From Candidatus Poseidoniales archaeon (GTDB taxonomy: Archaea > Thermoplasmatota > Poseidoniia > Poseidoniales > Thalassarchaeaceae), in NCBI GenBank assembly GCA_012964335.1, contig DTUF01000043.1:1-64000 (forward strand): a stretch of DNA of 64,000 nucleotides, given 5' to 3'. This document shows, piece after piece, positions 1 through 64,000 of this stretch; within the stretch, counting starts at the first letter, position 1, and each line of letters begins with the position of its first letter. The position numbers were made by a program, and so were the translations under genes. The notes under the pieces are model-generated. The model was not told the DNA's origin, did no database searches, and saw only the letters and a program-made list of their open reading frames with translations.

Positions 1-573
1 GTATGTCCACTGCACATCCTCAAGAAACTGATTGAACCACTTGGTTGAATCTCGTGAGACTTCGGCTCGTTGACGAGGGTTTCTCTTGCAATGAACTTCA
101 GGTTTTCTAGCATCAAATTCCTCGCCACAATCACGACATCTCCATTGATATGGCTTTTTCAGATAGCGAGATAATGGTGGTTCCTTCTTTGCTTTCTCGC
201 CTGCCCCATTCTTGTCACCAGCAGTTTTTTTTGACTTGCTGGCTTTTTCGGATTTTTGTTTCTCCCACTTTTCAGTTTCTTCAACAGCCTCTTCTCGGCG
301 TTTCTGATTAGTGAGTATTAGTGGTGGTTCACCCTTTCCAGTTACAATTACCAGCCCAGGTGCAGGAGTTGAACCAGGCTTTCTCCAAGCCTTAGAGTTG
401 AATGATTCTCCACCTTCAGGAGGCTTTCCGTCTTGCGTATTCCACAATCTGATGAATATTTCATCATCGTCAAGTTCTTCGCGTCTCTTGCCGATTACCC
501 TGCACTCTTCGGTGCGGTTTTCAGCATACCATTTCTTCCATTCATTAAGCGTTGCTTCTATCATTTTCTTCAC
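1..573 (-). CDS. Hypothetical protein with C-terminal zinc-ribbon-like motif, truncated by the left window edge
   Basis: Open minus-strand frame from GTG 573 (or ATG 564) to base 1: MIEATLNEWKKWYAENRTEECRVIGKRREELDDDEIFIRLWNTQDG...YQWRCRDCGEEFDARKPEVHCKRNPRQ. Not in the ORF track because no stop lies inside the window. Confidence 0.7.
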   Translation of the reverse strand, partial: MKKMIEATLNEWKKWYAENRTEECRVIGKRREELDDDEIFIRLWNTQDGKPPEGGESFNSKAWRKPGSTPAPGLVIVTGKGEPPLILTNQKRREEAVEETEKWEKQKSEKASKSKKTAGDKNGAGEKAKKEPPLSRYLKKPYQWRCRDCGEEFDARKPEVHCKRNPRQRAEVSRDSTKWFNQFLEDVQWTY

Positions 574-650
574 TCATGATTGAGCACCGAGGTGCTCTTA
601 TCACTAACTGCTTAGCACTGACACTATTTCAATGGTGTCAATAATTCAAC

Positions 651-2405
651 TCAGATTCTTCTGCGCAGTGCTTCCATCATCTGGTCAGCCTCACCGAGTT
701 TACCTAGGCAGGTGTCAATATCACCCTTGTCAAGCGCTGCAACCGCTTCACCAATCGCCGCTTCGCAGGCGTTTCTTTCAGCATCATTGACCTTGATTCC
801 AGCCGCTTGAAGACGGTCGCGAACCCCTCGCCACTCACCTTGTAAGAATTCTAGTAACTCCATCGCTTCACCAGTTTGAGCGCTCTCAGCATCAAGTTCT
901 CTAGTGATCTTCTCTAACAGCATCGCCGCATGCGACCATTGCTTTTCTTTGCGAGAATTGCCAACTTCTGCCAGTCGGGTATCCCACTCTTTTGCATTAG
1001 CCCAATCGCTCCACTGAGCGACTAATTTCTTGCGATGCCGCCATGCCTTTTGCACTTCAACCATCGCTTCTGCCTCACGCGTGACCTCACGAATAACCGA
1101 GTCCGCCATACCTCTTGCAAGGGAGAAGTTACCTACTTTCAGCGCGTTGCTTGCTTGTTTTATTCTAGCGGCGAAGTCAGTATCATCAATACCGCTAGCA
1201 GCATTTACAGCTCGGCTTGCTTCCTCAACAACTTCCTCAGCTCCTGATTCGGTTTCACCGAGGTTTTCAACATGCTCAGGAACCGCCATCACCAAGCCAG
1301 CGGCTTCTGCTGGTGCTTCTCTTTCTAGCGCCTCTTCAGCATTTTTCACACTGCTAAATAGAGGATCGAATTGCACACCTTCACAACCAGATAGCGCTCT
1401 CTTTGCATCTGATATTGCAGTTTCTGCTTGAGTCCAGAACTCAATAATTTCTCCTGCGTGAGTTTTGGCTTTTCTGAACAACATTTCCGCATCTCTTAGT
1501 GAGCCGAGTTCCATTTCCCTGTCACCTTGCGTCAGAAGTCGCATTGCTTTCTTAGCAGTCGGTGCAATATCATCTGCTTCAGACACGGCTTTTGCAGCAT
1601 CCTCACGAATATCAGTGATATCGCTAGACATTGCCAATGTTCTCTCAATATCATCTTCTGCTAAATGTAGAATTGTCATCGCTTCACTTGGGTCTGTATA
1701 TCCCACCTCTATTGCATTTTGTAGCAGTGAGGCGGCTTGGTCAACTTGAATGCCCTTAGCCCGTAATTCTAGAATACGCAGTTCAAGTGAATCTCTTAAC
1801 TGCTTGAATTTCTTACGTGCTTCTCGGTCAGGATCTTTACCAAATATGTCGAATAGTGCAACTCCGAAAGCGAGTACACAGATTCCTGATGATGTAAGCA
1901 TCACAACGCCTTCCGATAGGTTTGACAACAGTAGTGCAGTGGCTGATGTAGCCCCCAATAGTTGCACCAATCCACGGAACCGAACCGCCTGCAGTGAGCC
2001 GGTCAGAACACTAGTGGAGAATAGGTAACACGACAAGCCAATCAGTCCTAGAAGGCCATGGCCTAATCTCACACTAGTCTCAAGTTCTGCGTCAAAAGAA
2101 GTAACCCCCAGCAACAGCATTGGAGCCCAAGCTGCGGCTGCAAGGGAACCCAATCTTGAGCGGTGTTTTGGTCCATAATCCACAAAGTCTTGCATTGCTA
2201 AAGCCAAAACCATCAGAATAATCCCCGGGCCAAATCTTGGCAGGAATTCTGCTCTGCCATCAATACCTGGCCAGACATACCATGCAGCAGCCATCACCAA
2301 CGAAATCGCTGAAACGATACCTAGAGTTTCCAAACGGTTACGCTGCAGTGCTATTGATTTAGAGAGTATTGAGTCAATGTCCTCAAGCCCCTCAACCTCT
2401 GACAT
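651..2405 (-). CDS. Membrane protein with N-terminal TM cluster and long coiled-coil/helical-repeat cytoplasmic region
   Basis: 584-aa ORF; hydrophobic N-terminal half, then Ala/Glu-rich helical repeats. Confidence 0.75.
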   Translation of the reverse strand: MSEVEGLEDIDSILSKSIALQRNRLETLGIVSAISLVMAAAWYVWPGIDGRAEFLPRFGPGIILMVLALAMQDFVDYGPKHRSRLGSLAAAAWAPMLLLGVTSFDAELETSVRLGHGLLGLIGLSCYLFSTSVLTGSLQAVRFRGLVQLLGATSATALLLSNLSEGVVMLTSSGICVLAFGVALFDIFGKDPDREARKKFKQLRDSLELRILELRAKGIQVDQAASLLQNAIEVGYTDPSEAMTILHLAEDDIERTLAMSSDITDIREDAAKAVSEADDIAPTAKKAMRLLTQGDREMELGSLRDAEMLFRKAKTHAGEIIEFWTQAETAISDAKRALSGCEGVQFDPLFSSVKNAEEALEREAPAEAAGLVMAVPEHVENLGETESGAEEVVEEASRAVNAASGIDDTDFAARIKQASNALKVGNFSLARGMADSVIREVTREAEAMVEVQKAWRHRKKLVAQWSDWANAKEWDTRLAEVGNSRKEKQWSHAAMLLEKITRELDAESAQTGEAMELLEFLQGEWRGVRDRLQAAGIKVNDAERNACEAAIGEAVAALDKGDIDTCLGKLGEADQMMEALRRRI

Positions 2406-2479
2406 CGCTTCGCGACGGCCGCTTCGTTCTCAATAAGGTGCTCCCTACTTGGGTTGAATGATTCCAGAGTAAACACACA

Positions 2480-5287
2480 TCAGAAAGGTGTGTTATCTCT
2501 TTCTTCCCGATTCCTAAACATCAGGTATCCCAAAAGCGAGACTAGAATGACAGCAAAGATTTCGTCGGCCTTCTCAGTCCATGGCGACTTAGGTGAAATA
2601 TCACTTTCAAGAGTGAATGTCCCTCGCTCTCCAGTAACTTGGTCAGTCCAAGTTACTTCAACACTAATCTTCCCGCGTTTATACTCATTTACATCTAAAG
2701 GAAGAATTACTGTTGCTGGCTTATCAGCGGTAGCCTCACCAGAATCCCATTCTCTACCACATTGGTCTAGGTAGCAGGCAGTTACTTTGGCATTGGTTGA
2801 ACCAATGTTGACAATTGTAACTGAGATCATTCCAGAATCTCCGATGACTGGGATTCCATCTACATTGATTTCAACACCGCTGACAGATGCTGCAACTTGT
2901 GGGTCAACTACTGGGTTAGAAATCACCTCGCGAATATTTCCAGACCCGTCCATCGCGTACAATTTTAATTCGTGAGTTCCGACAAACATTTGCGGTAGTG
3001 TGAAAATTCTTGCATCATCCCAAGTACCATTTGTGAGTAATGGGATGTTGTCCAAGAAAATTGCCCATACTGTATTTTCAATGGCGTCTATATCATCAAA
3101 TGAGCGAGTCATATTCAACACAATTTCACTTTCTGCGAATGCTGGATTTAGTGGTCCGATTGGATACCCATCAACCATCACTTCAGCGGTGATGGTTGGA
3201 GGGGTCCCATCTAACATTGTGATATTCCAACTTGTCACATTGCTATTTCCTGCACCATCAGTCAATTCCATCTCTAATGAATAGACAGTCAATTCTCTTT
3301 GCAAATGTCGCTCCTCAACGGACATATGCAACCAATTAACATCATTTCCTTGATTGAATTGGTCTGCAAATCCAATATCATGTTGTTCCCAACCTTCTGA
3401 TTTGTTAGAGCGCCAAATAACGCTGACACCGGCGCCAGAATCATCTTCCGTTTCGGCAATCACAGTAAGAAGAGAGCCAGCCCTGACCTCAAACTCACTA
3501 ACGTCTCCCAAGTAGTGGAAGTAAGGAAGAATATCCCCTCCCGCCTCTTCTGTAGCGTTGATGTTCGCCATTGGCACCTCGCCATCGACATACAAATCAA
3601 TCCACCAATTGGAACTTGCTCCATCCCAGTCACTACAAGTCAGTGTTGCATTGACAACATTGCTGTGTGAATAATTCACAGTCTCTGGAATAAACGTGAA
3701 GGATTCGTTATCAGATTCAGCTTGAATTTCGCCACTTCGCCTTAATTCCCAATGACTTGACAATTCTGACATTCCTGAATCACTGCATTCACTTGTTAAA
3801 GTTACATTTCCGCTCAGTGGAATTGCTAAACCAGGGCGGTCTTCTAAATGGCCATCTGCGATTGGTGCTTGATTAGGCCCTACAGTGACTGTCCACATAC
3901 CCACAGTCGGTGAAAGAGAGCGGTTCACTGTGAATGTTGATTGATTTCCTGTAAGCAGGTCAATTTGAGGACTGTACCTCACCTCCCATCCTGATGGAAG
4001 ATTAACGGTGATAGGAATCGCTTCTAAAGCATCACCACGAATAGGGAACCAGAAAATTCGGCTACTACCGAATGCAGCCTCACCCTGCAACGCTGCTGTT
4101 TCATCCCAACTGTAGTATCCTGCTCCAATGCTGTCATTTTGAGTAATAGAAAAATTAGATCGATTCACAAGCCCATTCAATGGTTGCTCATCAAACAGGA
4201 AAAGATGGTTGCTTTCAACCCACATATTTTCTTCGTGAAACATCGAAAAACCAGACTGTTCACCGAAACCAAGGTTACCATCATGGTTACCAAACCAACG
4301 GTCTATTTGCCCAATTAGTCCGAGTGAGCGTTCAGGGATTTGTGGTGCGCCAAAGTCGGTGGGTATGGTGAAACTCGCTTCCCAAGTCAAGTTGAATGTC
4401 TCTCCTTTTTCCGGAGCGCTCGTCATGTTCAGATACGCCTGCCCTTCCCATTTTGGACTTGGTGCCTCATCTTGATTTGTCAGTAGATTGGTAATGTTGA
4501 ATTGGTCTGAATCATTACTTGTGAGCGGTTGCCCAACTCGGAGCCCACCTTCTGAGTTGTAGATTTTCCATTCACCTTCTGTGGTCCTTGGCAGATATTC
4601 ATCTACTTCCCCAGTCCAATCAATTAACTCCCAATATCCTGATGGATGATGCTCAATGCGCAACACACCGGTATCGCTTGCATTCTCAGGCCATCCAAAT
4701 GTTCGCATTGTACCGTTGTCTGAAATTGCAATTGAATCCTCTCCACTCCAGCCAATCAGTGATGCACTGTTCTCATTTGTTGCTGAAATCCAGCCTGAAC
4801 CGCCATTAGGCACAGCCAAAGTGGCGTTACCTGTTGCATTGAGGGTTGTTTGCAACTCTTCTGTATGCCCTATTAGAGTCAGTGTAATATCGCTTCCAGC
4901 AGTGCCTGAAATGTTGAGAGTTCCATCCAATGGAACCAGTGCGACATCGGTTTCAAAAACATCATCAGCGAATAGGTTAACGAATCCCATTCCACTCGCA
5001 TAATTAGAATGGGTAACTAAGATTCTAACGGGGCCTGCAGGCAGATTATCAAACACAAGTCTACTACCGGCCAAGGTTTCAGGCCCAGCAACCGTTAATC
5101 CAGTCCAAGCGTCAGTAACAGTAACTACTGCGCCTGATAGAGGAAAGCCATTATTGTCTAGAACAATCATGTCAAGGGAAGCAGATGATGTTGACCACGT
5201 TTTAGTTTCTTGATTCTCAAGTGTAGTTGGGTATGTGAGCAAAGTCACACTCAGAATGAATACGAGTAGTAATGCAGTTAGTCGCAA
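2480..5287 (-). CDS. Large secreted/surface protein with Ig-like/CARDB-like domains and C-terminal TM anchor
   Basis: 935 aa; signal peptide MRLTALLLVFILSVTLLT, many N-x-S/T sequons, C-terminal TM IFAVILVSLLGYLMF followed by a short basic tail. Confidence 0.8.
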   Translation of the reverse strand: MRLTALLLVFILSVTLLTYPTTLENQETKTWSTSSASLDMIVLDNNGFPLSGAVVTVTDAWTGLTVAGPETLAGSRLVFDNLPAGPVRILVTHSNYASGMGFVNLFADDVFETDVALVPLDGTLNISGTAGSDITLTLIGHTEELQTTLNATGNATLAVPNGGSGWISATNENSASLIGWSGEDSIAISDNGTMRTFGWPENASDTGVLRIEHHPSGYWELIDWTGEVDEYLPRTTEGEWKIYNSEGGLRVGQPLTSNDSDQFNITNLLTNQDEAPSPKWEGQAYLNMTSAPEKGETFNLTWEASFTIPTDFGAPQIPERSLGLIGQIDRWFGNHDGNLGFGEQSGFSMFHEENMWVESNHLFLFDEQPLNGLVNRSNFSITQNDSIGAGYYSWDETAALQGEAAFGSSRIFWFPIRGDALEAIPITVNLPSGWEVRYSPQIDLLTGNQSTFTVNRSLSPTVGMWTVTVGPNQAPIADGHLEDRPGLAIPLSGNVTLTSECSDSGMSELSSHWELRRSGEIQAESDNESFTFIPETVNYSHSNVVNATLTCSDWDGASSNWWIDLYVDGEVPMANINATEEAGGDILPYFHYLGDVSEFEVRAGSLLTVIAETEDDSGAGVSVIWRSNKSEGWEQHDIGFADQFNQGNDVNWLHMSVEERHLQRELTVYSLEMELTDGAGNSNVTSWNITMLDGTPPTITAEVMVDGYPIGPLNPAFAESEIVLNMTRSFDDIDAIENTVWAIFLDNIPLLTNGTWDDARIFTLPQMFVGTHELKLYAMDGSGNIREVISNPVVDPQVAASVSGVEINVDGIPVIGDSGMISVTIVNIGSTNAKVTACYLDQCGREWDSGEATADKPATVILPLDVNEYKRGKISVEVTWTDQVTGERGTFTLESDISPKSPWTEKADEIFAVILVSLLGYLMFRNREERDNTPF

Positions 5288-5291
5288 TTTC

Positions 5292-6269
5292 TCACTCCCC
5301 CTGTTCGTTAAGCAATAGAGTCGACCCGTGGAAATCAGGGTTTAGTGGAATCAATTTGTTTGCAAGATTTGTAGCAATTTCTTGCTGTACATTTGGTGGT
5401 GTTTGAACTAAAATGAATCCTCCACCACCTGCTCCCAACAGTTTTCCGCCGGTGCAACCAAGTTCCATTAATTGGTCATATAATGTGTCAATTTCAGGGT
5501 TTGAAATCCCATCTGCTAATGTTCTCTTCAACTCCCAAGTGTTGCCCAGAAGTTCACCAATCGCTGAGAAATCGCCGGATTCAATTAGCCCAGACACTTG
5601 CTCTGCTTGTGTTCGCATAGCCTCAAGTTGCTGCATTTTTGATGCGGTGTTCCGGCTTTGTTGTTCAAGAATTGAAGATGCTTTACGAGTCAATCCAGTC
5701 CAGACTAAACAGAAGTTTTCGCCTAAGCTAGAACTTGCTGAGGAATCCAGTGAGATAACATCAACTGATTCATCTGAATTAAATCGAATCTGATTCAATC
5801 CACCAAAAGCGGCTGCATATTGGTCCTGTTTGCCAATTGGCTGTCCCAAGACTTCAATTTCAATGTGACAAGCCTCTTCTGCCAACTGTTGAGCAGTAAC
5901 CTTGCGTCCAGCGTATACGTGCAAAGCGTGGAGTAATCCCACTGTTACTGACGATGAAGAGCCAAGCCCAGTGCCTTGACCAGGAATATCTGCTATAGTG
6001 GTTATTTCAATTCCAGAAGTCACACCTGTTAGCCGCATTGCTTCTCTAACTAATTCGTGTTGAAGATTCTCAAAATCATCAACATTTTCAGTCTGGCTAT
6101 AGGAGACTCTAACTGCATTGTCAAAACGCTTGTTCACTGTGACATAGATGTAGGCATCTAGTGCCATTGAGGTAACCAGCCCACCTTCATCGCTGTTTTT
6201 GTAAAACGCCGGTAAGTCGGTCCCACCACCACAAAACGAAACCCTAACGGGTGTTCTCACTATGAGCAT
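5292..6269 (-). CDS. GHMP kinase, D-glycero-D-manno-heptose-7-phosphate kinase (HddA)-like
   Basis: MLIVRTPVRVSFCGGGTDLPAFY and GQGTGLGSSSSVTVGLLHAL (GHMP motif), LGAGGGGFILV. Start moved from 6284 to the internal Met at 6269. Confidence 0.85.
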   Translation of the reverse strand: MLIVRTPVRVSFCGGGTDLPAFYKNSDEGGLVTSMALDAYIYVTVNKRFDNAVRVSYSQTENVDDFENLQHELVREAMRLTGVTSGIEITTIADIPGQGTGLGSSSSVTVGLLHALHVYAGRKVTAQQLAEEACHIEIEVLGQPIGKQDQYAAAFGGLNQIRFNSDESVDVISLDSSASSSLGENFCLVWTGLTRKASSILEQQSRNTASKMQQLEAMRTQAEQVSGLIESGDFSAIGELLGNTWELKRTLADGISNPEIDTLYDQLMELGCTGGKLLGAGGGGFILVQTPPNVQQEIATNLANKLIPLNPDFHGSTLLLNEQGE

Positions 6270-6383
6270 TGGACAGGGCCACACAAACGGTCTTCTTAAC
6301 TACTTAGTTTAGGTGGTAGATGGTGGTTTCATCGGTCGCAATCAATATGGGTGTGGTGCGACCCGCTTTAGCAGGCGAAGGAG

Positions 6384-7319
6384 ATGGCGGACGACCTCAT
6401 CACCATGGATGACTTGACAAATGAGCAGATTGATGCACTCCTAAAAGATGCTGAAAAACTTCTTCCAGCAGCCAACGGAGAAGTCTATTTACCATTGCTA
6501 GAAGGCAAACTGCTCGGTAATATGTTCTTTGAACCAAGTACTCGTACTCGGATGTCATTTGAGACAGCAATGAAGCGGCTTGGCGGCAATGTCGTCAATC
6601 TCGGCGCCCTCGCATCGTCGTCAGTCACCAAGGGTGAGACGCTTTTCGACACGATGAAGATGGTTGACGGCTATTGTGACGTCGCAGTTCTCCGTCATCC
6701 ACGCCAAGGAGCGGCTCAATATGCAGCCGACGCTTGCAAGATTCCAATCCTAAATGGTGGTGATGGCGCAGGTCATCATCCTACTCAGACTCTGCTTGAT
6801 TTGTTTACCATAAAACAAGCCCATGGCAAACTCAACCTGAACGTTGTGATGGTAGGTGACTTACGCTACGGTCGGACAGTTCACAGCCTTTCACATGCTC
6901 TCTCTCGCTTCGGAGCAAATTTGACTTTCATTGCTCCTCCTGGATTGAGTATGCCAGAAGAGATAATAGAGGATTTGAAAGCCAATGGGTCAAACATCAA
7001 GGTTTCAGAAGATTTGGTGTCAAATCTTCCAACCGCAGATGTAGTTTACATGACTCGAATTCAAAAAGAAAGATTCCCTGATGAAGATGAGTATCTAAAA
7101 GTCGCTGGCATCTACAAATTGAGTCGTAAAGACTTGAAGGATGTCAAAGAATCAATGATTATCATGCACCCTCTTCCTAGAGTTGATGAGATACACCCTA
7201 ATGTCGATAGCACCCCACACGCTGCCTACTTTGACCAAGCATTCAATGGCGTAGTGGCTCGAATGGCCTTACTTTGCTACTTGTTTGGAGTAGACATTCC
7301 TAAGGAGGTGAGTCAGTGA
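6384..7319 (+). CDS. pyrB: Aspartate carbamoyltransferase catalytic subunit
   Basis: FFEPSTRTRMSFETAMKRLGG, HPTQTLLDLFTI, HPLPRVDEI motifs; followed by pyrI. Confidence 0.97.
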   Translation: MADDLITMDDLTNEQIDALLKDAEKLLPAANGEVYLPLLEGKLLGNMFFEPSTRTRMSFETAMKRLGGNVVNLGALASSSVTKGETLFDTMKMVDGYCDVAVLRHPRQGAAQYAADACKIPILNGGDGAGHHPTQTLLDLFTIKQAHGKLNLNVVMVGDLRYGRTVHSLSHALSRFGANLTFIAPPGLSMPEEIIEDLKANGSNIKVSEDLVSNLPTADVVYMTRIQKERFPDEDEYLKVAGIYKLSRKDLKDVKESMIIMHPLPRVDEIHPNVDSTPHAAYFDQAFNGVVARMALLCYLFGVDIPKEVSQ

Positions 7320-7783
7320 CTGAGATGCGCAGAGTTACTGCGATTTGCAATGGCTCAGTAATTGACCATATTCCAGCAGGTGCGGCGTTGAAAGTCCTAC
7401 GCATGCTGAGAATTTCTGGAAAAAGCTCAAATCCAGTTTCACTGGTGATGAACGTTCCATCTGGAAAGTATGGTGCAAAAGATATCATCAAGGTTGAGGA
7501 CCGAGAACTAACTCAAGAAGAACTTGACCGATTAAGCATCATTGCACCACACGCTTCTGTTGCGATTATCCGAAATTATACAGTCGCAAAGAAGCGCTCT
7601 GTAGAGGCTCATAATGAATTAGTAAATGTTGCAAAATGTACATTCTCAAATTGTATCACTCACGGAAATCGTGAGCCACAGTCACATCGATTGACAGTGA
7701 TTTCAGTGGATCCATTGCAATTGCGTTGCCATTACTGTTGTCGTGCACAAGATATGGATGCAATTATTGACAATCTGTTGTGA
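7316..7783 (+). CDS. pyrI: Aspartate carbamoyltransferase regulatory subunit
   Basis: GSVIDHIPAGAALKVLRML N-terminus and CTFSNCITH...LRCHYC zinc site; overlaps pyrB by 4 nt. Confidence 0.96.
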   Translation: MTEMRRVTAICNGSVIDHIPAGAALKVLRMLRISGKSSNPVSLVMNVPSGKYGAKDIIKVEDRELTQEELDRLSIIAPHASVAIIRNYTVAKKRSVEAHNELVNVAKCTFSNCITHGNREPQSHRLTVISVDPLQLRCHYCCRAQDMDAIIDNLL

Positions 7784-7802
7784 GTAATTTCTCTCCAATT
7801 CC

Positions 7803-8165
7803 ATGGATACACTTCTGTTAGACGGTAACTGCGGTTTGTGTAACCGCGGAGCCATGTTTTTGCAGCCGAGGATTTCTCCAAAAAAGTCGCTGAGAATAAT
7901 ACCAATTGAGTCAGAAGAAGGTAAGAAATTGATTTCCACTCTACCAGAAAAGCAACAGAATGCGGATACGGTTTACTTGTTCAAAAACGGTAAACCCTAC
8001 ATACGCTCAGCAGCAATTGTCAGGCTTTCCAATTACTTACGATGGTGGTGGAAGCCAATGTCGTTAACTTGGCTAATTCCTCTACCAATTCGAGATGTTG
8101 TGTATCGATTCATCGCGAAGCGAAGAAAGCGCTGGTTTTCAGCCCCGGATGTCTGCTCATTTTAG
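7803..8165 (+). CDS. DCC-family (DUF393) thiol-disulfide oxidoreductase-like protein
   Basis: LLLDGNCGLCNRGAMFL motif (DxxCxxC). Confidence 0.85.
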   Translation: MDTLLLDGNCGLCNRGAMFLQPRISPKKSLRIIPIESEEGKKLISTLPEKQQNADTVYLFKNGKPYIRSAAIVRLSNYLRWWWKPMSLTWLIPLPIRDVVYRFIAKRRKRWFSAPDVCSF

Positions 8166-8169
8166 AGCA

Positions 8170-9189
8170 TCAATCATTGAGGTCTGATATCCAACCGCGC
8201 ATTTTACACGCCTGACAAATCGGATTACTTGTTGCCTCACCACATCGTTCACAATTGAGCATTCTATCACGTGCCCATTCAGTTGAAAGTGGCGTTCCTT
8301 TAGCTTCTATATGCAATTCCCGAATCGCATCCATTGAGTGAACTAGCCCATGACGTGTACCGGGTACATCTTGCTCCAGCCTAGCAATCATCTCTCTACT
8401 CCTTTGCCGTAAAGCTCCTGGGGCATGTGGGCAATCACCGTGGAAAATTGGCAATTCAGCACCTTGTGCATAAGCGTGAATTTCCTGTTCAGGGATCCAT
8501 CTTAGTGGTACGATTCGTGGGACTAGTCCATCAATTGGGGCCCATGTGTGAGGGGCTAATCTAATCGTCCGGTCTATTTCTCCTTTCTGTAAATTCATTA
8601 GAATAGTTTGTGCAGTGTCATCTAAATTATGGCCAAGTGCCATCCATTCAGCATCAACTCTCCGAGCCAACTCATTCAATCCTTGACGACGGAATACCCC
8701 ACAGTATGAGCAGGCTTTGAGTCCTTTTGCCTCTTTGTTTGCAGAACCCAAATCATCCATCATGTCAACAACTTCGTCCATGCGAGAAAAGTCAAGTTCA
8801 GGATAGGAAATCGTTTCAACTCTAATTCCATAACTACTGGCAAGTTCAAGTGCTTTCACCATTGAAGGGGCTCGGTATCCATCAATACCTTCGTCTACTG
8901 TGCCGGCTACCAATTCAATGTCTCTTCTTGGTCCTAGAATTTTTACCATCATATCAAGCAGTACTGCAGAATCCTTTCCACCAGAAATACATACGAGGAT
9001 TATACTTGGGGTGCCGTCCTCTTTTCGAGCATCTTTAGGGAGTTTGAGTTGTTCCCGCATAGCTTTGGATGTACGTTTACGAATTGAGTCCTCAAGGTGG
9101 AGATGGCAGAGGTGAACTCCACTATACCGTTGATGAATTACCGCTTGGCTTTGACAGCGGCTGCAAGATGCAACAGTGATTGCACTCAT
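8170..9189 (-). CDS. TtcA/TtuA/Ncs6-family tRNA 2-thiolation protein
   Basis: N-terminal CxxC...CxxH zinc motif, ILVCISGGKDSAVLLDMM PP-loop, C-terminal CERCGEATSNPICQAC. Confidence 0.9.
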   Translation of the reverse strand: MSAITVASCSRCQSQAVIHQRYSGVHLCHLHLEDSIRKRTSKAMREQLKLPKDARKEDGTPSIILVCISGGKDSAVLLDMMVKILGPRRDIELVAGTVDEGIDGYRAPSMVKALELASSYGIRVETISYPELDFSRMDEVVDMMDDLGSANKEAKGLKACSYCGVFRRQGLNELARRVDAEWMALGHNLDDTAQTILMNLQKGEIDRTIRLAPHTWAPIDGLVPRIVPLRWIPEQEIHAYAQGAELPIFHGDCPHAPGALRQRSREMIARLEQDVPGTRHGLVHSMDAIRELHIEAKGTPLSTEWARDRMLNCERCGEATSNPICQACKMRGWISDLND

Positions 9190-9250
9190 TAAATTGAGCC
9201 ACTCAGCCGTTTGCTTTCAAATGAGCGTGTAGACTAATTACTAAATATTT

Positions 9251-9278
9251 CAATTGAATTTTACTTTTTCCAATTGAA
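9251..9278. promoter_or_regulatory. Two CAATTGAA direct copies 20 bp apart in intergenic region
   Basis: CAATTGAA at 9251 and 9271 between divergent genes 8170-9189 (-) and 9450- (+). Confidence 0.4.
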
Positions 9279-9399
9279 AATCAAGTCACGGAAAAATTAT
9301 TTTTATTTAGATGAATACAGGGTTCAAAGAAGTTGAAAAAGCACTCCATTATGCTAAAATCTTGATTTTTCAGTTGGCGAATTGATTTTACTACTCAAA

Positions 9400-9418
9400 C
9401 CGGCCCTTTAGGGGCCGG
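9400..9418 (+). promoter_or_regulatory. Leader hairpin CCGGCCC-TTTAG-GGGCCGG
   Basis: Perfect 7-bp inverted repeat ~35 nt upstream of the first candidate start of the next gene. Confidence 0.5.
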
Positions 9419-9449
9419 ACGCGCAAAACCTCTTGAAGGCGTAGGCGAC

Positions 9450-9824
9450 GTGATGTATTTTCAGGGAGTGGACATGCTACAGAGATTACTGGCTACATTC
9501 GGACGCATTGATGGTGTCCAAGCAGCAGCAGTCGTTGATGTAGATATGAATGAAATAGCCACCTTCCTAACTCCAGAATTGAAGGGTTTACAAATCTCAC
9601 ACGGTCTTTCTGATTCTCTAAGAGAGACAGGCCGAGCCGCTTCCCAAGCTAGTCTGGGCGAGTTACAACAATTCTGGGTAGAATCAGAATCGGGTAATTT
9701 GATCCTCGCCCCCCTCTCAGGAGGATTCACTCTCTTTGTCTCTAGTCAAGGTACATCCAATATTGGCAGGCTAAGACATGAAGTGCAAGCGAGAACGAGT
9801 GTAATAGAGGATTTACTGAGGTGA
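9450..9824 (+). CDS. Roadblock/LC7-like small protein
   Basis: 124 aa; MLQRLLATFGRIDGVQAAAVVDVDM...GNLILAPLSGGFTLFVSSQGTSNIGRLRHEV resembles Roadblock/LC7 folds. Start could be 9450, 9453 or 9474. Confidence 0.6.
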   Translation: MMYFQGVDMLQRLLATFGRIDGVQAAAVVDVDMNEIATFLTPELKGLQISHGLSDSLRETGRAASQASLGELQQFWVESESGNLILAPLSGGFTLFVSSQGTSNIGRLRHEVQARTSVIEDLLR

Positions 9825-9825
9825 T

Positions 9826-12800
9826 ATGATGTTTGAACTACCAATGGGCGAACCAGTTGATGGAGAAATGGATTTGAATGTGGAAATGAATACTTTCCCA
9901 TTTGATTTTGGGGCGATAACTTACTTCAAGCCGAGGGCAAAAAATCCTGTTGGACACCGCCTCATTTGTGCTGGGGAGTCGGCTGGATGGCTTGCAGATT
10001 CAGGCAAAACCAAGAAATTTGTTGCTGCAGAAGATGCCCGCACTGAATTACGAACTCTATCTAAGTCAACAGATTTGAGAGTAAGAGCAGTAATTTGGAC
10101 TCAATCTGAGTTTGAGCAGGTGGCTCGAGGATTGCTTGAGGCATTCATTGACCCAGCTACATTAGGCACTCTGCTTCCTATGCCAAGGATAGAGGGACAT
10201 ATTCCTACAAAGGACCTTGCATTACTAGTTGAAACACTTGTTAAGAGTGACATTACTAGAGGCGCGTGTGCACTAGAGGAAGGAATGCTTGTACACACAG
10301 AAGGCACACTTCCAGCAGATTCTGAAGAATTCACAATTATGGTTCAAAACCACCTCAATGCAATGGAATCATTGGCTGAAGGAATGGGGCAAGAACGACC
10401 GCTCGCTTCTTCTCTTTCTCTTGTTGATGGTGCTCTATTAGTCGCTCCAGCTGGTGATTCTGCGATTGCGGTATGGACAGATGCTGAGGCAGACCACACC
10501 GCACTGCTAGCAAATGCTGCTGCCATGTTGAAGACAGAATCATCCGGTCTGGCTGGTGATGATGCTGGGGAACCTCTGCCAGAAGGAACAGTCATCAAAG
10601 ATTCTAAGAGTGGAATTGACCAGACTCTATCCGCTTTGAAAATGGCAAAGGAAGATTCTACCACCGGTTATCTAGAATCGATTCCTACTTCAGGAGTTAC
10701 CGTTGCTATCACCTTGATTGATGGTATTCCAGTTGGAATTCGTAGTCAAGGAATTGATTCTACTGAGAAAGCAGTCACGAATGCAACATCATCCTCAAGT
10801 CGTCTACGCCTCGTTAGACTTGATAGAGCGATGAGGTTACTTCTGCGCTCAAGTACTGTTGAGGATTGGTCACTTCGTAATCTATGTGATTCAATTGCCT
10901 CCTGTCGTACTAGGAGTGAGGATAGGAAAACCCTACTGCAAGGTCGTATGGGGGTATTATATGGTTTTGAACTAGGTTTTGAATCAATGCAATCTGGTCG
11001 CCAAGATTGGAAACTTGTTGATGATGGAATGGCGGCTGATGGTTTGCCTGGTACTACACGTAAGAGTCTGATGGGCCCGGTGGTAGCAGAGTTACAAGCC
11101 CGAATCCATACCCAAGCAAACGATGTTACAAGAATGGAAAAAGCCAGCGCTAAGATGCAGGAAAAAGTTGAGGATACAAGAACTCAACGTGATCAACTAA
11201 AAACGGAACTTTCAGCATTGCAAGAACTCCTTGAAGAAGGTCGTGATGAGCGCATATCACTTTCATCCCAACTTGATGATTCAACAGTTAAAATTCGAGA
11301 AAAGGAACAGATTGGGGAAGAACAGTCAGCCCGAGCAGAACGACTAGCCCGCCGAGTTGCTGAGTTAGAGAACCAAGTTAAAAAACGAGCCGAAGAGATG
11401 GCTTCGGCCCTAGGTGAAATGGAATCTCGCAAGGAATTACTCACCGCCTTAGAGGGGTTACTGGCTGAGGAAGTTAGGGTCAAGTCGGAACTTGAGACCT
11501 CTGAAGCCCGCTTAACTGAAGTCAGGAGAATTATTGATGATGATGAGCGAGTACAGAGAGTATTGCATGAACAAGTGGGGGCGCAGAGAGAGCGTCATCG
11601 CGGTGCAACTGCAGAACTTAACGAACTTGAGCGCCAGGTTGAACAACGTAGAGATGAACTAACCTCAATGGAAGGCGATTTACACTCAAGCCGCGGAATG
11701 GTTGAGGAGGAACGACTTCGTTGTGCTGAAATGGATAGGAAGCACACGCTTTTGCAATCAGAATTACGTGAATTGATGGAAGAACGCCGCCAACTCATGC
11801 GTGAACTCGGAGATCTTGACACCCGCAGAGGTGGTTCAGAGGCTGAGTTAAGAATGCTGATAGAACAATCTGAAGATTTAGAATCTGCACATGAACTTGC
11901 TCTTGCTGACATCGCAGAAGCAGATCGTATTCGTGCCCGCCTCTCAGAAGAACCGTTGGCCCGTGCTTTACTTGGCGACGAATCTGGATTAGCGATGCTT
12001 GAGCCAGTATTGTCGCGAATGACATCAGCCCGCTCACGAGGTTTCAGCGTAGTACTGCTTGACCGTGCAGTTGAGAGAGGATTGCAAGTGATTCAACACA
12101 CTGTAGACGAGGTAGCTCAAACCCCACGATACCTACTTTCTACTGAAGTCATGGATTTACTCAGTCAACAAGCACCAGAAACAGCAGATACAGTCCGAGG
12201 TTTGACTAGATGGTCTGTTCAGAATAGACTGGAGCATAAACTAGCAGAAACAGTGTCTAATGTGGTCCTTGACTTAGAGAATCTGCTCAATGATTACGAG
12301 CAGTCAGTCACGATGTTGATGCATCTAAGAGAAGTATTGCGCCAAATGTCTGAACTCGGCTTACCTAGTGACCAAATAGAACATCTCGAAAAGGTTTCAC
12401 ACATGCCAGAAGCCCTACCATCTGTTTCAAAGGAGGTGCGTAGGTTGATTCAGCACGCCCTAGATGAAATTTACATCGAGTCGGACCAGCGAACAACTGG
12501 TGAAGCGGTTGGTTTGGAAAGCACCGTTGAAGTTCTAGAGCAGTTGAAGTATCGGTTGGATGTTAGTGGACTTACTGGTGAAGAGCCCGTTGGCGATTTA
12601 TGGACCTTCCAAAATAGTGGCATGTTACCTTTTGAATCGCATTCGCTCACAGCAGTTGAGAGACCAGAAATCAATAATGCAGCCGTTGCTCATATGAATC
12701 CAAGTTCGGATTCACAGCAAACTGAATCTGCTGCTTCCACACCTGCAAATGATGTACAGCCAAGTGACTCAAGCCAAACATGGCAACCAATAGAGGCCCC

Positions 12801-13041
12801 TAGTGACAGTGATGGTGTTGACCTTACCAGTAGAATGACCATTGGCTTACCAGATTCAGAGGTACTTGGAACTGTTGAAGAAATTAGTGACTTAGCAGAT
12901 ATTGAAATGAAGTTGGCAGAAATGGATTCAGCATCTTCTACTCGAGATGATACTGTCAATGGTGTAGAACCACCGGTTAATCCTGAACAACGCTCGGAGT
13001 TAGCGTCCCTTGAGGATGAACTTTCTGACCTTGATTTGTGA
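9826..13041 (+). CDS. Large coiled-coil protein
   Basis: 1071 aa; long heptad-rich centre (TRMEKASAKMQEKVEDTRTQRDQLKTELSALQELLEEG...), acidic C-terminus; no Walker motifs seen. Confidence 0.8.
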   Translation: MMFELPMGEPVDGEMDLNVEMNTFPFDFGAITYFKPRAKNPVGHRLICAGESAGWLADSGKTKKFVAAEDARTELRTLSKSTDLRVRAVIWTQSEFEQVARGLLEAFIDPATLGTLLPMPRIEGHIPTKDLALLVETLVKSDITRGACALEEGMLVHTEGTLPADSEEFTIMVQNHLNAMESLAEGMGQERPLASSLSLVDGALLVAPAGDSAIAVWTDAEADHTALLANAAAMLKTESSGLAGDDAGEPLPEGTVIKDSKSGIDQTLSALKMAKEDSTTGYLESIPTSGVTVAITLIDGIPVGIRSQGIDSTEKAVTNATSSSSRLRLVRLDRAMRLLLRSSTVEDWSLRNLCDSIASCRTRSEDRKTLLQGRMGVLYGFELGFESMQSGRQDWKLVDDGMAADGLPGTTRKSLMGPVVAELQARIHTQANDVTRMEKASAKMQEKVEDTRTQRDQLKTELSALQELLEEGRDERISLSSQLDDSTVKIREKEQIGEEQSARAERLARRVAELENQVKKRAEEMASALGEMESRKELLTALEGLLAEEVRVKSELETSEARLTEVRRIIDDDERVQRVLHEQVGAQRERHRGATAELNELERQVEQRRDELTSMEGDLHSSRGMVEEERLRCAEMDRKHTLLQSELRELMEERRQLMRELGDLDTRRGGSEAELRMLIEQSEDLESAHELALADIAEADRIRARLSEEPLARALLGDESGLAMLEPVLSRMTSARSRGFSVVLLDRAVERGLQVIQHTVDEVAQTPRYLLSTEVMDLLSQQAPETADTVRGLTRWSVQNRLEHKLAETVSNVVLDLENLLNDYEQSVTMLMHLREVLRQMSELGLPSDQIEHLEKVSHMPEALPSVSKEVRRLIQHALDEIYIESDQRTTGEAVGLESTVEVLEQLKYRLDVSGLTGEEPVGDLWTFQNSGMLPFESHSLTAVERPEINNAAVAHMNPSSDSQQTESAASTPANDVQPSDSSQTWQPIEAPSDSDGVDLTSRMTIGLPDSEVLGTVEEISDLADIEMKLAEMDSASSTRDDTVNGVEPPVNPEQRSELASLEDELSDLDL

Positions 13042-13051
13042 GGTGTGAGTC

Positions 13052-13321
13052 GTGAGTGAGTCGCTTGACCCGAGTGAAGGTGCACAACCAATGCCCGGGA
13101 TAGAACTAGAAGGCCAGCGAGCTTATCCAACAGGTTTGGAAAAGTTTGTTTCAATCGCTTGCGTTGGCGCTGCGGTTTTGATGATCGCCCCAGCGCTTTC
13201 GGCTGACCTTTCACTTCCTGGAATAATTCACGTCCCTCTCGTGATTTGCGGGCTACCTGTGATAGGATTTTCAATCGCTAGACTGCTAACCCATGTAATT
13301 CATTTCGCAGCAACAAATTAG
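13052..13321 (+). CDS. Small membrane protein
   Basis: 89 aa with two hydrophobic segments. Confidence 0.6.
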   Translation: MSESLDPSEGAQPMPGIELEGQRAYPTGLEKFVSIACVGAAVLMIAPALSADLSLPGIIHVPLVICGLPVIGFSIARLLTHVIHFAATN

Positions 13322-13330
13322 TTGGTGCAT

Positions 13331-14566
13331 TCAATCAGATGACAACTTTGGAAGACGTGATTCAATGAATGAAACAATACGATTCCATGGCAGGACATAT
13401 TTCAACCCTGCAACGAAAATTAGCATCATCATGGCTGATATTACTTTACCATAAGTTAACTGTAACTCAAGAGATTCTTGTACTTGTCCGCTCCACTGTG
13501 AGGAACCGAATAGCGCTACCAAGTCAAGGATTAGGTCGTCAAATTTCAGAGCTAACATTGCACAGAAAATTACCAAACTGAAAATTCCAACCGTATGAAC
13601 AAGATGCCCATTCAACATATTGTCAAATTGGGTAACATACTCAGGGTCTTTCTTGCAAGATTCAGGAAGCCGGAATGCATACTCCAAGTGGCGGATGATT
13701 GCAAATCCTGATTCAGAGAAAATAATCATCAACATAGCCATCATCAATAACGGGAATATCGTTTCCGAAACCATACCACCAAGAACCATTTGTTCACTTA
13801 TTTGCGGACTTATCGGATTCAATCCAAGGTCAAAGTATACTGTAACTGCCTCAAACGAAAGCAGTGCGTGGATTCCAAGATAAATCAAAGTGGTACCAAG
13901 AGACCAGCCAATCATCCTTCTAGAAAGTCCCCAAACCCCCATCATTCCTGTCCAGACAGGGGTTAAATACAGTGCAACAATGAATACTTGTGTATAGAGA
14001 ATTAACGGATAGACCAGCGTTTCAGCATGGTTTCTACCCGACCCCTGAGAATCTATTGGCCAATACAAATCCCAACTGGTAATCATTCCAAAGAACCAGC
14101 CAATAAGAAGTCGGCCAGCGAGGAATAGGATAAGTCCCATCAAAACCCCAAGAACTACCTTTCGTCGTAATTGTGGGGCCTGAAGGTTGAGAAATACCCA
14201 GCCAGCAGTTAACAAACCACATATCAGAATGGGGACGTAATATCTTCCAGGTCCCTCGTTACCTTGGCCAGTAAAGAAGTCAGCAAGAGGTAGGTCATAT
14301 GCCGCATCACCTGATTCACTTCCTAGAATACCCTCAAAGAAGTCAAGTGAGAGAGTATGGTCAAGTGCAGGGCACCAAAGTGTGTTTCCATCACCATCCA
14401 CATGTGAAGGTTCACAGGAGCCAAAATTAGAACCAAGTTGTAAGAATAGCCAAATCAGAGCGAGGGTTGCAATCGTTTGTAAGGCAACAACTTGCCATTG
14501 AACTCGCAGTTCCTTAAGATGAAGGGTTCGACTTCCCTCGCCTTGTAGTTCTACATCATCTGCCAT
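13331..14566 (-). CDS. Multi-pass membrane protein
   Basis: 411 aa with many hydrophobic helices; ends 10 nt before the DUF58 gene stop. Confidence 0.75.
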   Translation of the reverse strand: MADDVELQGEGSRTLHLKELRVQWQVVALQTIATLALIWLFLQLGSNFGSCEPSHVDGDGNTLWCPALDHTLSLDFFEGILGSESGDAAYDLPLADFFTGQGNEGPGRYYVPILICGLLTAGWVFLNLQAPQLRRKVVLGVLMGLILFLAGRLLIGWFFGMITSWDLYWPIDSQGSGRNHAETLVYPLILYTQVFIVALYLTPVWTGMMGVWGLSRRMIGWSLGTTLIYLGIHALLSFEAVTVYFDLGLNPISPQISEQMVLGGMVSETIFPLLMMAMLMIIFSESGFAIIRHLEYAFRLPESCKKDPEYVTQFDNMLNGHLVHTVGIFSLVIFCAMLALKFDDLILDLVALFGSSQWSGQVQESLELQLTYGKVISAMMMLIFVAGLKYVLPWNRIVSFIESRLPKLSSD

Positions 14567-14575
14567 TTTTTCACC

Positions 14576-15829
14576 TCACAACATTTTGACCTGTAATAGC
14601 GCTTGTGATAATTCTACATCTGGCATCCAATCAATTACACGAGCTCCAAAACCTGCTAGAGCGGTCAGTCTATTCTGACGCTCGAGTTTCATCACTTCAT
14701 AGGACATTCTTGGGATTCTCGTTACCAATCTCTCGTAGTCAATACTACTTGGACTGAGAACCACTACCTCGTGGCCTCGTCCCGCGAGGTCCCGAACTGC
14801 ATGTGGTACCGTTCCATCTCCCTCTAAACTAGAGATGATGAAAACCGGACTGCCACGACTGAATCTTGGTGCCAATGCATTGGTAACCGCTTGTAATGGC
14901 ATATTGCCCTTCGGGGCAACGCCAGCAAGGCTGCTTAGAATCTTGAAATGTTGTTTGTCTCCACCATCAGCGGGTAGGTATGAGAGTCTATCATCGTAAA
15001 CTGCTAATGCAATTGAATCTCGGCGTTGTAGGAAATAAGCAGAAAGAGACGCAGCAGCAACTGTGCCCATCTCTAATGGATTTTTCAACACAGTTCCGAT
15101 TCTTGAAACGTCTCTGCTATCAAGAAGCAGGAAAACATCGGTTACCGCATCTCGGCATTTTTCGTTCACCATCAGTTCACCAGTACGGGCAAACGCTTTC
15201 CAATTGATATTCTTGAATGGGTCGCCAGGTACATACTCGCGTAGAGAGAAGAACTCTGTACCAGGTCCAGGGGTTCGGAGCGTAGTCGCTCCGGTGTACA
15301 TCTTTGGTGTTCTGCTCCGAACCATTGCTTCCTCAACATCACGAACTTGAGGGAATACAATGATGTCTGAACGATGGTCGATGAACATCTCGTTTGAAAA
15401 TAGATTGAAGGTGTTCCGGTGTCTGATTGAAACGGCACCAAGTGAGAAGTGTCCGCGGAGTGGGCAGCGGAGAACATATCTGATTCTCGTGGTTTGTCCT
15501 GCACCTAAATTCACCATCATGTAATTGAGGCCGCTTTTCATCTTCATCTCGTGAGGTACATTGTCAAAAATCTCCAATTGTTGGGTGCGGCGGCGAGAAT
15601 TGTTGGTAATTGCTAATTCAACATAGAGATCATCTCCCTTGTACAAATTATCGGCGGAAAGGGTACGAATAATATGTAATTCAGCGTGTCCTGTAACCCA
15701 GCCATTGATTGCTAAGAATGAGATAAAAGCAATTCCAATAACCATTAATTGGAAATTTGACATCATCATCCCAATGAGGACAAGTGCAATGCCAGATGTC
15801 ATCATCAGGGCTGCCTTTCTAGTCCACAT
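14576..15829 (-). CDS. DUF58-domain protein
   Basis: GTEFFSLREYVPGDPFKNINWKAFARTGELMVNEK is the DUF58 signature; N-terminal TM pair. Confidence 0.9.
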   Translation of the reverse strand: MWTRKAALMMTSGIALVLIGMMMSNFQLMVIGIAFISFLAINGWVTGHAELHIIRTLSADNLYKGDDLYVELAITNNSRRRTQQLEIFDNVPHEMKMKSGLNYMMVNLGAGQTTRIRYVLRCPLRGHFSLGAVSIRHRNTFNLFSNEMFIDHRSDIIVFPQVRDVEEAMVRSRTPKMYTGATTLRTPGPGTEFFSLREYVPGDPFKNINWKAFARTGELMVNEKCRDAVTDVFLLLDSRDVSRIGTVLKNPLEMGTVAAASLSAYFLQRRDSIALAVYDDRLSYLPADGGDKQHFKILSSLAGVAPKGNMPLQAVTNALAPRFSRGSPVFIISSLEGDGTVPHAVRDLAGRGHEVVVLSPSSIDYERLVTRIPRMSYEVMKLERQNRLTALAGFGARVIDWMPDVELSQALLQVKML

Positions 15830-15844
15830 CAGAAATCACCTCGC

Positions 15845-17476
15845 TTACTTGCGCCCCCATAATTTCACTCGTTTTACTACTGCAACGAGTTGTTCAAGTG
15901 AGTAATTCCGGTCTTCGAAGACGAACTTCACTAATACAGGGTCGTTAATCATCTTCTGAAGTTCACGTGCAGGTAATGCATCAAACTCACCCCTCGTTAA
16001 TGTGTTCAGATTGCGCACTCTTGAAAGAAGAACTTGCTTTACTTTGTTTGCGCGACTATAGTAGCCATATCGTCTTGAGTCTCCAAATCCGTAGTAAATG
16101 ATGCTGAAAACATGTCTCCAAGGTTCAGGATCAGTCTTGCGAATTATGACTGCTTCAAAGGCTATGAAAAGGGTGAGGAAGAGAAGTAACATAGCCATCC
16201 AATCGCTTGTGAAATAGACGAGGACATAGTAGATTAGGTTGTAAGTATCGCCCATGAAAGATGTTTGTTGGTGGCGACTTTCATCAAAGATTACCTGAGC
16301 GTCTGGGCTAGCAGAAAGAGTACCGTTCTCATTGATTAGAAGTGCTTCAGCTATCGCATCAAGTGCCCATTTTCGATTATCGTTCGCATCAATATCTGTA
16401 ACTTGACTACCATACTTGTTTTCATAATCGTAAACAGTATTGATTAACAAACTACCATCTGAAATGAAGTGTGCCTTGCCTGATGTTGCATCTACACAAT
16501 TGCGTGAAAGGCAGTATTTCACATAAATTGTGAATGGCCCTTGCATATCCCCCTCAAATCCGCTTCCAGCAGGTCCTACGGTCAAGTCACCGTCATCGTT
16601 GATGTCAAGATAGGAATCGGTACTAGAATATCCTAGTCCGTAGCGATTCTTCTCAGAATCATCTGCATGGTCTGGGTCAAAGGCAGATGGTGAGTTGAGG
16701 AGTAGGTCGTAGCCTGGGTAAAAGTCCCATGGGGCACTACCATCACCAGTCAGATGGTGAGCGCACAGACCAGCCTCTTCTGAGGAGATGGTCATCATGC
16801 CGGGCACTCCAGGGTGTCCAGGGTCAGGGTCTATCAAGTCTACATATCCATCTCCATCGCTGTCGGCAAAGCAGGGGTGTATCCCGGATTGAGAAACATT
16901 AGATGTGTACTTGTAACCGTCTGTTGAATTAATCCAGATGTAGTTGTAGTCCAAAGTCCATGCCCCAGCATCGTACAATTTATGTCCACTATATTCAACT
17001 CCGAAAGCAGAGGCCACTCCTGAACTGTAGCCGAAGTCATCCATTACAATGATGGTGCCACCACGGGCTACAAACGAAGTAATAGCCTCAACTTCACTCG
17101 TAGTATATCCATCACTCTCTTTGAATTGGACCACACTAGAATCTCCCGTAAATCTAGGTAAACTGATGGTATCTTTTTCTACACCAGCAATCACGAATAC
17201 AGTTTCTTCGGGGTTCTTAATTTCATGGAGCAATAAAGGGCTACTGACTAGACTATGAGTATCTACTCCCATTTCGTTAAGGTCATATCTGAATGCTGAG
17301 ATATCATCCCAATCATCATCGTACGCAGATAGTTGTGAATTTGCAGGATTGATAAAACTGCCCAGTAGAGTTACTAGTAGGAGAACTAGAACTGAGTAAA
17401 AAGCGAATAGAGTAAGACTCCTTCTAAACTGTCGAGTATTCATGCGAGCGAACAATTGATTCGCAGAAATTGCCAC
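15845..17476 (-). CDS. DUF4350-like membrane protein
   Basis: N-terminal TM, YDLNEMGVDTHSL...VARGGTIIVMDDFGYSSGVASAFGV, Ca-binding-like DSDGDGYVDLIDPD, second TM; adjacent to DUF58. Confidence 0.75.
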   Translation of the reverse strand: MAISANQLFARMNTRQFRRSLTLFAFYSVLVLLLVTLLGSFINPANSQLSAYDDDWDDISAFRYDLNEMGVDTHSLVSSPLLLHEIKNPEETVFVIAGVEKDTISLPRFTGDSSVVQFKESDGYTTSEVEAITSFVARGGTIIVMDDFGYSSGVASAFGVEYSGHKLYDAGAWTLDYNYIWINSTDGYKYTSNVSQSGIHPCFADSDGDGYVDLIDPDPGHPGVPGMMTISSEEAGLCAHHLTGDGSAPWDFYPGYDLLLNSPSAFDPDHADDSEKNRYGLGYSSTDSYLDINDDGDLTVGPAGSGFEGDMQGPFTIYVKYCLSRNCVDATSGKAHFISDGSLLINTVYDYENKYGSQVTDIDANDNRKWALDAIAEALLINENGTLSASPDAQVIFDESRHQQTSFMGDTYNLIYYVLVYFTSDWMAMLLLFLTLFIAFEAVIIRKTDPEPWRHVFSIIYYGFGDSRRYGYYSRANKVKQVLLSRVRNLNTLTRGEFDALPARELQKMINDPVLVKFVFEDRNYSLEQLVAVVKRVKLWGRK

Positions 17477-17561
17477 ACTTACGCCCCCTAGACCATAGGT
17501 CTAACGGATTGACGACTGAGGCTGCCTTAATACGGTTGTGCGCAGGTGAATCTCTTTGACA

Positions 17562-17807
17562 TCATCGCTTTAATACGATTTGAGGCCCAACTCTATCGAT
17601 TTCTTCACTTGGAAGTAGCATCAAACCAGCTTCCGAAGGCCAGGGTAATTTGTCCGCATCAAGAGAAGGTTGCAACTCAATTACTAGAGTACCCACAGCC
17701 CCGCTGTGCAAGTCAACCATTAAGTCGGCTACAGTTCCAAGGATATCTCCTCGTGAATCAACAACAGCGAGGCCAATCAGTTCCTGCCCGAAGGTCGCAG
17801 TCATCAT
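17562..17807 (-). CDS. PRC-barrel domain protein
   Basis: LIGLAVVDSRGDILGTVADLMVDLHSGAVGTLVIEL. Confidence 0.8.
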   Translation of the reverse strand: MMTATFGQELIGLAVVDSRGDILGTVADLMVDLHSGAVGTLVIELQPSLDADKLPWPSEAGLMLLPSEEIDRVGPQIVLKR

Positions 17808-17912
17808 TTTGCCGTCGGTGGCCTTACACCTTGAATCCTCTCATCATGACTCGGCTTCCTAAACGGTTTGACGGTTCACGCCAGTAATTCCGTTGAGTCA
17901 GTTCGTAGTTCA

Positions 17913-20183
17913 TCAAACGGATTCAATTCCGGAAAGTGTGTCTGCCCCTCTCTTTACACTCTCCATCCCACTCGTGAGACTGACTTCTAACTTAGCATAG
18001 TACTCAAGCATGTCAGGGGTCACTGTTGCTCTAACTCTGCCTACTGCAGAACTGAAGTGTTTCTTGGTAACGGTTTTCTTGCCCGCACGCATTGCGATGA
18101 GCGCTGCTTCTCGGCATACTGCCTCAATGTCTGCACCAGTATAACCACTCAATTTCTTTGCGAAATCAGTAGGGTCAAATTTCCCTAGTGGCATATTTGC
18201 TGTATGAATTTTGATAATTTCCTTACAACTCTTTTCATCTGGTGGTGGTATATGCAAGACCCTTTCAAATCGCCCTGATCTTAGAAGTGCTCGGTCAATC
18301 ATTTCTGGGCGGTTGGTAGCCGCAACAATGACAACACCATCAAGTGCTTCTATTCCATCCATGCTGGTTAGGAGTTGGTCAACCATTCGATTTGAAACCT
18401 GTCCACCTGCATCATCGGAACTGGATGAGCGGTGACCTCCTATACTCTCAAATTCATCAAGGAAAATAATGCTTGGAGCCGCTTGAGAAGCTTTCTTGAA
18501 TATTTCTCGAATGGCCTTTTCAGATTCTCCAACCCACTTTGAGAACAACTCAGGTCCTTTTACAGTGATGAAGTTGGCTTGGGCTTCTGAGGCAATTGCT
18601 CTAGCCAACAATGTCTTGCCAGTTCCTGGTGCCCCAAACAATAGCACTCCTCTGGGGGCTTCAATTCCGAAATGTTTGAACAGTTCAGGTTTGGTAAGAG
18701 GCCAGTCAATACTTTCTCTAAGCCGATCTTTCACTTCTTCTAGTCCTCCGACTTGATCCCAACTAACTTCGGGTAATTCGATGTAAATTTCTCTCAAGGC
18801 GCTTGGCTCAACCTCTTTAATGGCGAGTTTGAAATCGCTCATCGTCACTTCCATCTTTTCTAGAACCTCAGGAGGTACTTCTTCCTCATCAAGGTCAATT
18901 TCAGGTAAGTATCTGCGCAATGCCTTCATTGCTGCTTCCCGAGCAAGCGCTGAAATATCGGCCCCAACAAATCCGTGGGTGTTCATTAGCACCCACTCCA
19001 TGTCAAAGTCATCAGCGATTGGCATACTTCTAACATGAATGTCAACGATTTCTTGGCGGCCGGTTTTGTCGGGCACACCAATTTCAATTTCTCTGTCAAA
19101 TCTGCCTGGTCGCCTCAATGCTTGGTCAATCGCATCTTGTCTGTTTGTTGCACCAATTACAACAACATTGTCTCTACCTTGCATACCATCCATTAGAGTC
19201 AACAATTGAGCAACAACCCGACGCTCAACTTCGCCAGTTACATCTTCTCGCTTTGGTGCGATACTGTCTAATTCATCAATGAAGATAATTGCAGGCGCTT
19301 GTGAAGCAGCCTCTTCAAATAATTCTCGCAACTGCTTCTCAGATTCACCGTAATATTTGCTGATAATTTCAGGCCCATTAATTGAGGTGAAGTGAGCGTT
19401 GGTTTCGTTGGCAACCGCCTTAGCAATCATCGTCTTACCAGTTCCTGGTGGGCCATGTAACAGAACTCCCTTCGGTGGGTCTATGCCCAAGGTGCGGAAC
19501 AATATCGGATGTTTGAGAGGTAACTCAATCATCTCTCTAACTTTTTGCAGTTGATCGCCAAGGCCACCAATATCTTCGTAGGTTACTGATGTACTACCTT
19601 GAGATATCTCTTCGTCAATGGCCTCATCCTTGATTACAATCTCAGTTTCAGGAAGAACTTGAACAATGCCTTTTGGTGTTGTCGTCATTATAGCAAATGG
19701 AAGAGCCTCAGCGAATAACGTCATACCAGGTATGAATATTCTATCACCAGCAACAACTGGCCTTTTATTGAGACCTCTTCTGGCGAAGCCTTCAATCCCT
19801 GGCCCGAATCTAACTTTCTGTTTTGATGCCATTACTGGTGAAAGGGTTAGTCTTGTGCATGGCTTTGCCTCAACCTTACGAATGGAAACATTAGAGCCGA
19901 GTTGTGAACCAGCATTCTTTCGAATTATACCATCAACCCGAATAACACCAAGATTAGCATCTTCAGGTCTGCATCGCCAAACTATTGCAGCGGTGGTATC
20001 GTCGCCTTTGATTTCAATGATATCACCAGGCTTTAGATTCAAATCATTATCAAATGGCACCCTTGCCCTGCCGTGACCAACATCGCTAGGAATTGCTTTC
20101 GCTACTTTCAAATTCAGGGTTTTTTTGTCGTCTCCTGCCACTGTCACCACTCCGACTACAGAACACCGGATTCGCGGACTCAC
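17913..20183 (-). CDS. CDC48/VCP-type AAA+ ATPase
   Basis: N-domain plus two AAA modules: [34 protein letters not shown]. The GTG at 20183 may not be the true start. Confidence 0.95.
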
Positions 20184-20331
20184 TAAAAACCATGCACTTT
20201 CGTATCTACCACTTTTAGCGTAATCATCGGCTATCTATTGTAGCGCAGTGTATGATTCTACGGCTGAAAAAGCATTTTTTGCCTAATTCAAGGCTTCGAT
20301 TGGAAAGAAGAGCGAATCCCGCGTAGTATTC

Positions 20332-21987
20332 ATGAACGGGACCGCACCCGAACAGGCCATGACCCATGTGTTGGAGGTAGGGCTTGAGCACCTTGAGAGC
20401 GATAATCCGAATGGATTACCAAAAGTGAAAGGCTACAATATCATCAATGGACAATTGACAGAATCAAGTGATGGAGGCACATTTGAATCTACAAATCCCG
20501 CATGGCAAACCGATTGTCTTGGTGAGTTCCCCCTATCTACAAAATCCGATGTTCACGATGCACTAGCCGCTGCTAGTGCTGCTTTCCCTGGGTGGGCCGC
20601 CACTCCCGCTCCAACGCGCGGTCAGATTATAGGAAATATGGGCCGCCTATTGATGGAACACAAAGATGCAATCACTGCACTTGAAACTCGTGAAATAGGC
20701 AAAACTCTGAAAGAATCGGCCGGCTCAGTTCAAGAAGCAATTGACACTTGTCTTTTCTTTCAATCTGAAGGCCGCCGCCTTTATGGACAAACGGTAAATT
20801 CAGAATTACCCGATAAAGAATTGTTCACCTATCGCCGCCCACTTGGGGTGTGCGGCATCATCAACGCTTGTAACTTCCCAGCCGCAGTTCCATTTTGGAA
20901 GATGATTCCTGCAATCATGTGCGGGAACACTTGTGTTTGGAAATCACCACAAGATGCGCCTTTACTGTCATTCGCATTAGCTAGAATAATGCACGAGGCT
21001 GGGCTACCTGATGGCGTTATCAATCTCATACATGGCAAAGGAAGTGGTGCAGGTCAGGATTTGGTTGATGCAGTTGATGAAGGATTGGTCAATAAAATAT
21101 CTTTCACCGGCAGTACTGCTGTAGGAAAAATGATTGGCGAAGTTTGTGGCAGAAACTTAGTTTCGGCAAGCCTCGAACTCGGTGGTAAAAACCCACTAGT
21201 TGTTATGCCTTCAGCAAATCTTGAAAATGCTGTTGAAGGTGCATACTGGTCAGCATTCGGAACAGCGGGTCAACGCTGTACAAGTCTCGGAAATCTGATC
21301 ATTCACAAAGACATTTATGATGATTTCATGAAGATGTTCATGGCCAAAGTTGAATCTACTACAATTGGAGATTCTGCGCGAAACCCTGGTGTTTTGTATG
21401 GTCCTATGCTGTCCGAAAAATACGCTAAGGATTTTCTAAGGGATGTCGAGATGTGCGAAAATAGTGGGGCTACACGCGCATTCGGTGAAGGGCGTATCAC
21501 TAACAAGAACAAACCAATTGGCTTCCAAGGAGATGCCTCAGAAGGTGTTTACATGTGGCCGTATGTTTTTGTTGATGTTACCGAAGATATGGAATGCTTC
21601 CACGAGGAGATTTTTGGACCTGCTGTTACCATAGTTAAGGCTGATGATTTTGAGCATGGTTTACACCTCGCTAATGCAAGTCCATACGGTCTTTCAAGTG
21701 CAATATATACTAATGACAGGCTAGAAGCATACCGTTACAAGACTGGTATAAAGGCCGGAATGACTGGAATCAATAATTCAACTACAGGTGCAGAAGCCCA
21801 CCTTCCATTTGGTGGAGTTAAAGGCTCAGGAAACGGAACCCGTGAATCAGGAATCTGGGTTATTGAAGCGTACTCATACTGGCACGCAGTTAACGATGAG
21901 TTGAGCGGAAAGTTGCAGTTGGCACAAATGGATGTTGAAGACATTGAGATTGAAGAAGCCGATGTTGATTACTCGGCCTTATCTTGA
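20332..21987 (+). CDS. Aldehyde dehydrogenase family protein
   Basis: ISFTGSTAVGKMIGEVCGRNLVSASLELGGKNPLVV; GQRCTS catalytic Cys. Confidence 0.93.
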   Translation: MNGTAPEQAMTHVLEVGLEHLESDNPNGLPKVKGYNIINGQLTESSDGGTFESTNPAWQTDCLGEFPLSTKSDVHDALAAASAAFPGWAATPAPTRGQIIGNMGRLLMEHKDAITALETREIGKTLKESAGSVQEAIDTCLFFQSEGRRLYGQTVNSELPDKELFTYRRPLGVCGIINACNFPAAVPFWKMIPAIMCGNTCVWKSPQDAPLLSFALARIMHEAGLPDGVINLIHGKGSGAGQDLVDAVDEGLVNKISFTGSTAVGKMIGEVCGRNLVSASLELGGKNPLVVMPSANLENAVEGAYWSAFGTAGQRCTSLGNLIIHKDIYDDFMKMFMAKVESTTIGDSARNPGVLYGPMLSEKYAKDFLRDVEMCENSGATRAFGEGRITNKNKPIGFQGDASEGVYMWPYVFVDVTEDMECFHEEIFGPAVTIVKADDFEHGLHLANASPYGLSSAIYTNDRLEAYRYKTGIKAGMTGINNSTTGAEAHLPFGGVKGSGNGTRESGIWVIEAYSYWHAVNDELSGKLQLAQMDVEDIEIEEADVDYSALS

Positions 21988-22019
21988 GTATCATTCTTTA
22001 CTCTGAAAAACATACTTGT

Positions 22020-22145
22020 TCAAAGCATGACATCGCCGCACTCGGGGCATTTCATACCGGGAATAAAAGCGCCGGGCATGAATCCGCATTTGAGGCAAAT
22101 GGTGAGTGGTTCGTAGTCCATTACGCCGTTGATGTAAGCGGTCAC
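22020..22145 (-). CDS. 41-aa zinc-ribbon miniprotein
   Basis: Below the ORF-track size cutoff: (V/M)TAYINGVMDYEPLTICLKCGFMPGAFIPGMKCPECGDVML; two CxxC knuckles. GTG at 22145; longer starts possible up to an in-frame ATG near 22171. Confidence 0.6.
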   Translation of the reverse strand: MTAYINGVMDYEPLTICLKCGFMPGAFIPGMKCPECGDVML

Positions 22146-22177
22146 ATTCAAGGCTGACGGCTGTAAGCACATACTAG

Positions 22178-22813
22178 ATGGCGATTGGATATCACATTGA
22201 ACGGGTAGGCGATTTGCCAGATGTTGACCCCCGCCTCTTACTTATTCAGAAGCCAAGTGATGGCTGGCCAATTCTAGAACAGGAAGAACTTGAATCCCGA
22301 TTGGCTGTAATTCGTAATTCCTCTACTCTTGATGGACTACGAAATCAACCCGATATCGCCGCCTATCGTCAGTTCTATTGGCGACTTGGAATTGATCCTA
22401 CAAAACGCCGCCCATCGGCAGAAGCATTGGTACGCCGCATAATTGCCGGTAAACCATTTCCCCGCATTAATCCAATAGTTGACCGTTACAATCTCATATC
22501 AGCTGAAAATCGCATCAGCATCGGTGCGCTCTCAATAGATTATCTTAGTGATAAAAAATTGACAATGCGCATGGCCCAACAAGGCGAGCCATTCCTTGGA
22601 ATAGGATTTCCAGAACCAAAGCCATGCACAGGTCAAGAACTTGTATTGTCAATAGATGAACAAATAATTGCTCTATATCCTTATCGGGACAGCCATAACA
22701 CACGTATCAGGGGCGATGATTCTGCAGTTTTGTTTACTCTATGTGAAGTCCCAGATATTGAAGAATCCTTAATTGAGAAGGCAGCACAGTCATTGAAATC
22801 AGAATTTTCCTAG
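22178..22813 (+). CDS. B3/B4 tRNA-binding domain protein
   Basis: AAYRQFYWRLGIDPTKRRPSAEALVRRIIAGKPFPRINPIVDRYNLIS is typical of stand-alone PheRS-beta B3/B4 domains. Confidence 0.85.
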   Translation: MAIGYHIERVGDLPDVDPRLLLIQKPSDGWPILEQEELESRLAVIRNSSTLDGLRNQPDIAAYRQFYWRLGIDPTKRRPSAEALVRRIIAGKPFPRINPIVDRYNLISAENRISIGALSIDYLSDKKLTMRMAQQGEPFLGIGFPEPKPCTGQELVLSIDEQIIALYPYRDSHNTRIRGDDSAVLFTLCEVPDIEESLIEKAAQSLKSEFS

Positions 22814-22891
22814 TGGGTACTTACTCTAGTTTTAGTAGTGAAGTTGATAGAATATAGGCGCTCGCCTAGACCTGAATAGGGTTTGGAGTTG

Positions 22892-23740
22892 ATGGGCGAG
22901 GCAGTCAAATTACCTATGCGCCGTGGATTCGGCGCAACCGACAGGATAGATGCTTGGTGGAAAGGTCCCACTGCAATGGCCCTCTACCTAGGTATAATGG
23001 TAGCATATTCTACATGGCGCGGATTCATGGAAGCGGATTTCTGGATATTTTCAGAATTTGGTCGCTCAGCAGGGGTTCAAACCATGGCAATAGAAAATCA
23101 AGGAAGTCACGTGTTGAGCCCACTGTTTAGTCCACTCATTCTCCCTGGTGGTGATGGGCTTGGTGGACCAATTCCTGAGTTTCTGTGGTGGATGTCTCCA
23201 GCAATGTTCATTCTAATTTTCCCAGCAGGATTTAGGGGGACTTGCTACTATTATCGTAAAGCATACTATCGTGCCTTTTTCCAACAACCAACTGCTTGTG
23301 CAGTTAGTAAGCCTTGGAATGCATACAAGGGTGAAACAAAACTTCTTGTCGTTCAAAACTTACATCGATACTTCATGTACGCGGCTCTTGTCTACCTACC
23401 TATTCTATCATACGATGTTTTGCTCTCAACTCACTTTGAAGGTGGCTCTTGGGGCTTTTCAGTTGGTACATTAGTTCTCGCTCTAAACGTGATACTTCTA
23501 ACTGGTTACACTCTAGGATGTCATGCTTTTCGCCACCTAATTGGAGGTGGTACAAATGATTGGACATCCTCAGGTATTGCTCGTCTTAAGTATAAATTCT
23601 GGAGTCTCAGTACCTACCTAAATGTAAAACACAAAGATTGGGCTTTGTTTTCCTTATTTTGGGTGATGTTTGCTGACTTTTATGTCTACGCCTGCACAAT
23701 GGGTTGGTGGACTGACATGGTATTGTGGGGTGGATTGTGA
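22892..23740 (+). CDS. Succinate dehydrogenase/fumarate reductase membrane subunit
   Basis: Multi-TM protein with conserved His, directly upstream of SdhA/SdhB; ATG 22892 preferred over TTG 22883. Confidence 0.8.
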   Translation: MGEAVKLPMRRGFGATDRIDAWWKGPTAMALYLGIMVAYSTWRGFMEADFWIFSEFGRSAGVQTMAIENQGSHVLSPLFSPLILPGGDGLGGPIPEFLWWMSPAMFILIFPAGFRGTCYYYRKAYYRAFFQQPTACAVSKPWNAYKGETKLLVVQNLHRYFMYAALVYLPILSYDVLLSTHFEGGSWGFSVGTLVLALNVILLTGYTLGCHAFRHLIGGGTNDWTSSGIARLKYKFWSLSTYLNVKHKDWALFSLFWVMFADFYVYACTMGWWTDMVLWGGL

Positions 23741-25572
23741 TGACTGATGTTACAACCCACGAATATGATGTTGTCATTATTGGCGCCGGTGGTGCAGGAC
23801 TTAGGGCTGCGATTGAAGCAACACGCAAAGGTGCAACTGTGGCAATCATTTGCAAGTCTATGCTTGGGAAAGCGCACACCGTGATGGCAGAGGGTGGCGC
23901 GGCAGCAGCATTAGGGAATGCTGACCCACGTGACAATTGGCAAACACATTTCCGTGACACCATGAAGGGAGGTAAATACCTAAATGATTGGCGAATGGCA
24001 GAGATTCATGCGAAAGAATCTCCTGACAGAATTAGGGAACTTGAGCAGTGGGGAGCAATTTTTGATCGTACACCAGCCGGTTTGACTAATCAAAGGAACT
24101 TCGGTGGACACACTTATCCTCGTCTTGCCCACATTGGGGATGCGACTGGTCTTGAGATGATTCGAACTCTGCAAGAGAGGGGGATTCATAGCGGGATGGA
24201 GGTATTCATGGAATACACCGTGCGTAAAATATTCACGAAAGATGGCAAGGCAACAGGCTGTTTTGCTTACAACCGCGCTAACGGTACTTTGCACGTTTTC
24301 AAATCTAAAACAATGGTTCTTGCTACCGGTGGGATTACCCGTTGCTGGGAAGTTTGCTCAGGCTCATGGGAGTACACGGGGGAGGGCCACGCACTGGCTT
24401 ACTGGGCAGGCGCAGAAATGGGCGACATGGAATTTGTTCAATTCCACCCTACTGGGATGATTTGGCCACCATCTGTGAAAGGTATCTTGGTGACTGAAGG
24501 AGTTCGTGGTGAAGGTGGAATGTTGACTAACTCTGAAGGAAAGCGTTTCATGTTCAACTATGTCCCTGAAATGTACAAACCTGAATTTGCTGATACTGAA
24601 TCAGAGGCTCTTGAATGGGTGCAAGAGGTGATTGATGGTAAGTTGGCCACAAAGCGAAGACCTCCGGAACTTCTTACAAGAGATGTTGTTGCTAAGGCTA
24701 TTAATTCTGAGATAAAAGCAGGACGTGGTAGTGAACATGGGGGGGCTTATCTTGACATCTCTTGGCGAGATGAAGAAGAGGTTAGGAAAAAGTTGCCAGG
24801 CATGTACCATCAGTTCAAAGAACTAGCTGGAGTTGACATCACAATCGAACAAATGGAAGTAGGACCTACAGCACATTATGTGATGGGTGGAGTCAAAGTA
24901 GATCCAAAAACTCAGGAAACAACAGTACTATGTTTGTATGCTGCTGGAGAAGCAGCAACTGGATTGCATGGTGCCAACAGACTTGGGGGGAATTCACTTT
25001 CTGATTTAATCACCTTTGGCAAGCGAGCCGGAGAATACTCAACAAGGGCTGCAGCGGAGATGGATGGCTGGGAAGAAATCCCTCAGTCAGAAATAGACGA
25101 TGTAGTTGCTGAAACTTTAGCACCCTTCAGTAGAGAAGGCGGAGAGAACCCTGCAAAGGTGGTTAATGAATTACGTAAAATGATGCAGGAAAAAGTCGGT
25201 ATCATCCGCACTAAGGAATTACTCACTGAAGCATTAGATGACCTCAATGAATTTGCAGCACGCGGAAATACGACATCTCCAGGTGGTAGTAGAATCTACA
25301 ACCCTGGCTGGCATCAAGCACTAGAAATCAATGCCATGGTTGACATCAGCCGGATGTGTGCCATGGCGGCATTGGCTAGGGAAGAGAGCAGAGGTGGACA
25401 CACCCGCGAAGATTTCCCAACCCCTGACCACAGAAATTGGGGTAAAATAAACAGTGTAATCATGATGGGTAAGAAAGGTGAAATGGTTCTAGAACACAGA
25501 ACTTATCCATCAATACGTGATGATTTGAAGGATTTACTTGATGCATCAGACTTACATGAGGAGGAAGAGTAA
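23740..25572 (+). CDS. sdhA: Succinate dehydrogenase/fumarate reductase flavoprotein subunit
   Basis: DVVIIGAGGAGLRAAIEA, HTVMAEGGAAAA, FVQFHPTG, GANRLGGNSL. Confidence 0.95.
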   Translation: MTDVTTHEYDVVIIGAGGAGLRAAIEATRKGATVAIICKSMLGKAHTVMAEGGAAAALGNADPRDNWQTHFRDTMKGGKYLNDWRMAEIHAKESPDRIRELEQWGAIFDRTPAGLTNQRNFGGHTYPRLAHIGDATGLEMIRTLQERGIHSGMEVFMEYTVRKIFTKDGKATGCFAYNRANGTLHVFKSKTMVLATGGITRCWEVCSGSWEYTGEGHALAYWAGAEMGDMEFVQFHPTGMIWPPSVKGILVTEGVRGEGGMLTNSEGKRFMFNYVPEMYKPEFADTESEALEWVQEVIDGKLATKRRPPELLTRDVVAKAINSEIKAGRGSEHGGAYLDISWRDEEEVRKKLPGMYHQFKELAGVDITIEQMEVGPTAHYVMGGVKVDPKTQETTVLCLYAAGEAATGLHGANRLGGNSLSDLITFGKRAGEYSTRAAAEMDGWEEIPQSEIDDVVAETLAPFSREGGENPAKVVNELRKMMQEKVGIIRTKELLTEALDDLNEFAARGNTTSPGGSRIYNPGWHQALEINAMVDISRMCAMAALAREESRGGHTREDFPTPDHRNWGKINSVIMMGKKGEMVLEHRTYPSIRDDLKDLLDASDLHEEEE

Positions 25573-25573
25573 G

Positions 25574-26338
25574 ATGGGCAAAGATGTCACCTTCAGAGTT
25601 TTCCGGGGCGAACCAGATGAGGATGGTGACCCTTGTGGTGAGATGGTTGATTATACCGTTGAGATGGATGAAGGCATGGTGGTACTGGACGTAATCCACC
25701 AGATTCAGGCAGAGCATGCACCAGACCTATCTTGTCGCTGGAATTGTAAGGCTGGCAAATGTGGTTCGTGTTCTGCTGAAGTAAATGGCAAGCCACGTTT
25801 GATGTGTATGACGAGAATGTCAGATATTGAGGAAGAGACACCCCCTGGTCAACCGGTATTGGTTAAACCGATGCAAGCATTTCCACTAACCAAAGATTTG
25901 GTTGTTGATGTTTCTTGGACTTATGAGTTGAATAAGAAAATCACTCCTATTGCGGGTCCAGCAGAGTTTGACTGGAAATTCCAGCAAAATGAAGCCGACC
26001 GAGTTCAAGAATTTAGGGCTTGCATCGAGTGTATGCTTTGCATTGACACCTGCCACGTTTTACGTGAGCACAAATTGTTTGACGAGTTTGCTGGGCCACG
26101 ATTCTTCGTCCGATTAGCTAATTTGGAGATGCATCCGCTTGATACTGAGGATAGGTTAGCATCAATCAAAGATGAATATGGTATTGGATATTGTAACATC
26201 ACCCGTTGTTGTACTGATGTATGCCCTGCTGGAATTAATATCACAGACAATGCGATTATCCCACTAAAGGAGAGAATTGTCACTGAATATTATGACCCAG
26301 TCGCTTGGGTTGCCAAGAAAATCGGACTAAGAAAGTGA
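25574..26338 (+). CDS. sdhB: Succinate dehydrogenase/fumarate reductase iron-sulfur subunit
   Basis: SCRWNCKAGKCGSCSAEVNGKPRLMC; CIECMLCIDTC; CCTDVCPAGI. ATG 25574 preferred. Confidence 0.95.
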   Translation: MGKDVTFRVFRGEPDEDGDPCGEMVDYTVEMDEGMVVLDVIHQIQAEHAPDLSCRWNCKAGKCGSCSAEVNGKPRLMCMTRMSDIEEETPPGQPVLVKPMQAFPLTKDLVVDVSWTYELNKKITPIAGPAEFDWKFQQNEADRVQEFRACIECMLCIDTCHVLREHKLFDEFAGPRFFVRLANLEMHPLDTEDRLASIKDEYGIGYCNITRCCTDVCPAGINITDNAIIPLKERIVTEYYDPVAWVAKKIGLRK

Positions 26339-26343
26339 TTTTT

Positions 26344-26395
26344 AAAAAAAAAATGGCCCGCCTGAGGTGGGATTCACACCCCCCTCAAACGGGCT
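26344..26395 (-). terminator. Hairpin plus T10 terminator downstream of the mc1-like gene
   Basis: Minus strand: GCCCG-TTTGAGGGGGGTGTGAATCCCACCTCAGG-CGGGC followed by CCATTTTTTTTTT. Confidence 0.65.
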
Positions 26396-26437
26396 GTTCG
26401 CATTACTTGTGTAGTTCATCAAGTGATTTGACTTCAA

Positions 26438-26701
26438 TCAGAGGTGGTCCACGCGTATCTTCTTGACATTGGCCTTCCAGACCTTGTCAGGTAGCCACGC
26501 TGGGCCGTTTGCAGGTTTGTCAACCTGCGCTCTCCATCCCTTGAATACGTGAACACGGCCTCCACCGCCACGCTCACGCAAGTGGATGTCTGTCTCTCCG
26601 CGACTAGCTGCTTTCAGGGCTGCGCCCCTAGGCTGCTTGCTCGCGAACACTTGGCTCGTATCATTTCCGCCGTCCATCAGGACGAAATATTTCTTACTCA
26701 T
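26438..26701 (-). CDS. Archaeal chromatin protein MC1 family
   Basis: KYFVLMDGGNDTSQVFASKQPRGAALKAASRGETDIHLRERGGGGRVHVFKGWRAQVDKPANGPAWLPDKVWKANVKKIRVDHL matches the MC1 pattern (FTGKQPRQAALKAA.RG....IRLRERG..KVHVFK.W...V..P...P.W.P). Confidence 0.93.
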   Translation of the reverse strand: MSKKYFVLMDGGNDTSQVFASKQPRGAALKAASRGETDIHLRERGGGGRVHVFKGWRAQVDKPANGPAWLPDKVWKANVKKIRVDHL

Positions 26702-26740
26702 TTCAGATTACCTCTGTGACGGTCACCCCTACTCGTTGAT

Positions 26741-26749
26741 TATTTAAGC
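26741..26749 (-). promoter_or_regulatory. TATA-like element of the mc1-like gene
   Basis: Minus strand GCTTAAATAATC ~45 nt upstream of the ATG. Confidence 0.4.
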
Positions 26750-27011
26750 ATTGCCCCATCTAAACGCAGTACTGCGCCACATTGAAGGTTCCGTACCCCA
26801 TTGCGAATGGCAATACTTGCATAGGCTAGAGGTCCATCGTTTACGGATTTTTAATGGGTTAATAGAATCTGGGATTAAATAATAACATTGTAATGATTTC
26901 CGGGAAACAACTTTCTCAATTATCAAAAATCAGGAATTTAAACTATGAAACAACCTCTCTTCACTTTAAGAATTGAGGTTGGGAAATTGATCAAGATGCT
27001 GAATTGATTCG

Positions 27012-27245
27012 TCAAAGTTCGGCACCAGCAAGGGTCTTTGTGTCATTCACTCCAGAGATGGAACGGATGTTTTCAACCACCGCAGCAGCAATGCTACTCA
27101 TGGAATCTGCAGTCATTTTGACCAAGAGGTCATAATCTCCGAACAATAAAGTTGCATCCTCAACCATATCTAATGATTTGATAGCATCATATACTTCTAA
27201 TTCTGAGCCTGGTTTTACATTGATGAGTACGTATCCAACTGCCAT
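27012..27245 (-). CDS. Stand-alone Lrp/AsnC ligand-binding (RAM) domain protein
   Basis: MAVGYVLINVKPGSELEVYDAIKSLDMVEDATLLFGDYDLLVKMTADSMSSIAAAVVENIRSISGVNDTKTL; no HTH. Start at the internal Met. Confidence 0.85.
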   Translation of the reverse strand: MAVGYVLINVKPGSELEVYDAIKSLDMVEDATLLFGDYDLLVKMTADSMSSIAAAVVENIRSISGVNDTKTLAGAEL

Positions 27246-27270
27246 GGAACCACCGAGAATGGCCGAGCAT

Positions 27271-30200
27271 TCAATCCTTTGGCTCATCAGCGGTACTCAA
27301 TAGTGGATTTTCATCAACCAAATCAAGTTCTGAATCATCTTCCTCTATCGTTTCAGAATGGAGAACTTCCTCAACTCCTGTTAATTCATTTTCTGATTCA
27401 GAGACATTACTTAGGGATTCCATAGCCATTTCAGCGATTGCGATATTTTGTTCGCCTTCGGCCCGGGAATCAGCAGGTGCAGCCCATCCAACATATTCTT
27501 CGTCACTTAACTCAGCTCCGTCAATTTCTTCTTCCGGAGAGCGCAACCACATTCCTAAGAGAGTAATACCAAGGATTGAAATTATTAGTAGAGCAAGTCC
27601 AACTCCCATAACTAATTTAATAATTGATTCTGGTGAATCAGAACTTTGATTCAATACATCCCCTTCACCTGTTTCGTTGTCTATTATCTGTACGGGAATG
27701 ATACCATGTCTTGTATGAGCGACTTGATGCCCTTGGGCATCCGTACAGCCGATAGTTGATGCAAATGGTGCTCCGTCAGTAGGTGGCATCCAGCGAGCAG
27801 CGAATACACCAGTACTAGGTAGTGGGCCTTCAGACTCCATGACAGTCGTACCATTTTTGTCAATGATGATGAAAGTGCATCCAGTCCCAGCGTGTCCATC
27901 AGAATCGAGAACAAGAGCTTCAAGTTGTCCAAATACACCTTCGGTTACCTCTCCAGATTGGTTTACAATTTGAGGAAGCCCATACTCAATTTCAATTGTA
28001 AATTCACCAACCGCACTCAAGCCATCAATATCCCTTGCAATAATCTGTAGGGTTGCACCTCCGGCTGTAAAACTGTTATCTGCTAATATGATGAATCCCC
28101 AATGATAGTCTGCTGAATCTGGGAATTGGCAATCATCCCAGTCCCATTTACTTGATTGCATAGGTTTGATGTTTCCTGATTGAGCAAGATTAACTGATGC
28201 ACCTTCAATGAGCCGGTTAGGATCTATCATTACCCAGCCACGAGCTTCTTCGCCCCGTGTCAGGGGTAATTCTTCGCCTTCACAGAAGCCAATGTCATAA
28301 ACAAGAGGGGGTTGTAGATGCATTGTCCAATTCATTTCAACAACTTGCGTGTCGCCATTTAATGTAATATCGATAATTTCCAATGTGACAATTAATTCAC
28401 CAAATACTAATCCTGCCTCTGGTGGAGGTAAAGTTACAGAGGTGTTTTGACGCATCATTTCTGCTGCATTAATTTCTCCAAGTTGGGTATATTTTGAATG
28501 GCCTGGCCATTCAACTGTTATATTGTAGGTATAGTCTGAGAGTAAGTCGTCAGAATCTGAAAGGGAGATTACTATTCTCTCACCTGTACCTCTAGCCAAA
28601 GTTAGGAAGCCACCTTCAAAATCAACGAGGGTTAAATTTGCAATGAATTGCTCGTCATGCACAGAAATCGACCGAGTTGTAAACAGATTACCTATGGAAT
28701 CATAGAGGTATACAGTAACATCGCTAGTTTCACTACCCCAGTCTAAACGCCAAGTTGCTTGGTAGCAAAAGACATCAGAAAATTCGCTATCGGTTGGCTC
28801 AACACCACTTACATTACCGCTATCAGTGAGTATCATCGGTAACTCACTCAAAGGGTCATGGTCAGCATCAACAACACACGCTTTGAGTAGGATATCAGTG
28901 TCACGAACTACGGTTTTCGGAGCAGTGAATGGTGAGAGGGTTGTAACTCCGTTCCATTCATCAGCATCTACTCCTGCAATATGTACTCCGAACCAATTGT
29001 GTAAGGCATTGGTCACTACCATCGCGTTATCAAGTTGTAGAATAGTGTACTGAGATTGCTCATCTCTAACTTCAGCAATCAGGTCAAGAGTACCCAATTC
29101 AATATTAGTTGGAATTGTCAAACCACTATACCAAGCAATGTAATCAATACTAGTTGAATTGATGAAAGTCCAGTTGTCGCCACTACCGTTAAGTCGCCAT
29201 CCAAGCCGACTTTGAAACACTCCAAAGTCATCACTGACTGTAGTTGTACAACCGACAGTATCCCCTCTGCTTACAGTCCACGATGAGCATACCAAATTAT
29301 TGATGGTAGGGGGTCCGTTAACTTCAGTATTGACTATTGCAAGGTTGTTATCTACAACTCTTTCAGGATTTTTCCAGTCGCTAGCAATGTAGCGGATGAC
29401 ATACTCATTGAAGCCAACTCGAGTTGGAGTAAGATTTAATGAAATGATTCGACGAGAACCGATATCATTGCCACCAGGCATCTGTATAGTCACATTTGCA
29501 AGGATTGCATTACCATTTCTCTCTCGCACCTCAAGGGTACCATTTACAGTACCTGGTGCGAGGTTTTGCACTAACACATCAATACTCCCGTTAACACCAA
29601 CGGTCAATCGACCATCAACCCTAACCGCCTCTACATCTATATCATGAAGAATGTCTGAATAAGGTGCCATCTTAGGGTCACCAACCACAGTACCCATCCA
29701 TGAGATTAAGGGGTTAGCAGCATAATTAACTTCAGCAAAATTGTAACCATAAGCATAGTAGGGGAGAAGTAAATTTGGATAACCAATTGCTGAAATATAG
29801 GGCTCGTAGACGTACCCCTTCACACCAGACACGCCGTCCTCTAAGAGGTCGACCACCAAACTCTGCCCGTACGTCGCTTCCCATGCAAACGTTCTGCCAC
29901 CGGTACTCACAGCGGTCTCAGCAATACTGCCATCAACCCACTCAAAGTGTGGTCTTATAGCACGCAAATTCATGGTGTCGAAATAGACCGAACCGTTGGT
30001 GGTTACATTCTCAAGTGAGGCAATCATCTTGACTTTGAATGAGGATGCATTTGCTGGAGGCCTGAAGCGCATGGTGCGCGAATTCCATGCGCTATCGAGG
30101 GTTTGAGTTGTACTTGTGTTGGTGACCAAGAAAGTCCCGTTTGCGTCGAACGAATCCACTTCTAGTCGATAGTCTCCTTCAATCCATCCTGCTTTCATTC

Positions 30201-32523
30201 CATAGCCGTAGACTATCCATGCATGTCCTTCCAACTCGTCACCAAAGTCGTAGTCTTGGTGGACTGAAGTCTCGGCACTACCTGCGCCGCTGTATGATGG
30301 ACAAATTATTGCTGCCATTTGAAAAATGGCTTTAACTTCCGAATCGGTTAGCGTTCGGTTCCAGACCTTTAGTTCGTCAACTAAACCCTCAAAGTAGGTG
30401 CTTCCAGCTCGATTTACTCCAACTTTGTACAACTCAATACTGTCTATTGTGCCATTTGGAACTTGAGTTGTTTGAACTAACTCCCCATCAAGATATTGAT
30501 TGAGTGCTGCATTCTGGTAAGTTACAACTAGATGGGTCCATTCGTCTGCTCTAACCTCTCCAAATGGGTATGAAATATTGTGGTAAACCTGCCAGTCACC
30601 AGGGCTTGCGCCGCTTGTCATGATTTGGAATGAGGCTGAATCACCGGCGATGTCATTTACTGCAAAGGCTGATGAAAACTGATCTTGGCTATCGTTAGCG
30701 GTATTCACCCAGAGTGAAATTGAGAAGTTTCCACCCCAATCGCTGACATCAACTTTTGCGTAATCATTTGTGCCATCAAAGTTGTAGCAGTTCCCAAATA
30801 GGCACTGCTGCCAACCACTGCCGTTGTTACTATTGAACAGGCTCATATTGGCACTGCCGGCAGAATCAGCAACCACAGTGCCATTGCCATCATCAAATGA
30901 CCAGTGATGAATCAACTCGTTCTGGGCCGGTTCAATCCCATCCCCACGCGTGAATGCACTTGCTGGTACTACTTGCTTAGTCTGATTCACACCTTGCCAC
31001 GAGAAGATTAGGCCTGCCCATCCCCCATGCTCAAAGAACTCGGTTCTGAGTGAGTGTGCGCCGGCGCTAAGATATACCGTTCCTGACCTCTCTTGCATCC
31101 CGTGTATCCCCTCATTGTTGACAACTTCGGCTCCATCAATCCACAGTTTTGAGCCATCATCACTGTTGAGAAAGAAAGTCCAGTTTCCGGTCTCTGGGAT
31201 TGTGATGGCTCCGGTATGCCTAGCTGACCAGTAGTCATCAAATCGGCTATCAAGTCCGCTCCAATATCCAGAGGTTCCGGCGTAGTTGATGTCTGTGTCA
31301 ATGCGCCAATAATCAGCAGTTCGGCCAGATAAATCCGGCATCAAACTAGTATTGAATGTGATTCCTACATTATCAAAATATTCGGCCCTTAATCCAGGAG
31401 CCACAGATGCTTCCACCATGGAACAAGCCGCGGAAGTCAATTCACCTTCTAAGGCGGCATTTCCATTACGTTTGACTGCTGTCTGTCGAGCCCAAGTAAA
31501 TCCTTCATCAGCAGACAAGGGTGGATTAGTTGAATCCCAATATTTGGCACCAGTTCCCCATCCCCCATCGGCCGAATCAAAGCCGGCATTTGGTAGCCAG
31601 TTTGAATTCCACGAGCCATCATTAGAACCCCACGAAGCGTACAACATTACATTGGATTCATTTGTTACAAAAGTAGAATTTTGATTAAAGTGGACTGGGA
31701 TCTCCATGCTGCCATTTAATGTGGTATTTGCCGCATAGAGCAAATCGTTCCACCATTTGTATCCCGATCCATTTCGGTTTGTAGCGAGGTCCAGCACACC
31801 CTGTCCTCTCTGACCAAACGAATTGTTCGCTTTGTCAATTAGGCCCAGTGCCGTGTCAACTGTGTAACCCGTTAATCTAGTGACTAAATAGAAACCCTCC
31901 TCTTGGCGCGAAAACTGTTTCATTTCCTCGCCAGCCCCGGGCCCATAGGTATGCGATGCCCACCAGTTTTGGTGTATTGTTGAGTTGAATGCACCGTTGA
32001 CTAAACCAATTTCAGAATCAAAGGCGGCTTTCCCATTTCCTGGCCCATTGATTCTCAGGGGTATTCCTTTTGTGGTGACTAAATAATTGAGTTCTGTAGT
32101 CAGATTCCGGTCACTAATCATTTGTCGTAACGGTTCTGCGAAATAAGTGTCAAATTGAGTTGGGTTGATGGTTTCAGCAGTAGGTGTACTGTCGTTATCG
32201 AATAAGAAAACACGGTTAGTACTAATATTACGAGCGGCAACAAAAGCATAACCAATGGTTTTGCTTGCCTCACTTTTGTTGTTAATGAGAACACCAACAT
32301 CCGAATAATCAATGTAATTTAGAAAAGTGAATGTTTCTGGGATTGCAACATCTCTGAAAGGAGTCTCATTCCAAATATCGTTACTGAAGGAACTTGATTC
32401 CTCAGTCTCTAACCCATCGGGTTGACCGGTAAAGTTAGCCCATGGGAGGGTCACTATCAGTAAGACCAAAGCGAGGCTAAAGCGTACGCTGGACACAACT
32501 GTTGTTAATTTCTTCTTGCTCAA
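27271..32523 (-). CDS. Giant surface protein: TIGR03790-like N-terminus, PA14, LamG, CARDB-like repeats, C-terminal TM and acidic tail
   Basis: 1750 aa; LRAEYFDNVGITFNTS...WSARHTGAITIPETGNWTFFLNSDDGSKLWIDG (PA14); LIHHWSFDDGNGTVVADSAG...FDGTNDYAKV...FSISLWVN (LamG); TM IIKLVMGVGLALLIISILGITLLGMWL. Confidence 0.85.
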   Translation of the reverse strand: MSKKKLTTVVSSVRFSLALVLLIVTLPWANFTGQPDGLETEESSSFSNDIWNETPFRDVAIPETFTFLNYIDYSDVGVLINNKSEASKTIGYAFVAARNISTNRVFLFDNDSTPTAETINPTQFDTYFAEPLRQMISDRNLTTELNYLVTTKGIPLRINGPGNGKAAFDSEIGLVNGAFNSTIHQNWWASHTYGPGAGEEMKQFSRQEEGFYLVTRLTGYTVDTALGLIDKANNSFGQRGQGVLDLATNRNGSGYKWWNDLLYAANTTLNGSMEIPVHFNQNSTFVTNESNVMLYASWGSNDGSWNSNWLPNAGFDSADGGWGTGAKYWDSTNPPLSADEGFTWARQTAVKRNGNAALEGELTSAACSMVEASVAPGLRAEYFDNVGITFNTSLMPDLSGRTADYWRIDTDINYAGTSGYWSGLDSRFDDYWSARHTGAITIPETGNWTFFLNSDDGSKLWIDGAEVVNNEGIHGMQERSGTVYLSAGAHSLRTEFFEHGGWAGLIFSWQGVNQTKQVVPASAFTRGDGIEPAQNELIHHWSFDDGNGTVVADSAGSANMSLFNSNNGSGWQQCLFGNCYNFDGTNDYAKVDVSDWGGNFSISLWVNTANDSQDQFSSAFAVNDIAGDSASFQIMTSGASPGDWQVYHNISYPFGEVRADEWTHLVVTYQNAALNQYLDGELVQTTQVPNGTIDSIELYKVGVNRAGSTYFEGLVDELKVWNRTLTDSEVKAIFQMAAIICPSYSGAGSAETSVHQDYDFGDELEGHAWIVYGYGMKAGWIEGDYRLEVDSFDANGTFLVTNTSTTQTLDSAWNSRTMRFRPPANASSFKVKMIASLENVTTNGSVYFDTMNLRAIRPHFEWVDGSIAETAVSTGGRTFAWEATYGQSLVVDLLEDGVSGVKGYVYEPYISAIGYPNLLLPYYAYGYNFAEVNYAANPLISWMGTVVGDPKMAPYSDILHDIDVEAVRVDGRLTVGVNGSIDVLVQNLAPGTVNGTLEVRERNGNAILANVTIQMPGGNDIGSRRIISLNLTPTRVGFNEYVIRYIASDWKNPERVVDNNLAIVNTEVNGPPTINNLVCSSWTVSRGDTVGCTTTVSDDFGVFQSRLGWRLNGSGDNWTFINSTSIDYIAWYSGLTIPTNIELGTLDLIAEVRDEQSQYTILQLDNAMVVTNALHNWFGVHIAGVDADEWNGVTTLSPFTAPKTVVRDTDILLKACVVDADHDPLSELPMILTDSGNVSGVEPTDSEFSDVFCYQATWRLDWGSETSDVTVYLYDSIGNLFTTRSISVHDEQFIANLTLVDFEGGFLTLARGTGERIVISLSDSDDLLSDYTYNITVEWPGHSKYTQLGEINAAEMMRQNTSVTLPPPEAGLVFGELIVTLEIIDITLNGDTQVVEMNWTMHLQPPLVYDIGFCEGEELPLTRGEEARGWVMIDPNRLIEGASVNLAQSGNIKPMQSSKWDWDDCQFPDSADYHWGFIILADNSFTAGGATLQIIARDIDGLSAVGEFTIEIEYGLPQIVNQSGEVTEGVFGQLEALVLDSDGHAGTGCTFIIIDKNGTTVMESEGPLPSTGVFAARWMPPTDGAPFASTIGCTDAQGHQVAHTRHGIIPVQIIDNETGEGDVLNQSSDSPESIIKLVMGVGLALLIISILGITLLGMWLRSPEEEIDGAELSDEEYVGWAAPADSRAEGEQNIAIAEMAMESLSNVSESENELTGVEEVLHSETIEEDDSELDLVDENPLLSTADEPKD

Positions 32524-32596
32524 TACATTATCGCATTCGTGTCAGTATTATATTTAGAAAAATGTGTTAATTTAAGCCTATTCAGCGTGGGGTATA

Positions 32597-33268
32597 TTGC
32601 CAACGGCCTCACCTGCTCTAAACATGGTAGATGTTTTCATGGCGCGGCAGTGCAAGAATGGCTTGGTAAAAGTCATTATTGGCGACATTTCCAAGATTGA
32701 AGCAGATGTAATGATTACTACTGCAAACAACCGTCTCGCAGGAAGGGAAGGGGTTGATGGCGCAATTCACAAACAGGCAGGTCCTGGATTACGGGCAGAG
32801 TGTGATGCTATTGCTGTTGAGCGCAGGAAAGATAACATGCAACCTTGCCCAGTTGGGACATCAGTTATCACTGAAGCATATGATTTAGCAACTAAGAAAT
32901 TAATTCATGTTGTTGGTCCAGATTGTCGCAGACCAACCCAAGATGATTCAAGGCGGAACCTCATCAAAAAGGCCTATGAAACATTATTTGAACAACTTTC
33001 AAACGTCAAAGATAGAGCAATTGTAGCTACACCCCCACTCAGTATGGATGTGTTTGCCTATCCACATCGTGAAGGAGCGAGAATGACAATGGAGATTGTG
33101 ATGGGTTGGATGGACACCGCTGAGGATATTGGAGTAAAGGAGTTCTGGATAGTAACCCAGCAAATGAATTGGGTGAACAATCTAAGAACAGTCTATCGAG
33201 AGTCGGAGGACCAATTCCCTGGCAAAGACATCACCCGTGAATACCGATCATCTAGTGTGTCGTTATGA
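32597..33268 (+). CDS. Macro domain protein
   Basis: VKVIIGDISKIEADVMITTANNRLAGREGVDGAIHKQAGPGLRAEC...CPVGTSVITEAYDL. Confidence 0.9.
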   Translation: MPTASPALNMVDVFMARQCKNGLVKVIIGDISKIEADVMITTANNRLAGREGVDGAIHKQAGPGLRAECDAIAVERRKDNMQPCPVGTSVITEAYDLATKKLIHVVGPDCRRPTQDDSRRNLIKKAYETLFEQLSNVKDRAIVATPPLSMDVFAYPHREGARMTMEIVMGWMDTAEDIGVKEFWIVTQQMNWVNNLRTVYRESEDQFPGKDITREYRSSSVSL

Positions 33269-33269
33269 G

Positions 33270-34535
33270 TCATTCCTCTTCTGAGAATGATTCTCTACCA
33301 CCGACCTTTCGAGAAAGTTTCCATTCATTCTCAACGGCTCGGGCTTCATCACTCGGATCCCAAAAATCACGTTTCAGAGCCTTCCGATAGGGCAGCCGAT
33401 GAATTACTCGCCCATCTGCAACATCTACTTTCTTCAGCATCCACTTCGCAGCGAGGTGATAGACTAGCCCTCGGAACAGGTCGGGTCGAAAGAGCCGTCC
33501 GATGAAGGGAAGCCCATCCTGTCTCTTCTTCTGGTCCTTCATCCAAGAGACAGAGATTCGCTTGAAGGCGCGATTCCCAACTCGATTCATTAGCCAACGA
33601 TTGGACACCGATGTCTTGACTGTTGGCAGTAATCTGGTGCGAACCTCATTTTCATAATTGCATTCACCAAGTATATCCTTGGCGGCAAATACGCCGCTTG
33701 TAATCGCACATCGCATACCAAAACCCCACATGAAGTCCTGAAGACCGCCGGCTTCGCCAACATAGTGGCGGCCATCGACTGTGTAATTACGATTAATTGT
33801 GAAGTCACCTTTTCCTCCAACCCGTTTAATCGGCTTTCTGTCTAGTTCAGGATAATGCTTGTCGTACCAGGCTATGGTTTCGTTGAGGTAGCGTCCACTC
33901 TTCTGTTGTTTACGCCAAAGACAGGTGCAAATCAATCCGATTCCGTCGATGACAATCAGGTAGGCGTAGGCCCCGGGTGCTAATTTGTCATTGAAGTGGA
34001 AAGCCACATGGTCTGGATGTGATGTCTCAAATATCTCGCCATAAGCGAGGGCCGAGGTATCCTTCGGACCTGCAGCGATGATATGGCAGTCTTCTGGTTT
34101 TACCCTTGACTTGTAGTGAAGATTTGCTCCTGCTGCGACTGCTTGACGCTTCAGCCCTTGGTCAATGGTATGATTTGCAGTTCCTCTTTCAATGACTCGG
34201 AATGCAACCGTTGGGCTCCATGCCTGAGTGATGACATCGTCTGGATGAATGACGTCAACTTGGTGGAATGAAGTAGTCTTAAATTCGTCAGGGTCAATTC
34301 CCCATTCCCTCATCTCATCCAAGAAATCTTCATCGCTAGTCCAATTTTCAATCCCTTGAAAATCACCGTCAAATCTTGCCCCTGAATCGTTACGAATATC
34401 GTGGACATGCACCTCACGTCCGGCTTTGGCTAAAATGATAGCAGCGGCTAATCCCGAGAGCCCAGCACCCATGATTTGAATGGGCCCATCAGTATCAGAC
34501 ACCGTCACCATCAATTTCTTCGGGAGGCGCTTCAA
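33270..34535 (-). CDS. Geranylgeranyl reductase-like FAD-dependent oxidoreductase
   Basis: IMGAGLSGLAAAIILAKAGREVHVHD dinucleotide fold; GEAGGLQDFMWGFGMRCAITSG. Confidence 0.8.
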   Translation of the reverse strand: MKRLPKKLMVTVSDTDGPIQIMGAGLSGLAAAIILAKAGREVHVHDIRNDSGARFDGDFQGIENWTSDEDFLDEMREWGIDPDEFKTTSFHQVDVIHPDDVITQAWSPTVAFRVIERGTANHTIDQGLKRQAVAAGANLHYKSRVKPEDCHIIAAGPKDTSALAYGEIFETSHPDHVAFHFNDKLAPGAYAYLIVIDGIGLICTCLWRKQQKSGRYLNETIAWYDKHYPELDRKPIKRVGGKGDFTINRNYTVDGRHYVGEAGGLQDFMWGFGMRCAITSGVFAAKDILGECNYENEVRTRLLPTVKTSVSNRWLMNRVGNRAFKRISVSWMKDQKKRQDGLPFIGRLFRPDLFRGLVYHLAAKWMLKKVDVADGRVIHRLPYRKALKRDFWDPSDEARAVENEWKLSRKVGGRESFSEEE

Positions 34536-34592
34536 TCATGAAGCATTCGCCATCGGCGGTTTAATGCGGGGGTGCTTTTCCAGTAAAATCAA

Positions 34593-35024
34593 ATGACTGT
34601 AGATGAGAGAGTTATCGTAGTTGCTGCGGCAGAATCTCTTGATTCAACTGCAGTCAGAGAAAAACTTCATCTGGATGGTTGTGGAAGCATCGTATCCTTT
34701 CTCGGTATTACTAGAGGGGAAGATGATGGGGTGGAAATAAAAAGGTTAGAATTTGACGCATGGGAAGAAAAATTACCCCAAGTACTCTCAAGCCTCGGAC
34801 ATCAAGCCCTGTCTAAGTTTGGTGTTTCTTCAGTTTCAATGGCACACCGGACTGGAAGTGTGGGGCCAAGTGAGCCAATTGTTGCGATTCATGTTGCAAG
34901 CCCGCATAGGGCGGAGGGATTTGAGGCGTGTAGTTGGTTGATAGATGAACTGAAGTCCCAAGCCCCCCTGTGGAAAAAAGAAGTTAGGGCTGATGGCACA
35001 ATCTGGAAAGGTGGTTTGGGATGA
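34593..35024 (+). CDS. moaE: Molybdopterin synthase catalytic subunit
   Basis: GSIVSFLGITRGEDDG...LEFDAWEEK...HRTGSVGPSEPIVAIHVASPHRAEGFEACSWLIDELKSQAPLWKKE. Confidence 0.93.
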   Translation: MTVDERVIVVAAAESLDSTAVREKLHLDGCGSIVSFLGITRGEDDGVEIKRLEFDAWEEKLPQVLSSLGHQALSKFGVSSVSMAHRTGSVGPSEPIVAIHVASPHRAEGFEACSWLIDELKSQAPLWKKEVRADGTIWKGGLG

Positions 35025-35470
35025 GCAACGGCATTGATGGAATAGTCCCTATTGGGCATAAACCAATAGTTGAGAGAAGCGCGGTTGCTACAGGATTACT
35101 GCGTTTATCCTCCGATTCAGCAGATGCAATTAGGAACGGATTAATCGCCAAGGGTGATGTGCTGGAAGCATCTACTGTTGCAGCAATACAAGCGGTAAAA
35201 GACACGCCAAGAATCATTCCTCATTGTCATGTTATTCCGATTGAAGGTTGTAATGTGTCTTGGGATTGGGAAGAAGATTCCCTTCGTTGCACATTATCTG
35301 TTTCAGCCCATTGGAAAACTGGTGTTGAGATGGAAGCAATTGTTGGTGTTTCAGCAGGACTTCTATGCGCGTGGGATATGGTGAAGTCATTAGAAAAGGA
35401 TGACCAAGGACAATATCCCGAAACTCAAATTGAGTCTATTCAAGTTCTTGAAAAGAAGAAGGGTTCGTGA
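35021..35470 (+). CDS. moaC: Cyclic pyranopterin monophosphate synthase
   Basis: AVATGLLRLS...IPHCHVIPIEGCNVSWDWEED...TGVEMEAIVGVSAGLLCAWDMVKSLEKDDQGQYPETQIESIQVLEKKKG. Confidence 0.93.
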   Translation: MSNGIDGIVPIGHKPIVERSAVATGLLRLSSDSADAIRNGLIAKGDVLEASTVAAIQAVKDTPRIIPHCHVIPIEGCNVSWDWEEDSLRCTLSVSAHWKTGVEMEAIVGVSAGLLCAWDMVKSLEKDDQGQYPETQIESIQVLEKKKGS

Positions 35471-35488
35471 CCGCCACATTGAGAACAG

Positions 35489-36460
35489 ATGGGTCCTCGG
35501 CCAACCATGGCGAAGACTAGTGATTTGACATCTTACTTCGTGAAAGCAACTGAGGCTGCGGCAATAGCAGCAGCAAAATGGCGCGGTCACGGTGATGGCA
35601 AATTGGCTGATGGGGCTGCTGTGGAAGCGATGCGTAGTGTCTTTGACTCGGTACCATTTGATGGCCGAGTGGCTATTGGTGAGGGCGAGAGAGATGACGC
35701 ACCAATGTTGTGGATTGGTGAACCACTTGGTTCAATGCAGGGTGAGGAAGGAGCCTTACAGGTTGACATCGCAGTAGACCCTCTTGAGTGTACTAATCAT
35801 GTTGCCAAGGATCTACCTAATGCAATCGCAGTGCTTGCCGCCGCTCCGCGTGGTTCCCTTTTACATGCGCCTGATTGTTATATGGACAAACTAGCAGGTC
35901 CTGCAGAAGTTGTTGGTGAAATTTCACTTGAAGCGGATGTTGCATACAATGTAGAAGCCGCCGCATCCGCGTTGGACAAAGAAATAACAGACCTAAAAAT
36001 CGTTGTAATGGACCGAGACCGTCACATTGACTTGATTAAAGAATTGAGAGATTTCGGTGTCTCAGTCCCTCTCATTGGTGATGGGGACGTTGCCGCAGCT
36101 CTTGATGCCGCAAACCCAGAAAGTGATATTGATCTTCTGATGGGGATAGGCGCGGCTCCTGAAGGCGTGATAACAGCAACAGCATTGAGGGGTTTAGGTG
36201 GTCATTTTGAAGGGCGTCTCGTAACTACAAATGAAGACCACGAGCGTCGAGCAAAGGAGATGCTTGGGGATGACGTTTATCGGCTGTGGGGTAGGGATGA
36301 TTTGTGCTCGAGTTCAGACGCTTTATTCGTTGCCAGTGGCGTTTGCTCAGGGTATCTTCCAGGAGTAGAAGACCTTGGTGGTCGGGTAGCTGTACACTCA
36401 GAAGTAATTGATGTGGCAAGTGGAGTAAGACGCTACATCAGTACAGAGTATCCTCAATGA
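35489..36460 (+). CDS. glpX: Fructose-1,6-bisphosphatase class II
   Basis: TEAAAIAAAKWRGHGDGKLADGAAVEAMR...GRVAIGEGERDDAPML...VDIAVDPLECTN. Confidence 0.95.
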   Translation: MGPRPTMAKTSDLTSYFVKATEAAAIAAAKWRGHGDGKLADGAAVEAMRSVFDSVPFDGRVAIGEGERDDAPMLWIGEPLGSMQGEEGALQVDIAVDPLECTNHVAKDLPNAIAVLAAAPRGSLLHAPDCYMDKLAGPAEVVGEISLEADVAYNVEAAASALDKEITDLKIVVMDRDRHIDLIKELRDFGVSVPLIGDGDVAAALDAANPESDIDLLMGIGAAPEGVITATALRGLGGHFEGRLVTTNEDHERRAKEMLGDDVYRLWGRDDLCSSSDALFVASGVCSGYLPGVEDLGGRVAVHSEVIDVASGVRRYISTEYPQ

Positions 36461-36464
36461 GTTA

Positions 36465-36650
36465 CTAGCAACCACCTTTTGGTGGACATAACTTATCCCC
36501 ATAACTGCAAAACACACAGCAGTCACCTTTTTTGGGTTTCAAAGTAATTTTACAATTATTACACTGATGAAAGAATAAGCAGTAATCAGTAGGCATTTCA
36601 ATTGATTGAATATGGCTACATTCGGGGCATGTCAAGTTACTTTTAACCAT
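36465..36650 (-). CDS. GDCCVxC-domain Cys-rich small protein
   Basis: MVKSNLTCPECSHIQSIEMPTDYCLFFHQCNNCKITLKPKKGDCCVFCSYGDKLCPPKGGC. Confidence 0.85.
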   Translation of the reverse strand: MVKSNLTCPECSHIQSIEMPTDYCLFFHQCNNCKITLKPKKGDCCVFCSYGDKLCPPKGGC

Positions 36651-36882
36651 CGTATGCCCCCTATTTACAAGTTCAATTATTTTACTCGTCTTCAGCACAT
36701 TAACTACGTATTACAGCCATGACTTGTTTTTTTTGAGTACCATTACGTAGTTAAATAAATTGGTTAATAATTATTGTATGATTGTGCAATTATTTTACCT
36801 GATGATGAGACTAATATTGCCTATTAACTTCCTGCGATGACTTGAAAATACCAAGCCGACTCGTACCCCATAAGTGGTACGC

Positions 36883-37893
36883 ATGGACATTACGATGCTT
36901 GAAGCAAATGCAAATAAATTGGTCACTCCGGGGCGAGGGATACTAGCTGCAGATGAAAGTACGGGGACAATGAGTAGCCGACTTCAAGGAGTTGGGGTTG
37001 AGCCAACTGAAGAGGCACGTCGGTCTTACCGAGCAAACTTGTTCGCGGCACCAGGTTGCGAATCAGCAGTAAGTGGTGTAATCCTCTATGATGAGACCAT
37101 CAGACAGATGATGGATGATGGGATATCAATACCTGATTATTTGTTAGCGAAAGACATTCTTCCCGGAATCAAAGTAGACACAGGCGCTTATCTTTTGGCA
37201 AATCACAGTGGTGAAAAAATCACAGAAGGCTTAGATGGATTACGATCTCGATGTATGGAATATTTCAACATGGGTGCACGATTTGCAAAATGGCGTGCCG
37301 TCATCACGATTGGCGATGGAATCCCTTCCCAAGCTTGCATCAGCGCAAATGCACATGCATTAGCTCGCTATTCAGCAATATGTCAAGAGCAAGGATTAGT
37401 GCCAATTATTGAGCCAGAAGTTTTGATGGAAGGGGGTCATGATGCCGCTCGTTGTTATTCTGTTACTGCAGAAATACTCGCTGCAACCTTTGCGGCTTGT
37501 AAAGATCAGGGGGTACACATTCCTGGGGCCCTTTTGAAACCAAACATGATAATCGCTGGAAATGATTGTTCTGAGCAAATCTCTAGAGAAGAAGTAGCTC
37601 AGTTAACTCTCAAGTGCCTAAGGGAGAATGTTCCTCAAAACCTACCCGGCATAGTGTTCTTGTCTGGTGGACAATCTGATGAAGACGCAACCGCTCATCT
37701 CAATTTGATGAATTCAATGGAAGAAAACCCACCGTGGCAACTTTCGTACTCGTATGGTAGGGCTCTACAAGCAGCAGCACTACAATCTTGGGCTACTGGG
37801 ACTCCACAAGATAGCCAAAATGCATTTTCACACCGTGCCAAGATGAATAGCCTTGCACGTTCAGGTGATTGGGACATTACACTTGAAAATTGA
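36883..37893 (+). CDS. Fructose-bisphosphate aldolase class I (eukaryote/bacterial type)
   Basis: GRGILAADESTGTMSSRLQGVGVEPTEEARRSYR; VPIIEPEVLMEGGHD; LLKPNMIIAG. ATG 36883 preferred over GTG 36874. Confidence 0.95.
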   Translation: MDITMLEANANKLVTPGRGILAADESTGTMSSRLQGVGVEPTEEARRSYRANLFAAPGCESAVSGVILYDETIRQMMDDGISIPDYLLAKDILPGIKVDTGAYLLANHSGEKITEGLDGLRSRCMEYFNMGARFAKWRAVITIGDGIPSQACISANAHALARYSAICQEQGLVPIIEPEVLMEGGHDAARCYSVTAEILAATFAACKDQGVHIPGALLKPNMIIAGNDCSEQISREEVAQLTLKCLRENVPQNLPGIVFLSGGQSDEDATAHLNLMNSMEENPPWQLSYSYGRALQAAALQSWATGTPQDSQNAFSHRAKMNSLARSGDWDITLEN

Positions 37894-37989
37894 GAACCAA
37901 AAAGTACCTACAAAGTACTTCTCGGCAACTAGTACACGATGGAAGGTGAACCATTCGCGATTGAAGAACTTGATTTGCAATCAGTTACT

Positions 37990-38292
37990 TCAGAACCCAG
38001 GCCCGTCACGGTCAAGAAGAAATGGCTGACCTGGTCTCCATTCTGGATGCTTGTCTTTTACCCAGTCGACAATTGCCCACTCACAGATATCATACCCTCC
38101 GGAGAGAATCCCACTTCTCTTGATGTATCCGACCTTCACTATGTCTTTATCCTTAGAGAGAACATTGCCAAGTTGTTGGCTTGTTGTCCCGTGTCTCATT
38201 GTGGTGTTGATGTGCTCAAGAATTTCCGCGGTATTACGTGGTCTCTCAGCAAGGAATGCCTTGATCTTCTGTCTGATTCTAACTGTTTTCAT
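37990..38292 (-). CDS. Small winged-helix DNA-binding-like protein
   Basis: MKTVRIRQKIKAFLAERPRNTAEILEHINTTMRHGTTSQQLGNVLSKDKDIVKVGYIKRSG. Confidence 0.65.
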   Translation of the reverse strand: MKTVRIRQKIKAFLAERPRNTAEILEHINTTMRHGTTSQQLGNVLSKDKDIVKVGYIKRSGILSGGYDICEWAIVDWVKDKHPEWRPGQPFLLDRDGPGF

Positions 38293-38583
38293 TTTTCTTC
38301 ACCTTTTCCTCCAAGTCATCTAACGGTTACCCACGGGGGCTCTTTACACCGTCTGACCTGAGGGAGTGCTGTCGCTGATATAACCATTCCCACAGATGAC
38401 GCATTGTTGTTACAGATAGTGACGTATTTATTGCATGGTTGGATAATAAAATAATCGGTGAGTTAGTAAAACCGTACTTTCTCCAGTGGAAATATGTAAC
38501 AAACGGTAAGTAATGAAATAATTGAAGTACTATCAACAACTCCCTAATACCAAGCGCCCTGTTGAGGTGTCGGAGAGGTAGGC

Positions 38584-41229
38584 ATGGTCAAGAGTGGAAA
38601 TCCTGTGACTTTTTCACGAATCCGAGGTAGTTACAGACGGAGGTTATTGGACCATCTTTCTGATGGCCCCTCAACTGTCACCGGTTCAAGTAAAGCAGTC
38701 GCGTTACGATTACCCCATGCTTCTGCAGAATTGAAGAGAATGAGGGCAGAGGGCCTTATTCAGTCAGATTCTGGGCCAGGACAAAGAGGTGCGAAACAGC
38801 ATCTCACTGCGGCTGGCTGGCAGGTTTTTCTTGGTGATGAATTGGCTAGATTGGCTGAAAGCAGTATTGATTCAATTCCCGAACATGCGATTGGAAAATT
38901 ACTTGCCAAAGATGGCCCTCAACTTCTACTTGCTTACACAAAACCTCTCACTAGCCCCCTCATTCCATTACCGTGGAGTGGAGATTTCAGTCATTCAGAA
39001 CAAACTGTAATCTCTAGTGGAATTAAGGGGGTGAAGGCAGAATATGTTTGGGCAGTTGCGCGCGAGGCAGAAGTAAGATGGTACGACTTAGAATCTCTTG
39101 AGCAGGTTCCTGCACCTTCTGATGACCAATCAACAACATCATTGTCTGATTGGGTAGAACCTGCACCTGTAATAGGATTAGTACGTGCTAGATTACTAGA
39201 CCCACGCCAATCGCTGAAGTTAGCAATTGGAAGTTGGTTTGGTGAACCAGGGATAGAGGGCTGGCCAGACCTCCCAATGCCGATGGGTGAATCAGAATCT
39301 TGGACCCTTGGAACAGCCCATGAATCAATTTCCCCACTTCAGTCCCAATGTCCCATTTGTGCGATATTACCTGATAGGCTTTCAACAACGACTCTCCTTT
39401 CAGCTGCCTCAAATGGTGCCCTTGTAATTGCAGAAGCATCACTTTTAGGACGTCAAGGGGATGCCGTACCACTTTCAATTCTTGATTCATGGATTAATCG
39501 CGCCCACCCACGCCTTACAGAAACAGAACGCCGACACCGATTACAAGGATTGATTCAAGCAATTCGCAAAGGTCGCCGCAAACGAAGTGGTAACATTCGA
39601 GTTGAAGAATCAACTTGGAGACGTTTTCAATCAGATTGGTCGAAACATCAATGGAGTGAAAAAAGTGAGGTAGAGAATATTATCATTGATGTTCAAGGGC
39701 TATCATCAACGGCTTGGCTTTCTCTGATAGATTGGTCTTTAGCACGCCAAGAAACAACTCCTGTAGTTTTACAATACCCTCCTGGCCACCATGATCCAGG
39801 GCAACTACATTCAGTTTTCCAAGACTCGAGAACTAGACTCGCAATTCTCTCTCAAGAACCTGAAGAGCCACTCGCCTACCCCACCCTTAGGCCAGATCCA
39901 ATTCGCCCACTATCTTGGTACCTCTTGAAATTGGCTGGAGATGTTGAGTTACCGTGCAAGGTAACCCATCGCCCACCACCTAGTTTCACATCTCCGCCAC
40001 CACTTTGGGTGCCACCAAATTCTGCTTCAACTCTAGAGGAGGTCGTTGCTGCGGCGCGACTCGCAGCAGGTGATTCGGCACCTCCTGATGCATCTGAAGA
40101 TTCATCCGAAGAGATGAGATTGTTTGCCGCATCACTTCGATATCCAGAAGGCGATGCTGATTGGGCTGATAGAATTGAATCAGTTGACCCATTAGCGGCA
40201 TGGATAGCTTGTCCAGATGATAATCGCTGGCCGCTGTGGCGTCGTCAAGGTAATCGGTTGGGCGCTGATTGGATTTCGCTTCTACCTGTAGAACAAGTGC
40301 CGATAGAATTTCTAGCGGAAGTTGCAGGAACTGCCCCGAATGATTGGCAGGAATTAGCTCACAATCATCTTGTACAACGAATCCGAGATGAGGATGACTT
40401 AGCGTTGAGATTGAGAACTCTAATTGATTCACATCATTTCAATGATGTTGCATCGTCATGGCTAACCTCCACGCTACTTTCTCAGGTTGCATGGCTACCA
40501 CCTGAACTTGCTTCTGATTTGGCTCGTTGGGCTCCAAATAGTATTTCTAAATCATTACCATCAAATATAATTCCAGCTTTAACCGGATTGACTTGGCTAT
40601 CTTCTCAAGGAGAATTAGATGATAACTGGGTAAGGGACATTGAGGCGTCTCAAAGGTCATCACCCATAATTAATGGCTGGATATCACTGCTCTCAACAGT
40701 GAGAGATGATAGAACCCCATCGGTTGAAGAAATTAGAGAAATCACATCTCTACCCATTGAATGGTGGGCCCCTTTTTCACCACTATTGTTCAATACCATT
40801 ACTGAAGGAGTAGACGGGCGAGAGATGCTTTTGGGAGAGAGTATTCCATGGGCGTCGGCCCTATTTCGTCAGATTGGTGAGATACATACAATCCCAGGGA
40901 TAGGGGAGAGAGAACACCCCGGTTGTCCTACTGACCTTGTCTCTCGTTTGGAGAGGATTCTGCAGGGTGTTGAAATTGATGTGGAGTTGCAAGGCTTTGC
41001 TGAGTTGACAGATGTACTGAATACGTTGAAGTCAATTCTTGTCGGCACTAAACCAGTTGTAGGACAAATCCATCCGATGATTGGATGGTTGTTGCAACCT
41101 CGTGAGAGATGGCCAGCCTTCAGTGCAACTGAAATTGTCAACGGTGACCCCGAAGTGGCAGCTCGATTAGCCGCTGGTATAAGTGGATACCATGATGGCC
41201 TTAGAGAGTCTACTCAGCGGCGATTATGA
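38584..41229 (+). CDS. 881-aa protein with N-terminal winged helix; rest unassigned
   Basis: N-term FSRIRGSYRRRLLDHLSDGPSTVTGSSKAVALRLPHASAELKRMRAEGLIQSD is wHTH-like; no P-loop or nuclease motif recognised downstream. Confidence 0.75.
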   Translation: MVKSGNPVTFSRIRGSYRRRLLDHLSDGPSTVTGSSKAVALRLPHASAELKRMRAEGLIQSDSGPGQRGAKQHLTAAGWQVFLGDELARLAESSIDSIPEHAIGKLLAKDGPQLLLAYTKPLTSPLIPLPWSGDFSHSEQTVISSGIKGVKAEYVWAVAREAEVRWYDLESLEQVPAPSDDQSTTSLSDWVEPAPVIGLVRARLLDPRQSLKLAIGSWFGEPGIEGWPDLPMPMGESESWTLGTAHESISPLQSQCPICAILPDRLSTTTLLSAASNGALVIAEASLLGRQGDAVPLSILDSWINRAHPRLTETERRHRLQGLIQAIRKGRRKRSGNIRVEESTWRRFQSDWSKHQWSEKSEVENIIIDVQGLSSTAWLSLIDWSLARQETTPVVLQYPPGHHDPGQLHSVFQDSRTRLAILSQEPEEPLAYPTLRPDPIRPLSWYLLKLAGDVELPCKVTHRPPPSFTSPPPLWVPPNSASTLEEVVAAARLAAGDSAPPDASEDSSEEMRLFAASLRYPEGDADWADRIESVDPLAAWIACPDDNRWPLWRRQGNRLGADWISLLPVEQVPIEFLAEVAGTAPNDWQELAHNHLVQRIRDEDDLALRLRTLIDSHHFNDVASSWLTSTLLSQVAWLPPELASDLARWAPNSISKSLPSNIIPALTGLTWLSSQGELDDNWVRDIEASQRSSPIINGWISLLSTVRDDRTPSVEEIREITSLPIEWWAPFSPLLFNTITEGVDGREMLLGESIPWASALFRQIGEIHTIPGIGEREHPGCPTDLVSRLERILQGVEIDVELQGFAELTDVLNTLKSILVGTKPVVGQIHPMIGWLLQPRERWPAFSATEIVNGDPEVAARLAAGISGYHDGLRESTQRRL

Positions 41230-41240
41230 ACCATATTCAC

Positions 41241-41249
41241 CTATAAGAG
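41241..41249 (+). promoter_or_regulatory. TATA-like element of the structured RNA
   Basis: CTATAAGAG ~25-30 nt upstream of the predicted RNA 5' end, just after the preceding CDS stop. Confidence 0.5.
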
Positions 41250-41269
41250 GATTCAAAAGGGGTGGTTTT

Positions 41270-41563
41270 ACCCAAAAGTTTGCCCCGGCTGCAACACCAC
41301 ACGGACCTTGGCCTTCGCCGGCGAGGGATGAACTGTGGTACCAAGTGCGGGGTATCGCCGCCTTCGAAGGCCGTGGTGACCCTTCGGGGAATGAACCTCG
41401 GTGCAAAATGGCGGCAGGGCGAGAAGGTCTCCATACGACTGCTGTGCGCGGAATGACTATCGGAACCACCCACTCGTCCGACAGACGCCCCGGGGTGGGT
41501 CAGAACCTCCGAGCCAAAAGCGATGAGGCGGTTCGTTACTCCTCGGGGCACACTTTTGTTTTT
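41270..41563 (+). ncRNA. Multi-hairpin kink-turn RNA, candidate four-hairpin H/ACA-type guide RNA
   Basis: Hand fold: four K-turn hairpins with AUGA signatures at 41328, 41391, 41453 and 41523; ACA boxes at 41481-41483 and 41550-41552 directly after lower stems; upstream TATA-like box; U-rich 3' end CTTTTGTTTTT. Confidence 0.8.
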
Positions 41564-41610
41564 CCATCCATCCGTAGGATTGATTGAGGTTCAACCTCTC
41601 AGATGTTTTA

Positions 41611-42627
41611 ATGGGCCGGCACTCACTGTGTTTACTAGGTGGTACATTTGACCGCCTTCATGCTGGGCATCATCATCTGATTTCTACTTGTTTGGAGCAA
41701 TCTGATGAGGTTCAGATATGGTTGACAAGCGATACTATGGCTCAATCAAAAACTCCCATCGTTTTGGATTGGGAAACCCGAAAACAAGAAATTTTGGTTT
41801 GGGCTGATTCTGAAGATGCTTGTGACCGGTTATCTATTCATCTTTTAGAGAACGAAGTTGGGCCTGCCCCAACTAGTTTAGAGGCAGATTCGATTGGATG
41901 CACCCCTGAAACTAGGTCTGCATGTGAAGATATCAATAGTTCAAGAAAAATAGAAGCCTTGCCTCCATTGAGTATTATTATGGCAGAACATGTTCTAGGG
42001 ACTGCTGGTGAAATCATTTCTTCAAGTAGAATAAGAGATGGTGAAATTGACCGTCAAGGTCAGCCTTGGCTAGGAGAGGCTGAAATGTATCTTGATCAGC
42101 GAATGCCAGAAATTCTAGATGACGAACTAAAGCAACCTTTTGGAACCCTTCATGAAGGACCCGAGTCAAGGCCAGAAATAGCGATGGGTAGAGCCCTAGC
42201 CTCGATTTCAGAGTCATCACCAAAACTGATTGCAGTCGGAGATGTTACAGTCCAAACATTAGTTGACATGGGTGAAATTCCCGACATTTCTTTTATCGAC
42301 GGAATGACGAAGCGTGAGGTTTGGGCTGAAGCGGAAAACCTTGATAGAGAATTATTTCCCCATCTATCAACCTGCACTAATCCCCCGGGACTTATCACTG
42401 CGGACTTGAAACTAGCTACAAAGGTAGCACTCTTGAATAGCCGGCCTACTCTTATTGTGGTTAAAGGAGAAGAGGATTTAGCACCCATCATTATCCACTT
42501 ACTCGCACCAATAGGTTGTGCTGTACTTTATGGTCAACCAGGGAAGGGGGTTGTTGTTAGGATTACCAGCCAAGAAACAAAAGAAAATTGCCGTAGACTT
42601 CTTGATGTATTCACTAAGGAGCTGTGA
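41611..42627 (+). CDS. Fusion of phosphopantetheine adenylyltransferase (CoaD-like) and DUF359 GTP-dependent dephospho-CoA kinase
   Basis: N-term LLGGTFDRLHAGHHHLI and IISSSRIRDGEIDRQG (nucleotidyltransferase); C-term LIAVGDVTVQTLVDMGEIPDISFIDGMTKRE...NPPGLITADLKLA...LIVVKGEEDLAPIIIHLLAPIGCAVLYGQPGKGVVVRIT (DUF359). ATG 41611 preferred over TTG 41584. Confidence 0.9.
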   Translation: MGRHSLCLLGGTFDRLHAGHHHLISTCLEQSDEVQIWLTSDTMAQSKTPIVLDWETRKQEILVWADSEDACDRLSIHLLENEVGPAPTSLEADSIGCTPETRSACEDINSSRKIEALPPLSIIMAEHVLGTAGEIISSSRIRDGEIDRQGQPWLGEAEMYLDQRMPEILDDELKQPFGTLHEGPESRPEIAMGRALASISESSPKLIAVGDVTVQTLVDMGEIPDISFIDGMTKREVWAEAENLDRELFPHLSTCTNPPGLITADLKLATKVALLNSRPTLIVVKGEEDLAPIIIHLLAPIGCAVLYGQPGKGVVVRITSQETKENCRRLLDVFTKEL

Positions 42628-43559
42628 GGGTGGCATCTCCGCTAATTAGCATCACGGTTTGCGTCCGCAACGGGGCCCATTGGATTGATGATTGCATGAC
42701 TGCATTGTGTGCTCAAACATATCGGCCGTTGGAAATTATCGCTGTTGATGACGGTTCAAGAGATGGAAGCAGTGAGTTGCTTCAACAATGGGAAACCTCG
42801 GAAGGTGACTCTTCTGCAGAGATTCCTATTCAAATTCTTTCACAAGAACCATTGGGTCTGTCGGCAGGTAGGAACAAAGCACTCAATATTTCAAAGGGGG
42901 AATGGGTAGCGATAACTGACATTGATTGCCGTCCAAGGCCAGATTGGATTGAGAGGATGTTTGCGTCGAGTGAAGGAAAAGATGCTGTCACGGGTAAAGT
43001 TATCTTTGACGAAGGCCGAACTTCAGTAAGCAGATTGCGTTCTCGTACTATTGCTTGGAAATACTCGGCACGTTCTTCTGACGTTACATTGGCCAATGGA
43101 CCATGTTCAATGTTCAAGAGAGTGAATCTCATTTCACGAGGCGGTTTTGACCCATCTTGGTATCATGCAGAGGATATGGAGGTCTCTATGAAATTAATCC
43201 AAGCCGGTGGGCACATTCGCTATGAGCCTGAAGCTGTGGTGGACCATGTAGCAGAGAATTCACTCAAGATATTTCTTCAAAAGCGTCGTAGAGATGCAAG
43301 AGCACACACCCGAATAATGAGAAAATACCGTGGGGTAAAACTTGATTTCTCTAAAGATGGAATGCTTATTGCATTCCTTTTAATTCCATATATCGCATTA
43401 TCAGCCGTGATGGTAAATTTTCTTGACCCGGTTATCACGGGTGCAGTAATCGTAGTATCAACTATTATTATCCGAAACTATCTGTTATGGAGTGCTGCTC
43501 TTTGGCTGGGAACATTTGAAGGATGCATAGACGCATTACTAGGAAGGAACGGTCATTAA
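42624..43559 (+). CDS. Family 2 glycosyltransferase
   Basis: SITVCVRNGAHWIDDCMTALCAQTYRPLEIIAVDDGSRDGSSELL; AITDIDCRPRPDWIERM. Confidence 0.9.
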   Translation: MRVASPLISITVCVRNGAHWIDDCMTALCAQTYRPLEIIAVDDGSRDGSSELLQQWETSEGDSSAEIPIQILSQEPLGLSAGRNKALNISKGEWVAITDIDCRPRPDWIERMFASSEGKDAVTGKVIFDEGRTSVSRLRSRTIAWKYSARSSDVTLANGPCSMFKRVNLISRGGFDPSWYHAEDMEVSMKLIQAGGHIRYEPEAVVDHVAENSLKIFLQKRRRDARAHTRIMRKYRGVKLDFSKDGMLIAFLLIPYIALSAVMVNFLDPVITGAVIVVSTIIIRNYLLWSAALWLGTFEGCIDALLGRNGH

Positions 43560-43589
43560 CTGCGGTTAGCAGAATAAGGTGTTAACCGT

Positions 43590-44180
43590 TCAGAGTTCTG
43601 ATAGTGAACTATCACTATCATCAACTAATGCCAAGAAGCGCAAACCAAAGCCAAATGCAATCAGGGGTGCAGTCACTGCGTAAACTCCGATGTCAGTCCA
43701 CGCCCAGTGGACGATTGACCAATAGGTGTAGAATCCGATACCAAGTAGTAGGCACCAAGCAGCTGCAGTCATCGTCATACCACCCTCTTCTCGTCCAGAA
43801 ACTAGGCTTGTCCAAATTGGGTGGAAGAAAATTCCTTTTATCCAATCTTGAAAACCCCCCTCAACTTTTTGGTGAATTCCCCAAGCGCCCCAAGCTATCC
43901 CGGTAACAGCCATAGCCAAGAATACGGTGTCAGACCAAGGCCGATAGACCATCTCTGAGTAAGGCTCATCCCAAAGGTAACCCATTGTGAGGTAGCCGGC
44001 CCATACAACTTTTCGCTCACCAGCAACAACCGCGCCAAACACCACGTTGACGATTCCAAGCACTAGGCCCCATACTCCAAGTCCAAACACTAGAGATGAA
44101 AAGGCCTTCCCAGGTGACTTAATCCAATCTACAATCATGCTGACAGACTCGTTTCCGCTGTCTCCACTTTCGTCGCTCAT
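43590..44180 (-). CDS. Membrane protein of unknown function
   Basis: 196 aa from ATG 44180; several TM segments. Confidence 0.7.
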   Translation of the reverse strand: MSDESGDSGNESVSMIVDWIKSPGKAFSSLVFGLGVWGLVLGIVNVVFGAVVAGERKVVWAGYLTMGYLWDEPYSEMVYRPWSDTVFLAMAVTGIAWGAWGIHQKVEGGFQDWIKGIFFHPIWTSLVSGREEGGMTMTAAAWCLLLGIGFYTYWSIVHWAWTDIGVYAVTAPLIAFGFGLRFLALVDDSDSSLSEL

Positions 44181-44245
44181 CAAGGCGCCCGACCGGCGAC
44201 CCTCTCTTAACAATTCTTAGCGTAGAATATGTGAACTATTGTTGC

Positions 44246-45484
44246 TCAAAGCCTTGCTTGGAGGCGGTATGTGCTGTTTACCACTGGTTTCATCGCATCA
44301 TCAGCCTCAACCATGATGGTTACAGCGTTGATGTTTTGAGGTATGCAAGAATTGATGCGATTGCTCCTGCCATAACGTCCTAGGCTAGTTGTTTTGGCAG
44401 TAATTAATCCAAGGCTGTCAAGATTCTTGATTACATTTCCAATAGAGCGTGAAACTAACGGTGTGACCGAAGCGTTGTTACAAGTCATTTGGTAAACGGA
44501 GAATACTTCTCCAGTAGAGACATTCGTTAAACCATTACTCTCGTTGAGTAAGATACTGTAAAGCACCAGTTTTTGGTGGAATGGTAGACTAGAAATTACT
44601 GGTGTCATTTGGTCAAATTGTAATTGATTCTGGGCTAAACGAACGTGTTCAGTCGAAACATGGTCATCTTCCATGACATCTGCTTTGTGAATAGAAACTC
44701 GCAGTAAATCCAAAGCGCGCCTCGCGTCTCCATGTTCTTGAGCGGCTAAGGCGGAGCAGAGTTTGATGACTCCATTCTCAAGAACTCCTTCGCGGACGCC
44801 CGCGAGCGCGCGTTGGGACAGGATGTCTGCAATTTGGCTAGCATCATACGGCGGGAATGCCAAGTCTTCAGAGCCAAGTCGTGAGGCAATTCTCGCGTCT
44901 AGCATCTCTGTGAATTGCAGGTCGTTTGTAATTCCAATTACACAACACTTAGAATTTCTCAATTCATAATTGAGGCTGGTAAGTGGGTAAAGAATGTCGT
45001 CACCATGCCGTTTTACTAAGTGGTCGATTTCGTCTAATACGAAGATATGAACTCCGCCTTTCGATTCCATATTTTGACGAAGCTGTTCAAGGACCTTGTC
45101 GGTTGGCCACCCAGTGAAAGGTACAAGATCTTCATTGTCAGTTGCTAAATCATTTGCCAACTTAGCTAGTACACGATACTTGGTATCAATTGTGCAACAG
45201 TTGACCTCAACTGCGTGAATTGTGCGCCCTATTGCTTTTCCACGATCCAACAATTGTTTACAGACATAACGAGTTACAGCAGTTTTTCCTAATCCTGGTT
45301 GTCCATACAATATCATATTGGATGGTATCTGTCCATGTAATGCCTCAACTAAATTATGAACTAAAGATTTGACCTCATTTTCCCTGTGTGGTAGGTTATC
45401 AGGTGTGAATCCGTGATGAAGCACGTCGCGGTTTTTAAATAGGCTATCATTACTTAGCAAGTGGTTGAAAATATTTTCGCCCAT
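44246..45484 (-). CDS. Orc1/Cdc6 replication initiator
   Basis: MILYGQPGLGKTAVTRYVCKQLL, HIFVLDEIDHLVKRHGDDILYPLT, ITNDLQFTEMLDARIASRL, C-terminal WH. Start at ATG 45484. Confidence 0.93.
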   Translation of the reverse strand: MGENIFNHLLSNDSLFKNRDVLHHGFTPDNLPHRENEVKSLVHNLVEALHGQIPSNMILYGQPGLGKTAVTRYVCKQLLDRGKAIGRTIHAVEVNCCTIDTKYRVLAKLANDLATDNEDLVPFTGWPTDKVLEQLRQNMESKGGVHIFVLDEIDHLVKRHGDDILYPLTSLNYELRNSKCCVIGITNDLQFTEMLDARIASRLGSEDLAFPPYDASQIADILSQRALAGVREGVLENGVIKLCSALAAQEHGDARRALDLLRVSIHKADVMEDDHVSTEHVRLAQNQLQFDQMTPVISSLPFHQKLVLYSILLNESNGLTNVSTGEVFSVYQMTCNNASVTPLVSRSIGNVIKNLDSLGLITAKTTSLGRYGRSNRINSCIPQNINAVTIMVEADDAMKPVVNSTYRLQARL

Positions 45485-45921
45485 TTTATAACACCAACGC
45501 CATTTCGCTTCATTCCCTCCGTGTTTGTCTTGTGAGCGGTGGTCCCAACTGTTACGGAGATTCATGAGGAGGTGTGTCGGTCTAATAAGGCTAATTGCTG
45601 AATCACAATCTTAGACCTATTTTTTCGCGCAAGTCAAATAGAATTATAGTATATTAACTCCCAATTGGAATGAGCGGAAAAATAACTATTTCAAAGCCTC
45701 CGTATTGTGTTTTTGATATTTTGGCGCCAGCAATGGCGGTCAAGCCCTTCTCAGAATAGGCAAAGAGAATGTCTCAGAATAAGGAATCAAAAGAAGTGAA
45801 TTTTTCAAGCGATTTTTTGTAACATTTTTTAGCCGAGGAAGTGTGTTTATCAAAATCCACATTCAGATAATTATTACAATCAATCTAAATCGCCTTCCAG
45901 CAATTATTATACTCACATCCT

Positions 45922-45942
45922 GATATTAAAATTATTAATATC
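45922..45942. repeat. Perfect inverted repeat GATATTAA-AATTA-TTAATATC
   Basis: 8-bp arms, 5-nt loop in the AT-rich interval between the orc1/cdc6 and RNase Z-like genes. Confidence 0.7.
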
Positions 45943-45963
45943 TTATCATCTTGAAAAAAACCT

Positions 45964-46740
45964 TCAATTGGATTTTGTAATAATCCCACCAGTTTCACAA
46001 TTGAAAATGTCCCCATCTTGCACTTGAATAACATTGTCTGGTAAATCAGATATTGACTCATCTTTTGTCGTGTAAAGATGAGTCGCGAGGAATATTGTTG
46101 AAGGATTATTATTTGCAAGTTCAGTTAAGCTCGATGGTTTGAAATGAAAATCTGTTGGGACTCCATCTGGAACCCCGACTTCAATTATTACAATTTCAGC
46201 ATCTCCCACTCTTTGTTCAATTTCTTCACAAGGTCCTGAATCTCCACAATGGATTATTGTTAATCCGGAAGTGTGGTGTAATTGGTAACCGTGTGGGTCT
46301 GTGGCTGGTTCGTGGTTGACCTTGAACCTTTCAAACACCCAATCTGATGCTCCTGTAACTTGTCCATTTTTGGAGTGGTGGAACCTCACACGATTTTCGA
46401 GTACATCAGTCAAGGAACCAGGGAATGCAATTTCAGAGAGTTCCATCAACTTCTTGTCCCCACCTTCATGCAGGTGAACTTCTAGGGTATTGTGCCCTTC
46501 TCGGTCTGATATGTATTTGCGCTCAAGTATGAAGAATGGAAAACCGAAAATGTGGTCGCCATGCCAATGGGTGAATAGAATTGTGTTGATATCAGCCGGG
46601 CTTAGTCCCGCTTGCCCTAATTGGAGTAGGATAGTTGGTGGTGTGTCAATGAGAATTTTCCCATCAAGTAAGACTAGTGAATGCATCCGCCCATCTGGAC
46701 AAAAGGCATTACCACTACCTAGAAATCTAACTTCAACCAT
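45964..46740 (-). CDS. Metallo-beta-lactamase fold protein, RNase Z-like
   Basis: VRFLGSGNAFCPDGRMHS; FTHWHGDHIFGFPFF; HCGDSGPCEEI. Confidence 0.85.
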   Translation of the reverse strand: MVEVRFLGSGNAFCPDGRMHSLVLLDGKILIDTPPTILLQLGQAGLSPADINTILFTHWHGDHIFGFPFFILERKYISDREGHNTLEVHLHEGGDKKLMELSEIAFPGSLTDVLENRVRFHHSKNGQVTGASDWVFERFKVNHEPATDPHGYQLHHTSGLTIIHCGDSGPCEEIEQRVGDAEIVIIEVGVPDGVPTDFHFKPSSLTELANNNPSTIFLATHLYTTKDESISDLPDNVIQVQDGDIFNCETGGIITKSN

Positions 46741-46896
46741 GCTACGCCCAAACAGTCGGAGAGTGCAAGAGTGCTTTAGTTACGCGTCGTATTTCATTTG
46801 ATAAAAACAACACACGCTTTTCCATTCTCTTGATAAACAGCAGACTTGACGGATAGTCATCCCGCCGTAGGCGGAGTGACATCAGGAGATGGTGCG

Positions 46897-48180
46897 ATGA
46901 GCGAATACAGCAGCAAAAGTCCCTATCTTGGGGAAATGGTTGAGAAGAGAGTAATTACTCATCCTGACTCAACAAAAGAAACTCGTCATATCGTTTTTGA
47001 CCTCGGTGATTCCGGTCTGGAATACAAAGTCGGCGATGCACTTGGAATCATTCCAGAAAACCCCGAAGAACTAGTTTCAGATTTACTTGGGCTGCTAAGT
47101 TTCACTGGTGAGGAAATGGTAGAGACGCACCTTGGTGAGACAAATATTGGAGATGCATTAGCAAATCACTACGAGATTCACCGCTTATGCAAGAAGTTCA
47201 TTCAAGGTCTTGAAATGAAGTTTTCATCAACAAGTCCCAAAATATCTGTTAGGTTAGTTGGTAGGAGTAGAGTATCAACAAATGGTGATTCTAACAGTGT
47301 TGAGTGGGGTTGGTCAGGCGAAGAAGAAGATTTCCCGGAAGGATTCGCACCTGTTGGTGCACTGAGTGACCCTGCCCTCATGTTATGGGAATCACTAGTA
47401 AATGACCCTGATGCAATGGAGGATTATCTATGGAGTCGTGACTACATTGATTTGTTATCAGATATGCCAAATCTATCCTTTACCCCACAAGAGTTTGTTT
47501 CAAATTTGGACCGGTTAAAACCACGTCTGTACTCAATCGCTTCATCTCTTGACGCACATCCAGGTCAAGTTGAATTGACAGTTGCAATCGTCAGGTACAA
47601 TCACCATGGTAGGGACCGTGGTGGATTGTGTACGGTTTACATGGCAGACTCAGCACCTCTCAATAAGGAAACAATTCCAATGTTTATGTCACCAACCCGT
47701 AGTTTCGTGTTACCCCCAAACGGTGACACTGACATCATCATGGTTGGGCCTGGTACAGGTATTGCTCCATTCAGAGCCTTCCTTGAACAGAGAAAGTTTG
47801 ACAAAGCTAAGGGTCGGAATTGGCTATTCTTTGGTGACCGAACCTTTACTCATGAATATCTGTATGGCGATGAATTGGATGATTGGTTAGCCAGCGGACA
47901 CTTGACCCGCCTAGACCTTGCTTGGTCACGCATGGCAGAAATTCCCAAAACCTATGTACAGAATTTAATGGCAGAAAATGGCGAAGAGATTTGGTCATGG
48001 ATTGACGATGGCGCATACTTCTATGTTTGTGGCGATAAAAACCGTATGGCAAAGGACGTTCACAAAACTCTCATCAATATTTGCGAGGAGCATGGTGGAA
48101 TGAGTGCTGAGGATGCTAAGGAATTTGTTGAACAGCGTATGATGAAGCAAGAGAAACGATACCTCCGTGATGTCTACTAA
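46897..48180 (+). CDS. CysJ/CPR-like FAD-NADPH oxidoreductase lacking an N-terminal flavodoxin domain
   Basis: Begins with the FAD-binding barrel (PYLGEMVEKRVITHPDSTKETRHIVFDLGDSGLEYKVGDALGIIPEN); RLYSIASS; GPGTGIAPFRAFLEQR; YVCGDKNRMAKDVHKTL. Confidence 0.88.
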   Translation: MSEYSSKSPYLGEMVEKRVITHPDSTKETRHIVFDLGDSGLEYKVGDALGIIPENPEELVSDLLGLLSFTGEEMVETHLGETNIGDALANHYEIHRLCKKFIQGLEMKFSSTSPKISVRLVGRSRVSTNGDSNSVEWGWSGEEEDFPEGFAPVGALSDPALMLWESLVNDPDAMEDYLWSRDYIDLLSDMPNLSFTPQEFVSNLDRLKPRLYSIASSLDAHPGQVELTVAIVRYNHHGRDRGGLCTVYMADSAPLNKETIPMFMSPTRSFVLPPNGDTDIIMVGPGTGIAPFRAFLEQRKFDKAKGRNWLFFGDRTFTHEYLYGDELDDWLASGHLTRLDLAWSRMAEIPKTYVQNLMAENGEEIWSWIDDGAYFYVCGDKNRMAKDVHKTLINICEEHGGMSAEDAKEFVEQRMMKQEKRYLRDVY

Positions 48181-48233
48181 TTAGATATCTAGGGATAGTC
48201 ATTCTATTGAACCGGGTCCTCTCGTGGCAATTC

Positions 48234-49568
48234 ATGTTTGAGAGGGTGCTCATTGCCAATCGCGGTGAAATCGCTCTCCGAATTTCTAGGGCACTCCGAA
48301 CTTTGGGTTGCGAGGTTGCAATCATTCATGGTAGGGAAGATCGCCTTTCTTTGCCAGTACGATTCTCTGATATTGCAATTCCAAATTATTCTGCTAACCC
48401 ATTAGAAGCCTATCTTGATTATGAAAAAGTGATTGAAGTAGCGAAGGAGATTGGAGCACAAGCAATACATCCTGGGTATGGGTTCTTGGCTGAGAATGCT
48501 GCATTTGTTCGACGTTGTGAAGAAGAAGGTATTGTATTCATCGGCCCATCATCAGAAGTAATTTCATTGCTTGGTGACAAGATAGAGGCTAGGAAGGCTA
48601 TGGAGGCAGCTGGTCTGCCAGTTGCTAAGGGTAGTAGTGAGCCAATAGAAACCACCTCAGAAGCCGCAACAATTGCTAACGAAATCGGTTATCCAGTTAT
48701 CATCAAGGCTGCTGCTGGAGGTGGGGGGATTGGCATGCAAATAGTTCATCAAGAAAGCGAGTTTGATTCTGCGCTCAACCTCTGTCAATCACGAGCACGT
48801 TCGGCTTTTGGGGACGAGCGTGTATTTGTTGAGAAATTCATTGAGGGGGCACAGCACATTGAATTCCAGGTGCTTGCTGATGGAAAAAACGCAATTCATT
48901 TCGGAGAGCGTTTTTGCTCGATACAACGCCGTCACCAGAAACTACTGGAAGAAGGCCCATGGCTTTCTAGTGAAGAGCGAGAGGAAATAGGGGCGAGAGT
49001 TTGTGCTGGTGCAGAAGCAGTTGGTTACAAGGGACTGGCAACCTTTGAGTTCTTGCGCGATTCAAGCGGCGAATTCTATTTCTTGGAAGTGAATCCTAGG
49101 GTTCAAGTTGAACACACAGTAACGGAGATGATTACTGGCCATGACTTAGTGAGTCTTGGTATCCGTATTGCCGCAGGCGAATCTTTACCCTTTTCACAAG
49201 ATGAAATTGAGATTTCAGGTCACGCTATCCAATGTCGGATTAACGCAGAAGACCCAGTAAACTTCGTTCCTTCTCCCGGGCGTCTTTGGGATTGCCACTT
49301 TCCTTCCGGTTTCGGGGTGAGGGTGGATACTCATGCTCATATTGGTTACGAAATGCCTGGGTGTTTTGACTCCTTACTAGCCAAGATGGTTGTCTGGGCT
49401 GCGAATAGAGATGATGCGATTGCTGGGATGAAAACAGCTCTAGATGAGACCGTGTTGGTAGGGGTTGAGACAGTGATTCCTCTGCATAAGGCCATTTTGA
49501 ATGAGCCTGATTTTTTAGCCCGGGATATTACTATTCAGTATATTGAAGAGCATCCAAACTTACTGTGA
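48234..49568 (+). CDS. Biotin carboxylase (acetyl/propionyl-CoA carboxylase subunit)
   Basis: MFERVLIANRGEIALRISRALRTLG; AAAGGGGIGMQIV; FLEVNPRVQVEHTVTEMITGHDLV. Confidence 0.95.
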   Translation: MFERVLIANRGEIALRISRALRTLGCEVAIIHGREDRLSLPVRFSDIAIPNYSANPLEAYLDYEKVIEVAKEIGAQAIHPGYGFLAENAAFVRRCEEEGIVFIGPSSEVISLLGDKIEARKAMEAAGLPVAKGSSEPIETTSEAATIANEIGYPVIIKAAAGGGGIGMQIVHQESEFDSALNLCQSRARSAFGDERVFVEKFIEGAQHIEFQVLADGKNAIHFGERFCSIQRRHQKLLEEGPWLSSEEREEIGARVCAGAEAVGYKGLATFEFLRDSSGEFYFLEVNPRVQVEHTVTEMITGHDLVSLGIRIAAGESLPFSQDEIEISGHAIQCRINAEDPVNFVPSPGRLWDCHFPSGFGVRVDTHAHIGYEMPGCFDSLLAKMVVWAANRDDAIAGMKTALDETVLVGVETVIPLHKAILNEPDFLARDITIQYIEEHPNLL

Positions 49569-49587
49569 ATTTACAGTGCAGTTCTAA

Positions 49588-51393
49588 TCATCCAAGTCGT
49601 TGCATACCAGCAAATCTTGGTGCTGGCTCGTTGCTAGCAACCATGCCATTGAAATTTTCAGGAGCATTTAATTTCTTAGATTCCATTCCTGAGAGAGTGA
49701 ACCCTTCACTTCTGCTACTGCTTGAGATTCCGCGTAGTGTGCGGTTTGCTAGATCATCAGCTATTGCACCGCCTCCGTTGGTAGTTAACAATCGCAAACG
49801 CGCTTGAACATCAGACTGTGAGTCTTGATCAGCACGTAAACGGAGGATTTGGGTTGAATTTAATTGAGTTTCTTCAAAGTCATCATTTTGATTTCCATCT
49901 TCGTCGCCGTAAACATCTCTGTATCCGTCACCGGCACCAATTAATTTCCGGGTTATGCCCTTTCCACTGCTTTCAATTCTCTTCAGTCCGGGTTTGACCC
50001 ATTCTCCAATTGCTTTCAACGCACCACGACTACGACTGTATGAACGATTCACCCTTATTCGAGAATCACGTGCGTATTGTTTCTGCATCCGATTTAGAGC
50101 AGGGTATGATTCTAATGGGTGGGGTTTGTTAAATTGATTGAATGATCTTTGGAGTTGTTCAGGCAATGGTGGTTGTTCTTCTATGGTTTTGGCCGCTGCA
50201 GATGCGACTAGACCTGGACTTGTTGGCAGGTCAGAACGTAATGCAACTCTGGTTGGCTCTGGCAAATTCGGACCAGCAGCTTCACTCAACATTGTGTAAG
50301 ATGAAACACTTGAGTCAGTAGGTCTTTTCCAACTAGGTTGGGTGACTGCAGGTAAATTGGTGGATGGTGATGATATCCCATTAGGAGGATGAGTGACTGC
50401 TGAGGCTTCACTAGCACTATCTAAATCGTCAAACATGTCGAATAGTCCACCGGAATCAAAGTTAGCCTCACTTGCCTCTAGAGCCGCTGCATGTGCTCGA
50501 TTCAATGGCGGGCTTGCAGGGCTGTCATCAACTGGCAAAGTGGTCACACTTGATGAACTTGGTTGGTTTGAATAGTCAGGTAATTGGAATGGGGTATCAT
50601 AACTTGAGGGAGCGGTGTTTCTTTGTTCCCTCTGCTCTGCCAATGCCTTTGTGGAACGTCCCATCATACTGGTTTGACTCGGTTTATTTTCTTTTTCTGA
50701 GTACCAATCAGGTTCCCCCCTTCCCCAAACTTTCTCATATGCAGAACTATCAGTTGGCTGAGGGGAGTTGGAGGATCTACTCACAAACTCAGAGGGAATG
50801 GTGTTTGGACTTTTATTCCTGTGTAATTTTGCAAGGGCTTGTTCAAGAGACTCATCAACACCAACTAACTGTAATTCAGCCTCGGCAACAGCGACTGAAC
50901 CCGCTTCATGACGAATATCCTCAATATCACCGATTAGAGCCAACTCTGGTTGTCGTAATTCTTCCAACCCTATTACCGCATCTTCCAAAGTGTAACCATC
51001 TGACATGCGGTCAAGAATAGTGTATAGGCGATGCAATAAATGGTCGCGCCCGTGTAATAGGTGACGGTCACCTTGTTTTGTATCAATACAAAGAGCGGGT
51101 CTTCTTCCTAATAACCAAGCGAGTAGTGCGCTGACACCTAGAATAAATGCGTAATATTGGATTACCCCAGTAAAAACTCTGAAGCTAGAGAGGATGGCTA
51201 GTACACCAAACAATGTAACTAGTGGTGGCGTGAAGGCAACGTTGTGGTGGCGAATACGAGTTATCGTATCCAAATCAATTCTCATACCTTTACGGTCATT
51301 GCGCTCCAATAGAAGATTCTCATTGGTCAAAATGGCAGTGATTTGGCCCTCAACACCAGCCATCTTCAACGGCGCGAATTTTTCGTTCTCCAA
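49588..51393 (-). CDS. Membrane-associated protein with long low-complexity/disordered region
   Basis: 601 aa; N-terminal PH-like/TM region then Ser/Pro/Asn-rich stretch. Confidence 0.75.
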   Translation of the reverse strand: MENEKFAPLKMAGVEGQITAILTNENLLLERNDRKGMRIDLDTITRIRHHNVAFTPPLVTLFGVLAILSSFRVFTGVIQYYAFILGVSALLAWLLGRRPALCIDTKQGDRHLLHGRDHLLHRLYTILDRMSDGYTLEDAVIGLEELRQPELALIGDIEDIRHEAGSVAVAEAELQLVGVDESLEQALAKLHRNKSPNTIPSEFVSRSSNSPQPTDSSAYEKVWGRGEPDWYSEKENKPSQTSMMGRSTKALAEQREQRNTAPSSYDTPFQLPDYSNQPSSSSVTTLPVDDSPASPPLNRAHAAALEASEANFDSGGLFDMFDDLDSASEASAVTHPPNGISSPSTNLPAVTQPSWKRPTDSSVSSYTMLSEAAGPNLPEPTRVALRSDLPTSPGLVASAAAKTIEEQPPLPEQLQRSFNQFNKPHPLESYPALNRMQKQYARDSRIRVNRSYSRSRGALKAIGEWVKPGLKRIESSGKGITRKLIGAGDGYRDVYGDEDGNQNDDFEETQLNSTQILRLRADQDSQSDVQARLRLLTTNGGGAIADDLANRTLRGISSSSRSEGFTLSGMESKKLNAPENFNGMVASNEPAPRFAGMQRLG

Positions 51394-51575
51394 TCACCTG
51401 CCCCCTTCTACTCTATTCATCGTTTAGGGCCTAACCCTAGTGCGCATCCCGGAACTAGCAGGATAGCGGTCTGCTTATACATATTACCCAAGAGAAGAGG
51501 GTGTTCAGGCCGGTCTAGTGAGTGGTTCTTTGAGAGCGGTAAAAATTACCCCTTCTAGCGATGTATATCTAATGC

Positions 51576-52580
51576 TTATTCTAAGAGGGTTAGATTAGTG
51601 CTGAAACCAAGGAGTCTCATTTTTGCATCCAGTTGATTAATCAGAACTCTGGGTTGTGACACTAGTCGTAAGAATAATGGTTGGTCCCAAGTAACATCTA
51701 ACTCATCTCCTTCAATTGATTCAACTCGGCCAACAACGAATTGCAAATCAACTGCTGCATGAATTACATCTCCGACAGCAATTTCTTTCTGTTGGAAGGG
51801 TGCTTTGACTAATTCTATGCGGCTTTTTAGATGTTTAATGATAGACTCATTGTAATTCCCATCGTCGTCAGGATGAACAAGGATACTTCCTCTCTCAAGC
51901 GCTTCTTCGCGTAAATCTCGCATAGCGACACCAACTCGGTCTCCAGCAATTGCAGTATCAACATCATCATCCATAACTTGTAGTGAGCGTGTCACCCCTG
52001 ATTCAGCGGTAGGTAAGGCTAACAATCGGTCGTGTTTGTTCACAGTTCCAGATTGTACATAACCAATTGCGACTAATCCAACTCCTTTTACATTGAAATA
52101 TTGATCAACAGGAATCACTAGAGGTTGTGCGGAATGGTCTGCTAACCTATCAAGTTCGGCAAAGAGCAGTGTTCTAATTTGGTGCTCGTCAAGTGGATTT
52201 TCGTGTAATGTCCAAGAAGATAATCCAGCTTGTTGTTGAATCATCTTGACTTGCTCTGGGTCAACCCATTCACCGTCAGCAGGACGAATAATGATATGGC
52301 CATTCTCTATTCCTGAACATCCAAAAGCCACAAGGATTTCTCCAAGCGAGGCATCAACTTTTGATATTTCAACAACCCCAGTTCTAGCAACGTTTAGGAT
52401 ACTGAGTAATGGCCTGAGTTTTTCTGGGTGGCGTAGTGGTCGAAGAAGTGAAAGAATCTTCACTTCATCATCTTGTACCATCTTGAATACGTAACTCTCA
52501 ATGTCTCTTGTGTCATTGAGTTTAGCAATGCTCTTGGCGAATTCCTGAGAGCCGACGAAAGCCACATTCAACACCGTCAT
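51576..52580 (-). CDS. EF-Tu/SelB-like protein with degenerate GTPase domain
   Basis: C-terminal half has EF-Tu domain II pattern (IPVDQYFNVKGVGLVAIGYVQSGTVNKHDRLLALP...AIAGDRVGVAMRDL...ERGSIL); N-terminus lacks GxxxxGK[ST]. Confidence 0.8.
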   Translation of the reverse strand: MTVLNVAFVGSQEFAKSIAKLNDTRDIESYVFKMVQDDEVKILSLLRPLRHPEKLRPLLSILNVARTGVVEISKVDASLGEILVAFGCSGIENGHIIIRPADGEWVDPEQVKMIQQQAGLSSWTLHENPLDEHQIRTLLFAELDRLADHSAQPLVIPVDQYFNVKGVGLVAIGYVQSGTVNKHDRLLALPTAESGVTRSLQVMDDDVDTAIAGDRVGVAMRDLREEALERGSILVHPDDDGNYNESIIKHLKSRIELVKAPFQQKEIAVGDVIHAAVDLQFVVGRVESIEGDELDVTWDQPLFLRLVSQPRVLINQLDAKMRLLGFSTNLTLLE

Positions 52581-52618
52581 GGTGAGGGCGGACAACCCAT
52601 TAGAATTGAACCCGTCGC

Positions 52619-53080
52619 TTAGTCAGATGCCTTCATTGCATCACGGGCTGCCTCTGCTGAATTCCACAGTTTCTTTTCTTCGTCACTTTTTGGGACAAAC
52701 TGTGGGATTGGTATCGGCCTCATTTGGTTATCAATTGCAACCATGAAAAAAAAGCCAGTACAGATTTCTTCAGATTCCCAAACACTCCGGTCTAGTCGTC
52801 TAGCAATAACGTGGCAGCCTGCAGTGTGGGTTGAGGTGAAAACCACTTGTGCAGTAACTTCAATCAAATCCCCTTGGAATGCCGGCCGTTTGAATTTCAG
52901 GGAATCAATGCTGACTGTAACGAACTCACGGTGGGCGAATTTACTAGAGACAATCCCAGCAGCGGTATCCATTATTGAGAGCAAACGCCCACCAAAAAGG
53001 GTGTTGTAGGCATTGGTATCACCAGGGAAAACTTCCTGAAGTAGTACAACTGGCTCAGTCGTGAAGGGCTTATTCGGCAT
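52619..53080 (-). CDS. Acyl-CoA thioesterase (hotdog fold)
   Basis: VLLQEVFPGDTNAYNTLFGGRLLSIMDTAAGIVSSKFAHREFVTVSIDSLKF. Confidence 0.93.
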   Translation of the reverse strand: MPNKPFTTEPVVLLQEVFPGDTNAYNTLFGGRLLSIMDTAAGIVSSKFAHREFVTVSIDSLKFKRPAFQGDLIEVTAQVVFTSTHTAGCHVIARRLDRSVWESEEICTGFFFMVAIDNQMRPIPIPQFVPKSDEEKKLWNSAEAARDAMKASD

Positions 53081-53193
53081 CGTAATCGTAACCTTGGCCG
53101 ATGCTCATCCCTCATCAATCCTTGTTCATCCTACACTCAAAGAACGGAGGTTGTAGGAGAAGTGCTCATGCGTAAGAGTGTTCTCGGACCCCT

Positions 53194-53874
53194 ATGGAAG
53201 GCGGGGGAGACAAGGTGGCAGTCGCCTTGGTATCTGGTGGAATTGATTCACCAGTAGCAGTAGCGCGTATGGTCCAGTCGGGGTGGACAATTCATCCAAT
53301 GCATTGTTCCCAGGAGCCAATTACCGGTCGAGAAGCGGAAGAGAAAACACTGGGCACACTTGCATTACTCGCTAACCCCGATGGCCCATTAGCAGAGAAT
53401 GGAGGAAAAATTTCTGATAAACTGACGGTCATTCCAGTAGGTGAAACACTAGCGTTGTTCACTGCTTCAGAATCTCATCGGGATTATTTCGTTCACATGA
53501 AGAGATTGTTCAATATACTTGGTTGCATGGTTGCTGATGAAGTTGGTGCAACTCACCTCATCACTGGTGAAAATCTTGGACAGGTATCAAGTCAAACCTT
53601 GGGGAACCTCGGTGCGGTCGAAAAATCTTCAAACAGGCCAATTCTCAGACCTCTTCTAGGACTGGATAAACAAGAGATAATTGATGAAGCGAGAGCACTC
53701 GGAACATTTGATGTAAGTAAAGGACCAGAATTATGTGATGCATTGGGGCCAAAACACCCGACTACAGTGGCAAATATTACTAGACTGGAAGCGAATGAAG
53801 GAAATCTTGGCGGGTTGGCAAATTTGGCCGAAAAATGCTATTCAAAACGCCGAGATGAACCACTTTTGCAGTAA
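53194..53874 (+). CDS. ThiI-like PP-loop domain protein without THUMP
   Basis: VALVSGGIDSPVAVARMVQSGWTIHPMHCSQEP; GATHLITGENLGQVSSQTLGNLGAVEKSSNRPILRPLLGLDKQEIIDEARALGTFD. Confidence 0.88.
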   Translation: MEGGGDKVAVALVSGGIDSPVAVARMVQSGWTIHPMHCSQEPITGREAEEKTLGTLALLANPDGPLAENGGKISDKLTVIPVGETLALFTASESHRDYFVHMKRLFNILGCMVADEVGATHLITGENLGQVSSQTLGNLGAVEKSSNRPILRPLLGLDKQEIIDEARALGTFDVSKGPELCDALGPKHPTTVANITRLEANEGNLGGLANLAEKCYSKRRDEPLLQ

Positions 53875-53930
53875 GTTTGCCATAGTCATTGGCCCATTGA
53901 GATTAAATGTGACTCGGGTCTCGGTTTCAT

Positions 53931-53947
53931 GAACCGCATAGCGGTTC
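53931..53947 (+). promoter_or_regulatory. Leader hairpin GAACCGC-ATA-GCGGTTC
   Basis: Perfect 7-bp inverted repeat 13 nt upstream of the ATG at 53961. Confidence 0.5.
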
Positions 53948-53960
53948 CGGAGAGATAGAC

Positions 53961-56900
53961 ATGAATGGCAAGAATAAGAAGGCAACCAGTTACCTCATCC
54001 TTGGGTTGATGATTCTCTCAACCACAGCAGGCGCAGCATCGGTTACAACATTTTCAGATGGGACAGCTAGTGTTGAGGTTGAATTGAGAGAACCGGGCAA
54101 TTTTATGGATAGTATGACGGGAGCGATTTCACTCCCAGAAGGAGAAACGATTACTTCCGCAAGCGTTAATGTTTCAACTGGTTTTGCCATGCATAACGAT
54201 TTCACAACATACGACCAATCTCTCATGCCACCGGGGGGTGGAGGGATCTGGGATGCTCGCTACAACAGCGGATTAACCACATACAACGATGCTAATTGTC
54301 ACTCAGCAAATCCTATGGATTGTTCTTTCTCGTCCACATCACCTACATTGTCTCTAACCAGCAAGGGATTCAATGCCGACTTTGAAACGGGGAGTCAAGG
54401 AATGAGTCCTCAAGCGCCAGTGGACATATTCAATTGGGAAAGGAAGACTCAAGGAATGATGCATATTCCAGCATCCGGTTGTCCAACCGGAGACTTTTGT
54501 TGGGGTACTAATTTTGATGACCCCGATTATACTGATGATGCACCGGCTGCAAGTTACGAATATACAATGGATAGTCCAGCTATTTGGGTCTATCCAACTA
54601 AAGGAGCAGCGACTTTCAATTCCTATCACAGTCTCTACAATCGTGTAGCAAGTGGGAGCAACAAGTTTTACGAGGATTGTGCATATGTTGCTGTTCAAAA
54701 TTCATCTGATGGTGGCTTGGGTTGGACCCCTTGGGAATTTATTGACATCGACATTGGGGCAACATCTGGGTTACAACAGGGAACTCAAGGATTATTTCAG
54801 AAAGGAACTGGGGTCAACAAAGTCCAGTCAGCTTGTAATGGGAAGGGTTCACTTACAGTTCCGGCTGACGCTTGGGTTTTGGCTGGAATGAGTACTTGGG
54901 CAAACAACCAAAATGGGTGGGCAAACATTGCCCTTGACCTTTCGCGACATGAAGGTAAACATATCAAGTTGAAGTTCGTAATGGAGAAAAACCCAATCCT
55001 AGGTACTCCAGTAAATAGCTCAATGCCAGGGTGGTATATTGATTCGCTGAGAATAGGTGATGCATTACCTCAATCAGGAAACGTAGTGATGAAATCATTT
55101 GCTCCGCGTTCTCACCCTAATCCCGGATTCCCGAATGGTTATGGAATCCTTGATGTTGAAGTTGCTAGTGCTGGACCAGGTTCTTTTACAGTTGATGTTC
55201 TAGATTCTTCAAATGGTCAAACAGTTGTTGATAAATACGGTAAATCAATGATTGGCTTAGATGGTGAATTGATTGAGCTTTGGGATATTGATAGCGATCA
55301 ATATGGATTAATTGACCTTCGTTTCAATTATAATTCTGGTGCAAATCGAATGAATACTCCGATAATGCATAGTTTTACCCTTGGAACAAAAATTGGCTCA
55401 GGACTCAACTCTACTGAGGGGATTTTCTATGATATGGGATACTTGAATGATGGTGAATGGACCGTCGAAGCACCTGGTGGCATGATTGTATATATGCCGA
55501 GAATGAACGATACCAGTTGGTCACCTATGTTGGAGAAAAACCGTTTCAATGCTCCGATAATGGCTGTGAAACCAATGATTGAGGATTCTTGTGGATCTGC
55601 GAACCGTAATCTAATATTGATGACTAATAGTAATCAGTCAGGACAGTTCACCCCTGCAAATAATCAATGGGTGACATTTGCTTCACCGTCAACAACAGTA
55701 GCCTTCGGTGCACAATACTCTGACCAATGTACAGTTTACTCAATTTGGTTGGAACTTAGGTTTGCGCACACAATGTCAAATGTCAAGCTTGATGTTGCGG
55801 GAGATGGCGATATTGAATGGGGAATGGTTGAGAGTGCATTCGGTTCATTAGGGCGTCAGCAAATGTTTAGGACACAGATGGTAAATGGTATCAATTATGG
55901 TTCAGACAACACCACTTTAGCGATGAATATCAATGGTGTTGCAGAAGGAGCAGTCTTCTTCTTGCCAAAGGGAGCAGTCGTCAATCACGCTGAATTATCG
56001 TGGGATAATTCCGCTATTGGAAATGCTTCAATTGAGCTATTGGCTGGGCCTTCATCACAGAACCTTGGATATACTCAAGACCAAGAGAGGAGAACCCCTG
56101 ATGCTTATGCAGAATTTTCAGAATTTTTCAATCAAGTACAGGCTTTGTTAGACGACCCCAATGTGCCAGTAGGCCACATTGATGCATATGGTAATGAATG
56201 GATTCAGTTCCGTTTCAAGTTCTCAAATCCAACTGCTCAGGCTGCTACAAGTATCAATCTGAAAGACCTTGATATCTTTTACACATGGAGTAGGGCACTC
56301 TCTGATGAGAATGGAATTGCTCGTGAATTGAATCAAGGGGTGGCTCTTGGCCAGCCAATGGGTGGTCAAGTTGTAGTTCCTATGAAGTTCATTTCTGACG
56401 ATGGTGGTGGCATAGTCTTAGATAATCTTCTAATTAACACTGAGAATGGATATGATTCTACCATAAATATGAGCGATGATATCACTGGATTCTATGCTTC
56501 TGGTGAGGTTTATGAAGTAATTTCAACCCATTCTGTTGCTGTTGGAACAGGGGCATCAATCGCTGGCGCTAGCCTACAATTTGAATCAGAAAGTGGTTGG
56601 GCAGAACTTCGTTGGGCTGCAAGTAATGGTTCATTTTGGTCAGAAAGTGGTTCTGAATATGTTTCTATAATGGTCGCTCTGTCAAGTTCGACTGATACCG
56701 CAGATGGTAAACAGATAACCTGGCGATTTAGAATAAATCCAACATGGGATGATTCTGATTCTGCAAGATTGTTTGCCACACTAATTACAGATACAGGCTC
56801 TGAAGGGGTCCCAGCGGCAATAATGTTTGACTTATTGGTTGGCAATGCGGTTGAGAATGATGCATCTATTACTACCTTGACAGTTTACAACCAAGCAGAT

Positions 56901-59810
56901 GCAGTTCAGACTGACCTAGAGAATGTTCACAGCGATAATGAGTTGACTTTGGAAGGGACTGTGCGTTTTGAGGACATAGGAGTTGCTCCTGATCCCGCAT
57001 CTTACACACTCGTCTTTGAATTGCAGAATGACTCAAATATTAGCCAATGGAACGAAATTGACCGACTCCCAGGTGTTCTCGGGGGTAACTTCTCGTGGCA
57101 ACCTGCAATACCAGAACTTTCAGCAGGAAACGACACCTATCGGCTGCGCATGGACGGTTATACTGGTGGGGATACCATATGCCCACCTGTTTCCCTTTCA
57201 CCTGATGCAGAATGTGGGATACGAATGACAGTTTACATTGACCAGTATTCTCCTTATCTCATCAACATCAGCGTGATGGGATTACAGAACTGGAGAGATC
57301 TCGCGGACGATACTTGGATACCACCTCAGGCTAACCAAAAGTTCCGAGTCATGGTTAGGGATATTCCTGAGACTCCACCTTCATTCGTTTTGAATTACTG
57401 GGTTGAAGCACAACACGATACTAATGGAAATCGAATTCCAGAATTGAGTGAGTATCAGTCGGTACCTCTTGATGAGGATTCAACTGATGTAAATGGAAAT
57501 ACAACTTACTTCATCTCAAACTTGGCTTGCCCACCAACAAATGATTGCATTGACGATCGTCAAACCGGTTTGATAGTCCCCAACGGCGAACCTGCTCCTC
57601 GCACTAGTTTGTTTGTTTCTGGTACTGATATTTCGGGCAATTCAATTGATGGCGGAGATGGAGGTTTCATATCAGATTTGATTACCTACATCGGTAAGCA
57701 ATCTCGCCCCCCCGGAATTTACTCATTCCATGTGAGCGATGCTGGTGGAAACCCATTGACAGAGTTCAACAAATCAGTGTATGCTGGAAATGTGTACCAT
57801 TTGATGATTGAGGGTACTGACGATAATGGTTGGAGAGATGTAGATTATGTCAAAGTGGATCTTAACCCTGCAATCAGTAATGACCTCGTGGTTTACTTTT
57901 CACCTCGCAACGGAACGTCTTGGAGTGAAAGTACTTCAGCAGATATGTTGAACGCTGAGGAGGATGGAATCGGACCACGCATAACACGCTTGGATGGCAC
58001 CGCACTAATTGACCCGTTTGAGACAGAATTCCTAGTTGACATACCGATACGAATGCGTTGGGGCGTGGTTAATCTTCAGGGAGTGATAACTCCTGAAATA
58101 TTCATGAAGGATTTGGACCCAGAGAATGGTGAGAGTAAACTCTCAAGCAGTCGCTACATCCAACTATTGGCATATTCTTCTGGTTTGAAGTTTGACAGTG
58201 AATCTCTAACTGTTGATGACACTTCAGGTTTCATCACAAACACCGTTGGTTCTCAAGATGGTGGCTTTGTTCGCCCAGGTGATTTATTACAATTCCATGG
58301 GGAATACTTCTTCAAGGCAGCATTGGAGTCCGGAATTGACGTTCAACCTGAAATTCCAATGACAATGGAATTGACCCGCTCTCCAATTTATCCCGGAGGT
58401 GAATCCGATAATCCTGGAAGCGGATATGTGGCTGCAGCTACAGAAGTCTTCTACTATAATTTCGAAAATGGGACATTTGACTTAGTTATTCCAGCGGCAT
58501 TATCAACCAACGAATATCGATATGTCTTCAGAGTATGCGATTCAACGGATGTAAACAATCCAGATTGTGAGAACAACTTACCAGCAGGTGCAAACGATTT
58601 CTCAATGACGGGTGACAAAACCTTCTATGTGAAGGTCGACAATGAGGCACCTACTGTAGTCTGGAATTCATGGCAATTAGCTGCTGGCTCTGATGCTGAA
58701 CAGTATGATGATATTCTACCATCTTCAACAATTCATTGCGTCAATATTAATTTTGCAATAGAGGAGCGACAGAAGCTAGTAGCAGGTTCAATGAAAATCA
58801 ACTGGATGTACTACGAGCACGATTTGAATTGGAGTCAATATCGCTCAACCTTCCCGGATGCTTGGCAAACTGCCAACCTTCAACTTGATTTGTCAGCATC
58901 ACCTAATCGTGCAATTGGTAACTGTGTTGATTTGTGGCCTGGCCATGAATTGCCATCAGACCTTGATGGTGTTGATTTGAGGTTCTGGGTTACAGGCACC
59001 GATTCAGCAGGAAACGGTATTGCTCTTGGTGGTCAGTTTGGTGCTGCAGTCGAGGGTGGTGATTACTCATTGACCTACAAGGAAGCTGAATTCGTCATCA
59101 ACAAAATTATCGTTTCACCTGGTCAACCAGAGGCGGGACAACCATTCGAACTACTCGTTGATGTAACCAATGTTGGTACTGACTCCGGCGAATTAGAATT
59201 ACAAATCTTCACGGTAATTGAAGGCCGCCAATTAAGCAACTTCAACTACTCATGCGGTACTACTTTTACTCCTGCAATGAATAATATTTGTAGAGTACAA
59301 GTTGAAGCATTCCCGCAGCCGGTTTCATCTGTTATGTTCAAAATACACGATTCATCTGGTAATGAATTAGGTGAATCACCTTCATTCCATATTCGTGAAG
59401 CAGGTAGTTCTGGAGGTACTGATACCAACTGGGCACTTTATGGTGGCATTGCTGCTGTAATTGTAGTCCTTATCGCATTAGTAATTGGTATCATGATGTA
59501 CATCGGAAGAGAAAATGAAGAAGAGGGTGATTTCTTCGTTGAGGATGAAGATTACTTGCCTCCTGGAGAGGCTGTAACCCCGATGTCAAGAGGCCCTGCT
59601 CGTGCTGAAACTGGCGGCGGTAGTGTTGATTATGCCACTCAGAGTAGTGGTCCACCTGGGTATGGTGACGGACCTGCCGCTGGAGGCGATTCAAAAATGG
59701 ATCGAGCAAAGCGTCTATTCCCATTCTGGGATGATGCAACGATTCAAGGTTACTTTGACCAAGGATGGTCACTGCAACAACTTCAGGATTGGGTGCGAGA
59801 GAACAAGTGA
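53961..59810 (+). CDS. Giant secreted/surface protein with C-terminal TM and cytoplasmic tail
   Basis: 1949 aa; signal peptide YLILGLMILSTTAGAAS; beta-rich ectodomain; TM WALYGGIAAVIVVLIALVIGIMMYIG; tail ends KMDRAKRLFPFWDDATIQGYFDQGWSLQQLQDWVRENK. Confidence 0.88.
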   Translation: MNGKNKKATSYLILGLMILSTTAGAASVTTFSDGTASVEVELREPGNFMDSMTGAISLPEGETITSASVNVSTGFAMHNDFTTYDQSLMPPGGGGIWDARYNSGLTTYNDANCHSANPMDCSFSSTSPTLSLTSKGFNADFETGSQGMSPQAPVDIFNWERKTQGMMHIPASGCPTGDFCWGTNFDDPDYTDDAPAASYEYTMDSPAIWVYPTKGAATFNSYHSLYNRVASGSNKFYEDCAYVAVQNSSDGGLGWTPWEFIDIDIGATSGLQQGTQGLFQKGTGVNKVQSACNGKGSLTVPADAWVLAGMSTWANNQNGWANIALDLSRHEGKHIKLKFVMEKNPILGTPVNSSMPGWYIDSLRIGDALPQSGNVVMKSFAPRSHPNPGFPNGYGILDVEVASAGPGSFTVDVLDSSNGQTVVDKYGKSMIGLDGELIELWDIDSDQYGLIDLRFNYNSGANRMNTPIMHSFTLGTKIGSGLNSTEGIFYDMGYLNDGEWTVEAPGGMIVYMPRMNDTSWSPMLEKNRFNAPIMAVKPMIEDSCGSANRNLILMTNSNQSGQFTPANNQWVTFASPSTTVAFGAQYSDQCTVYSIWLELRFAHTMSNVKLDVAGDGDIEWGMVESAFGSLGRQQMFRTQMVNGINYGSDNTTLAMNINGVAEGAVFFLPKGAVVNHAELSWDNSAIGNASIELLAGPSSQNLGYTQDQERRTPDAYAEFSEFFNQVQALLDDPNVPVGHIDAYGNEWIQFRFKFSNPTAQAATSINLKDLDIFYTWSRALSDENGIARELNQGVALGQPMGGQVVVPMKFISDDGGGIVLDNLLINTENGYDSTINMSDDITGFYASGEVYEVISTHSVAVGTGASIAGASLQFESESGWAELRWAASNGSFWSESGSEYVSIMVALSSSTDTADGKQITWRFRINPTWDDSDSARLFATLITDTGSEGVPAAIMFDLLVGNAVENDASITTLTVYNQADAVQTDLENVHSDNELTLEGTVRFEDIGVAPDPASYTLVFELQNDSNISQWNEIDRLPGVLGGNFSWQPAIPELSAGNDTYRLRMDGYTGGDTICPPVSLSPDAECGIRMTVYIDQYSPYLINISVMGLQNWRDLADDTWIPPQANQKFRVMVRDIPETPPSFVLNYWVEAQHDTNGNRIPELSEYQSVPLDEDSTDVNGNTTYFISNLACPPTNDCIDDRQTGLIVPNGEPAPRTSLFVSGTDISGNSIDGGDGGFISDLITYIGKQSRPPGIYSFHVSDAGGNPLTEFNKSVYAGNVYHLMIEGTDDNGWRDVDYVKVDLNPAISNDLVVYFSPRNGTSWSESTSADMLNAEEDGIGPRITRLDGTALIDPFETEFLVDIPIRMRWGVVNLQGVITPEIFMKDLDPENGESKLSSSRYIQLLAYSSGLKFDSESLTVDDTSGFITNTVGSQDGGFVRPGDLLQFHGEYFFKAALESGIDVQPEIPMTMELTRSPIYPGGESDNPGSGYVAAATEVFYYNFENGTFDLVIPAALSTNEYRYVFRVCDSTDVNNPDCENNLPAGANDFSMTGDKTFYVKVDNEAPTVVWNSWQLAAGSDAEQYDDILPSSTIHCVNINFAIEERQKLVAGSMKINWMYYEHDLNWSQYRSTFPDAWQTANLQLDLSASPNRAIGNCVDLWPGHELPSDLDGVDLRFWVTGTDSAGNGIALGGQFGAAVEGGDYSLTYKEAEFVINKIIVSPGQPEAGQPFELLVDVTNVGTDSGELELQIFTVIEGRQLSNFNYSCGTTFTPAMNNICRVQVEAFPQPVSSVMFKIHDSSGNELGESPSFHIREAGSSGGTDTNWALYGGIAAVIVVLIALVIGIMMYIGRENEEEGDFFVEDEDYLPPGEAVTPMSRGPARAETGGGSVDYATQSSGPPGYGDGPAAGGDSKMDRAKRLFPFWDDATIQGYFDQGWSLQQLQDWVRENK

Positions 59811-59841
59811 GCTCGCATCAATTAGGTGGGGAGGTGATAGC

Positions 59842-61047
59842 GTGGATTACAAGACGCTTGACATCACCAACCCGACTGAAGAACATGCAATGCTAAGAGA
59901 AATGGTCCGTGACTGGGTCCGTTCAGAAGTTGAGCCACAAGCACTTGAGTTTGATCGAGATGAGAAGTTCAATCATCAATTATTACGTGATATGGGTGAA
60001 CTAGGACTTCTTGGGATTACTGCTCCAGAGGAGTATGGTGGGGCTGGAATGGACGCATTAGCCGCGACAATTGTTCACGAGGAATTATCCTATAGTGACC
60101 CAGGGTTTGCATTAGCTTATCTTGCCCATAGTATGTTATTTGTCAACAACCTTTCACGTAATGGAAATTCAACTCAGAAACAAGAGATACTTCCCAAAGT
60201 TTGTAGTGGCGAGTGGATAGGAGCAATGGCAATGTCTGAACCAGATGTTGGTACAGATGTGATGTCAATGAGCACTACTGCTGAGCAAAGAGATGACGGG
60301 AATTGGGTCATCAACGGCCGTAAAATGTGGATTACTAATGGCTGCATCGATGAAGAAGGTACGCCATGTGATGTTGTTTGGACTTATGCTAAAACAGGCG
60401 TGAATGAAAACGGTAGGGCTGAGATTTCAACCTTCCTTGTGTTCGCAGATTCCCCTGGTTTTTCAGTTGGGCAAAAGATTGTTGACAAAACTGGAATGCG
60501 AGGCTCCAATACTGCAGAGTTAGTCTATGATGACTGTGTAGTTGGTCCTGATAGTCTCGTTGGCGCATGCGGTGAATCAATGATTCATATGATGCGGAAT
60601 CTGGAATTAGAACGGCTTACTTTAGCGGCTATGAGTCTAGGAATTGCTCGCCGCTCTGTCAAAGAAATGAATCGCTATGCTTCTGAGAGAGAAGCATTTG
60701 GAAGACCAATCAGAGATTTCGGTCAGATACAGCGCTACATCGGCCAATCATTCGCTGAATGGCGTGGGATGGAGGCATATCTCTACAATGTGGCTAGACA
60801 AATGGATGTAGAGAAGAGCGGCAATCGGTTGGATTCCGATGGAATAAAGTTGGTATCAACAACACTAGCGAAAGATATTGCTGACCGAGCAATGCAAGTA
60901 ATGGGTGGCTACGGTTATGTTGGCGAATATGTGGTTGAGAGATTGTGGCGCGACGCAAAACTCCTCGAAATTGGTGGTGGGACTTTAGAGAGTCATCAGA
61001 AGAATATCACCAAAGATTTAGCTAAAGATTCATCAATTCTAGGTTGA
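59842..61047 (+). CDS. Acyl-CoA dehydrogenase
   Basis: GLLGITAPEEYGGAGMDALAATIVHEELSY; AMSEPDVGTDVMSM; GRKMWITNGC; AMQVMGGYGYVGEYVVERLWRDAKLLEIGGGTLES. GTG 59842 start; the upstream ORF extension overlaps the previous gene. Confidence 0.94.
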   Translation: MDYKTLDITNPTEEHAMLREMVRDWVRSEVEPQALEFDRDEKFNHQLLRDMGELGLLGITAPEEYGGAGMDALAATIVHEELSYSDPGFALAYLAHSMLFVNNLSRNGNSTQKQEILPKVCSGEWIGAMAMSEPDVGTDVMSMSTTAEQRDDGNWVINGRKMWITNGCIDEEGTPCDVVWTYAKTGVNENGRAEISTFLVFADSPGFSVGQKIVDKTGMRGSNTAELVYDDCVVGPDSLVGACGESMIHMMRNLELERLTLAAMSLGIARRSVKEMNRYASEREAFGRPIRDFGQIQRYIGQSFAEWRGMEAYLYNVARQMDVEKSGNRLDSDGIKLVSTTLAKDIADRAMQVMGGYGYVGEYVVERLWRDAKLLEIGGGTLESHQKNITKDLAKDSSILG

Positions 61048-61056
61048 GGTGTTCTC

Positions 61057-61839
61057 TTGTCTTGGCCTTGGCAATCTGTGGATTGGAATGACCCTGATGG
61101 TGGGGTAATCCGATTTTTCCCTTACATTCCTACAGTTGTTTTACCGCGTAGTATTCGTCCTAGAGATGATTGGGATGGGCTTGCATTTTTACTACATCCA
61201 GAAGAGCGGGAATCTTGGGAGGATGAAGAGAAGATGGAGAAGTCTGGAAAGGGTTCTTCAACCCTGTTGGCAATTCACGGTGGCGGTGATTTAGCGAGGA
61301 TGTTGATCCGTATGCAGTTGTTAGAAGATGTCAATGGTGCGAAATTTCCTGACCCAGAGCCTCGCCGATTACTCAAGTTAGCGGATAGGGATAGTATTCC
61401 CACTTATTTCGTAGAGCCAGGGGTTGAAGATGAGGATTGGCTTGCTTGGTTAGAAGCAACTGCAGATGAGGCTGCAAAATTGTCTCGCATGTTTTTGCAA
61501 TTATTTGCTCGGCGGCGATTTGCAAAAACATGGAAGCGCACTCAACCAGAAGTTAGCGAACCTCCAATATCAGAAGGTTCGGAATCACTTGCTATAGCGG
61601 CAGGATTAGCAGGAACTTGGTGGCGAATTTCGGAATCATTTTCTACAGTTGAATTGCAAGAGAGTAGAAATCGCAGGTTTGCAAGCCGTCTACGAGGGGC
61701 TCTCGCAAATCTTTCATCAATCAAAGAAGACCCAGTGTTGATTGTCCCAATTTACCAAGATTGGATGGGAGATATACTCGCAACGCTCAAGACTAACGTA
61801 GAAGTGGAAGCAGTTGAAGCAGTCGGGTTGGAGGAGTGA
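61057..61839 (+). CDS. Conserved-looking hypothetical protein
   Basis: 260 aa, tightly packed between acyl-CoA dehydrogenase and TBP-like genes. Confidence 0.65.
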   Translation: MSWPWQSVDWNDPDGGVIRFFPYIPTVVLPRSIRPRDDWDGLAFLLHPEERESWEDEEKMEKSGKGSSTLLAIHGGGDLARMLIRMQLLEDVNGAKFPDPEPRRLLKLADRDSIPTYFVEPGVEDEDWLAWLEATADEAAKLSRMFLQLFARRRFAKTWKRTQPEVSEPPISEGSESLAIAAGLAGTWWRISESFSTVELQESRNRRFASRLRGALANLSSIKEDPVLIVPIYQDWMGDILATLKTNVEVEAVEAVGLEE

Positions 61840-61841
61840 GA

Positions 61842-62462
61842 ATGGGTCGTCGAAGTGCTATCAAAGTCAGGGTAGAGAACCAATTGGTCAGGTTCACAGC
61901 CCCTCAACCATTTGAGGCTGAGGAGGTCATCAAAACTCTAGGAGGAAAGAAGAGTGGTAAGTATGTGATACTGGCTCTTAAGAATCCACGTGCAACTCTG
62001 CTAGTTGACGAAGAGGGAAGGCTGGTGGTTCACGGCACAAATCATTCAGAGATTGCTTGGGCAGCGGCTCGTGAAATGTTACTCCGATTAGGTAGGCCTG
62101 ATGAAGGGATTACCACTGAGAAGGGGCCTCTCGTCGTTTCGTTTGATTATGGTCAACCACTACGAACTGATCAGGTTTCAGAATACTATCCAGAATTTGA
62201 GGAAGACGAGCGACTTGAGTGTATTCGCATTAGTGATAAGTTGCACGATATGGATTTACTATTCTTTTCAAATGGGCTTGGAATTGCTCTTGGTGCTAGA
62301 CACAAAAATTTGGTTGAGATGGCGGCCACACATTGGGGTACAAGATTTGATGCTGAGGGTCTATTCGTTGAAGTTCTAGTGAAATCTAATGGTACCGAAG
62401 AAAAAGTTGATTCAGAGCCTGAAGAAGCCGCCCTTGAAGTTGAAGAAGAAGAAGAATCGTGA
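61842..62462 (+). CDS. Divergent TBP-fold (two-repeat) protein with acidic C-terminal tail
   Basis: Two TBP-like repeats: ...NPRATLLVDEEGRLVVHGTNHSEIAWAAAREMLLRLG and ...DMDLLFFSNGLGIALGARHKNLVEMAATHW; tail EPEEAALEVEEEEES. ATG 61842. Confidence 0.6.
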   Translation: MGRRSAIKVRVENQLVRFTAPQPFEAEEVIKTLGGKKSGKYVILALKNPRATLLVDEEGRLVVHGTNHSEIAWAAAREMLLRLGRPDEGITTEKGPLVVSFDYGQPLRTDQVSEYYPEFEEDERLECIRISDKLHDMDLLFFSNGLGIALGARHKNLVEMAATHWGTRFDAEGLFVEVLVKSNGTEEKVDSEPEEAALEVEEEEES

Positions 62463-62471
62463 GGGCCAACA

Positions 62472-63353
62472 ATGACTCTTGTTGATGGGCAGTGGAATGG
62501 CCCTATTTTAGACAACCATTTTCACTTAGATAGAGTTGGACGTTATCTTGATGCTGCGGCTGATTTTCAGCGTGTTGGCGGTACCGATTTAGTATTAGTT
62601 CACAAGCCAGATTTTGACAACCTACCAAATAATGTGGAGGATGTACGAAAGGCATACCAAGACACTGTAGCAATGGCTGAGCAAGTTCGCTTGGAATGTG
62701 ATTTGAGAGTTCGGGTCGTACTCGGGCCTCACCCTGCTGCATGGGTTCATCAGTGTGCATCGTTAGGTAATGAAGAATCGAATGAATTACATCTTCAAGC
62801 GGTTGAATTAGCAATTGAATTTTGTGAAGAAAATTTGGCGGTTGGAGTTGGTGAAGTAGGTCGCCCTCACTGGGATGTGGGTGATGAAGTATTAGATCAG
62901 GCTGATGAGATTTTGATTGAAGTTCTTTCAATGTGTAAAAGGGCAAATGTTCCTGCTCAACTCCATCTCGACGCAAATGGTGAAAAAACTAACCGTGAAA
63001 TTGCTAATATTTGTGACCATGTAGGTTTCCCAAGGTTCGGTGCAATTCACCATCATGCGGATGCAGATATCAGTAAAAATTTCACCCATGGCTTGACTTC
63101 TTCTGTAGTGGTTGGACGTGATTCAATCAAGGATATTTCTGATACAATATGGCAAAATGAAGGTGGGTTCCTAATGGAAACTGATTACATGGATGACCCA
63201 CGTAGGCCTGGAGCAGTACTTGGTCCAAAGACGGTGCCTCGAAGAACCCAAGCTCTTGCAACTTCTCTTATCGGCAGAGGATTGGATGCAGAAGCGGTGT
63301 TGAGTGCAATCCATATTGACCTGCCTGAGGCATTGTATGGCGAATATGAATGA
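62472..63353 (+). CDS. TatD-like metal-dependent hydrolase
   Basis: DNHFHLDRVGRYLDAAADFQRVGGTDLVLVHKP; VGVGEVGRPHWDV; QLHLDANGEKT; METDYMDDPRRPG. Confidence 0.8.
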   Translation: MTLVDGQWNGPILDNHFHLDRVGRYLDAAADFQRVGGTDLVLVHKPDFDNLPNNVEDVRKAYQDTVAMAEQVRLECDLRVRVVLGPHPAAWVHQCASLGNEESNELHLQAVELAIEFCEENLAVGVGEVGRPHWDVGDEVLDQADEILIEVLSMCKRANVPAQLHLDANGEKTNREIANICDHVGFPRFGAIHHHADADISKNFTHGLTSSVVVGRDSIKDISDTIWQNEGGFLMETDYMDDPRRPGAVLGPKTVPRRTQALATSLIGRGLDAEAVLSAIHIDLPEALYGEYE

Positions 63354-63450
63354 AGTCGTATCAAGTCAGCAATATTAGTCCAATTTGAGTTTCTATTGAA
63401 CATGTTTTGTCTAATTTGTCTATTCTGGCCTACTTTCACTTTGGTTTTTC

Positions 63451-63465
63451 CCGACCTACGGTCGG
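63451..63465. repeat. Perfect hairpin CCGACC-TAC-GGTCGG in intergenic region
   Basis: 6-bp arms downstream of the TatD-like gene; possible terminator. Confidence 0.5.
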
Positions 63466-63618
63466 AATTTTGATAATTGTACTCAAATGAGGGGGTATTG
63501 AGCACATTTTTGGGATAATTACATCCCTTCGTGAATGACGCTGTTGTCTCACAGAGTAGGCAAAGGTCTTGAAGGCGACTTCGCCGGCGAACCGATGTTG
63601 GTAGGAACAGGTGCTTTT

Positions 63619-64000
63619 ATGTTGGAACTAAAGGGAAAAACTGCACTAGTATTTGGAGTGGCAAGCGAAGATAGCATTGCGTGGGCTATATGCGAGCAAT
63701 TATCAGCAGCAGGATGTAAGTTAATTCTTGGTTTTCAGAAGCGATTTATGAGCCGTGTATTTCAATTGAAAGAGAAATTAGATGGTATTGAAGCATTTTA
63801 CCCAATTGATGTTGAAACCAATGAATTGACAGCCGAATTTTTCACAGAGTGGCAAAATGCCAACCCAGGTGCAAAAGCAGATATTGTCATTCATGCTATC
63901 GGATTTGCCCCACAACCATGTTTTGACCGACCAGTGTTGTTCGTTGAAAATGAGCCGATGAACACTGCTATGACAATCAGCGCTCATTCACTACAAAGAG
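63619..64000 (+). CDS. fabI: Enoyl-ACP reductase (FabI-like), truncated by the right window edge
   Basis: LELKGKTALVFGVASEDSIAWAICEQLSAAGCKLILGFQ...DIVIHAIGFAPQPCFD...TAMTISAHSLQR. Not in the ORF track. Confidence 0.85.
   Translation, partial: MLELKGKTALVFGVASEDSIAWAICEQLSAAGCKLILGFQKRFMSRVFQLKEKLDGIEAFYPIDVETNELTAEFFTEWQNANPGAKADIVIHAIGFAPQPCFDRPVLFVENEPMNTAMTISAHSLQR

Follow-up and report, generated by a model that had tools for sequence, protein, structure and literature searches.

The RNA at 41281–41555 (+ strand) of the window, by which we mean the whole 64,000-nt stretch of DNA analysed, is very probably an archaeal H/ACA guide some 270 nt long, derived from the HgcG/Pab40 family and built of four hairpins. 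It enlarges a known type of guide RNA, whose archaeal members so far described have three hairpins at most. Four tandem K-turn hairpins (HP1–HP4) lie between the gene for an 881-aa protein and a coaD-DUF359 fusion gene, and each runs from a lower stem through a two-armed internal pocket to an upper stem closed by tandem G-A pairs, beyond which come a 3-nt bulge and the apical stem. A sequence-only reading had described four hairpins with GA opposite GA and a 3-nt bulge and had called the RNA H/ACA-type. All four hairpins are present, with the following features:

38584–41229, + strand: 881-aa protein with no Pfam match, directly upstream of the RNA
41252–41258, + strand: promoter-like element TTCAAAA (TT[CG][AT] class), ~28 nt upstream of HP1
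41281–41555, + strand: four-hairpin H/ACA RNA, extent inferred from homology limits and ACA position
41282–41353, + strand: HP1, K-turn hairpin, putative order-specific 5' addition; lower stem 41283–41287/41348–41352; pocket arms GCAAC 41291–41295 and ACC(A) 41340–41343; upper stem 41296–41303/41332–41339; K-turn GA 41304–41305, bulge GAT 41327–41329, GA 41330–41331
41357–41415, + strand: HP2, K-turn hairpin, homologous by alignment to the first hairpin of HgcG/Pab40; lower stem 41357–41362/41410–41415; pocket arms CGAAG 41365–41369 and GCAA 41403–41406; K-turn GA 41378–41379, bulge AAT 41390–41392, GA 41393–41394
41417–41483, + strand: HP3, K-turn hairpin; lower stem 41417–41423/41473–41479; pocket arms AAGGT 41424–41428 and ACCACC 41465–41470; K-turn GA 41437–41438, bulge AAT 41452–41454, GA 41455–41456; ACA box 41481–41483
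41487–41552, + strand: HP4, K-turn hairpin; lower stem 41487–41495/41541–41549; pocket arms GGGTCA 41497–41502 and GTTAC 41535–41539; K-turn GA 41511–41512, bulge GAT 41522–41524, GA 41525–41526; ACA box 41550–41552
41584–42627, + strand: coaD-like nucleotidyltransferase fused to DUF359, downstream of the RNA
44246–45565, − strand: Orc1/Cdc6-type replication initiator (Cdc6_lid, Cdc6_C)

Folded one by one, the hairpins adopt the expected lower stem, pocket and upper stem (z = −1.5, −2.5, −1.7 and −3.4 for HP1–HP4), which bears out the earlier description of a pocket and a lower stem beneath each K-turn stem. The unconstrained minimum-energy fold of 294 nt does not recover all four together, and its z of −1.46 is unremarkable. 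Hence the case for four hairpins rests on comparison, not on energy.

A BLAST search of 195 genomes of the order Poseidoniales gave matches in 101. All four K-turn hairpins, with GA opposite GA, are kept in 112 of 117 distinct sequences, and the distance from GA to pocket is nearly constant. Of the other five, four differ at the HP4 K-turn by one G-to-A substitution and one is N-masked. A covariance model of HP1 and HP2 built from 20 diverse members detected the tandem at full length in 80 of the 82 Poseidoniales genomes sampled, from both families of the order. It found no full-length match outside Poseidoniales in the phylum sample, where matches elsewhere were weak and shrunken, and none of any kind in six genomes of the sister group within the same class. 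Genomes with the HP4 pattern, where named, are titled Poseidoniales, Thalassarchaeaceae, Marine Group II, or an unspecific 'Euryarchaeota' or similar name for a metagenome-assembled genome.

The stems covary in these related genomes; their failure to do so was one of two findings that the earlier reading had said would count against it. For HP1 and HP2 the stem covariation score is 0.524, against 0.180 ± 0.018 when shuffled and 0.06–0.10 when slid, and both sides have changed in 20 of 25 pairs of the alignment. Covariation is also seen in the upper stem of HP4. The upper stem of HP3 taken alone, in fixed register, shows no significant covariation; the lower stems, that of HP3 included, pair better within than between genomes. 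On these comparative grounds, the 112 of 117 sequences with four GA/GA hairpins and HP1–HP2 covariation above shuffled values, conservation of the four-hairpin form is well beyond chance.

The most conserved parts of the RNA are the pocket arms (GCAAC/ACCA, CGAAG/GCAA, GGT(C)/AC(A,T,C)ACC and GGGTCA/GTTAC for HP1–HP4). In productive archaeal H/ACA guides the stem from the pocket to the second G-A pair has 10 layers (PMC4652768), and the GA stem here has that length: the G-A pairs follow 8 nt after the pocket on both strands in 115, 113 and 97 of 116 homologues for HP1, HP2 and HP3, respectively. In HP4 the spacing is mostly 7/8, with one bulged nucleotide.

At this locus every Rfam family stays below its cut-off. 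The best sub-threshold match is HgcG (Pab40, RF00064), which covers HP2–HP4 with 31.5 bits (E = 4e-7); its gathering cut-off of 77 bits is not reached by the window RNA. A match to RNase P or SRP RNA, the other finding named beforehand as contrary, did not appear over these bases up to E = 10. At gathering score all Rfam families, RNase P and SRP among them, were rejected as identities, and no tRNA or tmRNA was found. Three open reading frames overlap the locus (41183–41587 on the + strand and two on the − strand); these were rejected as coding because homologues, which measure about 255–278 nt from GCAACA onwards, have indels whose lengths are not divisible by three, and because the stems covary.

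Across the phylum search, HgcG matches occur in 50 of 296 genomes, and one relative scores 92.7 bits, above the gathering score. In those members that could be read, the three-hairpin relatives across Thermoplasmatota contain HP2, HP3 and HP4 in that order, with arms CGAAG/GCAA, (A)TGGGT/(N)CAACC and GGGTCA/GTTA. By alignment, then, HP2–HP4 are homologous to three-hairpin HgcG/Pab40, a relationship that the earlier reading had missed. The likeness to HgcG/Pab40/Pf7 of Pyrococcus extends to the K-turns and the tandem layout: HP2 aligns to a hairpin of the model and HP4 to its last, and HP4 keeps the helix 69 guide (P. abyssi L2016, Pab40.3; Pf7 stem III). Unlike the Pyrococcus RNA, the window RNA has the extra 5' hairpin HP1, lacks an ACA after HP2 and has a divergent HP3.

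HP1 has no detected counterpart in the other Thermoplasmatota three-hairpin relatives, which instead have AT-rich, promoter-like sequence directly 5' of HP2, and no match to HP1 was detected outside the order, nor did the other Thermoplasmatota yield an HP1-like guide standing by itself. Most simply, Poseidoniales started from an inherited HgcG of three hairpins, HP1 was gained in their ancestor as an order-specific 5' addition, and the ACA after HP2 was lost in that lineage. In the samples searched, the four-hairpin variant of HgcG/Pab40 is restricted to Poseidoniales. The count of four that the earlier reading had set against one to three in archaea is real: reviews describe archaeal H/ACA RNAs with one, rarely two or three, hairpins (PMC7991803, PMC3608112), and within the limited literature searched we found no earlier report of four. 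The fourth hairpin extends the reported range, in an RNA that is kept throughout an abundant order of uncultured marine archaea.

A second sub-threshold match is to the trypanosomatid snoRNA TB11Cs5H3 (RF01544), which aligns to HP2 at 41356–41419 (+ strand) with 25 bits against a gathering score of 50. TB11Cs5H3 is a single-hairpin eukaryotic snoRNA, and the match arises from guide arms (UUCGAAGG...CGGU.CAAAA) near-identical to those of HP2. This cross-domain likeness probably reflects a common, conserved target in LSU rRNA.

We scored the arms of all homologues against every U of the genome's own 23S rRNA (L051) and of a congener's 16S rRNA (L061). In all four hairpins the pocket arms are complementary to rRNA around a U-N dinucleotide, ambiguously for HP3 and modestly for HP1, and the best match of each pocket falls on a uridine of the 23S core. 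At pocket register the best sites are U2611, U2501, U2560 and U1928 for HP1–HP4, which align to E. coli 23S positions 2606, 2496, 2555 and 1915; position-shuffled arms reached the observed scores in 2, 0, 0 and 1 of 400 trials. All four sites are unchanged in the LSU sequences read from the order and nearly invariant in those read across the phylum. These outstanding matches and the ACA boxes of HP3 and HP4, together with the HgcG match, the covarying stems and the 10-layer GA stem, support the H/ACA-type assignment.

The predictions differ in strength. As a pairing, the assignment of HP4 to E. coli 1915 in helix 69 is near certain. That of HP2 to 2496 is strong. In Pyrococcus, Pab40.3 guides the helix 69 site L2016 and Pab40.1 guides L2588 (PMC4652768), and we infer that L2588 is the HP2 site. 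For HP1, 2606 is plausible, with a predicted duplex of 8 bp in all, of which the 3' arm contributes 3 bp. If yeast m5C2870 is, as we take it to be, E. coli 2501, then yeast positions 2975, 2865 and 2923 correspond to E. coli 2606, 2496 and 2554; yeast 2258 corresponds to 1915. All four of these yeast residues are pseudouridines, guided by snR42 (2975), snR46 (2865), snR10 (2923) and snR191 (2258), and m5C2870 is common to yeast and E. coli (PMC8307265). Three predicted sites thus coincide with yeast pseudouridines, those of HP1, HP2 and HP4, and the HP3 site is one base off. The likeness is claimed for targets alone; the yeast guides are separate snoRNAs without K-turns. One LSU sequence in the phylum (L279; G214, family f20; Thermoplasmatota), read with a simple pattern, showed a T-rich stretch in place of the motif normally seen near E. 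coli 2496, which could be an insertion, divergence or an assembly artefact.

The target of HP3 is ambiguous between E. coli 2555, in the A-loop, and 2586. The arms found in the window's genus, AAGGT/ACCACC, have two mismatches to the A-loop and look partly decayed in the window species. Moreover, a change in the A-loop was predicted for genera with TTAGGT/ACTACC arms, and their 23S A-loop is unchanged; the failure of this predicted guide-target covariation makes the HP3 target uncertain. That HP3 instead guides 2586 (own U2591) is a tentative alternative, to which we give clearly less than even weight. The arms GGTC and (N)ACCC fit GACC and GGGU(U) around U2591, and GGTC is present in every HP3 variant. 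Pointing the same way is pseudouridine 2621 of Haloferax, presumably the equivalent of E. coli 2586. Its proposed guide is a Haloferax hairpin described as homologous to Pf7 stem II (PMC2584109). Pairing at U2591 works only if 2 nt are skipped at the top of the pocket, however, and scores 20.8 with that skip, compared with 26.2 for the A-loop at ungapped register; the GGGC arms of some distant relatives also suit the A-loop G better. HP3 arms are altered (TTAGGT or AAGGT with ACTACC or ACCACC) in L024–L028, L031–L038 and the window's genus, and the A-loop is constant there. It is possible that the guide target of HP3 was lost or changed in several genera.

The ACA boxes divide the hairpins into two pairs. 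An ACA lies 13–16 nt from the pocket in 116 of 116 homologues for HP3 and in 113 of 113 for HP4 (15–16 nt in the window RNA). At the required distance after HP1 and HP2 it occurs in none of 116, and the looser ANA in 3 and 0 of 116, respectively. The 3' ACA that the sequence-only reading expected of an H/ACA RNA is thus found for HP3 and HP4 and missing for HP1 and HP2, which to that extent depart from a canonical H/ACA unit, the box being one of its defining features.

This could mean that HP3 and HP4 are the only working guides, HP1 and HP2 being L7Ae-binding elements for structure or assembly, or remnants. The absence of the box in 116 homologues fits such a division of labour, all the more as all 18 three-hairpin relatives readable with a strict pattern place an ACA exactly 14 nt downstream of the HP2 pocket, and as the predicted HP1 duplex is weak on its 3' arm. 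We nevertheless consider it doubtful. The pocket arms of HP1 and HP2 hardly vary although the stems do, which argues for a kept target, and the HP2 match at 2496 is among the strongest. H/ACA-like guides with a degenerate or missing ANA box are, furthermore, known from Pyrobaculum (PMC4652768), and by that analogy HP1 and HP2 may still be functional.

Whether the RNA carries four working pseudouridylation units in a single particle, two of them without an ACA and the fourth fused to HgcG in the Poseidoniales ancestor, we regard as evenly balanced. Genes for Cbf5, Nop10 and an L7Ae-type protein are present in this genome and four relatives, the L7Ae-type match lying below the family cut-off (E = 5e-31). 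In the guide reading that we favour, one RNA would be transcribed from the TTCAAAA element, L7Ae would bind the K-turn of each hairpin and Cbf5-Nop10-Gar1 would contact the stems of that hairpin. Both arms of the pocket would pair with rRNA flanking a U-N dinucleotide, so that Cbf5 could take the U into its active site and convert it to pseudouridine; the 23S positions modified would be E. coli 1915, 2496, 2555 or 2586, and 2606. If all four units work, one particle that binds up to four sets of H/ACA proteins sets the pseudouridines of helix 69 and those near the peptidyl transferase centre. Four specific pseudouridines of the ribosome core are predicted, three at yeast positions, and can be checked on environmental rRNA. 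The family also amounts to a natural test of whether a guide with several hairpins can do without the ACA box.

The upstream region has its own conserved feature. TT[CG][AT] occurs at −28 ± 1 in 96% of 79 non-redundant upstream regions against a background of 8%, often as TTCATGA, TTGAAAA or TTCAAAA, and is a candidate order-specific promoter element that replaces the classical TATA box. The TATA-like CTATAAG that had been cited for an independent transcript is unconserved, TATAA being found in 4% of the same 79 regions, and the U-rich 3' end cited with it is a weak feature of the family (32% T in the 20 nt after the ACA).

Downstream, a coaD start motif follows the RNA at 44–140 nt in 77 of 79 non-redundant loci, so the two may share a transcript; that the RNA is a cis-acting leader of the coaD-DUF359 mRNA regulated by L7Ae on the K-turns is nonetheless very improbable, as it leaves four rRNA-matching pockets, the ACA boxes and the homology to HgcG unexplained, and as guide function is compatible with a shared coaD transcript. 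The downstream gene itself seems to join the final two steps of CoA biosynthesis in one protein, DUF359 being the archaeal GTP-dependent dephospho-CoA kinase. Further along, a replication origin might lie near the Orc1/Cdc6-type gene at 44246–45565 (− strand).
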